Part shown: piece after piece, positions 1-64,000 of the stretch | Numbering within the stretch: the first letter of the stretch is position 1 | Layout of the letters: the number at the start of each line of letters is the position of its first letter | Assembly: GCA_028290465.1 (NCBI GenBank) | Contig: JAQGJU010000136.1 | Location: forward strand, 1-64,000 | DNA: 64,000 nucleotides | Origin: Xanthobacteraceae bacterium | GTDB lineage: Bacteria > Pseudomonadota > Alphaproteobacteria > Rhizobiales > Xanthobacteraceae | Direction of reading: 5' to 3' | Notes under the pieces: model-generated | The model's input: the letters and a program-made list of their open reading frames with translations, nothing else | Told to the model about the DNA's origin: nothing | Database searches by the model: none | Position numbers and translations under genes: made by a program

Positions 1-63
1 TCTCCCCGCGTGCGGGGAGAGGTCGACTTGTGAGCGCGAGCGAGCAAGTCGGGTGAGGGGGGC
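1..63. repeat. Palindromic REP-like repeat
   Basis: Bases 1-20 form a perfect dyad (TCTCCCCGC, 2-nt loop, GCGGGGAGA). A second dyad follows, with GACTTG near base 25 and CAAGTC near base 45, and then a G-rich tail. The layout of a C/G-tract hairpin followed by a G-run tail resembles the repeats at 48412, 48847 and 61481. It is cut by the window edge or lies right at it, so its true left end is unknown. It sits just downstream of the dehydratase stop codon. Confidence 0.6.
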
Positions 64-125
64 CCTCCACAGCGTGCTGCCTCAACGCCCCCTCATCCGG
101 CTGCCGCGACGTGTGCGTCGCCCGA

Positions 126-1868
126 TCAGGCTCGCTCTTTTTTCGGCTCTGCCCCGCGCAGGAAGCCGAAGTCGCAGCCCTCGTCGGCGCCGAGCACCTG
201 ATCGGCGTAGAGTTTTGCATAGCCGCGCGTCGGCTTTTGCGCCGCGACGAACGGGTTGGCGGCGGCGCGGGCTTTCAGTTCGGCTTCGTCGACCAGGAGG
301 TCGATGGTCTTGTTCTTCACCGAGATGCGGATGCGATCGCCGGTGCGCACCAAGCCGAGCGGCCCGCCGGACGCCGCATCCGGCGTGACATGCAGCACGA
401 TGGTGCCAAATGCCGTGCCGCTCATGCGGGCGTCCGACACCCGGATCATGTCCTTGACGCCGGCCTGCGCCAGTTTTTTCGGGATTGGCAGATATCCGGC
501 CTCAGGCATGCATTCCGGCGCATTCGGTCCGGCATTCTGCAGCACCATGATGTCGTGTGCCGCGATATCGAGCGCTGGGTCGTCGACGCGGGCCGCGAGA
601 TCGGCCAGCGACGTGAACACCACCGCCCGGCCCTCATGCTCAAACAGGTTCGAGTCGGCCGCCGAACGCTTCAGGATGGCGCCGCGCGGCGCCAGATTGC
701 CGAACAGCGCAACGAGACCGCCTTGCGGCTCCAGCGGCGTGGCGCGCGCCGAGATGATGGTGCGGTCGACCCACTCGTCGTCGTCCGTTTCCAGCCGTTG
801 GCCTAGCGTCTCACCGGTCACGGTCAGCACATCGAGATGCAGCAAGTCTTTCAATTCACGCAGCAGGGCGCCCATGCCGCCCGCCGCGTAAAAGTCTTCC
901 ATGTAGCCGTTGCCGACCGGCTTCAGGTTCACCAGCACCGGCGTGGTGTCCGACAGTTCATTCAGGCGCGGCAGCGAGACATTGACCCCGGCGCGGCCGG
1001 CGATCGCGGTCAGGTGGATGATCGCATTGGTGGAGCCACCGAGCGCCAGCAGCACACGGAGCGCGTTCTCGACCGACTTTTCGTTGACGATGCGGTCCGG
1101 CGTGATCTTCGAGCCGATCAGCTTGACGGCCGCGAGACCGGTGGCCTCGGCGGCGCGCAGCCGGTCGGCATGCACGGCCGGGATCGCGGCGGTGCCGGGC
1201 AGGATCATGCCGAGCGCCTCGGCAAGGCACGCCATGGTCGAAGCGGTGCCCATCACCGCGCAGGTGCCGGCTGTGGTGGCGAGCCGGCCCTCGACGGTGG
1301 AGATTTCCTCGTCGTCGACTTTGCCGGCGCGGTATTGCGCCCAGAACCGCCGGCAATCGGTGCAGGCGCCGAGCCGCTCGCCCTTATGCCGGCCGGTCAT
1401 CATCGGACCGCCGATCAGCATGATCGACGGCAGGCCGGCCGACACCGCGCCCATCAATTGCGCCGGTACGGTCTTGTCGCAGCCGCCCATCAGCACCACC
1501 GCGTCCATCGGCTGGGCGCGGATCATCTCCTCGGTGTCCATCGACATCAGGTTGCGGAATTTCAGGCTGGTCGGGCTCAGGAACACTTCGCCCAATGAGA
1601 TGGTCGGGAACTCGATCGGCAGCGCACCCGACGACAATACGCCGCGCTTCACCGCGTCCAAGAGTTCGGGAAAGTGTCGATGGCAGTTGTTGAAGCCGGA
1701 CGGCGTATAGGCGATGCCGACCACCGGCTTTTCCAGCATGGCACGCGAGTAACCCATCGACTGCGCGAACGAACGCCGCAGATACAGCGAGAAATCCCGG
1801 TCGCCGTAATTGGTCAGGCCATGGGCGAAGCCGACATTGCCGTTCTTGGTTTCACGCTTATCGGTCAT
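126..1868 (-). CDS. IlvD/Edd family dehydratase, probably sugar-acid type
   Basis: The 580-residue product belongs to the Fe-S dehydratase family of dihydroxy-acid, phosphogluconate and sugar-acid (arabinonate, xylonate) dehydratases, which eliminate water from 2,3-dihydroxy acids. Three cysteines sit where the [2Fe-2S] ligands of sugar-acid members lie: C62 in FNNCH, C130 in GGCDKTVPAQLMG and C203 in AGTCAVMG. A catalytic-serine segment DARMSGTAFG lies near residue 485. The length and the GACTDCRRFW insert fit sugar-acid dehydratases better than biosynthetic IlvD, but the substrate cannot be read from sequence. It is transcribed alone, away from the membrane-protein gene at 2097. The ATG at 1868 is the only good start. 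Confidence 0.85.
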   Translation of the reverse strand: MTDKRETKNGNVGFAHGLTNYGDRDFSLYLRRSFAQSMGYSRAMLEKPVVGIAYTPSGFNNCHRHFPELLDAVKRGVLSSGALPIEFPTISLGEVFLSPTSLKFRNLMSMDTEEMIRAQPMDAVVLMGGCDKTVPAQLMGAVSAGLPSIMLIGGPMMTGRHKGERLGACTDCRRFWAQYRAGKVDDEEISTVEGRLATTAGTCAVMGTASTMACLAEALGMILPGTAAIPAVHADRLRAAEATGLAAVKLIGSKITPDRIVNEKSVENALRVLLALGGSTNAIIHLTAIAGRAGVNVSLPRLNELSDTTPVLVNLKPVGNGYMEDFYAAGGMGALLRELKDLLHLDVLTVTGETLGQRLETDDDEWVDRTIISARATPLEPQGGLVALFGNLAPRGAILKRSAADSNLFEHEGRAVVFTSLADLAARVDDPALDIAAHDIMVLQNAGPNAPECMPEAGYLPIPKKLAQAGVKDMIRVSDARMSGTAFGTIVLHVTPDAASGGPLGLVRTGDRIRISVKNKTIDLLVDEAELKARAAANPFVAAQKPTRGYAKLYADQVLGADEGCDFGFLRGAEPKKERA

Positions 1869-2096
1869 GGCTGGCCCACGCTTGCTTATGGTGAAAACTC
1901 AATGGGTACGGCCGTATAGCCGGACCCGTGCCCGCCTGTGCACCTAAACCAAACGGCCTCCGGCAACAAGGTGACGATACGCCCGAACTATGCCGGGAAC
2001 GCTGCCCCCCGTCGTCTCGACCGCCCCGGATCGCATTGCTATAAGCCGAACCCGCGCCCGCCCTGCCCTTGCGGCACCCTTCTCGACGAGCCCCTC

Positions 2097-4244
2097 ATGC
2101 GACTGGATGTAAGAACTTCGGCGATGTGGCGCCAGCTTGGGCTGCGCCTCGGAGTCCTGGTTCTGGTCGTCGCGGTGCTTGGCCTGCCGATCCACGATCT
2201 GTTCCGCTATGGCGTGCTGGTGGCCGCCGCCGTCGTGGCGTTCACCGGGGCCGTGACGCTCGACGGCAAGCGGTGGCTGGCCGCCGTCGCGGTCGCGCTG
2301 GCCGCCTGGGTCGCTCTGGCGGTCTGGCCGGCGCCGCGCGTCGACGAGGGCTATAATTTCTTCTTTCCCGGCCCGGAAAGCGTCAAAGCGCTGGCGCTGC
2401 CCGACGATGTCGCGCAGGTGCTCGGGCGGCAGTTCAATGAGCAATATCCGCCGGCGACGCGCTGCGACAACACGACGAACGGCTGTTGCGCCGACGGTTC
2501 GTTCCCAAAGGCGGAAGGTCACGCATTCTCCAGCGACGCGATGTATCAACGTCCGGCCTATTCGCGTCAGGTACTGGGCATCGATTTCCACGATCCGGTG
2601 TCGCTGCGGCTCGGCGAGATCAACGGCGCCGCCTATCAATGGGAACATGGGTGGTGCAACATCGAGCGCTTCGTCCGCGACCGGCACTCGCTCAACATTT
2701 TCGACCGGTTCCGTCTGACGTTTCCGCTGTTCATGGTCTATCGCTTCCCGGCCGATTTCGTCGGCAGCACGCTGTGCTGGCGTGGCACCGTGATGTGGGA
2801 AGGCGCCGCCGGCCGCTTCGAGCAGATCGATCATCGCGACCAGGCCTGCCGCGAATTGCGCGCCGACGACGCCGGCCGGCGGATTTACGCGCTGTCGGTC
2901 AAGCCGGAGTTGCGGCTCGGCATGAACCTGCGCGCCAGCACCGACGTGCAGTCCCGCCGCGCCCTCGAATTCACCGTGATGCTGGGGGCGGCGATCGGCA
3001 TCTTGCTGTTGCTGGTGGCGGTCGACTGGCGGCGGCTGCGCCTGCCGGCGCTGGTGATCGCGCTGACCGTGCTGGCCGCAATGGTGATCGACATCCAGTT
3101 CCTCGGCGGCTTCCGCCCGCTCGACGACGGCGATGACGGCTTCACCTATGAGGTCTACGCCCGGAAGATCGTGCAGGCCGTGCTGGCCGGCGATCCGATC
3201 ACCGCGCTGATCGGCGCTGAACCGGTGTACTACTTCACGCCGGGCTTCCGCTATTTCCGCGCCATCGAACGCTTTCTGTTCGGCGATACCTATCTTGGCT
3301 ACCTCTCGGTGATCTTTGCGCTGCCGTTCCTGGTGCTGGCGCTGTTCCGCCGATTTCTGCCGAACGGCTGGGCCATCGTCATGGTGCTGCTGTTCGTGGC
3401 GACGCCGCTCGGCGCGCTGTTCGGATCGAGCCTGTTCTATTACCTGACCTGGGCGGCGCGCGGCTTCGCCGATCCGTTCGCCTTTGCGCTGTTGTTTTCC
3501 GGCTTCCTGCTGATCATCCCGAACCGTGACGAGACCGATCGGCCACGGATGACGCCGGCATTTTTCGGCGCGCTGGCGCTCGCCGCCGCGACCTTTGTGC
3601 GGCCCAACCTGCTGCTGGCGAGCGTCACCATGATCGGCGTCGCCGGGCTCATGGCGTTAAGCCGCCGAGACCTAGGCCGAGCCTTCGCGCTCGGCGCCGG
3701 CTATGCGTTCCTGGTCGTGTCGCCGCTGCATAATTACGTGTTCGGGCGTTCCACCGTGCTGTTCAGCGACAATGTGAACCAGCCGCAGACACTGCTGATG
3801 ACGCCGCTGCGTTATCTCCAGGCGCTGTGGGCGATGGTGCGGCTCGACGTCGCCGATCCGCAGGTCGGCAACGCGTTCCGGCAACTTGGCCGCTGGCTGT
3901 CAGGCCCGACCGAACTTCTGGCCATGGTGCCGGTCCATGCCGCGGCCGTGGCCGCGCTGGTGCGGGTCGGCGTATTCGGTGCCCGGTTCGATCCGTGGCT
4001 GCGGGCGCTGGCGCTGGCCACGCTGGTGCAGCACGGCATCGGCCTCTGTTACGTGAATTATGTTCGCTACAATCTCGGCACCTGGCTGCTGACCGCACTT
4101 GTGGCCGCGGTCTGGCTGCATCAGGAAGGCCTGCCGCTGTTCGACCGCGCCTATCCGGGCGCGCGCGACCGCCTGATGGAACGTACCGGAATGCGATTTC
4201 TGTCCGAGCGCTTGCGACGGCTGACCCAGGCACTCAGCGCCTGA
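2097..4244 (+). CDS. Large multi-pass membrane protein, candidate GT-C type glycosyltransferase
   Basis: The product is about 715 residues from the ATG at 2097. The frame is open upstream to a GTG at 1938, but those 53 codons look like leader: Pro/Cys-rich and with no membrane segment. Three N-terminal membrane segments precede a large extracytoplasmic region rich in Cys (CDNTTNGCC, HGWCN, STLCW, DQACREL). About eight further membrane segments follow. An acidic loop, PLDDGDDGFTYEVYAR, opens the second membrane block where GT-C glycosyltransferases carry catalytic acidic residues. The gene is followed after 7 nt by a GT2-GtrA protein, so a joint role in moving a polyprenyl-linked sugar to a periplasmic acceptor is likely. 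I do not recognise a named family, and the catalytic assignment is inference. Confidence 0.55.
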   Translation: MRLDVRTSAMWRQLGLRLGVLVLVVAVLGLPIHDLFRYGVLVAAAVVAFTGAVTLDGKRWLAAVAVALAAWVALAVWPAPRVDEGYNFFFPGPESVKALALPDDVAQVLGRQFNEQYPPATRCDNTTNGCCADGSFPKAEGHAFSSDAMYQRPAYSRQVLGIDFHDPVSLRLGEINGAAYQWEHGWCNIERFVRDRHSLNIFDRFRLTFPLFMVYRFPADFVGSTLCWRGTVMWEGAAGRFEQIDHRDQACRELRADDAGRRIYALSVKPELRLGMNLRASTDVQSRRALEFTVMLGAAIGILLLLVAVDWRRLRLPALVIALTVLAAMVIDIQFLGGFRPLDDGDDGFTYEVYARKIVQAVLAGDPITALIGAEPVYYFTPGFRYFRAIERFLFGDTYLGYLSVIFALPFLVLALFRRFLPNGWAIVMVLLFVATPLGALFGSSLFYYLTWAARGFADPFAFALLFSGFLLIIPNRDETDRPRMTPAFFGALALAAATFVRPNLLLASVTMIGVAGLMALSRRDLGRAFALGAGYAFLVVSPLHNYVFGRSTVLFSDNVNQPQTLLMTPLRYLQALWAMVRLDVADPQVGNAFRQLGRWLSGPTELLAMVPVHAAAVAALVRVGVFGARFDPWLRALALATLVQHGIGLCYVNYVRYNLGTWLLTALVAAVWLHQEGLPLFDRAYPGARDRLMERTGMRFLSERLRRLTQALSA

Positions 4245-4251
4245 TTGAGGA

Positions 4252-5376
4252 ATGATGCAGCCGACGGAAATAACGACCAGCGAAACTCGACCGGCGCCGG
4301 AACTCAGCGTCATCGTGCCGGCCTATAACGAATGCGCCAATGTGCCGATCATGGTCGAGCGGCTGCGCGTCGCCCTTGCCGGCATCGACTGGGAAGCCAT
4401 TTTCGTCGACGACAATTCGCCGGATGGCACCGCCGCCGCGGTGCGGGCGATCGGCCAGACCGACAGCCGTGTCCGCTGCATCCGCCGCATTGGCCGGCGC
4501 GGTCTCGCCGGCGCCTGCCTGGAAGGCATGCTGGCCAGCCAGGCGCGCTTCGTCGCGGTGATCGACGGCGATCTGCAGCACGACGAAACCTTGCTCGCCG
4601 CGATGCTGCAGGCGTTGCGCGGCGGCGACGCTGACTTGGCGGTGGCCACACGCTATGACGGCAGCGGTTCGGCCGAAGGCCTATCGTCCGGGCTGCGGAC
4701 CAAGATCAGCGCCTATTCAAACACCCTCTCGCAGCGCCTGCTGAAGGTCGAACTCAGCGATCCGATGAGCGGCTTCTTCATGCTGCGCCGCGCCGTGGTC
4801 GAAGAGGCCGCACCGTCGCTGTCCAGCCAGGGCTTCAAGATCCTGCTCGACATCGTCACCTCAAAGCCGGGACTGCGTTTCGTCGAACTGCCCTACACCT
4901 TCCGCGAGCGTCAGCACGGCGAGAGCAAGCTCGATGCCCGCGTCGCGCTCGATTTCATCGCGCTGCTGTTCGCCAAGCGGATCAGCGACGCGGTGTCGTT
5001 CCGCTTCCTGATGTTCTGCTTTGTCGGATTGACCGGCGTCGCCGTCCACATGCTCGCCCTGTTGCTGATCGGCGATTTGATCGGGCTCGGCTTCGGCGCC
5101 GCGCAGAGCATCGCCACCCTGACGGCGATCGTCTGGAACTTCGTGCTGAACAATGCGCTGACCTATCGCGACCAACGCCTGGCCGGCTGGGACTTCGTCA
5201 TCGGCCTCATTCGCTTCGCGGTGATTTGCGCGGTCGGTGCGCTGTCCAATGCCGGCGTCGCCTATTGGATATTTTCGTACGATCCGGACTGGTGGCTGGC
5301 CGGCCTCGCCGGCGCCCTGATGAGCGCGACCTGGAATTATGTCGTCAGCGCCGCCTTTGTCTGGCATGCCCGCTGA
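4252..5376 (+). CDS. GT2 family glycosyltransferase fused to a GtrA domain
   Basis: The 374-residue protein has two parts. Residues 15-240 form a DPM1-like GT2 domain: SVIVPAYNECANV at the start, the nucleotide-sugar DDNSPDG motif, the metal-binding VIDGDLQHDE, and YTFRERQHGESKLD near the end. Residues 245-374 form four membrane segments of the GtrA type (RFLMFCFVGLTGVAVH, WNFVLNNALTY). Such enzymes transfer a sugar from a nucleotide donor to polyprenyl phosphate on the cytoplasmic face, and the GtrA part may help flip it. The gene starts 7 nt after the upstream membrane protein, so the two are probably one transcript and one pathway. The sugar and the final acceptor are unknown. Confidence 0.85.
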   Translation: MMQPTEITTSETRPAPELSVIVPAYNECANVPIMVERLRVALAGIDWEAIFVDDNSPDGTAAAVRAIGQTDSRVRCIRRIGRRGLAGACLEGMLASQARFVAVIDGDLQHDETLLAAMLQALRGGDADLAVATRYDGSGSAEGLSSGLRTKISAYSNTLSQRLLKVELSDPMSGFFMLRRAVVEEAAPSLSSQGFKILLDIVTSKPGLRFVELPYTFRERQHGESKLDARVALDFIALLFAKRISDAVSFRFLMFCFVGLTGVAVHMLALLLIGDLIGLGFGAAQSIATLTAIVWNFVLNNALTYRDQRLAGWDFVIGLIRFAVICAVGALSNAGVAYWIFSYDPDWWLAGLAGALMSATWNYVVSAAFVWHAR

Positions 5377-5381
5377 ACGTG

Positions 5382-5395
5382 TTGCAGTGCGGCAA
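5382..5395. promoter_or_regulatory. Candidate FixK/FNR-type box upstream of hemA
   Basis: The 14-mer TTGCAGTGCGGCAA has the form TTGC-N6-GCAA. This fits the FixK2 consensus TTG(A/C)-N6-(T/G)CAA known from Bradyrhizobium. It starts just after the glycosyltransferase stop codon and lies about 200 bp before the hemA ATG. FixK control of hemA under low oxygen is established in Bradyrhizobium. Here it is inference from the motif alone. Confidence 0.45.
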
Positions 5396-5596
5396 TACCC
5401 GTCCCCCGGGTCCGCGGCAACCGTCAGGTTCCTCCATTGAACCCATTGCTGCCGGGCGCGACCAAGAGTTAGGCCAATTTTTCCGACGGTGATCATGCTA
5501 AAATCGCATGGCTCTCCGCAATTGGGCAATATCGCCTCGACAAGCGATGTGGAACCCTTCTAAAAAGCTGCAGACCCGGCCGGGAGACAAGCCACC

Positions 5597-6826
5597 ATGA
5601 ATTACGACGCGTTCTTTGCCGATGCCTTGGCGACCCTGCGGGACGAACGCCGCTACCGGGTATTTGCCGATCTGGAGCGACTGGCCGGCCGGTTTCCGCA
5701 CGCCATCTGGCATTCGCCGCAAGGACCGCGCGATGTCGTGATGTGGTGCTCGAACGACTATCTCGGCATGGGCCAGCACCCGAAGGTCATCGGCGCCATG
5801 GTCGAGACCGCGACCCGGATGGGCGCCGGCGCCGGCGGCACCCGCAATATCGCCGGCACCAATCATCCGCTGGTCGAGCTGGAGCGCGAGCTCGCCGACC
5901 TGCACGGCAAACAGGCCGCGCTGCTGTTCACGTCCGGCTACGTGTCCAACCAGACCGGCATTTCGACCATCGCCAGCCTGATGCCCGGCTGCCTGATCCT
6001 GTCGGATGCCTGGAACCACAATTCGATGATCGAGGGCGTTCGGCGTTCGGGCTGCGACAAGCAGATCTGGCGCCACAACGACATCGTGCATCTGGAGGAA
6101 CTGCTCAAGGCGGCTCCGCCCGAGCAACCGAAGCTGATCGTGTTCGAAAGCCTGTATTCGATGGACGGCGATATCGCCCCGATCGAGGCGATCTGCGATC
6201 TCGCCGACCGCTACGGCGCAATGACCTATCTGGACGAAGTGCACGCGGTCGGCATGTACGGCCCGCGCGGCGGCGGCATCGCCGAGCGCGACGGCGTGAT
6301 GGCCCGGGTCGACGTGATCGAGGGCACACTGGCCAAGGCGTTCGGTTGCCTCGGCGGTTACATCGCCGGCAGTGAAGCGATGGTTGACGCGGTGCGCTCC
6401 TATGCGCCGGGCTTCATCTTCACCACCGCGCTGCCGCCGCCCGTGTGCGCCGCCGCGACCGCCGCGATCCGGCATCTGAAGACATCGCATTGGGAACGCG
6501 AGCGGCACCAGGACCGTGCCGGCCGCGTCAAGGCCGTCTTGGCCGCCGCCGGCCTGCCGGTGATGCCGAACGACACCCATATCGTGCCGCTGTTCGTCGG
6601 CGACGCCGCCAAGTGCAAGGCGGCGAGCGACATGCTGCTGGCCGATCACGGCATCTACATTCAGCCGATCAACTATCCGACGGTGCCCAAGGGCACCGAG
6701 CGGCTGCGCATCACGCCGTCGCCGTACCACGAGGACGCGCTGATCGACACGCTGGCCGAGGCGCTGGTCGATGTGTGGGAGCGCCTTGAGCTGCCGCTGC
6801 ACAAGCGGGCACTGGCGGCGGAGTAG
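5597..6826 (+). CDS. hemA: 5-aminolevulinate synthase
   Basis: The 409-residue enzyme is a PLP-dependent alpha-oxoamine synthase. It condenses glycine and succinyl-CoA to 5-aminolevulinate, the first step of heme synthesis in alphaproteobacteria. Visible signatures are [13 protein letters not shown] near residue 50, the glycine-rich [13 protein letters not shown], the aspartate of YLDEVHAVG and the PLP lysine K247 in [12 protein letters not shown]. Length is normal for the family. A GGAG ribosome site lies nine bases before the ATG. A 220-bp upstream gap carries a FixK-type box. The gene is convergent with the AbrB-family gene, with 10 bases between the stop codons. Heme made here would feed the cytochrome oxidase encoded at 25.8-32.4 kb. 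Confidence 0.96.
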
Positions 6827-6836
6827 CGTTTAGAAT

Positions 6837-7979
6837 TCAGTCGTCGCCGCCAAGACGCGGCGGATTGGCGGCGGGCGGCGGCGGCACTTGAGGCGATATT
6901 TGGCCCTTGCCGCGCAGGCCGAGCCAGCGCGCGATCACCGGCAGCGATAGGCCAACCATCAGCACCCTCGCGACGTGATGCGCCCCGACATAGACCGGGT
7001 CGAGATGCATCGCGAGCGCCAGGATCATCATGGCGTCAACCGCGCCCGGCGCGAACGCCACCACGGCGTCGGCCACCGCGATTTTCAGCACGCTGGTGAC
7101 AAAGCCGGCGAACATCCCGGTCACGGCCAGCGCCACCGCGAACGAACCGAACGCCGCGCCGAGATAGCGCAGCAGCAAGCGCGGCTCGGCCTGGGCAAAG
7201 CGCGATCCGACCACAGCGCCAAGACCGACGATCGAAATCGTCGAAAACCACCAGGGCAGCTTGGCGTGGATCAGCCCGGAGCCGTGCAGCACCGCCGACA
7301 TGATCATCGCGCCGAAGATCAATCCGCCCGGAAATCGGGCCCAATGGGCCAGCACGGCGGCGGTGCCCGAGGCAACGCACAGAATCGCCAGTTCAACCGG
7401 ACTGTCGATGCCCATCCCTGTTGTGGCCGTCGCAGCGGCACCGGCCAGGGTCCCGTACTGAACGCCGAACAGTCCAAGAGCCAGCGGCACGCCGAAAGTC
7501 AGAATCACCACCCGCAGCGTCTGCACGATGACGATCGGACGCAGATCGGCACCGGTTTCGGCCGCCAGCGCGACCACCTGCGACATAGCTCCCGGAAAGC
7601 TGGCGAATAGCGCCGGGCGCGACTCCCAGCCGTGCACGAACATCAGATATCTTGAGGTCGCCACGGTGACGCAGAGCGTCGACAGGATCGCGGCCACGAT
7701 ACTGAGCGGCCATTCGGCGACGCCCTTGACCGTCTCCGGCGTCACCACCCCGCCCAGCGTGATGCCGATGACGACGAAAAACACCCGCGCCAGCGGCAAC
7801 GGCACCCGCATCGGCCGGCCGGACAGGGCCGCTATCGATACGAACAGGATGGCGCCGGCGAGCCAGCCGGCTGGAAATCCCAGCACGCCGAACAGCGCAC
7901 CGCCGGCCGCCGCAAGGGCGAAGGTCTCGGCGAGCGCGAGCAGGCTGGATTTCGATATCGTGAATGCCATGGGGCTCAA
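6837..7979 (-). CDS. AbrB family membrane protein (putative transporter)
   Basis: The 380-residue protein is almost wholly hydrophobic, with about ten membrane segments arranged as two related halves. Each half has a small-residue motif before a polar break: FPAGWLAGAILF in the first and FPGGLIFGAMIMS in the second. This is the duplicated membrane AbrB layout (PF05145), sometimes mislabelled ammonia monooxygenase. The function is unproven; transport is the usual guess. A proline- and alanine-rich tail ends the protein. It runs convergently to hemA and upstream of the FixJ-like gene, but with a 147-bp gap it need not be cotranscribed. The start could also be the ATG at codon 4. Confidence 0.75.
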   Translation of the reverse strand: MSPMAFTISKSSLLALAETFALAAAGGALFGVLGFPAGWLAGAILFVSIAALSGRPMRVPLPLARVFFVVIGITLGGVVTPETVKGVAEWPLSIVAAILSTLCVTVATSRYLMFVHGWESRPALFASFPGAMSQVVALAAETGADLRPIVIVQTLRVVILTFGVPLALGLFGVQYGTLAGAAATATTGMGIDSPVELAILCVASGTAAVLAHWARFPGGLIFGAMIMSAVLHGSGLIHAKLPWWFSTISIVGLGAVVGSRFAQAEPRLLLRYLGAAFGSFAVALAVTGMFAGFVTSVLKIAVADAVVAFAPGAVDAMMILALAMHLDPVYVGAHHVARVLMVGLSLPVIARWLGLRGKGQISPQVPPPPAANPPRLGGDD

Positions 7980-8126
7980 TGCCGCGCGGCAGCCGTGACG
8001 TCAAATGCAGGGCTGCGGACCAGCCATGCGGGGGTCCGCAGGCCGCGCGTCATCGACACGTCGCAACCGCAATAGCGACGACAGCGTCGATCGGCGTGTA
8101 TCAGGGCAGGGATTTCGCCCCCAAGG

Positions 8127-8747
8127 TTAGTGACTCATCACGATGCGGACCAGATCGGCGGCATTTCGGGCCCCAAGCTTTTCCATGATGCGGGCACGAT
8201 GCACTTCGATGGTGCGCGGCGAGATGCCGAGTTGCCGCCCGGCCTCCTTGTTGGAGGCGCCGCGCGCGATCTGCGCCAGAACATCGCGCTCGCGCGGCGT
8301 CAACAGATCGCGGCCGGGGAATTGATGCGCCAACAGGTCAGCACCCTCGCCGTTCTCGCCGCGGCGTTTGAAGGCCGCGATCGCTTCGCGCACTCGCGTC
8401 ACCACGGTATCGGCGTCGAATGGCTTCTCGATAAAGTCGAGGGCGCCGTTCTTGATGGCTTCGACCGCCATCGGAATATCGCCCTGGCCGGAAATGATGA
8501 AGATCGGCGCGCCGTAGTTCTGCGCGTTCAGCTCCTTCAAGATGTCGAGGCCGGAGCGGCCCGGCATGTGCACGTCGAGGACGATGCAGGCCGGCGTACG
8601 CGCCCGCGCGGCGGCCAGAAACGAGGAGCCCTCGCTAAAACCGGAGACGTGATAGCCCTCCAGCGACAGCACCATCGAAAGCGCCTCGCGTACCGACTGA
8701 TCGTCATCGACGATGAAGACTTCGCCACTTTCAAGAACCTGAGACAT
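8127..8747 (-). CDS. FixJ-like response regulator
   Basis: The 206-residue protein has a receiver domain (residues 1-120) with acidic pocket DDD near residue 15, phospho-acceptor D58 in VLDVHMPG, S86 and K108 in DFIEKPF. A LuxR/GerE helix-turn-helix follows (LTPRERDVLAQIARG, SNKEAGRQLGISPRTIEVHR). Length and linker match FixJ. The frame is open to an ATG at 8828, but the ATG at 8747 gives the FixJ-length protein. It also avoids overlapping the kinase stop codon by 46 bases. The kinase gene lies 35 bases upstream on the same strand, so the two form an operon. In rhizobia FixJ activates fixK and nifA; no fixK gene is present in this window. Confidence 0.85.
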   Translation of the reverse strand: MSQVLESGEVFIVDDDQSVREALSMVLSLEGYHVSGFSEGSSFLAAARARTPACIVLDVHMPGRSGLDILKELNAQNYGAPIFIISGQGDIPMAVEAIKNGALDFIEKPFDADTVVTRVREAIAAFKRRGENGEGADLLAHQFPGRDLLTPRERDVLAQIARGASNKEAGRQLGISPRTIEVHRARIMEKLGARNAADLVRIVMSH

Positions 8748-8782
8748 CGCAATACGTCCTTTTTGTCGTCCGCTTTCGCACC

Positions 8783-9991
8783 TCAGAGCGCCGCCCGCTC
8801 GGGCAATGGCAACGTCAAGGTGAAACACGCGCCCCGTCCTTCACCGCCGGGATCCGCAGTAAGTTCCCCGCCGTGATTCTGTGCAATGGTTTTGGCGATC
8901 GCGAGCCCCAACCCCATGCTGGTGGTGCTCGATGAGGCAAACGCCTTGAAGAGGTCCGGCAGACGTTCCGCCGCGATGCCCGGTCCGGTGTCGGAGACCG
9001 CGAGTTCGATCGCACTCGCGGTCGAACGCGTCACGATGCGGACGTCGGCCGCCGCGCGGCCGTTGACGGCTTCAATGGCGTTGCGCACCAGGTTGACGAC
9101 GAGTTGCTGGATCAGAATCGGATCGCCCATCACCCTCGGCAGATCGGATGCGTATTCCCGGCGGATACGGATGCCGCGTGGATGACCGAGCAAGGTCAGT
9201 TCGACGGCGTCGTCGATCAACGGATTTAGATCGAGGAGTTGGCGCACCGACTCCTGCTTTTCGACAAACTGGCGAATGCGCTGGATGATGCCGCCGGCAC
9301 GCTCGGCCTCGCTGACCGCCTTTTCGAGAATGCCGAGTACCTGCGGCGACAGACGCGCGGGCTCGGGTTCGCGGAAATTCACCCGCTCGGCAGCCTGCAG
9401 ATAAAGCATCAGCGCGGTCAGTGGCTGGTTTAATTCATGCGCCAGCGCGGCGCCCATCTCGTCCATCGCCGAAACCCGGGCCATGCGGATCAGATCGCCC
9501 TGCAACCGATTCAGCCGCTGTTCTGTCTCATGACGCGCACGAAGATCGCGCAGAATGCCGATGAACTGCGGTCCATCTGGAGTCATGGCCTCGCCGACCG
9601 ACAGATCGACCGGAAATAGAGTGCCGTCGCGATGCCGGCCAGTGACTTCGCGCAAGCCCGGCTGCGTGAATTCGCCGATGTAATCGTCTAGCGTTTCGGC
9701 GCTTTCCGACGGCATTAGAATCTGAATGTTGCGCCCGATGATATCCGCCGCCGGATATCCAAACATGGCTTCGCACGCCGTGTTGAACATCAAGATGCGT
9801 GCCTCGTCATCGATCATGACGATCCCATCCGCCGCAGCCGCGAGGAGGCTCGACAGCCGGGCTTCCGACACGGCGGCTATGGGGACAGACGAACCGATTC
9901 TAACCTCTCCTGGCGTAATATTGGCGAAAGTGCTGTGTTCGCGTAAAAATAGCAATCCCTGTCCGCGCCCTCTGGTATAGGAGGACCGCAT
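8783..9991 (-). CDS. FixL-like PAS sensor histidine kinase lacking the heme-ligand histidine
   Basis: The protein of up to 402 residues has one PAS domain (about 42-150), a HisKA domain with H185 in GAALAHELNQPLTAL and an HATPase domain (NLVRNAIEAVNG, DTGPGIA, GLGLAIAKT). The PAS domain aligns well with FixL (ILMPSESAETLDDYIG, LREVTGRHRDGTLFP, DLSVGE). However, the proximal heme histidine of FixL, in the RHDSYI segment, is leucine here (L101, in TLDDYI). The loop before the REVTG arginine is several residues shorter. It is therefore probably not a heme oxygen sensor of the classic type. No membrane segments are visible. The start is uncertain: the ATG at 9991 lacks a clear ribosome site, and an in-frame GTG at codon 41 would still keep the PAS domain. 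Confidence 0.8.
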   Translation of the reverse strand: MRSSYTRGRGQGLLFLREHSTFANITPGEVRIGSSVPIAAVSEARLSSLLAAAADGIVMIDDEARILMFNTACEAMFGYPAADIIGRNIQILMPSESAETLDDYIGEFTQPGLREVTGRHRDGTLFPVDLSVGEAMTPDGPQFIGILRDLRARHETEQRLNRLQGDLIRMARVSAMDEMGAALAHELNQPLTALMLYLQAAERVNFREPEPARLSPQVLGILEKAVSEAERAGGIIQRIRQFVEKQESVRQLLDLNPLIDDAVELTLLGHPRGIRIRREYASDLPRVMGDPILIQQLVVNLVRNAIEAVNGRAAADVRIVTRSTASAIELAVSDTGPGIAAERLPDLFKAFASSSTTSMGLGLAIAKTIAQNHGGELTADPGGEGRGACFTLTLPLPERAAL

Positions 9992-10153
9992 CTATGCCGC
10001 GCAAATGTGGACAAACCCGGCCTTCACGTCGCGGCTTACCGCAAGCCTAACCGCGAGAGCGAGCCAGTCCATCCTGCACCGCACCTGAAAATTGCGAACG
10101 GTGGACAATACCGCCCGATCTATGATGACCTATAAACGATCTGGGAAACCGTC

Positions 10154-13100
10154 ATGCTGCAAGGCTGGGTCGTCATCCTCGTCGCGCTCGGCTACATCGG
10201 CCTGCTGTTCGTGGTCGCGAGCTATGGCGACCGTGTGCGCATGCTGGGCCGCGAGGGCCGCGCCCGACTGCTGATCTATCCACTGTCGCTGGCGATCTAC
10301 TGCACGTCGTGGACCTTCTTCGGCTCGGTCGGCCTCGCGTCGCGCACCGGCTATGACTTCCTGACCATCTATGTCGGCCCCGTGGTGATGCTGGCGTGCT
10401 TCTCGCCGCTCATCATGCGCATCGTGCGGCTGGCCAAGGCGCAGAACATCACCTCGATCGCCGACTTCATCGCGGCGCGCTACGGCAAGAGCCAAGCCGT
10501 CGCCGCGACCGTGGCGCTGATCGCCATCGTCGGCACGATTCCGTACATCGCATTGCAGCTCAAGGCGGTGGCGTCCTCGCTGAGCACCATCCTGGCGCAT
10601 CTGTCGCCCAATTTGGGCGCCGTCACCCAACCGGTATTCGGCGACATCGCACTGTTCGTCGCGCTGTCGATGGCGATGTTCGCGGTATTGTTCGGCACCC
10701 GCCATATCGACGCCACCGAGCATCAGGACGGGCTGATGCTGGCGGTCGCCACCGAGTCGCTGATCAAGCTGATCGCATTCGTGGCGGTCGGCGTGTTCGT
10801 GACTTTCTGGATGTTCGATGGCCCCGGCGACCTGTTCGGCCAGGCAATGCGGCAACCGGCCGCGACGGCGGCGCTGACCAAAGAGCCGCAATTCGGCCTG
10901 CTGCTGACCATGACGTTCCTGTCGTTCGTCGCCATCGTGCTGCTGCCGCGCCAGTTCCACGTCACCGTGGTCGAGAACCACAGCGAGGCCGAGATTCGGC
11001 GCGCGGCTTGGTTATTCCCGGTCTACCTGGTGCTGATCAACCTGTTCGTGGTGCCGATCGCGATCGCCGGCCTGCTGACCTTCGCGCCCGGCGCCGTCGA
11101 CAGCGACATGTATGTGCTGGCGCTGCCGCTGAACGCCGGCTCCAACCTGTTCACGGTGATCGCTTTCGTCGGCGGCCTGTCGGCCGCGACCGCCATGGTG
11201 ATCGTCGAAACCGTGGCGCTGGCCATCATGGTGTCGAACGACATCGTGGTGCCGCTGCTGCTGAAGCGGCGCGAGGCGCTGATCACCGGCCGCGACGCCG
11301 GCAAGCTGTTGCTGACGGCGCGGCGGGTGGCGATCTTCGTCATCCTGGTGTTCGCCTACATGTATTACCGGTCGGCCGGCGATGCGCAGCTCGCCTCGAT
11401 CGGCCTGCTGGCCTTCGCGGCGGTCGCCCAACTGGCACCGGCCTTCTTCGGCGGATTGATGTGGCGGCGCGGCATCGAGCCCGGCGCCATGGCCGGCATG
11501 ACGATCGGCATCGCGACCTGGGCCTACACGCTGCTGCTGCCGAGCTTCATCGATGCCGGCATCGTCGGCAGCCATATCCTGAGCCACGGTCCGTTCGGCA
11601 TCGTATGGCTGCGCCCGCAGGCGCTGCTCGGTGTCGAACTGCCGCCGCTGATGCACGGCGTGCTGTGGAGCCTGTCGCTCAACATTCTAGCCTATGTGGC
11701 GTTCTCGTTCAGCCGCGCCCCATCGTCGATCGAGCGGCTGCAGGCCGATCTGTTCGTGCCGAGCGGGCCGCCGATGACGCCGAGCTTCCGGCTGTGGCGC
11801 TCCTCAGTGACGGTCGAGGAACTGACCACGACGGTGGCGCGCTATCTCGGCGAGGAACGCACCCGCACCTCGTTCGAAAGCTTCGCGGCGTCGCATCGGA
11901 TCCCGCTCGGTCCCAAGGCGGAGGCCGATTTCCGGCTGATGCGCTACGCCGAGCATCTGCTGGCCTCGGCGATCGGCGCCGCGTCCTCGCGTCTGGTGCT
12001 GTCGCTGCTGCTGCGCAAGCGCACGGTGTCGACCAAGGCCGCGTTGCGGCTGCTCGACGACGCCAACGCGGCGATCCACTACAACCGCGAAATTCTGCAG
12101 ACCGCGCTCGATCACGTCCGCCAGGGCATCGCGGTGTTCGGCAAGGATCTGCAACTGATCTGTTGGAACCGGCAGTTCGGCGAAATCCTCGACCTGCCGG
12201 GCGAACTGACAAGGGTCGGCGTCGGGCTCGACGAGATCCTGCGCTTCAACGCCGAGCACAATGGCGTGCCGCTCGATCAGGTCGAACCCGCGGTGCGCGA
12301 ACGCGTGACGCGCTACGCGTCCGGCGCCGAGCCGTTCCTGGAGCGCTTCGCCGAACGCAATCTGGTCATCGAGGTGCGGGCCAACCACATGCCGGACGGC
12401 GGCCTCGTCACCACCTTCAGCGATATTACGCCGAGCGTCGAAGCCGCCGAAGCGTTGGAGCGGGCCAACGAAACCCTGGAGCGGCGGGTGCGCGAGCGCA
12501 CCAAGGAATTGACCCGCCTCAACGCCGAACTGGCGCGCGCCAAGGCGGCCGCCGAGGACGCCAATATTTCCAAGACGAGATTCCTGGCCGCCGCCAGCCA
12601 CGACATCTTGCAGCCACTGAACGCGGCGCGGCTCTATGTGACCAGTTTGGTGCAGCGCCAGACCAGCGAACCTGACAACAGCCGGCTGGTCGGCAACATC
12701 GACGCGTCGCTGGAGGCCGTCGAGGAAATCTTCGGCGCGCTGCTGGACATTTCGCGGCTCGATACCGGGGCGATGAAACCCGAACTCGCCAATTTCCGCA
12801 TCGACGAGATTTTCCGCCAGCTCGAACTCGAATTCGAACCGCTGGCACGCGAGAAGGGCCTCGCGCTCACCTTCGTGCCATGCTCGCGCGTGGTGCGGTC
12901 GGATCGGCGGCTACTGCGCCGGCTGCTGCAGAATCTGGTGTCGAACGCGGTCAAATATACGCCCAAGGGCCGCGTGCTGGTCGGCTGCCGGCGGCGCGGC
13001 GGCAAACTGCGCATCGACGTCTACGATACCGGGCTCGGCATCCCGCAGTCCAAGAAACGGACCGTGTTCCAGGAATTCCAGCGTCTCGACCAGGGCGCCC

Positions 13101-13675
13101 GCGTGGCGCGCGGCCTCGGCCTCGGCCTTTCGATCGTCGAGCGCATCGGCCGGGTGCTCGACCATAAGGTCGAACTGCGCTCGACCGTCGACCGCGGCTC
13201 GCATTTCTCGGTCGAGGTGCCGCGCTCGACCGGCGCGGTCAGCGAGGCGCCGCCGCGCGAGCATTTCCGGGTCGATCCCGGCCAGCTCGCCGACATGGTG
13301 GTCCTGTGCATCGACAACGAGCCGAGCATTCTGGAAGGCATGGAAACGCTGCTCGGCGGCTGGGGCTGCCGGGTGCTGACCGCGCCCGATCTCAAAAGCG
13401 CGCTGGAGACGATCGAGGCGGCCGAAGCTCCGCCCGGCGCGCTGCTGGTCGACTACCATCTCGACGATGGCGACGGGCTGATGGCGATCCGTGCCTTGCG
13501 CTTGCGCTTCGGCGAAGAATTGCCGGCCATCCTGATCACGGCCGACCGTTCACCCCGGATGCGCGACGAGGCGCGGGCGCAGAACGTCCAGGTGCTCAAC
13601 AAGCCGTTGAAGCCGGCGGCGCTGCGCGCGTTGCTGGCGCAATGGCGGGCGCGCCGTCTCGCAGCGGCGGAATAA
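10154..13675 (+). CDS. Transporter-fused hybrid sensor histidine kinase (SSS-PAS-HisKA-HATPase-REC)
   Basis: This 1173-residue protein begins with about 13 membrane segments of the sodium:solute symporter (PutP-like) type, residues 1-510. A cytosolic PAS-like domain (about 660-760, LDHVRQGIAVFG), a coiled coil, a HisKA domain with H816 in AAASHDILQPLNAARLY and an HATPase (NLVSNAVKY, DTGLGIP, GLGLGLSIVERI) follow. It ends in a receiver domain with D1100 in LLVDYHLDDGDG. Such kinases (CbrA/ErcS-like) couple solute uptake or binding to signalling; the ligand here is unknown. The next regulator on the opposite strand (14973) is of the NarL/AgmR type, often the partner of such kinases. It is convergent with the flavoprotein gene, with 2 nt between stop codons. 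Confidence 0.9.
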   Translation: MLQGWVVILVALGYIGLLFVVASYGDRVRMLGREGRARLLIYPLSLAIYCTSWTFFGSVGLASRTGYDFLTIYVGPVVMLACFSPLIMRIVRLAKAQNITSIADFIAARYGKSQAVAATVALIAIVGTIPYIALQLKAVASSLSTILAHLSPNLGAVTQPVFGDIALFVALSMAMFAVLFGTRHIDATEHQDGLMLAVATESLIKLIAFVAVGVFVTFWMFDGPGDLFGQAMRQPAATAALTKEPQFGLLLTMTFLSFVAIVLLPRQFHVTVVENHSEAEIRRAAWLFPVYLVLINLFVVPIAIAGLLTFAPGAVDSDMYVLALPLNAGSNLFTVIAFVGGLSAATAMVIVETVALAIMVSNDIVVPLLLKRREALITGRDAGKLLLTARRVAIFVILVFAYMYYRSAGDAQLASIGLLAFAAVAQLAPAFFGGLMWRRGIEPGAMAGMTIGIATWAYTLLLPSFIDAGIVGSHILSHGPFGIVWLRPQALLGVELPPLMHGVLWSLSLNILAYVAFSFSRAPSSIERLQADLFVPSGPPMTPSFRLWRSSVTVEELTTTVARYLGEERTRTSFESFAASHRIPLGPKAEADFRLMRYAEHLLASAIGAASSRLVLSLLLRKRTVSTKAALRLLDDANAAIHYNREILQTALDHVRQGIAVFGKDLQLICWNRQFGEILDLPGELTRVGVGLDEILRFNAEHNGVPLDQVEPAVRERVTRYASGAEPFLERFAERNLVIEVRANHMPDGGLVTTFSDITPSVEAAEALERANETLERRVRERTKELTRLNAELARAKAAAEDANISKTRFLAAASHDILQPLNAARLYVTSLVQRQTSEPDNSRLVGNIDASLEAVEEIFGALLDISRLDTGAMKPELANFRIDEIFRQLELEFEPLAREKGLALTFVPCSRVVRSDRRLLRRLLQNLVSNAVKYTPKGRVLVGCRRRGGKLRIDVYDTGLGIPQSKKRTVFQEFQRLDQGARVARGLGLGLSIVERIGRVLDHKVELRSTVDRGSHFSVEVPRSTGAVSEAPPREHFRVDPGQLADMVVLCIDNEPSILEGMETLLGGWGCRVLTAPDLKSALETIEAAEAPPGALLVDYHLDDGDGLMAIRALRLRFGEELPAILITADRSPRMRDEARAQNVQVLNKPLKPAALRALLAQWRARRLAAAE

Positions 13676-13677
13676 TT

Positions 13678-14862
13678 TTAGGCGAGCGGATTCGCCGGCA
13701 GGCCCAATCGAAACTGGCCGTGATTCTCGTACGCCGTGTCGCTCATCACCTGATGGATGCCGGTGGTGTTCAGATCGCGCAGCAGCCGGCCGATAATGTG
13801 CGGGTGATGCAGGCCGGTATTGCCGGCGAAATGATACGCCAAGGTGGCGGTCTCGATCGCCATCTCCGTGGCATGGACGCAGATCGCGCGCACGTCGGCA
13901 ATGTCTGACCCGTCCGGCAGATGGCCGGCGACGACGTCGTCATACAGACGATCGTAGCGCTCATGCATCAGCGCGCGGGCCGCCCGCAGCTTGATGTCGG
14001 CCTGCGCGATGAAGCGATGCACCACTTGGCGCTCGTCCAGCTTCGACGAACGGAACGTGCCGCGCGTGGTCGTGGCGATCTGGATCAACTCGTCGAGCGC
14101 GCGGCGCGCCGCGCCGATGGCTACGCTGCCGTGCTCCTTGGCCACGTAGCTAAACGGCGGAAACAGATAGGACGGACCGCCGCGGAGCGGTTGCGGCTTG
14201 AGCAGATCCCACACGAATGTCAGTTCGGCCGGCAGATAGTAGTTGTCGATCGAGAAATCGCAGGAGCCGGTGCCCTTCAGGCCGGTCACGCCGCTCCAAT
14301 TGTCATGCAGCGTGACGTCCTTGGCCGGAAACGCCGAGAACATCACGATCGGACGGCCGCTGGCGTCTTCGCTGTTCTCGACGATGGTGCCGCCCAGCAC
14401 CCACTCCGAATGGCGGATGCCGCTGTTGAAGCGCCAGCGTCCGCTGACCCGGAAGCCGTCGCCATCGCGTTTCGCGCGACCTGCCGGAAAGAAAGAAATC
14501 GACGCCGTGGGAATTTTTCCGCCGCCGAACACCCGCTCAATGCCGGCGGGCGGCAGAAAGGTGCCGAGCGAGGCGATGCCGGTGGCGCCGACCATCGTGC
14601 ACCAGGCGCTGGTCAGGTCGTGATAGGCGAGAGTCTCCAGCACCAGCATTTCGGTGACCGGATCGGCTTCGGCACCGCCCATCTCGGCCGCGAGCTTCAG
14701 CCGGAACATGCCGGACGTGCGCAGCGCATCGACCGCCTCCGGGGCCAGCGTGATCAACTCCTCGCTGCGCGCTCCCGACGCCCGCAACGTGCCGCTGATG
14801 CCGTCGACCGCGTCGAGCAGCACCTTGCGCTTGGCGTCGCGCTCCTTGGGAAAGGACCTCAC
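13678..14862 (-). CDS. Acyl-CoA dehydrogenase-fold flavoprotein, probably group D flavin monooxygenase type
   Basis: The product is 394 residues if started at the GTG at 14862, which has GGAGA seven bases upstream. The longer ATG frame to 15003 overlaps the regulator gene and adds a low-complexity leader. The protein has the acyl-CoA dehydrogenase N-terminal and middle domains (AAEMGGAEADPVTEMLVLE, WRFNSGIRHSEWVLGG, GVTGLKGTGSCDF). Its C-terminal domain resembles PF08028 of DszC/HpaB-like monooxygenases (FAGNTGLHHPHIIGRLLRD). The catalytic YEG glutamate of true acyl-CoA dehydrogenases is not visible. Oxygenation of an aromatic or heteroatom substrate with reduced flavin from a partner is the likely chemistry. 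No flavin reductase lies next to it. Confidence 0.75.
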   Translation of the reverse strand: MRSFPKERDAKRKVLLDAVDGISGTLRASGARSEELITLAPEAVDALRTSGMFRLKLAAEMGGAEADPVTEMLVLETLAYHDLTSAWCTMVGATGIASLGTFLPPAGIERVFGGGKIPTASISFFPAGRAKRDGDGFRVSGRWRFNSGIRHSEWVLGGTIVENSEDASGRPIVMFSAFPAKDVTLHDNWSGVTGLKGTGSCDFSIDNYYLPAELTFVWDLLKPQPLRGGPSYLFPPFSYVAKEHGSVAIGAARRALDELIQIATTTRGTFRSSKLDERQVVHRFIAQADIKLRAARALMHERYDRLYDDVVAGHLPDGSDIADVRAICVHATEMAIETATLAYHFAGNTGLHHPHIIGRLLRDLNTTGIHQVMSDTAYENHGQFRLGLPANPLA

Positions 14863-14972
14863 CTTGGCGTCTCCATCATTCTTACAAGCCTCGTCGAGCG
14901 AGGGCTTTGAACCAATCGTAGCAAGTTGATGGCGGATGTCATGCACGCGACGCGCGCTGCCGCTGGCGGACG

Positions 14973-15650
14973 CTATCCGATCAGCGAGGCGCCTTGCGGC
15001 CATTGGCCGGATTCGATCCGCGCCGCGGCGATCACGGCCTGGGTACGGCTCTCGACACCGAGTTTTTGCAGGATGGCCGATACGTGCGCTTTCACGGTCG
15101 CCTCCGACACCGAAAGCTCGTAGGCGATCTGCTTGTTGAGCAGGCCTTCCGACAGCATCATCAGCACGCGCACCTGTTGCGGCGTGAGCGTTGCCAGCTT
15201 GCTCTTCAGTTGCATGGCCTCGGCGTCGGCGCCGCCGGTGAGGTCGATGTCGGGCGGCGTCCAGACTTCTCCGGCCAGCACCTGCGCGATCGCGGCACGC
15301 ATTGCCTCGACGGCGAGCGTCTTCGGAATAAACCCGGACGCGCCGAATTCCATGCAGCGGCGAATCACGGCCGGATCGTCATTGGCCGACACGACCACGA
15401 TCGGCACGCTCGGATATTGGGCGCGCAGATACATCAGGCCGGAAAAGCCGCGCACCCCCGGCATGGTCAGGTCGAGCAGAATGAGATCGACCTCGCCGCC
15501 GCGCTCCAGCAGTTTCGACACTTCGTCGAAGGTGCCGGCCTCGGCGATATCGACGCGATCGAAATGGTTGGCGACAGCCTCGCGCAACGCGCCGCGAAAC
15601 AGCGGGTGATCATCGGCGATGACCAGTCGGTAGGGTGTCGAATCGCTCAC
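14973..15650 (-). CDS. NarL/LuxR family response regulator
   Basis: The 225-residue protein has a receiver domain with DD near residue 13, phospho-acceptor D60 in LILLDLTMPGVRG and K109 in GFIPKT. A LuxR-type DNA-binding domain follows (LTPQQVRVLMMLSEGLLNKQIAYELSVS is one helix-turn-helix block). The C-terminal extension and receiver resemble AgmR/ErbR regulators that pair with solute-symporter hybrid kinases. The kinase at 10154 is therefore the most likely partner, though it lies on the other strand with a flavoprotein gene between. No histidine kinase is directly adjacent. The 286 bp upstream is relatively AT-rich and would hold its promoter. Confidence 0.88.
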   Translation of the reverse strand: MSDSTPYRLVIADDHPLFRGALREAVANHFDRVDIAEAGTFDEVSKLLERGGEVDLILLDLTMPGVRGFSGLMYLRAQYPSVPIVVVSANDDPAVIRRCMEFGASGFIPKTLAVEAMRAAIAQVLAGEVWTPPDIDLTGGADAEAMQLKSKLATLTPQQVRVLMMLSEGLLNKQIAYELSVSEATVKAHVSAILQKLGVESRTQAVIAAARIESGQWPQGASLIG

Positions 15651-15936
15651 GCTGACGGACCTCTCAGGCGGAACGAACGCCGCCGGCAGGTGAACATTAA
15701 GATCATACTATTCCGCCATCGCCGAATTTCGTCCAATCCCCAAGGCCGTTTTATTAGCTGCGCTGCAGCATCGACCGCACGCGTCCGATCATACGAATTT
15801 TACTGCAACGCCACTTTAAGTCCTGGTTACCAACCGTGGTTCAGTATCATACTAAAGTCTATAAGCTGCGACGGTAGTTGGATGCGTGGCGCACTGGAAG
15901 GAAGCGTCCCTGGGTTAGGCCAACAGGAGCCAAGCC

Positions 15937-16299
15937 ATGGAACCGTTTCGCCGTGAGGCACACTTCGCATTGCTGCGGGATACGGGCTTTGTCGCCCTCG
16001 CCGCTGCCATCATGATGGTCGCTTTCAGCTATCAACTCGAACTGGCATTCTGCATCGGGGCCAGCGTCGCGCTGTTCTTCGCGGTCGTTCTCGTCTTCAA
16101 GGTCGGCGGGCTGACCGAGGAAGCCGTACAGCGCAGCGAGCCCTGGCTCGCCCTGGAACGCGGCCGGCGGCCGCGCGGCGATGAAGGCCGGCGCTGGGCG
16201 CGGGACCGTCTCGAGGAGTTGCTGCTGCTGTTCGCCAAGCGCTCGTCCGGCATTTCCATCGCGCTGTTCGGCGTCGCCCTGGTGGTCCGCGTCATTTGA
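15937..16299 (+). CDS. Small conserved-type membrane protein of unknown function
   Basis: This 120-residue protein has two adjacent membrane segments near the start (GFVALAAAIMMVAFSY, AFCIGASVALFFAVVLVF). A charged cytosolic stretch rich in Arg and Glu (residues 58-98) and a third short hydrophobic segment (SGISIALFGVALVVRVI) follow. An AGGAG-type ribosome site precedes the ATG. I do not recognise the family. It is convergent with the yjbQ gene and may share the AT-rich region at 15651-15936 with the divergent regulator gene, so a link to that regulator is possible but not shown. Confidence 0.6.
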   Translation: MEPFRREAHFALLRDTGFVALAAAIMMVAFSYQLELAFCIGASVALFFAVVLVFKVGGLTEEAVQRSEPWLALERGRRPRGDEGRRWARDRLEELLLLFAKRSSGISIALFGVALVVRVI

Positions 16300-16320
16300 T
16301 CGAGGCATATCGCCGGGCGC

Positions 16321-16794
16321 CTATCGCGCCGACCCGATGAACTGCAGCACGATCTCGCGGCGATGCGGCCGGTCGCGATGTTCGATGAGATAAATGCCCT
16401 GCCAGGTGCCAAGCGCCAGTGCTCCGCCCAGCACCGGCACATGCAGCGACACGCCGGTCAGCATCGTCTTGACGTGCGCCGGCATATCGTCCGGTCCCTC
16501 GGTATCGTGCACCCAGCCCCGGTCGCGCGGCGCCACATCATCGAGCGCGGTCAACAGATCGCGCTGCACGTCCGGATCGGCATTTTCCTGGATGGTCAGC
16601 GAACACGAGGTATGGCGCACGAACAGCAGCAGCGCGCCCTCGGCCGCGCCGCATTGCGCGACAAAGTGCTTCGCCATCGCGGTGATCTCGGTGAAGCCTG
16701 CCCCATCAGTCTCGACCGCGAACCGCGCGGTCGCGATCACGGGCGCACACACCGTGTCGATCTCCAATGGCGTTATGCCGGACGTGCCTCGCAT
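16321..16794 (-). CDS. yjbQ: YjbQ/UPF0047 family protein
   Basis: The 157-residue protein carries the family hallmarks HTSCSLTIQENADPDV near residue 63, EGPDDMPAHVK near residue 100 and LGTWQGIYLIEHR near residue 128. The conserved His residues probably bind metal. Members such as E. coli YjbQ have weak thiamine-phosphate synthase activity, and their physiological role is unsettled. It is a cytosolic, single-domain protein of normal length. It lies 13 nt downstream of the secreted coiled-coil protein gene on the same strand and may be cotranscribed with it. Confidence 0.9.
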   Translation of the reverse strand: MRGTSGITPLEIDTVCAPVIATARFAVETDGAGFTEITAMAKHFVAQCGAAEGALLLFVRHTSCSLTIQENADPDVQRDLLTALDDVAPRDRGWVHDTEGPDDMPAHVKTMLTGVSLHVPVLGGALALGTWQGIYLIEHRDRPHRREIVLQFIGSAR

Positions 16795-16807
16795 TGCTGG
16801 CCCGGCG

Positions 16808-17353
16808 CTACTTCGCCGGATCCTTTTGCTGCTGATCCTTTTGCACGTTGATCATGATCTCGACCAGCCGCCGCCATGCTTTCTCGACCATGGTCATCAC
16901 CTTGTCGAGTTCGGCATCGCTCGGCACCTTGAGGCCCTTGCCGGCCTCCGGGCCAATCGACTCCGGCCGCAAACTGCCCGGCAACGGCAGGCCGCGCGCC
17001 AGCATCTCTTTCTTGAGCTGCGCATTCTCGCCGCGCAGCCGGGCGATCTCGCCTTCCAGCAGCGCGCGGTCATCGGGCGAGGCTTGGCAGGCCCAGCCGA
17101 CCGTGCGCTGAGTGCAGGTCGAGACCTGCCCGGTGCGCATGTCCAGCCGGACATAACCGTCCGCCACCTTGTTGAAGACATAGCGACCGTTCTCGGTGTC
17201 ACCCGGCGAAGTCGGCGTGGGTGACGTCGGGGCCGGGATACTCGCCGGCGGCGACGGAGCGGCCGGCTTTTCCGGCTCGACGCTCTGCGCCAGCGCGGCG
17301 GCACCCGACAAAACCAGAAGCGTCACCAGAACGGCGCGTGCGGTGCGGACCAT
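16808..17353 (-). CDS. Secreted proline-rich coiled-coil protein, unknown function
   Basis: The product is 181 residues from the ATG at 17353, which has GAGGAG at a good distance. The frame stays open to 17548 but those codons have no support. A signal peptide ends at about LVLSGAAALAQS. A Pro/Ser/Ala-rich spacer follows (residues 20-50), then a short globular part with two cysteines (STCTQRTVGWACQA), a coiled coil (EGEIARLRGENAQLKKEM) and a charged C-terminal helix with KDQQQKD. It would be periplasmic. I do not recognise a family with a known role. It is divergent from atpI across a 314-bp gap that holds a strong dyad. Confidence 0.6.
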   Translation of the reverse strand: MVRTARAVLVTLLVLSGAAALAQSVEPEKPAAPSPPASIPAPTSPTPTSPGDTENGRYVFNKVADGYVRLDMRTGQVSTCTQRTVGWACQASPDDRALLEGEIARLRGENAQLKKEMLARGLPLPGSLRPESIGPEAGKGLKVPSDAELDKVMTMVEKAWRRLVEIMINVQKDQQQKDPAK

Positions 17354-17506
17354 CGTCATCTCCTCGATCTTCGCCGGCATCCGTGGGCCGGTTTTGCGGC
17401 GGCGCCATGACATGGCCCAAAATGGTAACATTCCAGAACCCAACACCGAACGCCGATTCGTCGCGCCGGCGCGGTCCCGGACCGCGTCAAAATGGCCGCC
17501 TAAAAC

Positions 17507-17531
17507 CGCCTTATCGCATTGCGATATAGGC
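17507..17531. promoter_or_regulatory. 15-bp perfect dyad with flanking arms, operator-like
   Basis: TATCGCA-T-TGCGATA at 17512-17526 is a perfect palindrome, and CCGCC and GGCGG extend it on both sides. It lies in the divergent intergenic region between the secreted coiled-coil gene and atpI, about 50 bp before the candidate atpI promoter. An operator is the simplest reading. A rho-independent terminator is unlikely, because genes diverge from here and no T-run follows. The rest of the 314-bp region shows no gene. Confidence 0.4.
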
Positions 17532-17577
17532 GGAAATTCGAAGTACAAACATACGGTTATGGGGAATATGGCGTTTC

Positions 17578-17606
17578 TTGACTCAAGGTATGCCAGTCAG
17601 TATGGT
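17578..17606 (+). promoter_or_regulatory. Candidate sigma-70 promoter of the atp operon
   Basis: TTGACT at 17578 and TATGGT at 17601 are separated by exactly 17 bases. This is close to the housekeeping consensus and well above the local background of this GC-rich sequence. Transcription would begin near 17613, about 55 bases before the atpI ATG. Confidence 0.5.
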
Positions 17607-17667
17607 CCGCGCGGCTTCGGGGGCGGCGGGAGCGGTTCGGTAGTCCGAAAAGTCGGCGGGTGTCATC

Positions 17668-18093
17668 ATGAGCGACGGCACACGCGACAACGGCAACCGA
17701 ACTGATCCCAAGACCGACGAGGCCGCTCTCTCTGCGAGGCTCCAGCATCTCGGCGAACGGCTCAACCGCAACGCGGCGAGTCGGCCCGCCGAAACCGGTC
17801 CTGGAGCCGGTCCACGGTCCGACGCATCGGCCATGGCTCGCGGCTTCCGCCTTTCGACTGAGTTGGTCGCGGGTGTGCTGGTCGGGGCCGGTATCGGCTG
17901 GATGATCGACTACGGGCTCGGCATCTCGCCGTGGGGGTTTATTGTATTTCTGCTGCTCGGATTCGTTGCCGGCGTCATGAATGTGATGCGGGTCGCCGGT
18001 GTAAGCACCGGGATTTCGAGTGCGGGTGTTTCGCGTATAGGCGCATCGAACGACGAACGGGACCGCGCCGGCCCCCCCACCATGACGAAGTAA
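17668..18093 (+). CDS. atpI: ATP synthase protein I
   Basis: The 141-residue protein has a hydrophilic N-terminal half and two membrane segments typical of AtpI ([38 protein letters not shown]). AtpI helps assemble the c-ring of the Fo sector. It is the first gene of atpI-atpB-atpE-atpF'-atpF, the usual order in Hyphomicrobiales, where the F1 genes are elsewhere. A Ser/Gly/Arg-rich C-terminal tail is somewhat longer than in many homologues. The ATG follows GTGTCATC without a strong Shine-Dalgarno sequence. Confidence 0.85.
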
Positions 18094-18148
18094 GGCGCGC
18101 TTCCCGCACGGGGCGGAGGGGCGGCTTGAGACAAGGGACCGACCGGCT

Positions 18149-18898
18149 ATGGCCGATCCGATTCATCAATTCGAGATCATCAAGCTGTTCCCGATCGCCA
18201 AGATCGGCGGTCAGCAGATCGATTTCACCAATTCCGCGCTCTACATGGTGATCGCGGTCGCCGGCATCTCGGCGTTCCTGCTCGGCTCGACCCGCGGACG
18301 CGCGATGGTACCGGGCCGCATGCAGTCCATGGCGGAGATTTCCTACGAATTCGTCGCCGGAACGCTGAGAAGTAGCGCCGGCAGCGAAGGCATGAAGTTC
18401 TTCCCGTTGGTGTTCTCGCTGTTCATGTTCATCACCACGGTGAACATGATCGGCATCATCCCGTACACCTTCACGGTCACCAGCCACATCATCGTCACCG
18501 TGGCGCTGGCGCTGCTGGTGTTCGTCACCGTCGTGGCCTACGGCATCTACAAGAACGGCTTCAAATTCCTCAAGCTGTTCGTACCGAGCGGCATTCCGAT
18601 CTACATCCTGCCGCTGGTAACGCTGATCGAAGTGATGTCGTTCCTTTCGCGGCCGATCTCGCACAGCGTGCGTCTGTTCGCCAACATGCTGGCCGGCCAT
18701 ATCACGCTGAAAGTATTCGGCGGTTTCGTCACCATGCTGAGCGGCTTCGGCCTGGTCGGCTGGCTCGGCGCGACCCTGCCGCTGGCCCTGACCGTGGCGC
18801 TGACCTCACTTGAACTGCTGGTCGCGTTCCTGCAGGCTTACGTGTTCACCATCCTCACCTGCATCTATATCAATGATGCAATTCATCCGGGCCACTGA
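18149..18898 (+). CDS. atpB: ATP synthase Fo subunit a
   Basis: The 249-residue integral membrane protein provides the proton half-channels of Fo. The N-terminus ([16 protein letters not shown]) is typical of alphaproteobacterial subunit a. The essential arginine lies in the [15 protein letters not shown] motif near residue 177, and the last helix carries [15 protein letters not shown]. Length is normal. It follows atpI by 55 bases and precedes atpE by 47 bases in a single operon. Confidence 0.97.
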
Positions 18899-18945
18899 GC
18901 GCCCGTTACTGTCCAGCAGAACCTGAGAGAAAAGGGAGCATTACA

Positions 18946-19173
18946 ATGGATCCGATCGCAGCGAAGTACATCGGCGCCGGCATCGCATGCATCGGCATGG
19001 GCGGCGCGGGCGTCGGCGTGGGCACCATTTTCGGCCACTATCTGGCCGCCGCGCTGCGCAATCCGTCGGCCGCGCAGGGCCAGTTCGGCAACCTGATTTT
19101 CGGTTTCGCCGTGACCGAAGCGCTCGGCATCTTCTCGCTGCTGATCGCGCTGCTGCTGCTGTTCGCGCTGTAA
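18946..19173 (+). CDS. atpE: ATP synthase Fo subunit c
   Basis: The 75-residue proteolipid forms the rotor ring. It has two membrane helices: the glycine-rich first helix ([14 protein letters not shown]) and a second helix with the proton-carrying glutamate E58 ([15 protein letters not shown]). The RNPSAAQGQ loop that contacts the F1 stalk lies between them. A good AAGGGAG ribosome site sits upstream. A stable hairpin follows the stop codon before atpF', which may help raise the level of this multi-copy subunit. Confidence 0.97.
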
Positions 19174-19192
19174 TCCTGACGCATCAAAAAAC

Positions 19193-19220
19193 GCGCGTCC
19201 GGTCCTTGCGGCCGGCGCGC
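19193..19220 (+). other. Intercistronic hairpin between atpE and atpF'
   Basis: GCGCG-T-CCGG at 19193-19202 pairs with CCGG-CGCGC at 19212-19220 around a 9-nt loop, with one bulged T. It lies 20 bases after the atpE stop codon. An A-run precedes it but no T-run follows, so a stabiliser or processing site is more likely than a full terminator. Confidence 0.45.
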
Positions 19221-19237
19221 GATCTTCGGAGCTGGTG

Positions 19238-19783
19238 ATGGCGACGCCGACCACGCATACGACCTCTTCGGTCGGGCAAGCCCCGCATCCCAAGAGCTTT
19301 CCGCCGTTCGAATCGCACACCTTCGCGTCACAGCTCGTCTGGCTGACGATCACCTTCGTCATCCTGTATGTGCTGATGTCGAAGGCGGCGTTGCCGCGGA
19401 TCGGCGGCATTCTCGAGGAACGGCGCGGCCGGATCGAGGGCGACCTCGCGGCGGCCGAACGGCTCAAGTCCGAATCGGACGCGGCGCTCGCGGCCTACGA
19501 AAAGGCGCTCTCCGAAGCCCGTGCGCGGGCCCAGGCGATCGCCAACGAGACCCGCGACAAGATGGCGGCCGAGGCCGAGACGCGCCGCAAGGCGTTGGAG
19601 GCCGACCTCAACACTAAGCTCGCCTCCGCCGAGCAGCAGATTGCGACCAAGCGGACGGCCGCGATGGCGAACGTGCAAGGCATTGCCGAGCAGGCTGCCT
19701 CGGCCATCGTCGAGCGGCTGATCGGTATGGTGCCGTCGCAAGCCGACGTGTCGGCGGCCGTTTCTGGCGTGCTGAAGCACTAA
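19238..19783 (+). CDS. atpF': ATP synthase Fo subunit b-prime
   Basis: The protein is 181 residues from the ATG at 19238, which has GGAG six bases upstream; a GTG immediately before it is the only alternative. One N-terminal membrane helix ([19 protein letters not shown]) is preceded by a 30-residue tail and followed by a long Ala/Glu/Arg-rich coiled coil that forms the peripheral stalk. The N-terminal extension and the [14 protein letters not shown] segment identify b-prime rather than b. The heterodimer partner is encoded immediately downstream, as in photosynthetic and related alphaproteobacteria. Confidence 0.93.
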
Positions 19784-19807
19784 GTCTGATCAGTTAGGGC
19801 CACTACG

Positions 19808-20290
19808 ATGTTGGAAGCCGAAGTCTGGGTCGCCGTCGCCTTCGTCATCCTGATGGCGCTGATGTATTATCTGCGCGTCCATGTGACCGTGCTCAACGCG
19901 CTCGACCAGCGTCAGGCGCGCATCAAGGCCGAACTCGACGAGGCCAAGCGGCTGCGCGACGAAGCCCAGAGCCTGCTCGAGGCCTATCAGCAGAAGCACC
20001 GGGAAGCCGAGACCGAAGCTGAAGCGATCCTGGCCGGCGCGCGCGCCGAGGCCGAACGCATCGCCCAGGAAGCCGCCGCCAAGCTGGAAGAATTCATCGC
20101 CCGCCGCACCCGCATGGCCGAGACCAAGATTGCCCAGGCCGAAGTCCAGGCGCTGGCCGATGTCCGCGCCGCCGCCGCCGACGCGGCCGTGTCGGCCGCC
20201 GAGAAGATCCTGGTGCAATCCGCCCGCAACAATGTGGCCGATACCCTGATCGCCAAGGGCATCGACGAAGTGAAGAAGAAGCTCAACTAG
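19808..20290 (+). CDS. atpF: ATP synthase Fo subunit b
   Basis: The 160-residue protein has one membrane helix at the extreme N-terminus ([18 protein letters not shown]). An uninterrupted charged coiled coil, ending in [11 protein letters not shown], follows. It pairs with b-prime to form the peripheral stalk holding F1. It is the last gene of this Fo operon; no F1 gene follows, which is the normal split arrangement in this order. It starts 24 bases after b-prime. Confidence 0.95.
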
Positions 20291-20337
20291 AGCCTTCGAC
20301 ACAAAGCGCCTTAGACACATAGCGCCTTAGACACAGC
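20291..20337 (+). repeat. Short tandem repeat after atpF
   Basis: Directly behind the atpF stop codon a unit close to AGCGCCTTAGACACA is repeated about three times, the first copy diverged (AGCCTTCGACACA). No stable hairpin is formed by the units themselves. The function is unknown; it may be slippage-derived. Confidence 0.5.
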
Positions 20338-20393
20338 GGCATCGGGTTTACTACCAAGTCGCTCGCGACTCATTTTCCCCATACTCCGGTTCT

Positions 20394-20417
20394 ATGCGCG
20401 GGCCTTCGCTCGCGCAT
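20394..20417 (+). terminator. Candidate transcription terminator/stem-loop after the atp operon
   Basis: ATGCGCG at 20394-20400 and CGCGCAT at 20411-20417 form a perfect 7-bp stem with a 10-nt loop, about 100 bases after atpF. The following TTGCGTTGTG is only weakly T-rich, so termination is uncertain. A smaller dyad GTGAC-ATC-GTCAC lies at 20425-20437. Confidence 0.35.
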
Positions 20418-20553
20418 TTGCGTTGTGACATCGTCACGGCACGCAAAGGTAATTCGCTCCTGCGTACCAGCCGGCTGTTGCCGGCACTCGCGCGTTTTAT
20501 GATTCGTCGGTTTTGTTGGCCCACTATCTCGGGCCGGCCACCGCGGAGGATGA

Positions 20554-21210
20554 ATGGTCATTTTCGACTGTAATGGCGTGCTGGTCGACAGCGAGCCGAT
20601 CGCCGCGGAAGTGCTGGCGGGCGAACTCACCCGCGCCGGCTTCGTGATCACGGCCGAAGTGGTCGCGCACTATTTCACCGGCCGCCGCCCGACCGACATC
20701 TTCGCCGCGATCGAGGCCGCGACCCATCGCCAATTGCCGGCCGATTTCGCCGCCGTGGTAGCGGCCGCCACCCTAGCGCGGCTCCGTGCCGAATTGCGCA
20801 CCACGCCCCATGCCGAATACGCGCTGACCTGGCTGCGCGGGCCGAAATGCGTCGCCTCGTCGTCGACCATGGACCGGGTGGAGGCGAGCCTGGACTGCAC
20901 CGGGCTGACCCGGTTTTTCGGACCGAACCTGTTCAGCGCCAGCGAAGTGCCGCGCGGCAAGCCGGCGCCCGACCTGTTCCTGCATGTCGCGGCCAAGATC
21001 GGCGTGCAGCCGGCCGACTGCATCGTGGTCGAGGATGCGCCCGCCGGGATAGCGGCCGCGCGCGCCGCCGGCATGACGCCGATCGGTTTCGTCGGTGGCC
21101 GGCATGCCGGCCCCAATCTGGCCTCGGAATTGACCGCCGCCGGCGCCCAAGTGGTGATCCCGGATCTGCGCGCCCTGAAGGCGACCGTGATCGAGCTGCG
21201 CGGGTGGTGA
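20554..21210 (+). CDS. HAD family hydrolase with altered motif I
   Basis: The 218-residue protein has the beta-phosphoglucomutase/phosphatase layout of the HAD superfamily. The nucleophile D5 is in FDCNGVLVDSEP, the motif II serine in SSSTMDR, the motif III lysine in PRGKPAPDLF and the motif IV acidic residue in VVEDAPAGIAAARAAGM. A cap domain lies between motifs I and II. The general acid/base residue two positions after the nucleophile is Asn (N7) instead of the usual Asp. This may lower phosphatase activity or change the reaction. The gene stands alone after the atp operon, and its substrate is unknown. Confidence 0.88.
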   Translation: MVIFDCNGVLVDSEPIAAEVLAGELTRAGFVITAEVVAHYFTGRRPTDIFAAIEAATHRQLPADFAAVVAAATLARLRAELRTTPHAEYALTWLRGPKCVASSSTMDRVEASLDCTGLTRFFGPNLFSASEVPRGKPAPDLFLHVAAKIGVQPADCIVVEDAPAGIAAARAAGMTPIGFVGGRHAGPNLASELTAAGAQVVIPDLRALKATVIELRGW

Positions 21211-21243
21211 TTGTGCGCGTGGTCTTGCGCGGACCTCTCCCGG

Positions 21244-21340
21244 CCTCATGGTGAGGAGCGCACTTCTTAGTGCGCGTCTCGAACCATGAGACCGCCCCCG
21301 CCCTTCGAGACGGCCGCGGCGCGGCCTCCTCAGGGTGAGG
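21244..21340. repeat. Nested-palindrome interspersed repeat (copy 1)
   Basis: Outer arms CCTCATGGTGAGGAG and CTCCTCAGGGTGAGG can pair, as can inner arms GTCTCGAA and TTCGAGAC. A side hairpin GCGCACT-TCTT-AGTGCGC is carried on the left limb. The second copy at 46023-46128 has the same order of elements. It lies between the HAD hydrolase gene and the lipoprotein gene. Confidence 0.7.
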
Positions 21341-21369
21341 GCGGATTGATCTCAGAATGAGTTTTAAGT

Positions 21370-22074
21370 CTAGCTTTTCGGCTTGGGCTTGCGGGCCGGA
21401 GCCCGCTTCGGCTGCTCGGACAACGGATCGAAGCCGACATAGACGACGTAGGTCTCAAGCTCGCCGACCTTGGGCGTCGGGAATGTCAGGCCTTCCTCGA
21501 TATGGCTGAACGCCACATTGCCCTGCCCCGGCGGAATATTGACCGGGATACGTTGCAGCGTGGTCACGATGGTCTTCGGCTCGACGCCTTCCTTGACCAC
21601 GGCATAACGCAGCGGGATCACGATATCGCCGGGAGCGCCTGCCGGACCGAGGACGACCCGGCCCTGGGTGCCGACCTTGATGGTCATGGTCGCGCCGCGC
21701 ACAATGCATTCGCGCGCCAATTGGCCGAGCGTGGCCTGATAGCGCAGGTCGGTCGCGTTACGTTCCGCCGTATTGGTGCCGGTGATCGACAGCGTCGCGG
21801 CGCCCTGGCGAATATCGATGCCGGGACAATTCTGCAGCGGATCGATATCGGAGCCCGGCCCGGTGCTAAGGCCGGTATTGGCCGGCGCGTTGACGCCCGC
21901 GATCGGGTTCGGATTCGGCGTACCGACCAGCGGGGTGTCCGATTTCGATGCGAACGGATTGCTGACCGAACCGCAGCCCGTCAGCCCCATAGCCAACAGC
22001 ACCATCGCGGCCGTCCTCGCCGGTTCGCGCCATCCTGTTCGCACGTTTCCCATCCCACTCATTCGATACGCCAT
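21370..22074 (-). CDS. Putative outer-envelope lipoprotein
   Basis: The product of up to 234 residues has an N-terminal charged stretch, a hydrophobic segment and a lipobox LTGC (C34 from the 22074 start), so it is probably a lipoprotein. A Ser/Pro/Asn-rich linker follows. A globular beta-rich domain of about 140 residues comes next (ATLSITGTNTAERNATDLR, GRVVLGPAGAPGDIVIPLR), and the tail is basic (KRAPARKPKPKS). Starts at codons 1, 5 and 8 are all possible, and none has a strong ribosome site. I do not recognise a family with known function. Confidence 0.65.
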   Translation of the reverse strand: MAYRMSGMGNVRTGWREPARTAAMVLLAMGLTGCGSVSNPFASKSDTPLVGTPNPNPIAGVNAPANTGLSTGPGSDIDPLQNCPGIDIRQGAATLSITGTNTAERNATDLRYQATLGQLARECIVRGATMTIKVGTQGRVVLGPAGAPGDIVIPLRYAVVKEGVEPKTIVTTLQRIPVNIPPGQGNVAFSHIEEGLTFPTPKVGELETYVVYVGFDPLSEQPKRAPARKPKPKS

Positions 22075-22146
22075 TACGCCGCCGGTTTATAGCAGGGCAA
22101 CCATGGCGGACCCAAGGCCGCTGAAAGGCTTGGTTAAGGACGCTCT

Positions 22147-22734
22147 TTAAAGACCCCTGGGCCGGTCCAGCCGCGCATAGAGCAGATGGTCCTGCCAGGC
22201 GCCGTGGATGCACAGATATTCCCGGGCATAGCCTTCGCGCTCGAACCCGCTCCTTTCCAGCAGCCGGATCGAGGCCGAATTGGTTGGGATGCAGGCGGCC
22301 TCCAGCCGGTGCAGCCGCAGCGTCGTGAACGCGAACGGGATCAGGGCCGCGACCGCGGCCGTCATAAGGCCGCAGCGCGCATAGGGCAGCCCGATCCAGT
22401 AACCGAGGCTGCCGGCCTGGGCGACGCCGCGCCGCACATTGGCGATGGTCAGGCCGCCGAGCAGCAGCCCGTCGTCGCGCCGGAACAGGAAGAACGGATA
22501 GGCCAGGTCCATCCGCTGGTCCTCGGCATAGCGCCGCAGTCGGCGGCGAAACGCGCCGCGCGTCAGGTCGTCGGCCGGCCAGGTCGGCTCCCAGGGCACC
22601 AGGAAGTCCCGGCTCGCTTCCCGCAGTTCGGCCCAGGCCGCATAGTCGGCGATCTGCGGGGCGCGAAGCATCACGCCTTCGCCGACGATCGCCGGCAGCG
22701 AGTCCGAGAAACTGGCAGTGCGGAAGAAGGCCAT
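22147..22734 (-). CDS. RimJ/RimL-type GNAT N-acetyltransferase
   Basis: The 195-residue protein matches the RimJ/RimL group that acetylates protein N-termini or related amines with acetyl-CoA. Visible features are GEGVMLRAPQIADYAAWAEL at the start, the beta-4/5 segment AGSLGYWIGLPYARCGLM, and the late NSASIRLLERSGFEREGYARE typical of the family. Length is normal. It is on the same strand as the lipoprotein and lies 72 bases upstream of it. A two-arm repeat begins 16 bases before its start codon. Confidence 0.85.
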   Translation of the reverse strand: MAFFRTASFSDSLPAIVGEGVMLRAPQIADYAAWAELREASRDFLVPWEPTWPADDLTRGAFRRRLRRYAEDQRMDLAYPFFLFRRDDGLLLGGLTIANVRRGVAQAGSLGYWIGLPYARCGLMTAAVAALIPFAFTTLRLHRLEAACIPTNSASIRLLERSGFEREGYAREYLCIHGAWQDHLLYARLDRPRGL

Positions 22735-22749
22735 GAACGGTTCCGCGAA

Positions 22750-22890
22750 GAGCGCGTCCAGTAAAAGTGGATACCGGTTTTACGGCAAAGCGCAGATTGC
22801 GTAAACTTATCTGCGTACACGCTCTCAGTGTCTAAACAGACGCGTTTTCTTCAAGTGAAGTGGTTTCCACTTCACTTGAAAACGCTCTAG
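22750..22890. repeat. Two-arm hairpin repeat, copy 1 (with an inserted third hairpin)
   Basis: Arm A starts GAGCGCGTCC and contains GTAAAA/TTTTAC. Arm B contains AAGTGAAGTGG/CCACTTCACTT inside CGTTTTC/GAAAACG and ends CTCTAG. Relative to the other copies, a 25-nt hairpin (22791-22815) is inserted into the descending strand of arm A. It lies between the divergent GNAT start and the M16 peptidase stop. Confidence 0.75.
22791..22815. repeat. Hairpin with conserved TGCGTAAACTT loop, copy 1
   Basis: CGCAGAT and ATCTGCG pair perfectly around the 11-nt loop TGCGTAAACTT. The same loop with a different but still perfect stem occurs at 61582-61606. Stem change with a fixed loop suggests that the folded form is maintained. 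Confidence 0.6.
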
Positions 22891-22943
22891 GACGGGACCG
22901 GGCGGTTGGGCCCGGGCGCGCACCCGTACGCCTGAGAGAATGC

Positions 22944-24215
22944 TCAGGCGGCCCGGCGAACCAAACTTTCAGCGATCGTGGCCGCGCTTTCAAGTCCCGA
23001 ACCTGGCCCAAGCGCCGCGATCGCCGGCTGGCTGCCGGACAAAAGCGCGCGACCGGCGGCCCGCGCGCTCTCGACGGTGACGGCCTCGATCTTGCCGACG
23101 ATCTCTTCAAGCGGGATCGGGCGGCCATAGGCGATCATCTGCCGGGCGAGTTGTTCGGCACGGGCGCCGGAGCTTTCCAGCGCCATCAACAGCCCGACCT
23201 TCATCTGGGCGCGGCAGCGCGCGATCTCTTCCTCGGTGATGGTGTCGACCGCGTTGCCGATTTCCTCGACCACGACGCGCATCAGTTCGGGCACATCGGC
23301 GGCGTCGGTGCCGGCATAGAGGCCGAACATGCCCGTATCCGAATACGGCACGTGGAAAGAATAGATCGCGTAGCACAGGCCGCGCTTCTCGCGGACTTCC
23401 TGGAACAGGCGGGACGACATGCCGCCACCGAGCGCGCTGGTGAACACCTGGAGGCTGTAGAGGTCCTTGTGGCCCTGCGGCAGTCCCTGCAATCCCATCG
23501 CGATATGGACCTGCTCGAGATCGCGCGGCTCGATGCGGGCGCCGCCACCGAAACGTGCTGGTTCGGGCGTCGGACCGCCCGCGCCCGCGAAGCTGGCGAA
23601 ACGGCGCTCGGCCTCTTCGACCACGGTCGCATGATCGAGCGCGCCGGCCGCCGAGATCACCATGTCGGGCGCGCGATAATTGCGCGACAGGTAAGTCTGC
23701 AGCGCGTCCTTGTCGAACGCCCGCACCGTCGCCGGCGTGCCCAGGATCGAACGGCCGACCGCCTGGCCCGGATACGCGGTGGATTGCAGATGCTCGAACA
23801 CCACGTCGTCGGGGGTGTCCTCGACCGCGCCGATCTCCTGCACGATGACGTTCTGCTCGCGCGCGAGTTCGGCGGGCTCGAAGCTTGGGTCGGACAGGAT
23901 GTCGGACAGCACGTCGAGCGCCAGCGGCACGTCCGCGCGGAGAACACGTGCATAATAGGCCGTCGACTCGATGGAAGTCGCGGCGTTGATGTCACCACCG
24001 ACCGCCTCGATCTCCTCGGCGATCTGCCGCGCATTGCGCCGGCTGGTGCCCTTGAAGGCCATGTGCTCGAGAAGGTGCGAAATGCCGTGCTCGTCGTGGA
24101 ATTCGTCGCGGCTGCCGGCCGCGACCCAGACGCCCAGCGAAGCGGTTTCCAGATGCGGCATCGCGTCGGTGACCACCGTCAGGCCGGTGGACAGCTTGGT
24201 GACTTCAACGCTCAT
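22944..24215 (-). CDS. M16 family zinc metallopeptidase (mitochondrial processing peptidase-like)
   Basis: The 423-residue protein has the inverted zinc motif HLLEHMAFKGT (H47, E50, H51) and the downstream acidic helix of the M16 N-terminal domain. The C-terminal domain carries SSRLFQEVREKRGLCYAIYS. It is the soluble, single-chain-pair type (pitrilysin clan, M16B) that degrades or processes peptides. Its ATG overlaps the thrC stop by four bases (ATGA), so it is translationally coupled to thrC. That adjacency is common in Hyphomicrobiales without an obvious metabolic reason. Confidence 0.92.
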   Translation of the reverse strand: MSVEVTKLSTGLTVVTDAMPHLETASLGVWVAAGSRDEFHDEHGISHLLEHMAFKGTSRRNARQIAEEIEAVGGDINAATSIESTAYYARVLRADVPLALDVLSDILSDPSFEPAELAREQNVIVQEIGAVEDTPDDVVFEHLQSTAYPGQAVGRSILGTPATVRAFDKDALQTYLSRNYRAPDMVISAAGALDHATVVEEAERRFASFAGAGGPTPEPARFGGGARIEPRDLEQVHIAMGLQGLPQGHKDLYSLQVFTSALGGGMSSRLFQEVREKRGLCYAIYSFHVPYSDTGMFGLYAGTDAADVPELMRVVVEEIGNAVDTITEEEIARCRAQMKVGLLMALESSGARAEQLARQMIAYGRPIPLEEIVGKIEAVTVESARAAGRALLSGSQPAIAALGPGSGLESAATIAESLVRRAA

Positions 24216-25627
24216 GCCGCGGCTCCTTCACGCGCGGCCCGGCTGGCCGCGAGAATGAATTGTTCGACGCTGTGCTGATCGGCCGGGAGCGGCGTCACGC
24301 GCTCCGGCCGCTGATTAAGATCGCCCAGCCATTCCGGCAGTTGCGGACGCACGCCGCAGGCGGCTTCGACGGCATCCGGGAATTTCGCCGGATGCGCGGT
24401 CGACAGCACCACCATCGGCACTCCCGGCGCGCGATTGTCCTTTTCGGCGACCGCGATGCCGACCGCCGTATGCGGATCGACCAGATAGCCGGTCTCGCGC
24501 AATACGGTGCGGATGGTCGCGGCGGTCTCTTCCTCGTCGGCGCGGTCGGCCGTGAACAGCGTGCGGATCGACGACAGCGCTTCAGCCCTGATCGTGAAGC
24601 TGCGCGACTGCGCCAGCGAGCCCATCAGCGCATTCACCGCCTTGCCGTCGCGCTGATAGGCGTCGAACAGCAGGCGCTCGAAATTCGACGACACCTGAAT
24701 ATCCATGGACGGCGAACTGGTCGCGTTCACGCCGCGCAGTTCATACGTGCCGGTGTCCAGTGTGCGGGCCAGGATATCGTTGCTGTTGGTGGCGATCACC
24801 AGGCGATCGATCGGCAGGCCCATGTTGCGCGCCACATAGCCGGCATAGACGTCGCCGAAATTTCCGGTCGGCACCGTGAACGACACCTTGCGGTGCGGCG
24901 CGCCGAGCGCGACGCCGGCCGTGAAATAATAGACCACCTGCGCGGCGATGCGCGCCCAGTTGATCGAATTGACGCCGGACAGCTTCACGCGGTCGCGAAA
25001 TGCGTTGTGGTTGAACAGGCCTTTCACGATCGCCTGACAATCGTCGAAGGTGCCGTCGAGCGCCAGGATGTGCACGTTGTCGTCGGTGACGCTGGTCATC
25101 ATCCGACGCTGCACGTCCGACACGCGGCCATGCGGATACAGCACCACGAGATCGATCTGGCTGCGGCCGCGGAACGCTTCGACGGCGGCGCCGCCGGTGT
25201 CGCCCGAGGTTGCCACCGCGATGGTGGTGCGTTCACCGCGCTGCGCCAGCGCGTAGTCCATCAGCCGGGCGATGAGCTGCATCGCCAGATCTTTGAACGC
25301 CAGCGTCGGGCCGTGGAACAACTCCAGCACGAACTGGTTGGTGCCGGTCTGCACCAGCGGCACCGTCGCCGGGTGACGGAAGCTGCCATAGGCCTCATTG
25401 GCCATGCGGGCGAGATCGGCCTCCGGGATCGCATCGCCGATCAGCGGCCGCATCACTTCAACCGCGACTTCGGCGTAGGGCCGCCCGGCGAAACCCGCGA
25501 TGGTCTCCGGCGAAAGACGCGGCCAGCTCTCCGGCACATAGAGGCCGCCGTCGCGGGCGAGACCCGCCAGCATCACCTCGATGAAGCCGAGCGGCTGGGA
25601 TTCGCCGCGGGTAGAGACATGGCGCAC
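24212..25627 (-). CDS. thrC: Threonine synthase
   Basis: The 471-residue PLP enzyme converts O-phosphohomoserine to threonine. The PLP lysine K112 is in HGPTLAFKDLAMQ, and the phosphate-binding loop is in VATSGDTGGAAVEAF. The N-terminal MRHVSTRGE and the FTVPTGNFGDVYAGYVA segment are typical of the long bacterial/yeast-type enzyme. Translation begins at a GTG (25627) with AAGGA upstream. It lies 149 bases after the SURF1 stop on the same strand and may be transcribed as the tail of the oxidase operon. Confidence 0.95.
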   Translation of the reverse strand: MRHVSTRGESQPLGFIEVMLAGLARDGGLYVPESWPRLSPETIAGFAGRPYAEVAVEVMRPLIGDAIPEADLARMANEAYGSFRHPATVPLVQTGTNQFVLELFHGPTLAFKDLAMQLIARLMDYALAQRGERTTIAVATSGDTGGAAVEAFRGRSQIDLVVLYPHGRVSDVQRRMMTSVTDDNVHILALDGTFDDCQAIVKGLFNHNAFRDRVKLSGVNSINWARIAAQVVYYFTAGVALGAPHRKVSFTVPTGNFGDVYAGYVARNMGLPIDRLVIATNSNDILARTLDTGTYELRGVNATSSPSMDIQVSSNFERLLFDAYQRDGKAVNALMGSLAQSRSFTIRAEALSSIRTLFTADRADEEETAATIRTVLRETGYLVDPHTAVGIAVAEKDNRAPGVPMVVLSTAHPAKFPDAVEAACGVRPQLPEWLGDLNQRPERVTPLPADQHSVEQFILAASRAAREGAAA

Positions 25628-25776
25628 GCGCGAAACGTCCTTGGCGTCCGGTCGGGCCGAGGCGCCGCGAGCCCCAACCTGTTGATTTTAATTAGGTTCC
25701 GGGCCACGTGCCGGCGACCCGGAGAGATGTGCGGCACACTAAACAAAAAACCGGCCGATCCACAAGGAAGCCGGTG

Positions 25777-26580
25777 TCAGTTCGCCGCCCCCCTCCCCGC
25801 ATCCGGATGCGCGGCAGCACGGCGACGACTTAACACGAAGGCCCCGGCAACGCCGACCAGCATCAGCGCCAGCCCGTACCAGGTCACGGCATATTGCAGA
25901 TGATTGTCGGGGAGCTGCGGCACCAGACGGCCGGGTTTCGGGCCGCCGCCGGCCGGCACCGGGCTTTCCTGCTCGACATAGAACGGTGCGACGCTGCCGG
26001 CTTGGCCGCTGTCTTGGCCCCAGCCCTTCACGGCGGCGATCGGAACATGGTCGCGGGCATACCAGGTGTTGCGGCCCAGGTCGCCGGCCGGCGTGAACAG
26101 GCCGGGCGGTTCCGGCCAGCGCAGCGCGCCGACGATCTCGATCGGACCCGGGAGCGGAGCCGCGCGGGCTTTTGAATCCTTCCCGCTTTCCGGCACAAAG
26201 CCGCGATTGACCACCACGATGCCGCCGCCCGGCAGACGCGCCGGCGACAGCACCCAATAGCCGACGCCCGAGACATCCTTCCGCAGCGCCGAACCGGCCG
26301 TGTAGACCAGGGCTTCCTGCGTCGGATCGAGCGTGGCGGTAAAGCGCACCCGGCGATATTCGTCATCGGTCGGGGTCAGCCGGGGCCATTGGCCGGCCGC
26401 CGGCAGCGGCACCGGATCGGTATTGACGCGCTGCTCCAGGGTGGCGATCAAGCCTTGCTTCCAGGCCTTGCGCTCCAGCTGCCAAGTGCCGAGCGACACC
26501 AGCACGGCGAACGCAGCCAGCACGATCACGCCGGCCCAGACAGAGCCGCGGCGACGCACAGTGCCGGCTTGTGCCGTCAC
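25777..26580 (-). CDS. SURF1 family cytochrome oxidase biogenesis protein
   Basis: The 267-residue protein has two membrane helices, one at each end (VIVLAAFAVLVSLGTWQLER and YGLALMLVGVAGAFVLSRR), with a periplasmic domain between. This is the SURF1/Shy1 topology. The hallmark LGTWQLERKAWK and the VVVNRGFVPESGK segment are present. SURF1 aids heme a insertion into subunit I. The GTG start at 26580 overlaps the DUF983 stop by four bases (GTGA). A much longer open frame runs through this region, but the upstream part is antisense or out of frame with known oxidase genes. Confidence 0.9.
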   Translation of the reverse strand: MTAQAGTVRRRGSVWAGVIVLAAFAVLVSLGTWQLERKAWKQGLIATLEQRVNTDPVPLPAAGQWPRLTPTDDEYRRVRFTATLDPTQEALVYTAGSALRKDVSGVGYWVLSPARLPGGGIVVVNRGFVPESGKDSKARAAPLPGPIEIVGALRWPEPPGLFTPAGDLGRNTWYARDHVPIAAVKGWGQDSGQAGSVAPFYVEQESPVPAGGGPKPGRLVPQLPDNHLQYAVTWYGLALMLVGVAGAFVLSRRRAAAHPDAGRGAAN

Positions 26581-26960
26581 CCCTGCTCTCCGCGATCGAG
26601 CCGGCCTTCCGCCGCCTTGTGGTGATGTTGCAGCACGATCAGCAGGCCCTTGAGCATGCGCAGCGGCAGCAATGTCGTGATCAGGATCAGCGGCACCCAT
26701 AGCACCGCATGGACCCAGTATGGCGGCTGGTACAGCACCTCGACCATGAGGGCGCATCCGACCACCACGAAGCCGGCCAGCATGATGATGAAGATCGCCG
26801 GCCCGTCGCCGGCATCGGCGAACGAATAATCCAGGCCGCACACCTCGCAGCGTGGCTTCACCGTGAGAAAGCCGTCGAACAGGCTGGTCTTGCCGCATTC
26901 CGGGCAGCGGCACGCCAGACCGCGCAGGATCGGCGGCATCGGTTTTGCGGCGTCGGACAT
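26577..26960 (-). CDS. DUF983 family zinc-ribbon membrane protein
   Basis: This protein of about 127 residues starts with a zinc ribbon made of two CxxC pairs (CRCPECGKTSLF and CEVCGLDYS). Two membrane helices (IFIIMLAGFVVVGCALMVEV, AVLWVPLILITTLLPLRML) and a His/Lys-rich tail follow. DUF983 genes are regular members of alphaproteobacterial cta operons, and an oxidase assembly role is assumed. The ATG at 26960 has GGAAAG upstream; an ATG ten codons earlier (26990) is possible. It overlaps SURF1 by four bases. Confidence 0.85.
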   Translation of the reverse strand: MSDAAKPMPPILRGLACRCPECGKTSLFDGFLTVKPRCEVCGLDYSFADAGDGPAIFIIMLAGFVVVGCALMVEVLYQPPYWVHAVLWVPLILITTLLPLRMLKGLLIVLQHHHKAAEGRLDRGEQG

Positions 26961-27062
26961 CGACAAACTTTCCAGTCGGGCACGATTCATAGCTAAGCAT
27001 CGAGCCCCAAAACAAAAGGGGCGGCCTGCGCCGCCCCTTTGTCATGCGTGTCTTACGACGTG

Positions 27063-27908
27063 TCAGTGCGCGGCCGGATGGCCCGCGCCCCACACGTAGA
27101 TGCAGACGAACAGGAACAGCCAGACCACGTCGACGAAGTGCCAGTACCAGGCCGCGAACTCGAACCCGAGATGCTGTTTCGGCGTGAAGTGGCCCTTGAG
27201 CGCCCGCCCCAGGCAGACGATCAGGAAGATCGTGCCGATGATGACATGCGCACCGTGAAAGCCGGTCGCCATGAAGAAAGTGGCGCCGTAGATGTTGCCC
27301 GCGAAGCCGAAGCTGGCGTGCATGTATTCGTAGCCCTGCACGCAGGTGAACAGCATGCCGAGCAGGATGGTCAGGATCAGGCCCCACTTCAGGCCCTTGC
27401 GATCACCTTCCAGCAGCGCGTGGTGCGCCCAGGTGACGGTGGTGCCGGAGGTCAGCAGGATCAGCGTATTGAGCAGCGGCAGATGCCAGGGATCGAAGGT
27501 CTCGATGCCCTTCGGCGGCCAGACGCCGCCGGTCGCCGCGATGCGGGCGATTTCCTTGACCGCGTCCGGGAACAGAGCGGTGTTGAAATAGGCCCAGAAC
27601 CAGGCGACGAAGAACATGATCTCCGATGCGATGAACAGGATCATGCCGTAGCGATGGCTGATCTGAACCACACGGGTGTGATCGCCCTGGAATTCGGCCT
27701 CGCGGATCACGTCGCGCCACCAGGCGATCATCGTGTAGAGCGTGCCGATCACGCCGGCGCCGAAAATCAGCGGGGCCGCCGGGGTCATCTTATGCATCCA
27801 CGTGATGGCGCCGATCGCCAGCACGAACGCGGAGACCGAACCGACGAACGGCCACGGGCTCGGATTGACGAGATGATAGTCGTGATGCTTGGCGTGCGCA
27901 TCGGCCAT
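27063..27908 (-). CDS. ctaE: Cytochrome c oxidase subunit III
   Basis: The 281-residue protein has seven predicted membrane segments. It shows the usual subunit III signatures ([59 protein letters not shown]). The Glu in SEIMFF corresponds to the conserved acidic residue facing the lipid cleft. The ATG at 27908 follows GGAG; seven upstream codons in frame are unlikely. A His-rich N-terminus is typical of alphaproteobacterial forms. It lies downstream of ctaG in the oxidase operon. Confidence 0.97.
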
Positions 27909-27969
27909 TGCTGGTCTCCATTCCCTCAAACGGTCGGGCGCCGCGACGGCGCGCCCGCGATTGCCTCGA

Positions 27970-28584
27970 TTACAGTCGTCCTGTGCGATCCGGCGTTTCC
28001 GACACGGTGACCGGCTTCGCCGGCTCGCGCATCGGATAGAACGTGTAGGACAGCGTGATGGTGTTCAGCCCGTCGTGATCCGAATCCTGCACCAGCTTCG
28101 GGTCGACATAGAACACGACGGCCATTTCCCGGGTTTCGCCGGGTTTGAGCGTCTGTTCGGTGAAGCAGAAGCAGTTGATCTTCTGAAAATACAGACCGAC
28201 CTGCGGCGGGCTCACATTATAGGCGGCCTGCGCCTTGGTTTCGCGCGCCACCGTATTGATCACCTTGTAGTTGACGGTGACCACCTCGCCGATCCTGACG
28301 TCGATCTCATTGCGCTCCGGCACGAAGCGCCAGGGCAGGCCGGCTGCGACATTGGAATCGAACCGCACTGTAATTTTGCGGTCGAGCACCTGGCCGGGCG
28401 CTGCGGTGGACACCTGGGTGGTGCCGCCGAAGCCGGTGCTGCGGCAGAACCAGTCGTAGAGCGGCACCGCCGCGTAGGCCATGCCGACCATCATGGCGAC
28501 GAATACACCGCACGCGCCCGCGACAACGACGTCGCGCCGACTACGACGGCCGTCATCGGTGTTGTTGGGCAGCGGTGCGGTCAT
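27970..28584 (-). CDS. ctaG: Cytochrome c oxidase assembly protein CtaG/Cox11
   Basis: The 204-residue protein has one N-terminal membrane helix ([20 protein letters not shown]) and a periplasmic immunoglobulin-like copper-binding domain. The copper ligands are in [27 protein letters not shown] follows the helix as in all Cox11 proteins. It delivers copper to the CuB site of subunit I. It lies 22 bases downstream of the small CoxF-like gene. Confidence 0.96.
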
Positions 28585-28606
28585 ATCGTTAGGTTGCCTT
28601 GCCGGG

Positions 28607-28783
28607 TCACATCGGCCGGTTGAGAACGCCCGGCCCGAGCTTGACGATGGTCACCACGTAGAACAACGCCACCAGCGCGGCGAGCGACAGCGCGATCGCG
28701 ATCGAGCGGTTGCGGCGCCGCCGCTTCTGCTCCTCGGTGAGTACGATCCCCTCGTCGGGACTAGGTTCGCTCATCGCCTGCAT
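28607..28783 (-). CDS. Small CoxF-like membrane protein
   Basis: This 58-residue protein has a charged start ([13 protein letters not shown]) and one membrane helix ([20 protein letters not shown]), then ends GPGVLNRPM. Its position between ctaB and ctaG matches the small CoxF/CtaF-type gene seen in rhizobial oxidase operons. The ATG at 28783 lies five bases after the ctaB stop; a second ATG three codons later is possible. A longer frame reaching 29002 is antisense-like overlap with ctaB and is not used. The function is unproven, and an assembly or structural role is inferred from place. Confidence 0.75.
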
Positions 28784-28788
28784 CTCAC

Positions 28789-29742
28789 TTACACCAGCCT
28801 GCCGATTACCGCGTTCAAGCCTTGCTCCGCCAGCAGCACGGCGAACAGCAGAAACAGATACAGAATCGAGAAGGCGAACAGTTGGCGGGCGGCCACGAAA
28901 CCTTCGCGCTCGACCTTCACCTTGACGGCGAGCCACAGCATGATCGCGCCGGCAACTGTCGCGACGACGCCATAGACCGGCCCGGCAAAGCCGAGAAACC
29001 ACGGCGCCACCGCGAGCGGCGCCAGCAACAGCGTGTACAGCAGGATCTGGCGGCGGGTCTCTGTCGGCCCGGATACGACTGGCAGCATTGGCACGCCGGC
29101 TCGCGCGTAATCATCGGCGCGATACAGCGCGAGCGCCCAGAAGTGCGGCGGGGTCCAGAAGAAGATGATCAGGAACAGAATAATCGGCTCGAGCGTCAGG
29201 CTGCCGGTCACCGAGGCCCAGCCGACCATCGGCGGAAACGCGCCGGCGGCGCCGCCGATCACAATGTTCTGCGGCGTCGAGCGCTTCAGCCACATCGTGT
29301 AGACGACGACATAAAAGAAGATCGTGAAGGCCAGCAGCGCGCCGGCGAACAGATTGACCAGTAGGCCGAGCACGATCACCGAGCCGATCGACAGCGTCAG
29401 GCCGAACGCCAAGGCCTCGCCCGGCTCCATGCGGCCGGCCGGAATCGGGCGGCCGGCAGTGCGGGTCATGCGGGCGTCGATGTCGGCGTCGTACCACATG
29501 TTCAGCGCACCGGCCGCGCCGGCGCCGATCGCGATGCACAGCAGCGCCGTGAAGCCGATTACCGGATGGACATGGCCGGGCGCGATCACGATGCCGACCA
29601 GCGCAGTGAACACCACCAGCGACATCACCCGCGGCTTGAGCAGCGCGATGTAATCGCGAACGCTGGCGCTGCTCGGCTGCGCAAACACGCGCTCCGAACC
29701 CAGCGGCCCTCGCAGATCGGCACCTTCGCTGACAACAGACAT
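28789..29742 (-). CDS. ctaB: Protoheme IX farnesyltransferase (heme O synthase)
   Basis: The 317-residue UbiA-family membrane prenyltransferase adds farnesyl to heme b to give heme O, the precursor of heme a. The aspartate-rich substrate motif is [20 protein letters not shown] second conserved motif, [20 protein letters not shown], is also present. About nine membrane segments are visible. The ATG at 29742 has GGTGAG upstream; the frame is open 21 codons further without support. Heme A synthase (ctaA), needed for the next step, is not in this window. Confidence 0.96.
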
Positions 29743-29827
29743 CGTTCGCAGGCTCACCTGTCCGTACCCGTCTCGAAAACGAAGGCCGGCTGCAGCGCCG
29801 GCCACCGTCGCAATGTTACCCGCGCCG

Positions 29828-31444
29828 TCACTTGATCAGCGGCAGCCGCTCGTACTGATGGAACGGCGGCGGCGACGTCAGCGTCCATTCCAGCGTGGTC
29901 GCGCCGGCGCCCCACGGATTGTTGGCCGCCTTCTCCTTGCGCACAAAGGCTTGCGCCATGCACACGAAGAAGATCATCAGGCCGAACGCCGAGATGTAGG
30001 AGCCGATCGAAGACACATAGTTCCAGCCTGCGAATGCATCCGGATAGTCGACGATGCGGCGCGGCATGCCGGCGAGGCCGAGGAAATGCTGCGGGAAGAA
30101 CACCAGATTGACGCCCAGGAACGTCACCCAGAAGTGCAGCTTGCCGAGCGTCTCGTTGTACATGTAGCCGGTGATCTTCGGGAACCAGTAGTACCAGCCG
30201 GCGAAGATCGTGAACACGGCGCCGAGCGACAGCACGTAGTGGAAATGCGCCACCACGTAATAGGTGTCCTGCATCACGCGATCGACGCCGGCATTGGCCA
30301 GCACCACGCCGGTGACGCCGCCGACCGTGAACAGGAAGATGAAGCCGATCGACCACAGCACCGGGGTGCGGAACTCCATCGAACCGCCCCACATGGTGGC
30401 GATCCAGGAGAAGATCTTCACCCCCGTCGGCACCGCGATCACCATGGTGGCGAGCACGAAATAGGCCTGCGCGCCAGTCGACATGCCGACCGTGTACATG
30501 TGATGCGCCCAGACCACGAAGCCGATGCCGCCGATCGCCACCATCGCGTAGGCCATGCCGAGATAACCGAACACCGGCTTGCGCGAGAAGGTCGAGATGA
30601 TCTGCGAGATCATGCCGAAGCCCGGCAGGATCAGGATGTACACCTCGGGGTGGCCGAAGAACCAGAACAGATGCTGGAACAGCACCGGATCGCCGCCGCC
30701 GTCGGGCGTGAAGAAGGTGGTGCCGAAATTGCGGTCGGTCAGCAGCATCGTGATGGCGCCGGCCAGCACCGGCAGCGCCAGCAGCAGCAGGAATACCGTC
30801 ACCAGGATCGACCACACGAACAGCGGCATCTTGTGCAGCGTCATGCCGGGCGCGCGCATGTTGAAGATGGTGGTGATGAAGTTGATCGCGCCGAGGATCG
30901 ACGAGGCACCGGCGAGATGCAGCGCCAGGATGGCGAAATCGACGGCCGGCCCCGGATGGCCGGTGGTCGATAGTGGCGCATAGATGGTCCAGCCGGCCCC
31001 GACGCCATTGGCGCCCGGCTCGCCCTCGAAGAACATCGAGGAGACCAGCAGCAGGAACGACGCCGGCAGCAGCCAGAACGAGATGTTGTTCATGCGCGGA
31101 AACGCCATGTCGGGCGCTCCGATCATCAGCGGCACCATCCAGTTGCCGAAGCCGCCGATCATCGCCGGCATCACCATGAAGAAGATCATGATCAGGCCGT
31201 GCGAGGTGGTGAACACGTTGAACAGATGCGAGCCGTGGTCGCCGCGGAAAATCTGGATCCCGGGCTCTTGCAGTTCCATCCGGATGCCGATCGACAGCGC
31301 GCCGCCGATCACGCCCGCCATGATCGCGAACACCAGGTACATCGTGCCGATGTCCTTGTGGTTCGTCGAATAGACGTAGCGCCGCCATCCTGTCGGATGG
31401 TCGTGAGCCGCGTCAGCACCGTGAGCCGTCGCCGTCGTTGCCAT
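29828..31444 (-). CDS. ctaD: Cytochrome c oxidase subunit I (aa3 type)
   Basis: The 538-residue catalytic subunit holds heme a, heme a3 and CuB. Twelve membrane segments are visible. Key features are the heme a ligand region [15 protein letters not shown], the CuB/cross-linked tyrosine motif [17 protein letters not shown], the histidine pair [10 protein letters not shown] and the heme a3/a ligands in [15 protein letters not shown]. The glutamate in GHPEVY and the overall length fit A-family oxidases with both proton channels. It is second in the operon after ctaC (86-base gap). Confidence 0.98.
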
Positions 31445-31530
31445 GATCGGGTCCCGTTATCGTTATCGCGTGCGCGTCGATCGCGGGGAGCGACGCCGCG
31501 CCATGTTAAGTGGAGCCTGCCGCGCCGCCT

Positions 31531-32382
31531 TCAGCGCGCCGCCGGCGTGGTCGCCGCGGCAACCCGGTCGTGCGGTGCCGCGTCGTCCTGCGCGTATTTC
31601 TTCTTCGATTCCTCAAGCCAAGCCGCATAGGCCTGATCGCTGACCACATGGACGGCGATCGGCATGAAGGCGTGGTCTTTGCCGCACAGTTCCGAACACT
31701 GGCCGTAATAGACGCCTTCGCGTTCGGCCTTGAACCAAGTCTCGTTGAGCCGCCCCGGGATGCCGTCGATCTTGACCCCGAAGGACGGCACCGCGAAGGC
31801 ATGGATCACGTCGGCGCCGGTGACCTGCACGCGCACTACCTTGTTGACCGGGACGACCATCTGGTTGTCCACCGCCAGAAGGCGCGGCTGACCGGGCTTG
31901 AGATCCTTTTCGGCCACCATCAGCGAATCGAATTCGAACTTGGAGTCCGGATAGCTGTAGCTCCAGTACCACTGCTTTCCGGTCGCCTTCACGGTGACGT
32001 CGGCCTTCGGAATGTCGAGCTGCAGGAACAGCAGTTTGAACGACGGGATGGCGATCAAGGCCAGGATCAACACCGGGACGACCGTCCAGGCCACCTCCAG
32101 CAACGTGTGATGCGTGGTCTTGGACGGGATCGGATTGGAGGCCGAATTATAGCGGAAGATGATGACGAGCAGCAGCGCCAGCACAAACAGCGTGATCACC
32201 GTGATCACGATGACCAGGAAATAATGGAACGAAACGATGTCCGCCATCACCGGGGTAGCGGCATCCTGCAAACCGAACTGCCACGGCGCGGGCTGCCCCG
32301 GCGCGGCGTGCGCGATGCCCTGGCCCGCGAGCCCTGAAACAACCAAACCAGCCAAGGCGATCAACCGCTTGAGCACCAGCAT
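31531..32382 (-). CDS. ctaC: Cytochrome c oxidase subunit II
   Basis: The 283-residue protein has a signal peptide (KRLIALAGLVVSGLAGQGIA), two membrane helices and a periplasmic cupredoxin domain. The CuA ligands are in VYYGQCSELCGKDHAFM together with the upstream histidine of ADVIHAFAVPSFGVK. KQWYWSYSYPD holds the aromatic electron entry patch. No C-terminal cytochrome c domain is present, and the Ala/Asp-rich tail is short. The ATG at 32382 has AAGGAG upstream, and the frame's earlier codons lack support. It heads the oxidase operon. Confidence 0.97.
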   Translation of the reverse strand: MLVLKRLIALAGLVVSGLAGQGIAHAAPGQPAPWQFGLQDAATPVMADIVSFHYFLVIVITVITLFVLALLLVIIFRYNSASNPIPSKTTHHTLLEVAWTVVPVLILALIAIPSFKLLFLQLDIPKADVTVKATGKQWYWSYSYPDSKFEFDSLMVAEKDLKPGQPRLLAVDNQMVVPVNKVVRVQVTGADVIHAFAVPSFGVKIDGIPGRLNETWFKAEREGVYYGQCSELCGKDHAFMPIAVHVVSDQAYAAWLEESKKKYAQDDAAPHDRVAAATTPAAR

Positions 32383-32821
32383 CGTCCTCTTCGCTCCTTC
32401 GACGAAAACTCGGCCTCGACGGCATGCGCGCGCTCGGGCTTGAACCCGGGAACGCGGCTGCCGCCAGCCCCGCACGACTTCGCCACAGGCGTGGTTGCAG
32501 GGCGGCCGACACGCGGGACTTGGGGGAATCCCAGCCTCTGCAAACCACAATTCCGGCGTTGTCGCAATGCACCTTGTTACGTCTCTTATCTGAAAAGCGC
32601 AGGCCAGCCCTACCGGGCCGCGCACCCAGCAAATACACCGCTAAATCGGTGCTGAAGGCGCACTTCGTGCAGGCTCCACGACGGCTTGACATGGCAGTAC
32701 CGCAATGTACGCAGGCTGGGCTAAGCTCGGACGCGGCAAAGGCGCCCGATTCGGGGCGAGCCGGCGGGCGAGCGGCGACAAGATTATCGGTCGATGACCG
32801 GTCTCACGGCTTGATGGACGA
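32383..32821. other. Divergent intergenic region between ctaC and ialB
   Basis: This 439-bp stretch holds no convincing gene. A weak promoter-like element on the plus strand has TTGACA at 32686 with TACGCA 16 bases later, and could serve ialB. GTACGCAGGCTG at 32705 matches the start of the hairpin repeat at 61580 but has lost the pairing arm. I see no clear ctaC promoter. Confidence 0.4.
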
Positions 32822-33379
32822 ATGATGGGGATATCCCGGCTGACATCGCACGCTCTTGCCACTCGTGGCCTCGCAACATCCTTACGGCCTATAATGGCCG
32901 TGCTGGGACTTTTGGCAGCGCTGATTGGGTTTTCTGATACCGCCTCGGCGCAAGGCGCGGTGCGCTCGGTGCATGGCGACTGGCAGATCCGCTGCGATAC
33001 GCCGCCGGGCGCCCAGGCCGAGCAATGCGCACTGATTCAGAGTGTGACCGCCGAGGACCGGGCCAATGTCGGCCTGACCGTCATCGTGCTGAAGACGTCG
33101 GACGCGAAAAATCGGCTGATGCGCGTGGTGGCGCCGCTCGGTGTGTTGTTGCCGTCCGGGCTCGGCCTGAAGATCGACAATGTCGATGTCGGCCGCGCCG
33201 GCTTCGTGCGCTGCCTGCCGAACGGCTGTGTCGCGGAAGTGGTAATGGACGACAAGCTGATCGGCCAGTTGCGCACCGGCACCACCGCGACCTTCATTAT
33301 CTTCCAGACCCCCGAAGAGGGCATCGGCTTCCCGATGAGCCTGAAGGGGTTCGGCGAGGGCTACGACAAGCTGCCGTAA
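32822..33379 (+). CDS. Invasion-associated locus B family protein
   Basis: The 185-residue protein has a signal peptide (MAVLGLLAALIGFSDTASAQ) and the IalB domain: VHGDWQIRCDTP, EQCALIQSVTAEDR, a Cys pair in FVRCLPNGCVAEV and the late FQTPEEGIGFPMSLKGF. Homologues are periplasmic or outer-membrane proteins first linked to Bartonella invasion of erythrocytes, but they are widespread in free-living alphaproteobacteria. An envelope stress or structural role is likelier here. Two adjacent ATG codons make the start uncertain by one residue. Confidence 0.88.
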   Translation: MMGISRLTSHALATRGLATSLRPIMAVLGLLAALIGFSDTASAQGAVRSVHGDWQIRCDTPPGAQAEQCALIQSVTAEDRANVGLTVIVLKTSDAKNRLMRVVAPLGVLLPSGLGLKIDNVDVGRAGFVRCLPNGCVAEVVMDDKLIGQLRTGTTATFIIFQTPEEGIGFPMSLKGFGEGYDKLP

Positions 33380-33479
33380 TACTCCTCGGCCCGCCCCCTC
33401 GCGCCTGCCCTTCGTCCGCCCTATTTAATGGGGACGCTGCACCGGCCCGCCACTCCGGCCGCAAGAACGGACCGCCGAC

Positions 33480-34895
<1,416 letters not shown>

Positions 34896-34913
34896 AAATC
34901 GAGGATTGCCGGG

Positions 34914-35108
34914 ATGCGGAAAGAGCGGGGCTTTCGGCATATTGAACGAGCTTCTGCCGAAAAGAAGCACCGCCCGCGCACCATCGTGAGGGCGAAACAG
35001 GAAACGCGCTGGCTCGCAGAAAACCGCGCGGCGATCGACGCCTATAATCAGCGCATTTCCCGACATGGCCTGCTGACAGACGAAACCGGCCAGGAAATCT
35101 CGCTTTAA
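34914..35108 (+). pseudogene. CcdA-like antitoxin remnant
   Basis: The 64-residue frame ends in a CcdA-like C-terminal segment (RWLAENRAAIDAYNQRISRHGL), the part that binds CcdB in this family. The DNA-binding ribbon-helix-helix N-terminus is missing or scrambled; a neighbouring frame reads DAERAGLSAY before a stop, as if shifted. The usual C-terminal FSDGLR is replaced by LTDETGQEISL. No ccdB toxin follows; the next gene is convergent and overlaps its end by four bases. It is most likely a decayed antitoxin, though an orphan intact small protein is possible. Confidence 0.4.
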
Positions 35109-35596
35109 AAATACGCGATGCTGCGCCCGCAGGCCGCGACTACGAGCCACACTGCGAGCGACAGAACGCCGGCGCGCCGCGCCGCCGCCGGCATGTCGGC
35201 GCCGGGCGGCAATGCTTCGACCAGACGCTTGGCGCCGAATTCATAGATCGCCACGTTGACGATGCCGGCGACGATCAGTGCCACCTTGAACTGAAACACC
35301 GGATTGAGCGCGACGTGGCTGGCTTCAGCCGCGAACAGCATGAAGCCGGTGACGGCCATGCCGAGCAGCGCCACAATGGCAATCCGGCGCGCGCGTCCGA
35401 TCACCCTGGCGGGCGCGGTCGCCGCCATGCCACCGATCAGGCGGACATCCATAACGGCCACGGCGCCGGCGAACAGCGTCAGCACTACGACATGGCCGAC
35501 ATTGGCCAGCGGATAAATCCATGTCGATTGCCGGATCGCGGCCGCGAACGCCGAAGCTTCGAGCGCGACCAAGATCGCGGGCGCGGCGTCGTTCAT
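35105..35596 (-). CDS. Small four-helix membrane protein (DUF6644-like)
   Basis: The 163-residue protein has four membrane segments (WIYPLANVGHVVVLTLFAGA, IAIVALLGMAVTGFMLFAAE, FQFKVALIVAGIVNVAIYEF and VLSLAVWLVVAACGRSIAYF). Conserved-looking histidine and tyrosine residues are near the membrane faces. The WIYPLANVGHV pattern resembles DUF6644 proteins of unknown role, and heme binding is imaginable but not shown. Its ATG shares one base with the stop codon of the upstream DUF6152-like gene (TGATG), so they are translated as a coupled pair. Confidence 0.65.
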   Translation of the reverse strand: MNDAAPAILVALEASAFAAAIRQSTWIYPLANVGHVVVLTLFAGAVAVMDVRLIGGMAATAPARVIGRARRIAIVALLGMAVTGFMLFAAEASHVALNPVFQFKVALIVAGIVNVAIYEFGAKRLVEALPPGADMPAAARRAGVLSLAVWLVVAACGRSIAYF

Positions 35597-35940
35597 CAGC
35601 GCAGCTCGAACGTCTTGCCGTCGACGGTAATCCGCTCAGCCCGCAACTCGTTCTTCTCGACCGTCGAAGCATAGCCGTAGGCCGACACGGTCTTGCCGGC
35701 CGCGATCATCGCCGGCACCGCGCCGCGGCTGTTCATGCGCGAGGTCGGCGCCAGGATCACGGTCCATTCCTTGTCCGAACCCTTCACCGTGATGGTGGCG
35801 TGCGGGTTTTCGAACTTCGAGGTCAGGATCGGTCCTGAGACGGTGATCGGCTTGGCGGCGTCATAACTGCCCCAGCCGTGGTGGGCGGCGGCCGGCCCGA
35901 CCAGCAGGACAAAAACCGCCAGGATCGCCATGCGTTGCAT
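35596..35940 (-). CDS. DUF6152-like periplasmic protein
   Basis: This protein of about 114 residues has a signal peptide (MAILAVFVLLVGPAAA) and the start HHGWGSYDAAKPITVSGP typical of DUF6152. A compact beta-rich domain (SKFENPHATITVKGSDKEW) with no cysteines follows. The ATG at 35940 has GAGG nine bases upstream; an ATG three codons earlier has it too close. The HHGW N-terminus after cleavage could bind copper or another metal, which is inference. It is coupled to the downstream four-helix membrane protein. Confidence 0.7.
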   Translation of the reverse strand: MQRMAILAVFVLLVGPAAAHHGWGSYDAAKPITVSGPILTSKFENPHATITVKGSDKEWTVILAPTSRMNSRGAVPAMIAAGKTVSAYGYASTVEKNELRAERITVDGKTFELR

Positions 35941-36038
35941 CTCGATCATCCTCGTATGGTTTCGTATTGTGTATTTTAGTCGGACGCAGGTGGTCCCGAG
36001 ATAACGTTTATGTCACCGTTCGATGGCGCGAGCTGTTA

Positions 36039-36152
36039 GAGCGCGTCCAGCAAAAGTGGACACCGGTTTTGCGTCCGGACGCGCTCTAAATGTTTAGAAA
36101 GACGCGTTTTCTTCACGCGAAGTGGATTCCACTTCGCTTGAAAACGCTCTAG
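36039..36152. repeat. Two-arm hairpin repeat, copy 2
   Basis: Arm A is GAGCGCGTCC ... GGACGCGCTC with an inner GCAAAA/TTTTGC stem. Arm B is CGTTTTC ... GAAAACG with inner GCGAAGTGGA/TCCACTTCGC. The copy is near the family consensus. Its last bases, CTAG, contain the TAG stop codon of the PAN-domain gene on the minus strand. Confidence 0.8.
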
Positions 36153-36691
36153 CGCACCACACCCGAAATGCAGCAGGGCGAACGGCGCGGCGCCGGAATG
36201 CGTTCTTTGAGATAGCAACGCGCGGTCCGGCTGCCATAGCCCGGCCTTGCATAGGTCCAGGCGCGGCAATTCTTCTCGCCCTCGCATGCCGCCGCGCAGG
36301 CGGCGCCGGCCGGTTCGGTCGGCAGATCGAAGCTGCGATAGTCGTCGCCATAGCGTTCGATGGAGAACTCGACCTTGCCCTGGCGCGGCTCGATGACACC
36401 TGCCCCGCGCACACCCGATACGCTGCTCAGCGATTCGACGCGGGCCGTTACCTTACTCTTCAGCCAGCATTGCGCCGGTGCGCCGGTCGGATACGAGAAC
36501 GCCCAGCCCCGGCAGCGCCCGTCGCGCTCGCAACGTGCCGCGCAGACCGCCGGATCGCCGGATCGCACCACGAAATGGGTGTAATCGCTGCCCGGCCGGT
36601 CATATCCGGCCTGCGCCCGCGCCTCGAACGAACCTCCCATAACAGACGCGCCCCACAGGATCAGCGCGAAACATATCCGCAACATTATCAT
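36149..36691 (-). CDS. Secreted protein with two PAN/apple domains
   Basis: The 180-residue protein has a signal peptide (ICFALILWGASVMGGSFEARA) and two tandem PAN_4/apple-like domains. Each has the Cys pattern C-x3-C-x5-C and a Trp after it (AARCERDGRCRGWAFSYP and AAACEGEKNCRAWTYARP). The pairs AQCWLK and ARCYLK complete the domains. Such domains bind proteins or carbohydrates outside the cytoplasm. The stop codon lies inside the flanking two-arm repeat, so the last residues were set by repeat insertion. It stands alone. Confidence 0.85.
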   Translation of the reverse strand: MIMLRICFALILWGASVMGGSFEARAQAGYDRPGSDYTHFVVRSGDPAVCAARCERDGRCRGWAFSYPTGAPAQCWLKSKVTARVESLSSVSGVRGAGVIEPRQGKVEFSIERYGDDYRSFDLPTEPAGAACAAACEGEKNCRAWTYARPGYGSRTARCYLKERIPAPRRSPCCISGVVR

Positions 36692-37028
36692 TGGCCTTCC
36701 GCAGGCGCGCTTTCAAGAGATTCCCATGGTAGCGATGCCGCGCCGGGGATGCGAGGCCCCGCCATGCCGCAACGGTAGAATTCACGTCATTGTCGCATAA
36801 AGGCTGCAGATCGCGGCGCCTATCCCTACTGCTACGCCTCCAATTGCCATAACGTATCGCTACGTGCGATTTGACGTCGCACGATCGTGGGACGCCTTCC
36901 ACTTAGAGCGCGTTCAGCAAAAGTGGACACGGTTTGGCGTCCGAACGCGCTCTAACTCTTTAAAAGGACGCGTTTTCTTAACGCGAACCGGATTCCACTT
37001 CGCTTGAAAACGCTCTAGAAAGAAACGC
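36692..37028. other. Intergenic region before the Kef-type antiporter
   Basis: The 337-bp gap holds no gene. Its right third is two-arm repeat copy 3. A small dyad, GTGCGA-TTTGACG-TCGCAC, lies near 36863-36881. No clear promoter was found. Confidence 0.4.
36906..37018. repeat. Two-arm hairpin repeat, copy 3
   Basis: Arm A here reads GAGCGCGTTC ... GAACGCGCTC. The CC/GG step of copies 2 and 6 is changed to TC/GA on both strands of the stem, a compensating change. Arm B is CGTTTTC ... GAAAACG with one imperfect inner stem. It ends only 10 bases before the antiporter ATG, so it forms the end of that gene's leader. Confidence 0.78.
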
Positions 37029-38867
37029 ATGGAAACCGGTCACGGCGCTGCCGGCCCTCTTTCGCTGGCGTTGGTCCTGCTGTTCGCCGCCGTGGTCAGC
37101 GTGCCGGTGGCGCGCCGGCTCGGCCTGTCGGCGGTAGTCGCCTATATCGCGTCCGGCGTCGCCATCGGCCCGTTCGGCCTCGCGGTGTTCACCTCGCCGG
37201 ATGCCATCCTGGTGGTGGCCGAACTCGGCGTCGTGCTGCTGCTGTTCCTGATCGGGCTGGAGCTTGAGTTCGGTAAGCTCATCGCGATGCGCCGCGACAT
37301 TTTCGGTCTCGGCGCCGCGCAACTGTTGTCCACCGCGCTGGCAATCGGCGGCCTCGGTTATGGCTTTGGCCTGGTCAGCGCGCGCGGCGCCGTCGTCGTG
37401 GGCCTCGCGCTGGCGCTGTCGGCGACTGCCATCGCGCTGCAAATTCTGGGCGAGCGCGGCCATCTGCAACAGCCTTACGGTCAGCGCGCGTTCGCGGTGC
37501 TGCTATTCCAGGACATGGCCGTGGTGCCGCTGATTGCCCTGATGCCGCTGATGACGCCGTTCGGCGACAGCGAGGCCACAAATCTCATCGACACGCTATG
37601 GGCGGTCGGACGCATCGCCGTTGTCATCGCGGCGCTGGTGCTGGCCGGCCGCTTTCTGCTCAATCCGTTCTTCCGGCTGCTGGCGGCAACCGGCGCGCGC
37701 GAAGCGATGACGGCCGCAGCATTGCTCGTGGTGCTCGGTGCTGCACTCGCGATGCAGGCCGCCGGCATGTCGATGGCGCTCGGCGCCTTCCTGGCCGGCG
37801 TGCTGCTGGCGGAATCGAATTTCCGGCACCAACTCGAAGCCGACATTGAGCCGTTTCGCGGTCTCCTTTTGGCGCTGTTCTTCATGGGCGTCGGCATGTC
37901 GATCGACCTCGCGGTCGTGAAGGCGAATTTCTGGCTGATCCTCGCGGCCGCGTTGATCGTGACATTTCTGAAGGTGGCCATCGTGGCGGCGCTGTTCCGT
38001 TCGACCTGCGCCCATGTGACGGCTGCGTTGCGCGCCGGCTCGGTACTCACGGCGGCCGGCGAATTCGCCTTTGTGCTGTTGCCGCTCGGTCAATCGCTCG
38101 GCGTGCTGGCGCCCGGCGAAACCAGCCTGTTCTCGGCCATCGCGGCCATCACCATGCTGCTCGGCTCGCCAGTCGCGACGCTGACCGAAAGCCTGTTGCG
38201 CCGCCTCGCCAAGCCGGAGAATCGCGATGCCGACGATTTCACAGACGCCCGCGGCAAGGTGCTGGTGATCGGGTTCGGCCGTTTCGGCCAGCTCGTCTCG
38301 CAATGCCTGCTGGCGCAGGGCACCGACGTCACCTTGCTCGACAATGATCCGGAGATGATTCAGAGCGCCGGCCGGTTCGGCACCAAGGTCTATTACGGCG
38401 ACGGCACGCGGCTCGACGTGCTGCGCGCGGCCGGAGCCCCATCGATGCGGCTGATCGCCGTATGTATCGACAACAAAGAGTCCGCCAACCGCATCGTCGA
38501 TGTGGTGAAGGCCGACATGCCCGGCATGCCGCTCTATGTCCGGTCCTATGACCGCGCCCACACGTTGGAACTGCTGGCCAAGGAGGTCGACTACGAAATG
38601 CGCGAGACCTTCGAGTCGGCCCTCACCTTCGGACGCAACGCGCTGATTAGGCTCGGACTCGATCCGGAAACCGCGCAGGCCGTCGAAGACGACGTGCGGG
38701 AGCGGGATCTGCAGCGTCTGAAGCTGCAACAGGCCGAAGGCATTTACGCCGGAATAGACATCCTGCGCCGCCGGCCGCGTCCCGAGCCGCTCAACAAGCC
38801 GGCCGGACCGGTGCGGCCGCTCAATCCGGAAGCCCAGGACATTATCGAGCGCACGCCTAATTCATAG
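37029..38867 (+). CDS. Kef-type monovalent cation:proton antiporter with RCK domain
   Basis: The 612-residue protein has an N-terminal CPA2 antiporter domain of about 12-13 membrane segments. These include the family motif ELGVVLLLFLIGLELEF near residue 60 and GAFLAGVLLAES near residue 253. A cytosolic TrkA-N/RCK domain starts near residue 410 (KVLVIGFGRFGQLVS, LLDNDPEMI), which binds nucleotide or glutathione. A charged, Pro-rich tail ends it. It resembles KefB/KefC, which expel potassium to acidify the cytosol under electrophile stress. No KefF/KefG oxidoreductase is next to it. The glutathione synthesis gene gshA is 3.3 kb downstream. Confidence 0.9.
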   Translation: METGHGAAGPLSLALVLLFAAVVSVPVARRLGLSAVVAYIASGVAIGPFGLAVFTSPDAILVVAELGVVLLLFLIGLELEFGKLIAMRRDIFGLGAAQLLSTALAIGGLGYGFGLVSARGAVVVGLALALSATAIALQILGERGHLQQPYGQRAFAVLLFQDMAVVPLIALMPLMTPFGDSEATNLIDTLWAVGRIAVVIAALVLAGRFLLNPFFRLLAATGAREAMTAAALLVVLGAALAMQAAGMSMALGAFLAGVLLAESNFRHQLEADIEPFRGLLLALFFMGVGMSIDLAVVKANFWLILAAALIVTFLKVAIVAALFRSTCAHVTAALRAGSVLTAAGEFAFVLLPLGQSLGVLAPGETSLFSAIAAITMLLGSPVATLTESLLRRLAKPENRDADDFTDARGKVLVIGFGRFGQLVSQCLLAQGTDVTLLDNDPEMIQSAGRFGTKVYYGDGTRLDVLRAAGAPSMRLIAVCIDNKESANRIVDVVKADMPGMPLYVRSYDRAHTLELLAKEVDYEMRETFESALTFGRNALIRLGLDPETAQAVEDDVRERDLQRLKLQQAEGIYAGIDILRRRPRPEPLNKPAGPVRPLNPEAQDIIERTPNS

Positions 38868-38870
38868 AAT

Positions 38871-38931
38871 CCGGGCCCCGGTTGGGGACCCGGGGCCCGG
38901 AGAGGCCGGCCGACGAGGGGAAATCGGCCGG
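38871..38931. terminator. Tandem strong hairpins, probable bidirectional terminator
   Basis: CCGGGCCCCG at 38871-38880 pairs perfectly with CGGGGCCCGG at 38891-38900. A second stem CCGGCCGA (38906) pairs with TCGGCCGG (38924). They sit between two convergent genes, three bases after the antiporter stop. No T-run is present, so termination may be factor-assisted. Confidence 0.55.
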
Positions 38932-38971
38932 GCAAAACCAGAAAATTTGATCGCGCGGCGCTCGACGACTG

Positions 38972-39313
38972 TCAGGTCGATATGCCGTTGAGCCCGTCCG
39001 TCACGACGCGAAGCTGGGCGCGCGGCATCGGCGGCGGCATTCGCCGTGCCGCCTGCCGACGCTCACCGGCGCGGCGCGTCAAAAGCTCGCTCGGATCGCG
39101 CCAAACAGGCTGAGACAACGCATCGCGCAGATCGGTGCGGTTAAGCCCGATATCGGCGAGCGCACGGTCGTCGGCACCAATCAGCATTGCCAGATCCTGC
39201 CGGTGACGGATCGCCCGGCGGACCCGCGCAAGACCGGCCGCGACGGCGCGCAGCAACGCCCGCACGGCATAGAGCGGCATCGACGTGGCGGGAAATGCGA
39301 CCGGCAACGACAT
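38972..39313 (-). CDS. DUF1127 domain protein
   Basis: This 113-residue basic protein has the DUF1127 core RRAIRHRQDLAMLIGADDRALADIGLNR in its middle. Here it is flanked by an N-terminal amphipathic stretch and an Arg/Pro-rich C-terminal extension. Short DUF1127 proteins in rhizobia and Agrobacterium bind RNA or affect phosphate and carbon metabolism; longer ones like this are uncharacterised. An AAAGGAGG ribosome site precedes the ATG. The gene is convergent with the antiporter and faces a repeat-rich region upstream. Confidence 0.8.
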   Translation of the reverse strand: MSLPVAFPATSMPLYAVRALLRAVAAGLARVRRAIRHRQDLAMLIGADDRALADIGLNRTDLRDALSQPVWRDPSELLTRRAGERRQAARRMPPPMPRAQLRVVTDGLNGIST

Positions 39314-39352
39314 GGCAGCCTCCTTTGGCGTGGGAGCAAGAGTCGGGCGGCA

Positions 39353-39443
39353 GCGTTTTCTTCACATGAAGAAAACGCGTCTTTCTAAACACTTAGAGCG
39401 CGTCCGGACGTAAAACCGGTGTCCACTTTTACTGGACGGCTCT
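39353..39443. repeat. Two-arm hairpin repeat, copy 4 (shortened arm B, reverse orientation)
   Basis: Reading on the minus strand, arm A has GTAAAA/TTTTAC inside a GTCC/GGAC stem. Arm B is reduced to CGTTTTCTTCA/TGAAGAAAACG and lacks the inner GAAGTGG stem. The shift from GCAAAA/TTTTGC to GTAAAA/TTTTAC is compensated on both sides, as in copy 1. Confidence 0.72.
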
Positions 39444-39588
39444 GCCGATGAGGACGCTGTCTGTTCGACGGCGCCACCCGAAAACCAACTGATTTGCTCT
39501 GACCTTCGAAAGGTACAAAAGACCGATTGATAAGTGAAACGAATGTTTTTAATCTGTAAGATAAGAGACAATGATGTATGGTGCTAAA

Positions 39589-39697
39589 GCGTTTTCGAGC
39601 GAAGTGGGAACTGGTTCGCGTGAAGAAAACGCGTCTTTGTAAAAATTAGAGCGCGTTCGGACGCAAAACCGGTGTCCACTTTTGCTGAACGCGCTCT
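39589..39697. repeat. Two-arm hairpin repeat, copy 5 (reverse orientation)
   Basis: On the minus strand arm A reads GAGCGCGTTC ... GAACGCGCTC, the same compensated pair as copy 3. Between copies 4 and 5 (39444-39588) lies about 145 bp of unusually AT-rich sequence without a gene. Copy 5 ends 34 bases before the LysR start codon, and an upstream in-frame ATG of that gene at 39672 lies inside it. Confidence 0.78.
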
Positions 39698-39731
39698 AAG
39701 CCTGTGCCACGGCCGGATCTGCGGAGACCTC

Positions 39732-40613
39732 ATGACCGCGCTCATCGATATCGACCAGTTGCGCACCTTCGTGGCCATCGTCGAGACCGGCAGTTTCACC
39801 CGGGCCGCCGACATCGTGCACAAGACCCAGTCGGCGGTGTCGATGCAGATGAAGCGGCTGGAGGAACGCCTCGGGCGGGCGATCTTTGCCCGCGATGGCC
39901 GCGCCTCGAAGCTGACCGAGGACGGCGAGCGGCTGCTCGATTATGCCCGCCGCATCGTGAAGCTGAACGTCGAGGCGCTGGCCGCGTTCTCCGACACCGA
40001 ACTGTCCGGCCGGGTCCGCCTCGGCGTGCCGGACGATTACGCCGACCGCTATCTGCCGGAAATCATGGCGCGGTTCTCGCGCGCTTATCCGGGTGTCGAG
40101 CTGACGGTGATTTGCGAGCCCTCGGTCGACCTGATCGAGCGCATCGACCGCAACGAACTCGATCTCGCCATCGTGACCAATTGCGACCACGCCCGGCCGG
40201 CCGAAACCTTCCGCCGCGAACGCCTGCTGTGGGTAACGTCGATCCGGCATCGCACCCACACCGAAGAGCGGCTGCCGCTGGCGCTCGGACGTCCAAGTTG
40301 CGCGTGGCGGCGGATCGCCATCGAACGGCTGGAGACGCTGGCCCGGCCCTATCGCCTGCTCTACAGCTCGTCCAATGCCGGCGCAGTGGCGGCCGCCGTG
40401 CTGGCCGGCCTCGCCGTATCGGTACTGCCGGAATCCGGATTGCGGCCCGGCATGCGCGTGCTGTCGGCCGCCGAAGGTTTTCCGGAATTGCCGAGCTGCC
40501 GCATCGGCCTGCTGCGCAACGCCCATGACAGCTCGGCGCTCGCCGAAGCGTTGGCCGAACACATCGTGTCGTCGCTGGAGAACCTGTCGGAGACCACGCA
40601 GGCGGCGCAGTAG
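39732..40613 (+). CDS. LysR family transcriptional regulator
   Basis: The 293-residue protein has the LysR winged helix-turn-helix at residues 5-65 (LRTFVAIVETGSFTRAAD, KTQSAVSMQMKRLEERLG) and a substrate-binding domain (RVRLGVPDDYADRYLPEIM). The ATG at 39732 follows GGAG and matches family N-termini. Twenty further codons are open upstream but lie largely in the repeat. It is convergent with the EamA transporter gene, with no base between the two stop codons. A shared regulatory link is therefore not obvious. The effector is unknown. Confidence 0.92.
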   Translation: MTALIDIDQLRTFVAIVETGSFTRAADIVHKTQSAVSMQMKRLEERLGRAIFARDGRASKLTEDGERLLDYARRIVKLNVEALAAFSDTELSGRVRLGVPDDYADRYLPEIMARFSRAYPGVELTVICEPSVDLIERIDRNELDLAIVTNCDHARPAETFRRERLLWVTSIRHRTHTEERLPLALGRPSCAWRRIAIERLETLARPYRLLYSSSNAGAVAAAVLAGLAVSVLPESGLRPGMRVLSAAEGFPELPSCRIGLLRNAHDSSALAEALAEHIVSSLENLSETTQAAQ

Positions 40614-41552
40614 TTATCGGGTCTTGCCGCTGCGCAGCACCAGGACGTTGCCGGCCAGCACGGCGAACAGACCGAGCGCCGCCGGCCAGGTCCAGACATA
40701 GCTTTCGACCACGGTCGACACGCCGAGTGCCACGACGGGCAGCACCACCGTCATATACGAGGCTCGCGCGGCACCGACCCGGCCGAGCAGCGTGAGATAG
40801 CATGCGAAGGCGAAAACGGACGATATCAATGCCAGGAAGATCAACGCGCCGAGATAGGTCGGCGTCGTGTCGATCATGAAACTTCGGCCGCGCACCGCTG
40901 CATAGATCGCCATGATGAGCGTGCCATACAGCATCGCGCAGCCGGTGGTCGCGAACACCGCACCGCCGCGTTTCTGCAGACTGGCCGAAGCGATATTGCC
41001 GGCGCAGAACGACAGCGTGCCAAGCACGCACAATACAAGGCCGATCCCGGCGGCGCGATCGAGATGCGCGCCGGCGATCTCCGAATAGAACAGTCCGGCG
41101 ACGCCCAATGCGCCCAAGGCCGAGCCCGCTACCACGCGGCGACTCACGCGCGCGCCGAACAGCAAGCCGCCCAGCGCGATGTTGAAGATCGGGGCCAGCG
41201 AGAACACGACCGACAGTAAGCCGGAGGTCAGATGCGCGACGGCCGAATAGAACAGCACGAAATTGGTCGCGAACAGCGTTGCGCCGAGCGCGACCATCCG
41301 CGCATGATCGGCCAACGGAAAGCGCAGGCTTTCGCCGCGCAGCATGGCGATGGACAGCATGATCGGCGCCGCGATGGCGAAGCGCCACATCACGGACACT
41401 TCCGGCGCGACCGGACCGACCTGATAGCGCATCGCGATCCACGAAAATCCCCACGCCAGGATCGTTCCGCCATAGAGCGCGAGATCGAACGGCGTAAAGC
41501 CACGCTGCGCCATTGGCGGCGCGGCGACCGCGATCGGAGGCATTTCGGTCAT
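40614..41552 (-). CDS. EamA/DMT family transporter
   Basis: This protein of about 312 residues has ten membrane segments in two EamA repeats (GGTILAWGFSWIAMRY, FATNFVLFYSAVAHLTSG, GLLFGARVSRRVVAGSALG, FALISS-like segments and VLPVVALGVSTVVESY). Such proteins export metabolites such as amino acids or nucleotide derivatives. The start at 41552 has AAAGG upstream; the frame is open 39 codons further, through a GC-rich tandem repeat, which is unlikely to be coding. Its stop codon abuts that of LysR. Confidence 0.88.
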   Translation of the reverse strand: MTEMPPIAVAAPPMAQRGFTPFDLALYGGTILAWGFSWIAMRYQVGPVAPEVSVMWRFAIAAPIMLSIAMLRGESLRFPLADHARMVALGATLFATNFVLFYSAVAHLTSGLLSVVFSLAPIFNIALGGLLFGARVSRRVVAGSALGALGVAGLFYSEIAGAHLDRAAGIGLVLCVLGTLSFCAGNIASASLQKRGGAVFATTGCAMLYGTLIMAIYAAVRGRSFMIDTTPTYLGALIFLALISSVFAFACYLTLLGRVGAARASYMTVVLPVVALGVSTVVESYVWTWPAALGLFAVLAGNVLVLRSGKTR

Positions 41553-41597
41553 CAGAACCTTTTGGCTCGCGGCGAATCGTAAGCCTGCCGGACCGAT

Positions 41598-41664
41598 GCC
41601 CGGCGCGCCGCATTTGCCGGAATGACGCCCGGCGTTTTGCATTTGCCGGGATGAGGCCCGGCGT
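41598..41664. repeat. Short tandem repeat upstream of the EamA gene
   Basis: GCCCGGCG, a short variable spacer and GCATTTGCCGG-ATGA recur with a period of about 30 bases, slightly more than two units. It lies in the leader region of the EamA gene, between it and the ybaK gene on the same strand. No function is evident. Confidence 0.5.
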
Positions 41665-41710
41665 GGCAACCCGCTTTAGCTGATGGGTCGCATGCGCGGC
41701 GCTGATGGGT

Positions 41711-42181
41711 TCAAATCAAATCGACCGGCTGCGCACCGGTGGCCTTCAGCAGGTCGGCAGGGGCGAGTTCGATCTGCAGGCCGCGCCTTCCGCCATTGAC
41801 CAGGACGGTGGCGTGATCGAGCGCGGCGCGCGACACGAAGGTTCGCACGCGCTTCTTCTGTCCGAACGGCGAGATGCCGCCGACATGATAGCCGGTTGAG
41901 CGCTCGGCGTCGGTCGGCGGCAGCATCGCGGCGCCCTTGACGCCGGCCGCAGCCGCGAGCTTCTTCAGATTGACCTCGCAGTCCGACGCGACCAGCACAC
42001 ATACCGTCTCGGTGCCGGCCTTCGCCATCAGAGTCTTGAGCAGCCGCGCCGCGTCGATGCCGAGCGCTTCGGCCGCCTGCATGCCGATCCGTTCGGCGTT
42101 CGGGTCATAAACGTATTCGTGCAGCGTGAAATCGATGCCGACGTTTTCCAGCGCGCTCGTCGCGGGAGTGGCTTTGGCCAT
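41711..42181 (-). CDS. ybaK: Cys-tRNA(Pro)/Cys-tRNA(Cys) deacylase YbaK
   Basis: The 156-residue protein matches the YbaK/EbsC editing domain that hydrolyses Cys mischarged onto tRNA(Pro). The conserved lysine is in ARLLKTLMAK, and the substrate loop is YHVGGISPFGQKKR; TPATSALENVGIDFTLHEY is the usual start. Length is normal. It lies 18 bases downstream of gshA on the same strand and is probably cotranscribed. Both touch cysteine, which makes the pairing sensible. Confidence 0.94.
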   Translation of the reverse strand: MAKATPATSALENVGIDFTLHEYVYDPNAERIGMQAAEALGIDAARLLKTLMAKAGTETVCVLVASDCEVNLKKLAAAAGVKGAAMLPPTDAERSTGYHVGGISPFGQKKRVRTFVSRAALDHATVLVNGGRRGLQIELAPADLLKATGAQPVDLI

Positions 42182-42199
42182 CGCGTGCTTCCTTCACGC

Positions 42200-43570
42200 T
42201 CAATATACGTATTCCTCGAAGATCGGATCGACCGAGCCGCCCCATTCGCCGTGATATTTGGCGAGCATCTCCTCGGCCGAGGTCCGGCCGCTTACCAGGA
42301 TGTCGTCAAGCGGCTCCAGATAGCGGGTCTCGTCGCGGCCGTCGCTGCCAAGCTGCTTACGCCGCTGCAGGCCGGCGCGGGCGATGAGCAGCAATTCCTT
42401 CGAGAGAGCCAGCAGCGTGCGGCCGCGAATCTTGGCCTCAAAGCCGAGCTTCGGTACATTGTCGCGCAGCTTCTGCCGCTCATCGGCGGTCCAGTCCTTC
42501 ACCAGATCCCAGGCGGCATCGAGACTATCGTCGTCGTACAACAGCCCGACCCAGAACGCCGGCAGCGACGGTAGCCGCTCCGATGGAACCGTGTCGGAGC
42601 CGCGCATCTCCAGATAGCGCTTCAACCGCACCTCCGGAAAAATCGTCGAGATGTGATTGGCCCAGTCTGAAATTGTGGCGCGCTCCCCCGGCAGGTCGGC
42701 CAGCTTGCCGGCCAGAAGATCGCGGAACGACTTTCCGGCGACGTCGATATAGCGGTCACCGCGTTTGACGAAATACATCGGCACATCGAGCGCATAGTCG
42801 ACATAGCGCTCGAACCCCATGCCGTCTTCGAATGCGAAGGGCAGCATGCCGGCGCGCTGGTTGTCGGTGTCGCGCCAGATCTCGGACCGAAACGAGACGA
42901 AGCCGTTCGGCTTGCCTTCGGTGAACGGCGAGTTGGCAAACAGCGCGGTGCCGACCGGTTGCAGGGCCAGCGACACCCGCAGCTTCTTCACCATGTCGGG
43001 CTCGGACGCGAAGTCGAGATTGGTCTGCACCGTGCAGGTCCGGTACATCATGTCGAGGCCGTATTTGCCGACCTTCGGCATGTAATTCGTCATGATCTTG
43101 TAGCGGCCCTTCGGCATCACCGGAATGTCGGCGCGCGTCCAGGTCGGCGCCATGCCGACGCCGAGAAAACCGATGCCGAGCGGCCGGGCAATTTCCTTGA
43201 CCTGCGCCAGATGCGCCATCAGTTCGGAGCGGGTCTGGTGGATGGTTTCCAGCGGCGCGCCGGACAATTCGAACTGGCCGCCTGGCTCCAGCGAGATCGC
43301 GCCGCCGCCGGTGATGTCGTACAGGCCGATGATATTCGGCCCTTCCATGATCGGCTCCCAGCCGAGCATGCCCTGCATACCTTCGAGCAGGGTGTGAATG
43401 CTGCGCCGGCCCTCATAGGGCACGGGCTTGCGGTCGGCCAGCGTGAACACGAACTTTTCGTGTTCGGTTCCGATGCGGAATTTGGCTTTCGGCTTGCTGC
43501 CCGATTCGAACCATTCGACCAGCTCGTCGCGGGTCTCGATGGGTGTCATGTCGACTTGGTCGCGAGCCAT
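42200..43570 (-). CDS. gshA: Glutamate-cysteine ligase (plant/alphaproteobacterial type)
   Basis: The 456-residue enzyme makes gamma-glutamylcysteine, the first step to glutathione. The ATP/glutamate-binding start KFRIGTEHEKFVF, the GGQFELSGAPLETIHQTR block and TCTVQTNLDFASEPDMVKKL mark the plant-like class rather than E. coli GshA. Length is normal for alphaproteobacteria. It is followed by ybaK after 18 bases. Glutathione could also gate the Kef-type antiporter encoded at 37029. The ATG at codon 8 is an alternative start. Confidence 0.95.
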   Translation of the reverse strand: MARDQVDMTPIETRDELVEWFESGSKPKAKFRIGTEHEKFVFTLADRKPVPYEGRRSIHTLLEGMQGMLGWEPIMEGPNIIGLYDITGGGAISLEPGGQFELSGAPLETIHQTRSELMAHLAQVKEIARPLGIGFLGVGMAPTWTRADIPVMPKGRYKIMTNYMPKVGKYGLDMMYRTCTVQTNLDFASEPDMVKKLRVSLALQPVGTALFANSPFTEGKPNGFVSFRSEIWRDTDNQRAGMLPFAFEDGMGFERYVDYALDVPMYFVKRGDRYIDVAGKSFRDLLAGKLADLPGERATISDWANHISTIFPEVRLKRYLEMRGSDTVPSERLPSLPAFWVGLLYDDDSLDAAWDLVKDWTADERQKLRDNVPKLGFEAKIRGRTLLALSKELLLIARAGLQRRKQLGSDGRDETRYLEPLDDILVSGRTSAEEMLAKYHGEWGGSVDPIFEEYVY

Positions 43571-43694
43571 ATAGCGGTCCCGGCGGCGGAATGGGCCGCG
43601 ACCTTATACGGCCCGGCTTGAAAAGAGCAATGCGCGGCCTGCAGGCCGCCTCGGCTGTTTGTCGGGGTGGTTCTGGCCGCTGGTAGGCGTCCAG

Positions 43695-44624
43695 TCACTG
43701 GCGGGACGTGTATAGATACTCCGTCGGCAAGCCGAGGCGCCGGCAGGCCTGCGCGGCCGGGGCAGACTGAATGACCAACCGGTCGGCCAAACCGCCGGCT
43801 CGGCGCAGCAGCGCCCGCTCCCAGGGACGCAATCCGTGACCCTCAAGGCCGAGAATCGCGCGGATATCTGCCGGCACCAGATCGACGGCGGCCCGCACCA
43901 GCATGGCCTGCACCGGGCGGAGCGCCCAGGGCAGCACCGGCGCCGCCCGCATGATGGCCAGGAATTCGAACACGATGGGCGAAGCTTCAAGATGCCTACG
44001 CGTCGCCGCGAACATCGCGTTCAGTTCAGGCTCCGAAGTTGGAGCACTGGTTGCGCCATACAGCCGCGCCGCCGCCGCACCCTCGGCGTAGTACCGATCT
44101 CGCGCGTCAGTATTCAGCGAACGCACATAGGCCCGATAGGCTTCCAGAAAGCCGAACGCCGCGGTCGCCTGCACCCAGTTCAACAGATCCGGATCGTTGG
44201 CCTCATACGCGACACCGCCGGGCGTCACGCCGCGCACACCACCGTGACGCTTTCGCACACCGGCGATCATCGCCTGCGCGGCACTGCGCGGGCCATAGAC
44301 CGTGATCATCGCGGCTTGGCCGGTTCGGCGCAGGCGCGTTACAGGGTCGGACCGGAATGAGCTGTGCTCCCACACGCCGCTGCGCACGCGCGGTTCGGCG
44401 AGTTCCAGAATCACCGCCGTGACGCCGCCGACGAACAGCGCCAGCGGATTCTTGAACACCCGCCACGACACCGAATCGGGCGGCACCAATGCGGGCTCAC
44501 CATGCGGCTGCGATAGGTCGAAGCGCGGACCGCCATCGGGTTCCAGCAACGCGCGCGCGGCGCCGTCGAGCCAGCCTTGCAACGGCCACGGCAATGCGAG
44601 AGGTCGGAGAGCGGTCAGGTCCAT
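43695..44624 (-). CDS. DUF2236 (MpaB/rubber-oxygenase type) protein
   Basis: The 309-residue all-helical protein has the DUF2236 core: GGVTAVILELAEPRVRSGVWEHSSF, then GVRKRHGGVRGVTPGGVAYEAND, with conserved Arg and His residues that bind heme b in the latex clearing protein family. DLLNWVQATAAFGFLEAY continues the fold. Whether this member oxidises a real substrate is unknown. It is isolated, and is separated from the MFS gene upstream by two-arm repeat copy 6 and from gshA by 124 bases. Confidence 0.82.
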   Translation of the reverse strand: MDLTALRPLALPWPLQGWLDGAARALLEPDGGPRFDLSQPHGEPALVPPDSVSWRVFKNPLALFVGGVTAVILELAEPRVRSGVWEHSSFRSDPVTRLRRTGQAAMITVYGPRSAAQAMIAGVRKRHGGVRGVTPGGVAYEANDPDLLNWVQATAAFGFLEAYRAYVRSLNTDARDRYYAEGAAAARLYGATSAPTSEPELNAMFAATRRHLEASPIVFEFLAIMRAAPVLPWALRPVQAMLVRAAVDLVPADIRAILGLEGHGLRPWERALLRRAGGLADRLVIQSAPAAQACRRLGLPTEYLYTSRQ

Positions 44625-44670
44625 CCGTCTGACATGGGGCCCCGCGCCACCGATTGAAAGGCGTGAATTA

Positions 44671-44782
44671 GAGCGCGTCCAGCAAAAGTGGACACCGGTT
44701 TTGCGTCCGGACGCGCTCTAACTCTTTAAATGGACGCGTTTTCTTCACGTGAAGTGGATTCCACTTCACTTGAAAACGCTCT
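44671..44782. repeat. Two-arm hairpin repeat, copy 6
   Basis: Arm A matches copy 2. In arm B the inner stem is GTGAAGTGGA/TCCACTTCAC, against GCGAAGTGGA/TCCACTTCGC in copy 2, a compensated C/G to T/A change. The MFS gene on the minus strand ends inside this repeat at 44766, with its final residues QSVFK and the stop TGA encoded by arm B. Confidence 0.82.
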
Positions 44783-45980
44783 GCTGGTGGCGGATCATTC
44801 GTCCAGCCAACGGCAATGCCATGAGGGCCAGCGCCGTGAAGGCCGCGCCGGCCAGGAACGTCGCGCGCGGCCCGACCGCGTCCCATAGCGCGCCGGCGAT
44901 GATGCTGGCGGCCAGCATCGCCAGTCCACTCACCAGATTGAACAGACCGAAGGCGGTGCCGCGCAATTCCGCCGGCGCGGTGTCGGCAACGAGCGACGCC
45001 AACAGGCCCTGGGTCAGGCCCATATGCAGGCCCCAGAGCGCAACGCCGATACCAAGGCCGACGAAGCCTCCGGCGAAGGCCAGCACGAGATCGGCCGCGA
45101 ACAGCATCGCAAAGCCGGCGGTCAAAATGCCGAAGCGGCCGATCCGGTCCGACCATTCTCCAGCTGGCCACGCGGCCAGCGCATACACCACATTCATCAC
45201 CACCAGGACCACCGGCACGAAGGCCATCGGCACGCCGAATTCATGCGCGCGCAACAACAGAAATGCCTCGCTGAAGCGGGCCAGCGTGAACACGGCCGCC
45301 ATGCCGACCACGATCCAGAACGCCGGGCTAAGCTGAGCGAGGCCGGCGCGAGTCAGCGGCCAGCGGGCCGGCGCAACGCCGGATGGCCGTTCGGGTTCGC
45401 GCACCGCGACGATCAGGATTACGACCGACGCGACGGCGGGGATCACCGCGATCCAGAACACCAAGGTGAAATCGCCGCCGCTCAGCAGCATCAGGCCGAT
45501 CGCGACCAGCGGCGCCAGGAACGCTCCGACGGTGTCCAGCGATTGGCGCAGGCCGAAGCTGGCGCCGCGCAATTCAGGCGGCGACAGATCCGCGATCAGT
45601 GCATCGCGCGGCGCACCGCGAATACCCTTGCCGATACGGTCGACAAAGCGCGCGGCGATCAGCCAGCCGATCGACTCGGCCAGCGGAAACACCGGCCTGG
45701 TGCACATCGCGAGACCATAGCCGAGCACGGCCAGCAATTTGCGCCGGCCGAGCCAGTCGCTGATCACGCCGGAGAACACCTTGACGATCGACGCGGTCGC
45801 CTCGGCGATGCCTTCGATGACGCCGACCGCCAGCGCCGACGCGCCAAGCACCGTCACCATGTAGAGCGGCAGCAGCGCGTGGATCATCTCGGACGAGAGA
45901 TCCATCGTCAACGAGACGAAGCCGAGCGCCCAGACCCCGGACGGGATTTTGCGGCTTGGTGTGGGGGGTGAAACCGTCAT
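44766..45980 (-). CDS. MFS transporter
   Basis: The 404-residue protein has 12 membrane segments and the MFS loop 2-3 motif DWLGRRKLLAVLGY. It also has RFVDRIGKGIRGAPRDALIAD, typical of a bacterial MFS subgroup sometimes called resistance or lysophospholipid-like carriers. The substrate is unknown. The last five residues and the stop codon come from two-arm repeat copy 6, so the native C-terminus was probably replaced. Its start lies near a short AT-rich stretch and the nested-palindrome repeat at 46023. Confidence 0.88.
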   Translation of the reverse strand: MTVSPPTPSRKIPSGVWALGFVSLTMDLSSEMIHALLPLYMVTVLGASALAVGVIEGIAEATASIVKVFSGVISDWLGRRKLLAVLGYGLAMCTRPVFPLAESIGWLIAARFVDRIGKGIRGAPRDALIADLSPPELRGASFGLRQSLDTVGAFLAPLVAIGLMLLSGGDFTLVFWIAVIPAVASVVILIVAVREPERPSGVAPARWPLTRAGLAQLSPAFWIVVGMAAVFTLARFSEAFLLLRAHEFGVPMAFVPVVLVVMNVVYALAAWPAGEWSDRIGRFGILTAGFAMLFAADLVLAFAGGFVGLGIGVALWGLHMGLTQGLLASLVADTAPAELRGTAFGLFNLVSGLAMLAASIIAGALWDAVGPRATFLAGAAFTALALMALPLAGRMIRHQQSVFK

Positions 45981-46022
45981 GCAGATAAGGCAAACGCATC
46001 ATCGTGAGGGAGGTTAATCCGC

Positions 46023-46128
46023 CTCATCCTGAGGAGCATCGCGAAGCGATGCGTCTCGAAGGATGGGGCGGCCCATCGGCGGCCTATGGTTCGAGACGCG
46101 CGGTTTCACCGCGCTCCTCACCATGAGG
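46023..46128. repeat. Nested-palindrome interspersed repeat (copy 2)
   Basis: Outer arms CCTCATCCTGAGGAGC and GCTCCTCACCATGAGG pair, and inner arms GCGTCTCGAA and TTCGAGACGC pair. Two side hairpins, ATCGC-GAA-GCGAT and GCGGT-TTC-ACCGC, occupy the limbs. The order of elements matches the copy at 21244. It lies between the MFS start and the FadJ-like stop. Confidence 0.75.
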
Positions 46129-46151
46129 CCGGATTGCTGATCGCCGCCGGC

Positions 46152-48362
46152 TCACGCCGCCTTCTTGTCCTTTTCGGGCGGGAAGCGGCCGTAGAACGTC
46201 TCGCCCTTCGCGGCCATTTCGATCAGCAGCTTCGACGGCTTGAAGCGGTCGCCGTATTTGCCGGCGAGCTTTTCACACAGCGTGACGAAGTTCTTGGTGC
46301 CGATCATGTCGATATAGCTCAGCGTGCCGCCGGAGAACGGCGCAAAGCCGAAACCCAGAATCGAGCCGATATCGGCCTCGCGCACATCGGTCAGCACGCC
46401 TTCCTCGAAGCAGCGCGCGGTCTCCAGCGCCTGCATGGCCAGCAACCGCTGCTTCAGTTCAGCGACGTCGATGCTGTCCGGATCCAGCTTCTTCGGTTGC
46501 AGATCGGCGAGGCCCGGCCACAGCTTCTTCGGGCCCTTCTCCGGATAATCGTAGAAGCCCTTGCCGTTCTTGCGACCCTGGCGGCCGCGCTTCTCGACCA
46601 TTTCTTCCAGCAGCGTCTTCTGCCGCGCATCGATCGCACCGGCACCGAGATCGGCTTCGGTGGCTTTCAGGATCTTCCACGCCAGATCGACCGCGACCTC
46701 GTCGTTCAGCGACAGCGGCCCGACCGGCATGCCGGCCATGCGGCCGACATTCTCGATCATCGCAGCCGGCACGCCCTCGGTCAGCATCAGATGGCCTTCG
46801 CGAATGTAAGTACCGACCACCCGCGAGGTGTAGAAGCCGCGCGAGTCGTTGACCACGATCGGGGTCTTGCGGATCGTGCGCACGAAGTCGAGCGCGACCG
46901 CGAGTGCCGCATCGCCGGTATCCTTGCCGAGGATGATCTCGACCAGCATCATCTTCTCCACCGGCGAGAAGAAATGGATGCCGACAAAGCGCGGCGGGTC
47001 CTTGAACTCCTTGGCGAGCGAACTGATCGGCAGCGTCGAGGTGTTCGACGCGAACACCACCTTGTCGCCGATCACGGCCTGCGCCTTGCCGATCGCCTCG
47101 GCCTTCACCTTGCGATCCTCGAACACCGCCTCGATGACGAGGTCGACATCCTTGAGCATCGCGTAGTCCGGCGTCGCCGTGATGCGCGCCAGCAGCGCAT
47201 CGCGGTCGGCCGCCTTGGCGCGGCCTTTGTTGACCTGGTCGGTGATCAGCTTTTGCGAATAGGCCTTGCCCTTGTCGGCGCTCTCCTGGTCGCGGTCGAT
47301 CAGCACGACATCGAGGCCGGCCTGCGCGCTCACATAGGCGATGCCGGCCCCCATAAAGCCGGCGCCGAGCACGCCGATTTTCTTCAGCTTGGTCGGCGGA
47401 ATGCCGGCCGGACGCCGCGCGCCCTTGTTCAACTCCTGCAGCGAGACGAACAGCGAGCGGATCATATTGGCGGCTTCGGGTGAGCGCAGGATTTTCGCAA
47501 ACCAGCGCGACTCGACGCGCAGCGCCACGTCCATCGGCAACTGCAGGCCTTCATAGACGCATTGCAGGATGGCGCGGGCCGCCGGATAATTGTCGTAGGT
47601 CTCGCGCCGGTACAGCGCATTGGCGGGCGGAAACACCATCATGCCGGCCTTGGAATAGACCGGGCCACCGGGCAGCTTGAAGCCTTTCTCGTCCCACGGC
47701 GCGACCGCTTTGCCGCCGGCCTTGATCCAATCCTTGGCGTTCTGCACGAGATCGGCGGCCGGCACGACATTGTCGACCAGCTTCATCGCCTTGGCGCGCG
47801 ACAGCCGCAACTGCTCGCCCTTGAGCAGCATCTGCAACGCGTCGGCCGGCATCATCATACGGGAAACGCGTTGCGTGCCGCCGGCGCCCGGGAACAGGCC
47901 GATCTTGACCTCGGGCAGGCCGAGCCGTGTCTTGTCGTTCTCGGCCGCGACGCGATGATGACAGGCCAGCACCAGTTCGAAGCCGCCGCCCAAGGCTGTT
48001 CCGTTGACGGCCGCGACCCACGGCTTTCCCCCGGTTTCGATCTTGCGATAGACCTGCGACAGCTTGCGGCTCTCGGCGAACAGGTGCTCTACCGCCGCCG
48101 CCTCGCCGCGCGTCTTGACGCCCTCGGCAAAACCGCCGAGCAGCGCGTTGAGCATGGTCAGGTCGGCGCCGCCGCAGAACGCATCCTTGGCCGAGGTGAT
48201 GACCGCGCCCTTGATTGCGGCATCGGCCGACACCTTGTCGGCGAGCGCATCGAGTTCCTTGATCGTCTCAAGGTCGATCACGTTCATCGTCCGCCCAGGC
48301 ATGTCCCAGGTGATCAGCGCGATGCCATCGGTGTCGAGATCGAATTTGAAATTAGTGGTCAT
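46152..48362 (-). CDS. Bifunctional enoyl-CoA hydratase/3-hydroxyacyl-CoA dehydrogenase (FadJ/FadB-like)
   Basis: The 736-residue protein catalyses two middle steps of beta-oxidation. The N-terminal crotonase domain (to about 190) has SAKDAFCGGADL and the oxyanion-hole segment NGTALGGGFELVLACHH, with catalytic glutamates in LPEVKIGLFPGAGGTQR. The dehydrogenase domain begins near residue 330 (KIGVLGAGFMGAGIAYVSA, NAD-binding), with the catalytic His in GIHFFSPVEKM. C-terminal helical domains follow. It is in one strand block with the thiolase and two acyl-CoA dehydrogenases, making a near-complete fatty-acid degradation cluster. Confidence 0.94.
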   Translation of the reverse strand: MTTNFKFDLDTDGIALITWDMPGRTMNVIDLETIKELDALADKVSADAAIKGAVITSAKDAFCGGADLTMLNALLGGFAEGVKTRGEAAAVEHLFAESRKLSQVYRKIETGGKPWVAAVNGTALGGGFELVLACHHRVAAENDKTRLGLPEVKIGLFPGAGGTQRVSRMMMPADALQMLLKGEQLRLSRAKAMKLVDNVVPAADLVQNAKDWIKAGGKAVAPWDEKGFKLPGGPVYSKAGMMVFPPANALYRRETYDNYPAARAILQCVYEGLQLPMDVALRVESRWFAKILRSPEAANMIRSLFVSLQELNKGARRPAGIPPTKLKKIGVLGAGFMGAGIAYVSAQAGLDVVLIDRDQESADKGKAYSQKLITDQVNKGRAKAADRDALLARITATPDYAMLKDVDLVIEAVFEDRKVKAEAIGKAQAVIGDKVVFASNTSTLPISSLAKEFKDPPRFVGIHFFSPVEKMMLVEIILGKDTGDAALAVALDFVRTIRKTPIVVNDSRGFYTSRVVGTYIREGHLMLTEGVPAAMIENVGRMAGMPVGPLSLNDEVAVDLAWKILKATEADLGAGAIDARQKTLLEEMVEKRGRQGRKNGKGFYDYPEKGPKKLWPGLADLQPKKLDPDSIDVAELKQRLLAMQALETARCFEEGVLTDVREADIGSILGFGFAPFSGGTLSYIDMIGTKNFVTLCEKLAGKYGDRFKPSKLLIEMAAKGETFYGRFPPEKDKKAA

Positions 48363-48411
48363 GGGAGTCTCCCGGTCGTCGTCACAAACCTGCTCGGCGT
48401 CAGTCTGTCTG

Positions 48412-48466
48412 TTCCCCTCCCCCCGCGAGCACTTGCGAGTGGTGGGGAGGGGTTAGGGGTGGGGGG
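48412..48466. repeat. 55-bp G/C-tract repeat, left arm flanking the DUF559 gene
   Basis: The 55-mer begins TTCCCCTCC and ends GGGGTGGGGGG. It can fold on itself through CCCCTCCCC/GGGGAGGGG with an inner CACT/AGTG hairpin. Its inverted partner at 48847-48901 matches in 54 of 55 positions. The DUF559 stop codon TAA lies inside it, in the CCCCTAACCCC stretch of the minus strand. Confidence 0.85.
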
Positions 48467-48839
48467 ACGACCTTGATCCATCGTTGAGCGTTGCGTGGAT
48501 CTTTGTCATCACCGCCTCAATCTCGTTCAGCACTTCGTTGTTCCAGAACCGTAGAACGCGATAACCCTGCTCGGAAAGAAACCGGGTTCGCGCGGCGTCC
48601 GCGAGCATCTTCGCATCCTCAGCATGACCGCCACCGTCAACCTCGATGATGAGGCGATTAGTATGGCACGCAAAATCAGCGAAGTAGGGACCGACCGTTG
48701 CTTGCCGTCGGAAATGGTTTTCTGCTCCTAAGCCTCGCCGAAGGTGCCACCACAGCTTTTTCTCGGCATCGGTCATGGCACGACGCAATTGTCTCGCGCG
48801 GGGAACCCGGGTGTCCGTCTTGCGCAACGCTTGTGGCAT
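48453..48839 (-). CDS. DUF559 family (Vsr-like nuclease fold) protein
   Basis: The 128-residue protein fits DUF559/MTES_1575-like proteins with a restriction-endonuclease-like fold. It shows [42 protein letters not shown] (carrying the D and the E-x-D active-site-like residues) and [23 protein letters not shown]. The ATG at 48839 lies seven bases after the right inverted repeat, whose G-run may act as ribosome site. An ATG five codons earlier lies inside the repeat. The last residues SPHP and the stop come from the left repeat. It interrupts the beta-oxidation gene block. No nuclease activity has been shown for most members. Confidence 0.85.
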
Positions 48840-48846
48840 CGCTTCG

Positions 48847-48901
48847 CCCCCCACCCCTAACCCCTCCCCACCACTCGCGAGTGCTCGCGGGGGGAGGGGA
48901 A
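48847..48901. repeat. 55-bp G/C-tract repeat, right arm flanking the DUF559 gene
   Basis: It is the reverse complement of the left arm at 48412-48466 with a single difference (CACTTGCGAG on the left, CACTCGCGAG here). The two arms enclose 380 bp that are nearly all DUF559 coding sequence. Related but shorter elements lie at 61481-61516 and 61551-61638, there without a gene. Confidence 0.85.
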
Positions 48902-48929
48902 AAGAGGCACTTCACGTGATCGATATCGA

Positions 48930-50138
48930 TCACACCCGCTCGATAATGGTCGCGGTGCCCATGCCGGCGCCGATGCACAGCGTCACCAGACCGGTCGACA
49001 GCCCGCGCCGCTCCAACTCGTCGATCACCGTGCCGAGGATCATCGCCCCGGTGGCGCCGAGCGGATGGCCGAGCGCGATGGCGCCGCCATTGACGTTGAC
49101 CTTGTCGGGGTCGAGCTCGAACGCCTGCAGATAGCGCAGCACCACCGACGCGAAGGCCTCGTTGACCTCGATCAGATCGATGTCGGCCAGCGTCATGCCG
49201 GCGCGCTGCAGCACCTTCTTGGTGACGTCGACCGGGCCGGTCAGCATCAGGGCCGGCTCCGAGCCGATATTGGCAAAGGCGCGGATGCGCGCGCGGGGCT
49301 TCAGCCCGGCCTTGGTGCCGGCTTCACGGCTGCCGATCAGCACCGCTGCGGCGCCATCGACGATGCCGGACGAATTGCCGGCGTGATGGACGTGGTTGAC
49401 GGTCTCGATCTCAGGATGCGCCTGGATCGCGACAGCATCGAAGCCGCCCATCTCGCCCATCTGCACAAAGGCCGGCTGCAACTGACCGAGCGACTGCATC
49501 GTCGTCGACGGCCGCATGTGCTCGTCCTTGTCCAGGATGGTCAGGCCGTTGACGTCGGTCACGGTCAGCACCGAATTCTTGAAGCGGCCGGCGTCCCAGG
49601 CCGCGGCGGCGCGTTTCTGGCTTTCCACCGCATAGGCATCGACGTCGTCGCGCGAGAAACCGTATTTGGTCGCGATCAGATCCGCCGAAATGCCCTGCGG
49701 CATGAAATAGGCCGGCACCGCGATCGACGGATCGACCGGCCAGGCGCCGCCTGACGCTCCGATACCGACCCGGCTCATCGACTCGACGCCGCCGCCGATC
49801 GCCATGTCGTGCTGGCCGGACATCACCTGCGCGGCCGCGAAGTTTACCGCGTCGAGCCCGGACGCGCAGAACCGGTTGATCTGGATGCCGGGCACGCCGT
49901 TACCATAACCGGCCGTGATCGCCGCCATGCGGGCGATGTCGCCGCCGGCCTCGCCGACCGGATCGACGCAGCCCAGCACCACATCGTCGACCGAGGTCGG
50001 ATCGAGCTTGTTGCGGTCCTTGATGGCGGCCAGCGCCTGCGTGGCAAGATTGAGCGCGGTGACTTCGTGCAGCGCGCCGTCCGGTTTGCCGCGCCCGCGC
50101 GGGGTGCGGACATGATCGTAGATAAAGGCGTCGGCCAT
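48930..50138 (-). CDS. Acetyl-CoA acyltransferase (thiolase)
   Basis: The 402-residue thiolase cleaves 3-ketoacyl-CoA in beta-oxidation. The acylated cysteine is C91 in [13 protein letters not shown], the histidine is in [15 protein letters not shown] and the second cysteine in [11 protein letters not shown], so all catalytic residues are present. It resembles the FadA-type degradative group that pairs with FadJ-like proteins, which here is encoded downstream beyond the DUF559 cassette. The operon was probably continuous before that insertion. Confidence 0.94.
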
Positions 50139-50193
50139 GGGAGTCGTCTCCGGCTGTGACGAATGGCGTCTATATGGAGGTCCTGAGCAAAAG

Positions 50194-51351
50194 CTACAGA
50201 CTTCTGGCGATCAGCAATTTCATGATCTCGTTGGTACCGGCATAGATCCGCAGCACTCTGGCATCGCGATACATCCGCGAGATCGGATATTCGTCCATAT
50301 AACCATAGCCGCCGAACATTTGCAGGCATCGGTCGATGATTTTTCCCTGCGAATCGGTCAGCCAGTATTTGGCCATCGAGGCGGTCACGGTATCCAGCTT
50401 GCCTTCGATATGCTGGCCGATGCAGTGGTCGAGGAACACCTTGGCGACGGTCGCCTCGCTCTTGCATTCGGCGAGCGTGAACTGGGTGTTCTGAAATTCG
50501 ATGATCTTCTTGCCGAACGCCTCACGCTGCTTGACGTAGTCGATGGTCAGCGCCACCGCGCGCTCGATCATCGCGACCGCATGCACGGCGACGATCAGCC
50601 GTTCCTGCGGCAGCTCGGTCATCAACTGGATAAAGCCCTGGCCTTCCTCGGTGCCGAGCAGGCTCTCGGCCGGCAGCGCCACGTCGTCGAAGAACAACTC
50701 TGAGGTATCGGCCGAATCCATGCCGAGCTTCTTCAGTTTGCGGCCGCGCCGGAAGCCCTGCGCGCCGTCGGTCTCGACTACCATCAGCGAGACGCCCTTG
50801 GCGCCGACCTTCGGATCGGTCTTGGCCACCACGATGATCAGATTGGCGTGCTGGCCATTGGTAATGAAGGTCTTGGCGCCGTTGAGCACATAGCCGTTGC
50901 CGGATTTTTTCGCGGTCGCGCGTACGCCCTGCAGATCCGAGCCGGTGCCGGGCTCGGTCATCGCGATGGCGCCGACCAATTCCCCGGTGGCCAGCTTCGG
51001 CAGCCACTTCCGCTTCTGCTCCTCGGTGCCGTAATGCAGGATGTAGGGCGCGACGATGCCGGAATGCAGCGGCGCGCCGAAACTGTCGAACCCGGCCAAG
51101 CTAAGCTCGCGGTTGATCACCGCCTCATGGGCGAAGGTGCCGCCGGAGCCGCCATATTCCTCCGGCATCGCCGCGCATAGCAGTCCGGCCGCGCCTGCCT
51201 GGGTCCAGACTTCGCGCTCATACATGCCCTGCTCGTGCCAGCGATCGATGTGCGGGACGAATTCGCTCGCGATGAAGCGCCGGGACTGCTCTTCGAGCAT
51301 CGTGACATCTTCACTCATCCAAGCGGGACGAGGCAAGTTCAGCACATCCAT
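50194..51351 (-). CDS. Acyl-CoA dehydrogenase (long-chain/isovaleryl-like)
   Basis: This flavoenzyme of 385 residues oxidises acyl-CoA to enoyl-CoA. FAD and substrate segments are [37 protein letters not shown] and [13 protein letters not shown]. The C-terminal motif is [12 protein letters not shown], so the usual YEG glutamate is absent. A glutamate in [16 protein letters not shown] aligns with the alternative catalytic position used by long-chain and isovaleryl-CoA dehydrogenases. The ATG at 51351 follows AGGGAG, and longer frames upstream lack support. It is 55 bases upstream of the thiolase gene. Confidence 0.92.
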
Positions 51352-51578
51352 GGACGACTCCCTGAGCGTTTTTGTTGATCCGGCACGCGCATAATTTTTA
51401 GAGCATCGGTTTGCGCGGAGCGGATTTATTTCGTCGGAAATATCTTTAGGACCCAACAACATACGCTGCCATCCTGGCCAACGCGAGCGCGCTCGCCTGC
51501 ACCGGCGCGGCCTTCTGTCCATTGATATCGTAAGCGTGGCACCTAACAAACACCGCGCCAGAGCGGAGGCGCTTTTCC

Positions 51579-52158
51579 ATGAATTTTGTGTCGTCACGGC
51601 CGGACGTCGTCCGGTCGGTGAATCAACGCTGGTGGCTGCAGCTTTGGCTGAGCTGGCGGCGCGACGACCGGGTGCCGTCCTGGCAGCAGCTCGACGCCCA
51701 GGCGCTGACCCGCATGGCGGACACGCTGGCGTTCCAGGACGTCGTCGAGGTCGGCGGCAATCAGCGATTCCTGGTGCGCTTCAATGGCTCGCGCCTGTGT
51801 CAGGCGATTGGCGACGATTGTCAGGACCGATTTATCGACGAGGTTCTGACCGAACCGCTGCGTGAGACATTGCTGGCGACCTATCGCAAGGTCGTCGCCA
51901 GCGGATGGCCGGTCTACACCATTTGCAATTTGCGCGATCGCAGCGCGCGCCGTGCACTACGAGCGCCTGCTGCTGCCGTTCAGCACCGATGGCACGCGGA
52001 CCAATCGCATCCTCGGCTCCTATGAATTCGTCAGCCCGGACGGCGCCTTCGACAATCACGAATTGTTGAAGAGGCCGGAGAAAGCCCCGCCCTTTGAGCT
52101 GCGCGCAGCGATTCATCCGAGCGATCCTCAGACGACCGACGCCCGAAAAATCGGCTAG
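51579..52158 (+). pseudogene. PAS_5-like sensory domain protein, frameshifted
   Basis: Two overlapping plus-strand frames together give one PAS_5-type protein of about 190 residues. The first part (from ATG 51579) has WWLQLWLSWRRDD, the conserved helix, and reads to VYTICNLRDRSA. The rest, VHYERLLLPFSTDGTRTNRI then LGSYEFVS, continues in the +1 frame. The break falls in the alternating GC run at 51942-51951. Removing one base restores S-G-A-V-H-Y or S-A-A-V-H-Y as in intact relatives. Either the gene is inactive or there is a sequencing error. It is convergent with the downstream dehydrogenase gene. Confidence 0.7.
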
Positions 52159-52161
52159 TCA

Positions 52162-53958
52162 TCAAAACGCCTCGGCCGGCAACTCCATCAGGCTACTCGC
52201 GCCGGATTGGATGCGCGCAAGGTGAGCGCCGGTTTCCGGCAGCATGCGCTCCATGAAGAAGCGCGCGGTGGTCAGCCGGGCCTTCATCGGATCGGCCGCG
52301 CCGTCCGCCCCGGCGGCGAGTTTGCCCTGCGCGACCGACGCGATTCGGACCCACATGTAGCCGAGCGCCACCAGCCCAAACAGGTGCATGTAGTCGTGCG
52401 CGCCGGCGCCGGCATTGTCGGGCTTGGCCATCGCATTCTGCATGAACCACATCGTAGCCTGCTGCAGATGGCCCAACGCATTGCCGAGCGGCGCCGCATA
52501 GGGCTTCATCGCTTCATTGGCGCCCTGCTCCTTGAGGAAGTCCTGCACTTCCTTGAAGAACGCTTGCAGCGCGCGGCCGCCATCCTTCGGCAGCTTGCGC
52601 CCGACGAGATCCAGCGCCTGAATGCCGTTGGCGCCTTCATAAATCATGGCAATACGCGCATCGCGCACGAACTGCTCCATGCCGTGCTCGGCGATGTAGC
52701 CGTGGCCGCCGAACACCTGCTGGGCCGCCACCGTGTTGGCGAAACCCTGGTCGGTGAGCACGCCTTTGATCACCGGCGTCAACAGGCCCATGTAGTCGTC
52801 GGCCGCCTGGCGCTGTTTGTCGTCGCCGGAGCGGGCGGCGATGTCGGCATTGAGCGCGGTCCACAACACCAGCGCGCGCGCCGCCTCGTTGAAGGCCCGC
52901 ATGGTCATCAGATTACGCCGCACGTCGGGGTGCACGATAATCGGATCAGCCGGCTTGTCGGGTGCCTTGACGCCGGATATCGAGCGGCCTTGCAGCCGCT
53001 CCCGCGCGTAGATCACGGCGTTCTGATAGGCGACCTCGGATTGCGCCAGCCCCTGGACGCCGACGCCGAGCCGGGCTTCGTTCATCATCGTGAACATCGC
53101 ATTGAGGCCGCGATTTTCCTCGCCAATCAGGACGCCCTTGGCGCCGTCATAGTTCATCACGCAGGTCGAATTGCCGTGAATGCCCATCTTCTCTTCGAGC
53201 GAGCCGCACGACACGCCGTTGCGCTCGCCCAGCGCGCCGTCGGGCCCGACCAGGAATTTCGGCACGATGAACAGCGACACGCCTTTAATGCCGGCCGGCG
53301 CACCTTCGATACGGGCCAGCACCAGATGCACGATATTGTCAGACAGATCGTGCTCGCCGGCCGAGATGAATATCTTGGTACCGGTGATCGCATAGGAGCC
53401 GTCGCCCTGCTTCACCGCCTTGGTGCGCAGCATACCGAGATCGGTGCCGCAATGCGGCTCGGTCAGGTTCATGGTGCCGGTCCAGCGGCCCTCGATCATC
53501 TTCGGCAGGAACGTCGTCTTCTGTTCCGGCGAGCCGTGGACCAGGATCGCCGCCATCGCGCCTTGCGTCAGGCCCGGATACATCGCGAACGCCATATTGG
53601 CCGAGCACAGCAATTCGTTGACCGCGATGGTCAGCGTTTCCGGCAGGCCCTGGCCGCCATATTCGGCCGGCACCGACATGCCCATCCAGCCGCCCGCGGC
53701 ATATTGCTGGAACGCGTCCTTGAATCCGGTCGGGGTTTTCACGCTGCCGTCGGATGCGCGCTTGCAGCCCTCGCGGTCGCCGACCCGGTTGAGCGGCGTC
53801 AGCACGTCCTCGCAATATTTCGCGGCTTCCCCGAGGATCGCTTCAAGCACATCCGGCGAGGCGTCGGCAAAGCCCGGAAGATTGTCGTAGCGCTCGATAT
53901 GAAACACGTCGCGCAGCAGGAACATGATGTCGTCGACGGGGGCCTTGTAGGTCGGCAT
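52162..53958 (-). CDS. Large acyl-CoA dehydrogenase, DmdC-like subgroup
   Basis: The 598-residue enzyme is longer than classic acyl-CoA dehydrogenases and has the extra N-terminal helix block ([21 protein letters not shown]) and C-terminal domain of the DmdC/FadE-like group. Flavin and substrate motifs are [36 protein letters not shown] and [11 protein letters not shown]. The catalytic glutamate is E441 in [15 protein letters not shown]. Close family members act on fatty acyl-CoA or on methylmercaptopropionyl-CoA, and the substrate here is undetermined. It probably belongs to the beta-oxidation block despite the pseudogene between. Confidence 0.92.
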
Positions 53959-54355
53959 GGACCATTTTCCTCGGCTGGAGCGATGCCGTCGGGCGACGGC
54001 GCGACGCGGTGTCCCCGTCCCCGGAAGGCGGGAGATCGCAATTCCTTCCGGCTGGCGCCGACGGAGAATCGGCGAACACGGCCGCGCGGATCTTACCTCA
54101 ACGCGCGGTTGCGCGCATCCGGCCGCCTCGGACGCCGTCCCGCTCTCTAACTGGTCGGCCGGTAACAGGTTCCGACCTTAGACGAGCCCACATCCGGTTC
54201 CGTAAACACGCGGAGCCGATGGTTAACCGCCTGTTTACCCTAATCCTGAAAAAGTGACCTGCGGGACGACATAGGCCGCGCCGAAATCCGTTGCACGGAC
54301 AGGCGCCGGTTTCCGAGGGGCATCGCCCCTTAACGTCCGCGATGTGGGTGTTGGG
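53959..54355. other. Intergenic region before the SEL1-repeat gene, with a CtrA-like site
   Basis: This gap of nearly 400 bp between divergent genes holds no gene. At 54223 it carries TTAA-CCGCCTG-TTTA, one mismatch from the alphaproteobacterial CtrA motif TTAA-N7-TTAA. The overlapping ATGGTTAA is the reverse of the TTAACCAT half-site. It lies about 120 bases before the start of the SEL1-repeat gene. Confidence 0.4.
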
Positions 54356-57300
54356 ATGAAATCTGGCGTGCCGTGGAACGTGAGGGGCGTGCGTCGTGAG
54401 GCGCGCGAGACGGCGCGCGAGGCCGCGCGCCGCTCCGGCGTGCCGCTGGGCGAATGGCTGAACCAGGCCATCATCGAATCCGCGATCGACGACGGCGTCG
54501 TGCCGGCCCATCTCGACGAGGGCGAACCCGATACCGATCCGTTTCCGTTCGCGGCCATGAACGGGCGCCTCGACGAACTGACCCAACAGCTCGAACGGCT
54601 CCGCCAGGTCACGACCGCCGTTCCGCTGACGACCACGCCCTTGCCGCCGCAGCCCGTGCTGCACGACGATCTCACCTCGCAACGGCTGGCCGATACCATC
54701 GGCCGCCTCGATGGCCGGCTCGACCAGTTGATCCATGAAGGCCGCGCCGCGACCGATGAAATCGAACGCCGGGTCAATGCGGTGGACCGCACCCTGGCCT
54801 CGCTGACCCGCGAGACGCCGCCGCCACCACCACCGGTCATGACGCCGCCCGTCATGAAGGCGCCTGCGGCGCAACTCGATATGAGGGCGCCTCCGGCGGA
54901 CTCCGTCATGAGGGCGCCTCCGGCGCCAATGGCCCCCTTGGGGCCGCCGACCCGGCCCTATGGACCGAATTTCCTCGATCAGGCGATCGCCGAGATCACC
55001 GCGCGCCAGCGCGCGCTTGACGCCGAGCCCGCTCATACGCCGCCGCCTCCGGCGCCGGCCTTCGTACCCGACACGTACACCCCGCCGTTGCAGCCGAGCT
55101 ACAACGATCCGGTGCCACGCAGCCCGACCCAGGACATGTCGGGTCTCGAACAGCAATTGCGCCACATCACGTCGCAGATCGAAACGCTGCGTCAGCCGCC
55201 TCCGCCGTCGGGCATCGAACAGGCCATCGGTGCGCTGCGCGCGGATCTGGCCGAGATCGCCCGAACGCTGACCGATGCGCTGCCACGCCGCGCCGTCGAG
55301 TCGCTGGAAGGCGAAGTGCGGGCGCTGGCCGCGCGGGTCGACGAAAGCCGGCATTCCGGCGTCGACAACTCCACGCTGTCCACGCTCTCGGGCATCGAAC
55401 GCGGCCTTGCCGAAGTGCGCGACGCACTGCGCGGCCTGACCCCGGCCGAAAGCCTGGTCGGGCTCGGCAGCGCCGTCAACGCGCTGTCGCAGAAGATCGA
55501 CCTGATTTCCGCGACCCATCACGACCCCGGGGCGCTGGCGCAGCTCGAAGGCGCAATCAGCGGCCTGCGCGGCATCGTCACCCATGTGGCATCCAACGAT
55601 TCCCTGACCCGGCTGCAGGACGAAGTGCGCGGCCTCGCGGCCAAGATCGACCGCGTCACCAGCCAGACGGGCAGCTCCGACACGCTCAATATGCTCGAAC
55701 AGCGCATCGCGTCGCTGGCCGACGCGATGGAAAACCGCAACCAGGGCGGCGAACTGGTACCGCCGCAGTACGACGCTATCGTCAAGTCCCTGGTCGACAA
55801 GATCGAGAAGGTTCAGCTCTCGCGCGGCGACCACATGGCGCTCGGCCATCTGGAAAACCGTATCGCCCAACTGGTCGAGCGGCTCGACGCGTCCGATGCG
55901 CGTTTCGGCCATCTCGAATCCATTGAGCGCGGCCTCGTCGATCTGCTGGTGCATCTCGAGGAGATGCGCTCGGCGAGCGGCGGCAACGCCATCCGGTCGG
56001 CGCCCGACACCAAGCCGCCCGTGGTCGAGGCGCTGAAGCAGGACATCGCGGCCCTGCAGGCCACCACGCAGGAAAAGCTTGAGGACGTGCACGGCACCAT
56101 CGAAAAGGTGGTCGACCGGCTGGCGATGATCGAATCCGGCATGCGCAGCCAGCCGCCGCCGCCCGGCCCACCATCGCCGCCGCAGCCACCTCAGCCGCAG
56201 CGTCAACCGCAGACATCGTCGGCCCCGCTACCGCCGCCGCAGATGCCGGCCGCGCCGCAATTGGAGCCGGCTCCCGTCAAGGCGCAGCAGGCATCGCAAG
56301 TCCTTCCGCCTCAGGCGGCGCCGCAACCGGCTAAGCTGGCGCCAGCGCCGCTGCCGCCTCCGACCCGAGCTCCGGCGCCCGCGCCCCAGGCAGCCCCCCA
56401 GCATGTGGCTCCGCCGCATGTCGCCGCGCCGCGCCCGCCGATCGATCCGGATCTGCCGCCCGACCATCCGCTGGAGCCCGGCTCCCGCGGCCGCGTCTCC
56501 GGTTCGCCGGCCGAGCGCATCGCCGATTCCGAAGCCGCATTGGGTCCGGCCAAGCCGCCGGTGATCGCCGATCCGGGCGGACGTTCGAATTTCATCGCCG
56601 CCGCGCGCCGCGCCGCGCAGGCCGCCGCCGCCGAGATGCCGGATCGCCCGGCCTATCGGGGCGAGCCCGGCTTTGCTCCGGCAACCGCCGCGGGCGACAG
56701 CCAACCGCTCAGCAAAAGCCTGTCCAGCCGGGTCAAGATGATGTTCTCCGGCGCCGGCATCGTGCTGCTCGCGCTCGGCACCACCTATGCGGTGTCGACG
56801 ATGCTGAGCGAGCCGGACTTCGATCGTGCGGCCGAACTGACCGAGCCGGCACCGCCCCGTCGGCAAGCCGCTTTGCCGGAATTGCCGATCATGGCCGCGC
56901 CGCCGTCAAAGGCGTTCCAAGCCGCGCCGCTGCCTTCCGCCGGCACGCTGCCGGGCGGACGCACCAACAACCTGCCGACGGCTGGCGTGCTGTCGATGAT
57001 CGCGCCACCCGCCGCGTCGGTTCTCATCGCTCCAAGCGCCGACAGGACACGCCCGCCATCCGCCGGCGATGTCACCGGATCGGTGCCGTCGACCGCCACG
57101 GTCCCACAGGCGCCGCACCCGGTCGCGGCTGCGGTTCCCAGCATCGTTCCTCCCGTCATGCCGCCCATTGTTGCTTCGCCCAGCCTCACGCCCTCAGTCG
57201 CCGCATTGCCGTCGCCGGGCGAGGAGCCGCCGGCCGCGATCGGCGGCGCGATACTGCGCACCGCCGCCGCCAAGGGCGATGCCGCCGCGTCCTACGAGGT

Positions 57301-57946
57301 TGCTGTACGTTTCGCCGACGGCACCGGCGTGCCGCAGGATTTCGCGCAAGCTGCTGTCTGGTTCGAACGCGCCGCCAATCAGGGCCTCGCGCCGGCCCAG
57401 TTCCGGCTCGGCAGCCTGTACGAGAAGGGCCAGGGCGTGAAGAAGGACCTTCTGACCGCCCGCAAGCTTTATGTTTCGGCCGCCGACCAGGGCAATGCCA
57501 AGGCGATGCATAATCTCGCGGTGCTGCACGCCGAAGGCATTGAGGGCAAGCCGGACTACAAGGCCGCCGCGGGATGGTTCCGCAAGGCCGCCGATCTCGA
57601 CGTCTCCGACAGCCAGTACAATCTCGGCATCCTGTATGCCCGCGGCATCGGCATCGAGGTGAACTTGGCCGAATCCTACAAATGGTTCTCCTTGGCGGCC
57701 CGCCAGGGCGACAAGGAAGCGGTCCGCAAGCGCGACGACGTCGCCAACCGGCTCGATCCGCAAAGCCTGATGGCAGCCAAACTCGCGGTGCAGACCTGGA
57801 CCCCCGAGCCGCAGCCCGACGCCGCCGTGAACGTCAAAACGCCGCCCGGCGGCTGGGAGCGCCCATCCGCCAGCGCGCCGGCCAAGCCGAAGGCCCGTGC
57901 CGCCGCCCGCCCCGTCGCCCGCCAGGAAGCCAGCCTCGCTCACTGA
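54356..57946 (+). CDS. Membrane-anchored coiled-coil protein with periplasmic SEL1 repeats
   Basis: The product is about 1196 residues from the ATG at 54356; a GTG four codons earlier is possible. The N-terminus (WNVRGVRREARETAREAARR) is followed by coiled coils and Pro-rich linkers to about residue 790. One membrane helix (IVLLALGTTYAVSTML) lies near 800, then a second Pro/Ala-rich linker. Four SEL1 repeats lie at about 968-1120 (AVWFERAANQGLAPAQFRLG, AESYKWFSLAARQGD). The layout recalls PodJ-like polar organisers: cytoplasmic coiled coil, helix, periplasmic SEL1 part. A cell-pole or division role is inference. A CtrA-like site upstream would fit. Confidence 0.82.
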   Translation: MKSGVPWNVRGVRREARETAREAARRSGVPLGEWLNQAIIESAIDDGVVPAHLDEGEPDTDPFPFAAMNGRLDELTQQLERLRQVTTAVPLTTTPLPPQPVLHDDLTSQRLADTIGRLDGRLDQLIHEGRAATDEIERRVNAVDRTLASLTRETPPPPPPVMTPPVMKAPAAQLDMRAPPADSVMRAPPAPMAPLGPPTRPYGPNFLDQAIAEITARQRALDAEPAHTPPPPAPAFVPDTYTPPLQPSYNDPVPRSPTQDMSGLEQQLRHITSQIETLRQPPPPSGIEQAIGALRADLAEIARTLTDALPRRAVESLEGEVRALAARVDESRHSGVDNSTLSTLSGIERGLAEVRDALRGLTPAESLVGLGSAVNALSQKIDLISATHHDPGALAQLEGAISGLRGIVTHVASNDSLTRLQDEVRGLAAKIDRVTSQTGSSDTLNMLEQRIASLADAMENRNQGGELVPPQYDAIVKSLVDKIEKVQLSRGDHMALGHLENRIAQLVERLDASDARFGHLESIERGLVDLLVHLEEMRSASGGNAIRSAPDTKPPVVEALKQDIAALQATTQEKLEDVHGTIEKVVDRLAMIESGMRSQPPPPGPPSPPQPPQPQRQPQTSSAPLPPPQMPAAPQLEPAPVKAQQASQVLPPQAAPQPAKLAPAPLPPPTRAPAPAPQAAPQHVAPPHVAAPRPPIDPDLPPDHPLEPGSRGRVSGSPAERIADSEAALGPAKPPVIADPGGRSNFIAAARRAAQAAAAEMPDRPAYRGEPGFAPATAAGDSQPLSKSLSSRVKMMFSGAGIVLLALGTTYAVSTMLSEPDFDRAAELTEPAPPRRQAALPELPIMAAPPSKAFQAAPLPSAGTLPGGRTNNLPTAGVLSMIAPPAASVLIAPSADRTRPPSAGDVTGSVPSTATVPQAPHPVAAAVPSIVPPVMPPIVASPSLTPSVAALPSPGEEPPAAIGGAILRTAAAKGDAAASYEVAVRFADGTGVPQDFAQAAVWFERAANQGLAPAQFRLGSLYEKGQGVKKDLLTARKLYVSAADQGNAKAMHNLAVLHAEGIEGKPDYKAAAGWFRKAADLDVSDSQYNLGILYARGIGIEVNLAESYKWFSLAARQGDKEAVRKRDDVANRLDPQSLMAAKLAVQTWTPEPQPDAAVNVKTPPGGWERPSASAPAKPKARAAARPVARQEASLAH

Positions 57947-57963
57947 ACCCCTGTATTATTGAG

Positions 57964-58047
57964 TATTTTCCGGCGAAGCGGGTACCGGTTCGCCGCAGAA
58001 AATGCCATCAGGTTACGAATCTAGAGCGCGTCGCCGGATGCGCTCTC
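57964..58047. repeat. Intergenic palindromic repeat (different family)
   Basis: Two dyads lie in tandem. ATTTTC-CGGCGAA pairs with TTCGCCG and GAAAAT over 57965-58002, and GAGCGCGTC pairs with GATGCGCTC at 58024-58045. The two-dyad layout and the GAGCGCGTC start recall the two-arm repeat, but the sequence differs, so I treat it as a related or separate family. It follows the SEL1-gene stop. Confidence 0.55.
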
Positions 58048-58055
58048 ATGTTCAT

Positions 58056-58070
58056 AATTGCGCGGCAATT
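58056..58070. promoter_or_regulatory. Short perfect dyad before the TauE/SafE gene
   Basis: AATTGC-GCG-GCAATT is a 15-bp perfect palindrome about 100 bases before the permease start, in the only AT-richer part of this gap. It could be an operator. There is no supporting second copy in the window. Confidence 0.3.
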
Positions 58071-58171
58071 GAGCGTTTAACGATTACGGCGACCGACGGG
58101 CGCGAATCGCACCCATACTCGGCGCGCGTACGGGGCGCGTATTGTCCCGATAACCTGCGGAATGCCCGCCT

Positions 58172-59101
58172 GTGCAGATCTATCTCCCGATCGCCGACAT
58201 CCCGGTCAACATCTTCCTGGTGTTGGCGATGGGGCTGGCGGTGGGCTTCATTTCGGGCATGTTCGGCATCGGCGGCGGCTTCCTGATGACGCCGCTGTTG
58301 ATCTTCATCGGCATCGCACCCGCGGTCGCGGTCGCCAGCGTATCGACCCATATCGCGGCCTCCTCGCTGTCCGGCGCGATCTCGTATTGGCGGCGGCGCG
58401 CGATCGACGTGCCCTTGGCCGTCATGCTGCTGGCCGGCGGCATTCTCGGCACCGCCGGCGGCGTCTGGCTGTTCACCCTGCTACGGTCGCTCGATCAGCT
58501 CGATCTGATGATCGGCTTGTCCTACGTGACGCTGCTCACCGCGGTCGGCGGCCTGATGATCGCCGAAAGCGTACGAGCCATCATCCGCTCGCATCAAGGG
58601 AAACCGGTCGACCTGCGCCGGCCCGGCAGCCATGCCTGGTTTCACGGCCTGCCGTTCAAGGTCCGCTTCAAGCGCTCGCGCATTTACGTCTCGGCGATCC
58701 CGGTCTGGACCATCGGCTTCATCATCGGCTTCGTCGGCGCCATCATGGGCATCGGCGGCGGCTTCCTGCTGGTGCCGATGCTGATCTACTTCCTGCGGGT
58801 ACCGACCGCGACCGTGATCGGCACCTCGATGGTCCTGACCCTCGTCACCATGGCGTCTGCCACCGTGATGCATGCTGCGACCAACCATCTGGTCGATGCC
58901 CTGTTGGCACTGATCCTGATGGTCGGCGGCGTGATCGGCGCGCAGTTCGGCGCGCGGGCCGGACAGAAAATGAGCGGAGAGCGGCTGCGGCTGCTGCTCG
59001 GCGTCCTGGTGCTGGCGGTTGGACTGCGCTTCGCGATCCAACTGATCGTCACGCCGGATGATCTGTATTCGATCCGCATCATCGAGACGGCAGCGCCATG
59101 A
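58172..59101 (+). CDS. TauE/SafE (TSUP) family membrane permease
   Basis: The 309-residue protein has about eight membrane segments and the two glycine motifs of the TSUP family, one per half: GMFGIGGGFLMTPLLIFIG and AIMGIGGGFLLVPMLIYFL. TSUP proteins export sulfite, sulfoacetate or related anions. It begins at a GTG. Its stop overlaps the start of the next gene by four bases (ATGA), so the two are a coupled pair. Conserved pairing with TIGR02186 proteins occurs in rhizobia, which suggests a complex. Confidence 0.92.
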   Translation: MQIYLPIADIPVNIFLVLAMGLAVGFISGMFGIGGGFLMTPLLIFIGIAPAVAVASVSTHIAASSLSGAISYWRRRAIDVPLAVMLLAGGILGTAGGVWLFTLLRSLDQLDLMIGLSYVTLLTAVGGLMIAESVRAIIRSHQGKPVDLRRPGSHAWFHGLPFKVRFKRSRIYVSAIPVWTIGFIIGFVGAIMGIGGGFLLVPMLIYFLRVPTATVIGTSMVLTLVTMASATVMHAATNHLVDALLALILMVGGVIGAQFGARAGQKMSGERLRLLLGVLVLAVGLRFAIQLIVTPDDLYSIRIIETAAP

Positions 59102-59877
59102 CGAGATGCGCGCTCACGGTTCTGGTTCTGATCGCCGGCCTCGCCGGCACGCCGGCGATGGCGGCCGAGCAATTGATCACGTCGCTGTCCAACCATCGGG
59201 TGAGGGTGACGTCGAGCTTCATTGGCGCCGAACTGGTGCTGTTCGGCGCCATCGACGAAGAGCGTCCCGAACTGATCGCGCGGCGCGGCTACGATATCGT
59301 CGTCACGGTGCGCGGTCCGCCCATGGCGGCGCGCACGCGCCGGAAAGAGCGTGTCCTCGGCATCTGGGTCAACACGGAGTCGCGGCTGTTCGTGAACGCG
59401 CCGGCCTATCTGGCGGTACTGAGCAATAAGCCCGTCGAGCAGATCGCCAGCGCCGACGTGCTGCGCCGCGAACAGGTTGGCATCGACAATTACCTGCTGC
59501 CGCAGCAAATCGGCCCCGACATCGGCGATGTAGTGCGCGACGATCCGTTCCGCGCCGCCTTCGTCCGATTGCGCAGCGAGCCGGGCCTGTATCGCGAGGA
59601 CACGGCCGGCGTCACCTTCCTGTCGCCGACGCTGTTCCGCGCCTCGATCCCGTTGCCGGCCGAGGTGCCGATCGGCAACTATTCGGTGGACGTTAAATTG
59701 TTCGCCAATGGCCAGCAGGTGGCGCGCAACAATTCGGCGCTCGAAGTCGTCAAGGTCGGCTTCGAGCAGTTTGTGGCCAATGCGGCGCAACGCCACGGCA
59801 TCTGGTACGGCCTCGCCACCGCCGCGATGGCGCTGCTGACCGGCTGGTTCGCCAGCGTGGTGTTCCGGCGAGATTGA
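59098..59877 (+). CDS. TIGR02186 family membrane-anchored periplasmic protein
   Basis: The 259-residue protein has a signal peptide (LTVLVLIAGLAGTPAMAA) and a long periplasmic beta-rich domain (LSNHRVRVTSSFIGAELVLFG, VTVRGPPMAARTRRKERVLG, PVEQIASADVLRREQVG). One C-terminal membrane helix (GLATAAMALLTGWFASVVF) ends it. It matches the alphaproteobacteria-restricted TIGR02186/PF09608 family of unknown function. Translational coupling to the TSUP permease points to a shared transport or sensing job at the membrane. It is convergent with the GNAT toxin gene. Confidence 0.88.
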   Translation: MTRCALTVLVLIAGLAGTPAMAAEQLITSLSNHRVRVTSSFIGAELVLFGAIDEERPELIARRGYDIVVTVRGPPMAARTRRKERVLGIWVNTESRLFVNAPAYLAVLSNKPVEQIASADVLRREQVGIDNYLLPQQIGPDIGDVVRDDPFRAAFVRLRSEPGLYREDTAGVTFLSPTLFRASIPLPAEVPIGNYSVDVKLFANGQQVARNNSALEVVKVGFEQFVANAAQRHGIWYGLATAAMALLTGWFASVVFRRD

Positions 59878-59882
59878 CGGTT

Positions 59883-60407
59883 TTATTCGATCGCTCGGAT
59901 CGTGGCGGCAATGTCGGTAAGCCGGACCATCAGCGTCATCGGATCTGCCGGGGATTCGGCGAATCCCCATTTTGCGTAGAAGCGCTTGGCCTGATCCGAA
60001 ATGGCATGAACCATGATCCCGCGCACGCCGGCCTGGTCGGCCACTTGCGCCGTCCGCAAGATCGCGTCTTTGAGCAGCGCGCTGCCGATCCCGCGATTAT
60101 TCCAAGAACGATCCACGGCCAGCCGCCCAAGAAGCATCATCGGCACCGGGTCTGGCATATTACGGCGAAGCGGCCCGGTGGCATACTGGTGCGAGATCGT
60201 GCCGGCAGATAGGCAATAGTAGCCGACGACCGTGGCCGAGCCTGCGCACACGACGAAGGTGCGGGAGGCGCCTGTCGCCTGATTGCCGCGGGCGCGACGG
60301 CGAAGCCACTCGTTGAGCGACGCCTCTTCGCAGTCAAACAGGCTCAGATCGTGCTGATCGAAAAGCGGCTGCGGAGCAACGAGCGCCTCACCGGATGCGG
60401 AGCTCAT
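59883..60407 (-). CDS. GNAT-type toxin (TacT/AtaT-like)
   Basis: The 174-residue acetyltransferase fits the toxin group that acetylates aminoacyl-tRNA and stops translation. It has FDCEEASLNEWLRRRA near the start, acetyl-CoA loop residues NRGIGSALL, and the catalytic-type tyrosine in RFYAKWGFAES. Its ATG overlaps the antitoxin stop by four bases (ATGA). The partner antitoxin is upstream on the same strand, the normal order. All conserved segments look intact, so it is probably active when free. Confidence 0.88.
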   Translation of the reverse strand: MSSASGEALVAPQPLFDQHDLSLFDCEEASLNEWLRRRARGNQATGASRTFVVCAGSATVVGYYCLSAGTISHQYATGPLRRNMPDPVPMMLLGRLAVDRSWNNRGIGSALLKDAILRTAQVADQAGVRGIMVHAISDQAKRFYAKWGFAESPADPMTLMVRLTDIAATIRAIE

Positions 60408-60679
60408 TCCCAGGGCGATTTCCGTTCAAGCAAACGCTTCAGTTCGGGAATGACTCGCGGGGGCGCGTCGAGCATCGTCTGAAACGCCATCCATTGTTCG
60501 GCGGTGAGGGAAACCGTTCGCCGGTCTGCCAATGTTTCCTCGGCACGCTCCAAGGCGCTTTGCAGCACGAACTCACTGACCGAACGGTGGGACGCTTCGG
60601 CAGCCGCAAATAGCCGCTGCTTGGCCTCCGGGGTGAGGCGCAGATCGAGCTTTTCGGTACGGGCGGTTCGCGAGGTCAT
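60404..60679 (-). CDS. DUF1778 antitoxin (TacA-like)
   Basis: The 91-residue protein has an N-terminal ribbon-helix-helix (KLDLRLTPEAKQRLFAAAE, SVSEFVLQSALERAEE) that binds the operon promoter. A C-terminal segment (RTVSLTAEQWMAFQTMLD) would wrap the toxin. The ATG at 60679 follows GAGGAG; nine codons more are open upstream. Autoregulation is expected in this family, and a palindrome overlaps the candidate -35 element. Confidence 0.88.
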   Translation of the reverse strand: MTSRTARTEKLDLRLTPEAKQRLFAAAEASHRSVSEFVLQSALERAEETLADRRTVSLTAEQWMAFQTMLDAPPRVIPELKRLLERKSPWE

Positions 60680-60696
60680 GGAAATCTCCTCGCTTA

Positions 60697-60729
60697 TATA
60701 TAGCATGCTCGCCCGACAATGTCATGACA
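60697..60729 (-). promoter_or_regulatory. Candidate promoter and operator of the TacAT-type operon
   Basis: On the minus strand TGACAT (60724-60719) and TATATA (60702-60697) are 16 bases apart. The perfect palindrome TGTCATGACA (60720-60729) overlaps the -35 element. This is where a ribbon-helix-helix antitoxin would bind. The AT content here is far above the surroundings. Confidence 0.5.
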
Positions 60730-60788
60730 ATTCTGTTGGACAGGTCAGCGCCATGTCGACAGCACCTCACCTCACCCCAAACAATCCT

Positions 60789-61526
60789 TCACCCCAAACA
60801 ATCCTTCGCTGCGAACGCATATAGCCGCCGATCGCCCAGCATATGCGCCGTGAAGGCGCGCGAGCCGAACACCACCGAGAACGCCGCATGCCGCACATTG
60901 AGCCCGCCCGCATAGGCGCCGCAGGCCGGCATCACCATCGCGCGTCCGTCGGTCGCAAAACAACGCCGCGCCACCGCGCGACCACGACTGGCGATGCGGG
61001 CCATCGGATGCAGATGGCCGGAAATCTCACCGTCCGGCGCATTGCGGCTCGGCTCATGGCGAAACGTAAGAGGACCGAGCGCGAGGATGGTCGCGAAATG
61101 CCCGCCGATGCCTTCGGCCGGTTCCGGATCGTGATTGCCGGCGATCCACAGCCAGTCGCGGCCGCGCTGCAAATCGACCAGCGTCGTGCGGTCCGTGTCG
61201 GACAGTCGCGCCGGTCCGTCGCCATCGTGGAAACTGTCGCCGAGTGCGATCACCAGGCGCGGCGCATATCGGGCGATCAACTGTCCGAGCAGGCCCAGCG
61301 TCGCACCGGTATCGTAGGGCGGCAGCAACATGCCGCGCCGCGCGAACGACGAGCCTTTCTCCAGATGCAGGTCGGAAACCACCAGCAGGCCTTGGTCCGG
61401 CCAGTACAGCGCGCCGGCCCGATCCGCGACCAGCGTCACGCCCGCGAGTTGGATTTCGCCCGCGTCAAATGATGACGGCTCCCCTCCCCCTTGCGGGGAG
61501 GGGTCGGGGGTGGGGGTATGAAACAT
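60789..61526 (-). CDS. pdeM: Ligase-associated DNA damage response endonuclease PdeM
   Basis: The metallophosphoesterase has all calcineurin-type motifs: LLVVSDLHLEKGSSFARRG, ALGDSFHDGDGPA, WIAGNHDPEP and GHLHPMARIAS. The family is linked to a Lhr-type helicase and a DNA ligase in bacterial repair. The N-terminus is unclear. From the ATG at 61526 the first 20 residues (PTPDPSPQGGGEPSS) are translated G/C-tract repeat. The family's own sequence begins about residue 23, where a GTG at 61439 is the only nearby alternative. A longer frame to 61667 is mostly repeat. It lies downstream of lhr on the same strand. Confidence 0.85.
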   Translation of the reverse strand: MFHTPTPDPSPQGGGEPSSFDAGEIQLAGVTLVADRAGALYWPDQGLLVVSDLHLEKGSSFARRGMLLPPYDTGATLGLLGQLIARYAPRLVIALGDSFHDGDGPARLSDTDRTTLVDLQRGRDWLWIAGNHDPEPAEGIGGHFATILALGPLTFRHEPSRNAPDGEISGHLHPMARIASRGRAVARRCFATDGRAMVMPACGAYAGGLNVRHAAFSVVFGSRAFTAHMLGDRRLYAFAAKDCLG

Positions 61527-61638
61527 ACCGACGCGCATGTCGAACTCAGTCCCCCACCCGGCTCGCACGCAGCCAAGTGTACGCAGGCTGCGTAAACTTG
61601 CCTGCGATGCTCGCCACCTTCCCCACAAGGGGGAGGGT
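61481..61638. repeat. Composite of two inverted G/C-tract repeats with a nested hairpin
   Basis: Element one, 61481-61516, has CCCCTCCCC/GGGGAGGGG plus a G-rich tail. Element two, 61551-61638, lies in the opposite orientation, with CTTCCCC/GGGGGAG at its far end. Between them is the dyad GGTATG-AAA-CATACC (61515-61529). Element two contains the conserved-loop hairpin at 61582. It separates lhr from pdeM and runs into the pdeM 5' end. Confidence 0.7.
61582..61606. repeat. Hairpin with conserved TGCGTAAACTT loop, copy 2
   Basis: CGCAGGC and GCCTGCG pair perfectly around the loop TGCGTAAACTT, identical to the loop at 22791-22815. There the stem is CGCAGAT/ATCTGCG. It is embedded in a G/C-tract repeat here and in a two-arm repeat there, so it appears to be an independent module. 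Confidence 0.6.
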
Positions 61639-61685
61639 AAGGAAAGAGACACCAGCGAATTGCTCACGGCAGAAATTGCATTCGC

Positions 61686-64000
61686 TCACTGCATCGCCTC
61701 TTTGATCAAATCGTCCGCCGCCTCGGCCAGCAGATCTTCCGAGGCTTCACCGTGCACCGACTCGCGGCCGATCTCCAGCAGCACCGGAACCGCCAGCGGC
61801 GACACATGGTCGAGCGCCTTATGGACGATCCGGCCTTTGATTCGCGACAGCATGTCGGACAGCCGGCGAATATCCAAGAGTCCGCTGGCCGCATCGGCCC
61901 GCGCCGCGCGCAACAGGATGTGATCGGGCTGGTGCTTGCGCAGCACGTCGTACACCAGATTGGTCGAGATCGTCACGTTGCGCCGGGTTTTATCCTGGCC
62001 CGGGAAACGGCGCTCGATCAGCCCGGCAATGACCGCGCATTGCCGGAAGGTGCGCTGCATCAGTGGCGTCTCGGCGAGCCAGGCTTCGAGATCGTCGCCC
62101 AGCATGTCGTGATCGAACAGCGCATCGAGCGACAGCGCGCCGCGCCGGATCGCGAATTCCAGATCGCCGAGGCCCCATACGGCCAGCGCATATTCGTTGG
62201 CCACGAAGCCGAGCGGGCGCATCCGCGCACGCTCCAGCCGCCGGGTCAGCAACATGCCGAGAGTCTGATGCGCGAGGCGTCCCTCAAACGGATAGCACAC
62301 GAGGTAATATTTGGCGGCGCGCGGAAACGTCTCGATCAATAATTGGCTTTTACCCGGCACCATCGAGCGCCAAGCCTGGATGTCCAGCCATTCGCGCACC
62401 TGATCGGGCAGCGCGCGCCATTGCTCGGGCGCCGCCAGAATGCCGCGCACCCGGTCGGCCAGATAGGTCGAGAGCGGAAACTTGCCGCCCGCATAGGCCG
62501 GCACTTTCGGATCGGTCGCATGGCTGCGCGACACATAGACCTCGTCGTCGATCAGCGCTTCGAATTGCAGGATCTCGCCGGCGAACACGAAGGTGTCCTT
62601 GCTGGACAGTCCCTCGATGAAATCTTCCTCGATCTCACCAAGCACGCGCCCGCCATGTCCGATCGGCCCGGTACGGCCGGAGCCGCCGCCGCGCGAGCGC
62701 ACCAGCCGCACCTTGAGCATCGGCGACTCGACGATGGTGCCGATATTCATGCGATAGCGTTGCGCGACGCGCGGATTGGCGACCCGCCATTTGCCGTCGG
62801 TACCAAGGCGGATCTTGGCGAAGCGTTCATACGCCTTGAGCGCATAGCCGCCGGTCGCGACGAAATCGACGACCGCGTCGAATTCCGCGCGCGTCAGTTC
62901 CGCATAGGGCGCAGCGCTGCGCACTTCTTCGTACAGATCGTCGGCCCGAAACGGCTCGCCGCAGGCGCAGCCGAGTATGTGCTGCGCCAGCACGTCAAGC
63001 CCACCGGTGCGCAATGGCGGCGTGTCCTGCGCGTTCTCGGCGATGGCCCCGATCGCCGCGTGACACTCCAGCACCTCGAAACGGTTGGCCGGCACCAGTA
63101 CAGCCTGCGACGGCTCGTCGAGGCGATGGTTGGCGCGGCCGATGCGCTGCATCAGGCGGCTGGAGCCCTTCGGCGCGCCGACATTGATCACCAGATCGAC
63201 ATCGCCCCAGTCGACGCCGAGATCGAGCGATGAGGTGCACACCACCGCTTGCAGCTTGCCGGCCGACATCGCGTCCTCGACCTTGCGGCGCTGCGCGACG
63301 TCGAGCGAGCCGTGATGCAGCGCTATCGGCAAATTGTCGTCGTTGATGCGCCACAGCGACTGGAAAATATTCTCGGCCTGGCTGCGGGTGTTGACGAAAA
63401 TCAATGAGGTCTTGTGGCGTTTGATGAGGTCGTAGATTTCGCCGAGTGCGTGCTGCGCCGAATGGCCGGCCCACGGTAGATGCTCGCGCGTATCCAACAG
63501 ATCGACCACCGGGGCGGCGCCGCCCGACGCGATGACCAGATCGGCCATCGCCGGCGTCGTACCGTCGGCGCTTCGCTGCGGCATCAGATAGCGGCAGAGG
63601 TCATCCGGCGTGGCGACCGTGGCCGATAGGCCGACGCTGGTGAGCTGCGGCGCCATGCGAAACAGTCGCGCGAGGCCAAGCGATAGCAGATCGCCCCTTT
63701 TTGATGTGACCAGCGCGTGCAACTCGTCGAGCACGACGCGCCTGAGATTCTTGAACAGATACGGCCCGTCGGGCGACGCGAGGATCAGCGCCAACTGTTC
63801 CGGTGTGGTCAGCAGAATGTCCGGCGGATCGCGCTTCTGCCGCTGACGCTTGGATGCGGGCGTGTCGCCGGTGCGGGTCTCGATGCGGATCGGCAGTTGC
63901 ATCTCGGCGACCGGCGTTTCGAGATTGCGCGCGATGTCGACTGCCAGCGCTTTGAGCGGCGAGATATAAAGCGTGTGCAGGCCGCCGCGCCACTTTTCTT
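61686..64000 (-). CDS. Ligase-associated Lhr-type DEXH-box helicase (partial, runs off window)
   Basis: Over 770 residues are visible; the N-terminus lies beyond base 64000. Helicase motifs seen from the edge inwards are Ia (LYISPLKALAVDI), LLTTPEQLALILASPDGP, the Walker B variant DELHALVTSKRGD, SLSATVATPDD (motif III), and in domain 2 IFVNTRSQAENIFQ, VCTSSLDLGVDWGDVD and QRIGRANHRLDEPSQ (motif VI). The C-terminal Lhr core follows. It is the ATP-dependent partner of PdeM in a repair cassette. The matching ligase gene, if present, would lie outside this window. An internal ATG at 63902 is not the start. Confidence 0.93.
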   Translation of the reverse strand, partial: EKWRGGLHTLYISPLKALAVDIARNLETPVAEMQLPIRIETRTGDTPASKRQRQKRDPPDILLTTPEQLALILASPDGPYLFKNLRRVVLDELHALVTSKRGDLLSLGLARLFRMAPQLTSVGLSATVATPDDLCRYLMPQRSADGTTPAMADLVIASGGAAPVVDLLDTREHLPWAGHSAQHALGEIYDLIKRHKTSLIFVNTRSQAENIFQSLWRINDDNLPIALHHGSLDVAQRRKVEDAMSAGKLQAVVCTSSLDLGVDWGDVDLVINVGAPKGSSRLMQRIGRANHRLDEPSQAVLVPANRFEVLECHAAIGAIAENAQDTPPLRTGGLDVLAQHILGCACGEPFRADDLYEEVRSAAPYAELTRAEFDAVVDFVATGGYALKAYERFAKIRLGTDGKWRVANPRVAQRYRMNIGTIVESPMLKVRLVRSRGGGSGRTGPIGHGGRVLGEIEEDFIEGLSSKDTFVFAGEILQFEALIDDEVYVSRSHATDPKVPAYAGGKFPLSTYLADRVRGILAAPEQWRALPDQVREWLDIQAWRSMVPGKSQLLIETFPRAAKYYLVCYPFEGRLAHQTLGMLLTRRLERARMRPLGFVANEYALAVWGLGDLEFAIRRGALSLDALFDHDMLGDDLEAWLAETPLMQRTFRQCAVIAGLIERRFPGQDKTRRNVTISTNLVYDVLRKHQPDHILLRAARADAASGLLDIRRLSDMLSRIKGRIVHKALDHVSPLAVPVLLEIGRESVHGEASEDLLAEAADDLIKEAMQ

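What the first reader, a model, noticed from the sequence alone, without database searches (positions are those of the whole stretch)
48412..48901. DUF559 nuclease-like gene packaged between 55-bp inverted repeats
The left arm 48412-48466 and the right arm 48847-48901 are inverted copies with one mismatch in 55. The DUF559 gene fills the space between. Its stop codon and last four residues are inside the left arm, and the G-run of the right arm sits at ribosome-site distance from its ATG. The unit interrupts a beta-oxidation block. This looks like a mobile cassette in which a REP-like repeat and a small nuclease-fold protein travel together, comparable in logic to RAYT transposases with REP sequences.
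Basis: partly seen in the sequence, partly recalled or inferred. Interest (0 to 1): 0.72.

Follow-up and report, generated by a model that had tools for sequence, protein, structure and literature searches.

The report
Nuclease genes carried between palindromic repeats
A small DNA-cutting-type protein of unknown function sits, here and in most of the related bacterial genes checked, between two mirror-image hairpin repeats that match its own type and also lie scattered without the gene, so gene and repeats look like a mobile DNA unit that uses a repair-type nuclease instead of a known transposase.

Summary
In detail: inverted 59-nt arms (97%) enclose a DUF559 gene whose stop codon lies in the left arm. 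It recurs: 150 of 196 DUF559 genes with both flanks lie between inverted "hairpin + tail" arms; 50 of 72 named relatives against 2 of 267 control segments. Arm type follows protein type even when arms are reshuffled only among paralogues of a genome (0 of 5000). The window-type protein comes with its arm core in 37 of 37 family genomes, with extra solo copies in 31; other DUF559 genomes 79 of 179. At one junction, 28 genomes of a genus show two cassette types, two-arm solo elements, single hairpins and empty sites. At the window's own junction a congener is empty and another genus has one hairpin almost equal to the right arm. The protein has the Vsr/homing-endonuclease fold. No target duplication was found. 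Best reading: a REPIN/RAYT-like element whose enzyme is a Vsr-like nuclease; cutting and movement are inferred, not shown. In passing: CGTC-type REPs, reported without a transposase partner, flank small GIY-YIG nuclease genes likewise.

The parts
48408..48466 (.). left arm of the inverted pair (hairpin + tail)
   Evidence: 59 nt, 97% complementary to 48847-48905
48414..48452 (.). hairpin of the left arm: stem CCCCTCCCC (48414-48422) / GGGGAGGGG (48444-48452)
48456..48466 (.). tail GGGGTGGGGGG of the left arm; carries the last codons of the gene; its first nine bases differ from the stem strand GGGGAGGGG by one A-to-T change
48453..48839 (-). DUF559 nuclease gene, 128 aa from the ATG at 48839 (133 aa from the GTG at 48854); stop codon in the left arm
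48847..48905 (.). right arm of the inverted pair (tail 48847-48857, hairpin 48861-48899)
48847..48852 (-). G-run of the right tail at ribosome-site distance from the ATG
   Evidence: read from sequence; function inferred
61495..61515 (-). copy of the related arm core CCCCACCCCCGACCCCTCCCC (2 mismatches to the cassette core), outside the cassette
   Evidence: pattern hit only; surroundings not read

Best explanation
The unit is one copy of a widespread mobile element made of a small Vsr-like (DUF559, PD-(D/E)XK/EDxHD-type) nuclease gene between two inverted arms, each arm being a GA-rich hairpin plus a tail. The nuclease is the dedicated partner of its own arm type. Shown: the bracket, its recurrence, the matching of arm type to protein type, solo copies, constraint on protein and arms, and presence/absence at orthologous sites. 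Inferred: the nuclease recognises and nicks or cuts its cognate hairpin/tail, at the element and at solo copies elsewhere, and repair that uses another copy as template inserts, replaces or removes the element; arms without the gene are non-autonomous copies (MITE/REPIN-like), and single hairpins are what remains when everything between the half-palindromes is lost.
For: Recurrence: 50 of 72 named relatives bracketed (score>=16) against 2 of 267 control segments of the same loci; 150 of 196 over all sets. Specificity: arm similarity follows protein similarity within genome pairs; reshuffling arms among paralogues inside each genome reaches the observed value 0 of 5000 times, z 3.4 (253 genome pairs, 38 excluded for homologous outer flanks). 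Window-type protein (131 bits or more) in 37 of 296 family genomes: cognate arm core in 37 of 37, copies beyond two per cassette in 31 of 37, against 79 of 179 (other strong DUF559) and 10 of 80 (weak or none); within-genus permutation 13 of 5000. Dynamics: one junction, 28 genomes of a genus: 9 cassette A, 4 cassette B, 8 two-arm solo (one of them, L302, with a weak arm score of 14), 2 single hairpin, 5 empty (states assigned by me); 16 state changes on the flank tree, shuffled mean 16.1; cassette genes dS 0.67 and 0.87 against about 0.25-0.36 for neighbours, dN/dS 0.16 and 0.20, arms p-distance 0.02-0.04 against 0.15-0.21 inside and 0.06-0.07 in the flanks. Fold: I-Bth0305I homing endonuclease Z 12.7, Vsr Z 10.5; E, D, E-x-D, H positions kept in 201-204 of 204 proteins.
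Against: No target-site duplication: 112 cassettes, mean shared direct word 3.57 against 3.43. Not universal: 16 of 30 phylum-wide loci pass. The stems are palindromic and alike across genes: mismatched 5'/3' pairings pass in 117 of 588 and the direct orientation in 88 of 196, so orientation rests mainly on the tails. Solo copies abound in some genomes without the window-type protein (G288 65, G073 57), and genomes without any DUF559 hit hold up to 117 hairpins. No cutting, binding or transposition was observed. No pair of near-identical strains with and without the window's cassette was available.
Confidence: 0.66

Rival explanations
1. The arms are mobilised by another enzyme (a RAYT/TIRYT-type HUH transposase or an unknown one) and DUF559 is cargo that profits from being between them.
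For: PMC3733652 (section 16 read) describes TIRYT transposase genes flanked by TIRs, some of which share a motif GGGGWSAS that tails such as GGGGTGAG fit; solo copies exist where no window-type DUF559 is found.
Against: Arm type follows DUF559 type within genomes; phmmer with the E. coli RAYT finds nothing up to E 10 in 2.0 Mb of G126, a genome with 10 DUF559 matches. That is about half of one genome and one seed, so it is weak.
Confidence: 0.15
2. DUF559 is a homing-type nuclease that parasitises pre-existing palindromic repeats: it cuts hairpins of its type and its gene is copied into them, but it does not spread the repeats themselves. (This shares the cutting step with the best explanation, so the confidences overlap and need not add up to one.)
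For: Single hairpins occupy the same sites as cassettes: L300 and L310, and G070 at the window's junction, whose hairpin equals the window's right-arm hairpin but for one missing G (38 of 39) while the fadJ DNA beside it is 74% identical. Among characterised proteins the best structural match is a homing endonuclease.
Against: Some sites without the cassette show no hairpin at all (5 of 28; G001); loops of left and right arms often differ (for example L115, L118, L120), so the arms are not simple duplicates of one target hairpin.
Confidence: 0.25
3. Housekeeping: DUF559 is a Vsr-like repair enzyme and the hairpins are ordinary terminators or REPs that happen to flank a short intergenic gene.
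For: A DUF559 protein of Caulobacter (VsrA) is proposed to act in very-short-patch repair (PMC12907096, passages). About half of the phylum-wide loci lack arms.
Against: Control segments 2 of 267 and random segments of G126 0 of 3000 at score 20, 6 of 3000 at 16; arm-protein matching; presence/absence and replacement at one site.
Confidence: 0.05

Closest known systems
REPIN/RAYT (REPtrons: REP repeats with a REP-associated tyrosine transposase)
   Same: One enzyme gene tied to palindromic repeats, many non-autonomous paired copies, repeat-specific enzymes, more repeats where the enzyme gene is present (for RAYT: PMC8049555, passages; PMC3733652 section 16).
   Different: Enzyme is a PD-(D/E)XK Vsr-like nuclease, not HUH/Y1; no GTAG tag; several diverse copies per genome and site turnover, whereas RAYTs are described as single-copy and vertically inherited.
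TIRYT/TIRtrons (PMC3733652, section 16 read)
   Same: TIRs flanking a gene, some self-complementary, a motif GGGGWSAS that fits tails like GGGGTGAG.
   Different: Encoded enzyme is an HUH tyrosine transposase there.
EDxHD homing endonucleases (I-Bth0305I) and Vsr
   Same: Fold (Z 12.7 and 10.5). That DUF559/YcjD belongs to this nuclease fold was known: PMC1189080 and PMC9403480 (passages).
   Different: 3r3p (I-Bth0305I) is named a mobile intron protein in the PDB; here the gene is free-standing, intergenic and packaged in palindromic arms.
CGTC-tagged REPs of Alphaproteobacteria (PMC3733652)
   Same: REP-like palindromes without a known transposase partner.
   Different: Three CGTC-type motifs were found within 250 nt of 0 of 196 DUF559 genes; such repeats flank GIY-YIG genes instead.

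Membership tests
RAYT/REPtron | HUH/Y1 tyrosine transposase (PF01797) encoded by the element | tested here: not met
   only DUF559 and, below its cut-off, MTES_1575 at E <= 0.001; best structural matches Vsr-like
RAYT/REPtron | GTAG-tagged REP | tested here: not met
   no GTAG in either 59-nt arm of the window, by eye
REPIN-like element | two palindromes in inverted orientation with a short spacer, dispersed copies | tested here: met
   solo units read at 4 of 6 sites with the related core in the own genome; 8 of 28 at the g53 junction
EDxHD homing endonuclease | Vsr-like catalytic fold with acidic and His residues | tested here: met
   which residues the motif name means is recalled (family named in the listing of PMC6083498, and in passages of PMC9403480)
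EDxHD homing endonuclease | cuts the allelic empty site | not testable with these tools
   no biochemistry
Insertion sequence | terminal inverted repeats | tested here: met
Insertion sequence | target-site duplication (usual, not universal in IS) | tested here: not met
   112 cassettes, 3.57 against 3.43; 2 with a shared word of 7 or more
Vsr (very short patch repair) | TIGR00632 cut-off | tested here: not met
   13.3 bits against 97.85
CGTC REP | CGTC tag | tested here: not met
   three CGTC-type motifs, 0 of 196

The most novel reading that the evidence does not exclude
Transposase-free mobile palindromes: two unrelated families of very small nucleases, DUF559 (Vsr-like) for GA-rich hairpin repeats and GIY-YIG for CGTC-tagged REPs, are each the mobilising enzyme of a major class of alphaproteobacterial intergenic repeats, spreading them by cutting and template-directed repair. 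CGTC REPs, reported as having no transposase partner, would have found theirs.
Probability: 0.4. Interest if true: 0.9.

Novelty: new variant of a known kind. Interest (0 to 1): 0.8.

Why it matters
It gives DUF559, a family that Pfam still describes as of unknown function, a testable role, and it offers an origin for the GA-rich hairpin repeats seen in 290 of 296 family genomes. It would extend the REP-enzyme partnership beyond HUH transposases to restriction/repair-type nucleases, and the GIY-YIG parallel makes an open question (what spreads CGTC REPs?) directly testable. The g53 junction, with several states of the element in close relatives, is a ready natural experiment.

Tried and rejected
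CGTC REPs as partners of DUF559: rejected, 0 of 196. Target-site duplication: none in general; L085 has an 8-nt shared word that I take as chance. RAYT in G126: none in 2.0 Mb, inconclusive because partial and from one seed. Simple duplication of one target hairpin: not general, loops differ. Literature: ten searches showed me no paper linking DUF559 to repeats; for most papers I saw the listing only (of the 14 that hold 'DUF559', passages of two: PMC12907096, PMC9403480). The library holds open-licence PMC papers only, and no search was left for the GIY-YIG link ('GIY' does not occur in the held text of PMC3733652, PMC3116915, PMC5082802). GIY-YIG counter-examples: of 33 plasmid records with a match I fetched nine loci; six have CGTC-type arms, Photobacterium 8.0, Rhizobium tumorigenes 7.5, Planktothrix 16.5 and not CGTC-type. 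In L001-L314 (1.15 Mb) one GIY-YIG gene was found, near L133, without arms (12.0). The right-neighbour dN of 0.480 for cassette A I take for a frame artefact; the dS of that row is then not to be relied on. The hairpin counts include the cassettes' own arms; only subtracts two per cassette. The GIY-YIG profile was built from six of the nine genes it found. Rows dropped: L031, L079, 8 named loci with short flanks, 8 of 204, 2 of 30 junction loci, 15 of 30 fadJ junctions not parsed by my pattern (my notebook says 16 parsed, the output shows 15 including the window's own). The genome counts were typed by hand from the tables.

Full report
What is there. The thiolase-fadJ intergene (genes named by eye from the translations) holds two inverted 59-nt arms, 97% complementary, around one gene that matches Pfam DUF559 at E 4.3e-36. 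Each arm has a stem CCCCTCCCC-loop-GGGGAGGGG, three bases (TTA), and a tail GGGGTGGGGGG, which repeats the stem's second strand with one A-to-T change. The gene's stop codon is the TTA of the left arm; the right tail can serve as ribosome site. In a wider set the tail resembles the stem strand at 0.82 identity against 0.70 for shuffled tails (218 arms).

Own genome. Seven PF04480 matches are six loci: four intact genes and two broken copies. By eye all six lie at hairpin arms of differing sequence: both arms complete at four, one cut by a contig end (L001), one with a partial left arm (C11). The broken copy on C31 keeps both arms around a gene remnant, a plausible step towards a gene-less element. 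The exact core of the window's arms is found nowhere else in the assembly; a related core occurs six times, and the four of these that I read are two-arm solo elements.

Recurrence. In 72 named relatives with enough flank, 50 pass an inverted-arm score of 16, against 2 of 267 control segments from the same loci. Over all sets it is 150 of 196: family 23 of 29, phylum 16 of 30, named 54 of 74, extra paralogues 54 of 60, own 3 of 3 (flank windows differ). Mismatched pairings pass in 117 of 588 and the direct orientation in 88 of 196, because stems are palindromic and alike. The loci are mostly the best-scoring matches of capped lists, and not all are independent.

Specificity. Named relatives closest to the window's protein (Rhodoplanes, Tardiphaga, Rhodopseudomonas, Methylocystis) mostly carry the same arm type, Rhizobium relatives another (by eye). 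With 23 genomes that have two or more armed paralogues, arm similarity follows protein similarity beyond what arms reshuffled within genomes give (0 of 5000, z 3.4). The window-type protein (37 of 296 family genomes at 131 bits or more) comes with its arm core in 37 of 37, with extra copies in 31 of 37; genomes with only other strong DUF559 79 of 179, with weak or no hits 10 of 80; within genera 13 of 5000 permutations reach this. The pattern read backwards gave no match in the 296 genomes. For hairpins in general, genomes with a strong DUF559 hit have a median of 11.9 per Mb, weak-only 3.4, none 6.7 (the cassettes' own arms are included there).

Dynamics at the window's junction. Congener G001 (81% complete) lacks both hairpin and gene there and shows no DUF559 match. 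Of 30 junction loci my pattern parsed 15 including the window; in none of the other 14 did I see, by eye, a DUF559 gene; one (G080) holds a two-arm solo element, one (G069) one arm. G070, of another genus, has there a single hairpin that equals the window's right-arm hairpin apart from one missing G although the matched fadJ DNA is 74% identical; its loop occurs in no other of the loci then in hand. This suggests loss of the cassette leaving one hairpin, or insertion at a hairpin.

Dynamics elsewhere. Cassette L085, with 101-nt arms (one mismatch by eye), lies at a junction where 14 of the other 29 fetched congeners have gaps of 35 nt or less with no hairpin by eye. At a third junction, 28 of 30 fetched genomes could be parsed: 9 cassette A, 4 cassette B (proteins of L247, type A, and L251, type B, 65% identical), 8 two-arm solo, 2 single hairpin, 5 empty. 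On a tree of the flanks the states need 16 changes, as many as shuffled labels (16.1); the tree is weakly resolved (4 of 25 inner branches starred), but starred branches alone force at least 4 changes for A and 3 for B. Cassette genes are about twice as diverged at synonymous sites as their neighbours (0.67 and 0.87 against about 0.25-0.36), under purifying selection (dN/dS 0.16 and 0.20), while the arms vary little. I conclude that elements at this site are exchanged, and that both protein and arms are constrained.

Protein. The predicted structure (mean pLDDT 78.7) matches N. gonorrhoeae NGO0050 (3hrl, Z 15.5), the I-Bth0305I homing-endonuclease domain (Z 12.7) and Vsr (Z 10.5). That YcjD/DUF559 belongs to this fold was known (PMC1189080, PMC9403480, passages). 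Acidic and histidine positions of the putative active site are kept in 201 to 204 of 204 proteins. A Caulobacter DUF559 protein, VsrA, is reported as responsible for an SOS response in cells lacking a cytosine methylase (PMC12907096, passages), so such proteins may act on DNA in vivo.

Mechanism. Shown: the package, its specificity, solo derivatives, turnover, constraint. Inferred: recognition and cutting of the cognate hairpin/tail, and spread by repair. The lack of a target duplication speaks against an ordinary transposon; the lack of a RAYT hit in 2.0 Mb of G126 does so weakly.

A parallel. In those 2.0 Mb, 12 inverted pairs of score 24 or more are spaced 250-700 nt apart; three enclose DUF559 and six enclose ORFs that match Pfam GIY-YIG, with arms of CGTC REP type; the other three are long repeats. 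By profile (built from those six), 7 of 9 GIY-YIG hits there score 25 or more, one 14.5, one 8; of six DUF559 loci there five reach 16; random segments reach 20 in 0 and 16 in 6 of 3000. Of nine named plasmid loci six show CGTC-type arms. PMC3733652 states that CGTC repeats are not associated with transposase genes and, for intragenic elements, left out hypothetical proteins under 120 aa (sections 15 and 16 read). I found no print report of the DUF559 link, within the limits given under Tried and rejected; for the GIY-YIG link no search could be made.

Noticed in passing
L316-L415 (2.0 Mb of G126), e.g. L372:7271-7665; L416-L421: Small GIY-YIG nuclease genes lie between inverted CGTC-type REPs, same architecture as the DUF559 cassettes; 6 of 9 named plasmid loci agree.
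   Followed up: partly
L108:6705-6741 (E. coli K-12, about 170 nt beyond the stop codon of ycjD): An arm-like sequence CCCCTCACCCTAACCCTCTCCCC..GAGGGG lies beside the E. coli DUF559 gene ycjD; no matching second arm was identified by eye.
   Followed up: no
L257: Nested, onion-like inverted arms (126, 59, 58 and 43-50 nt among others) around a gene that looks by eye like that of L085, at the L085 junction, as if the unit grew by inverted duplication.
   Followed up: no
G000:C31:35352 (L006) and G000:C11:193-506 (L007): Decayed DUF559 copies; at C31 both arms remain around a gene remnant, at C11 the left arm is partial.
   Followed up: partly
window 36905-36987 and 39361-39443: 83-nt inverted repeats 2.4 kb apart, unrelated arm sequence.
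   Followed up: no
L285, L288: The right-hand hairpin of cassette A and of solo elements ends just before the next gene's ATG and could supply its ribosome site (GGAGAAGGAAAGATG in L285).
   Followed up: no
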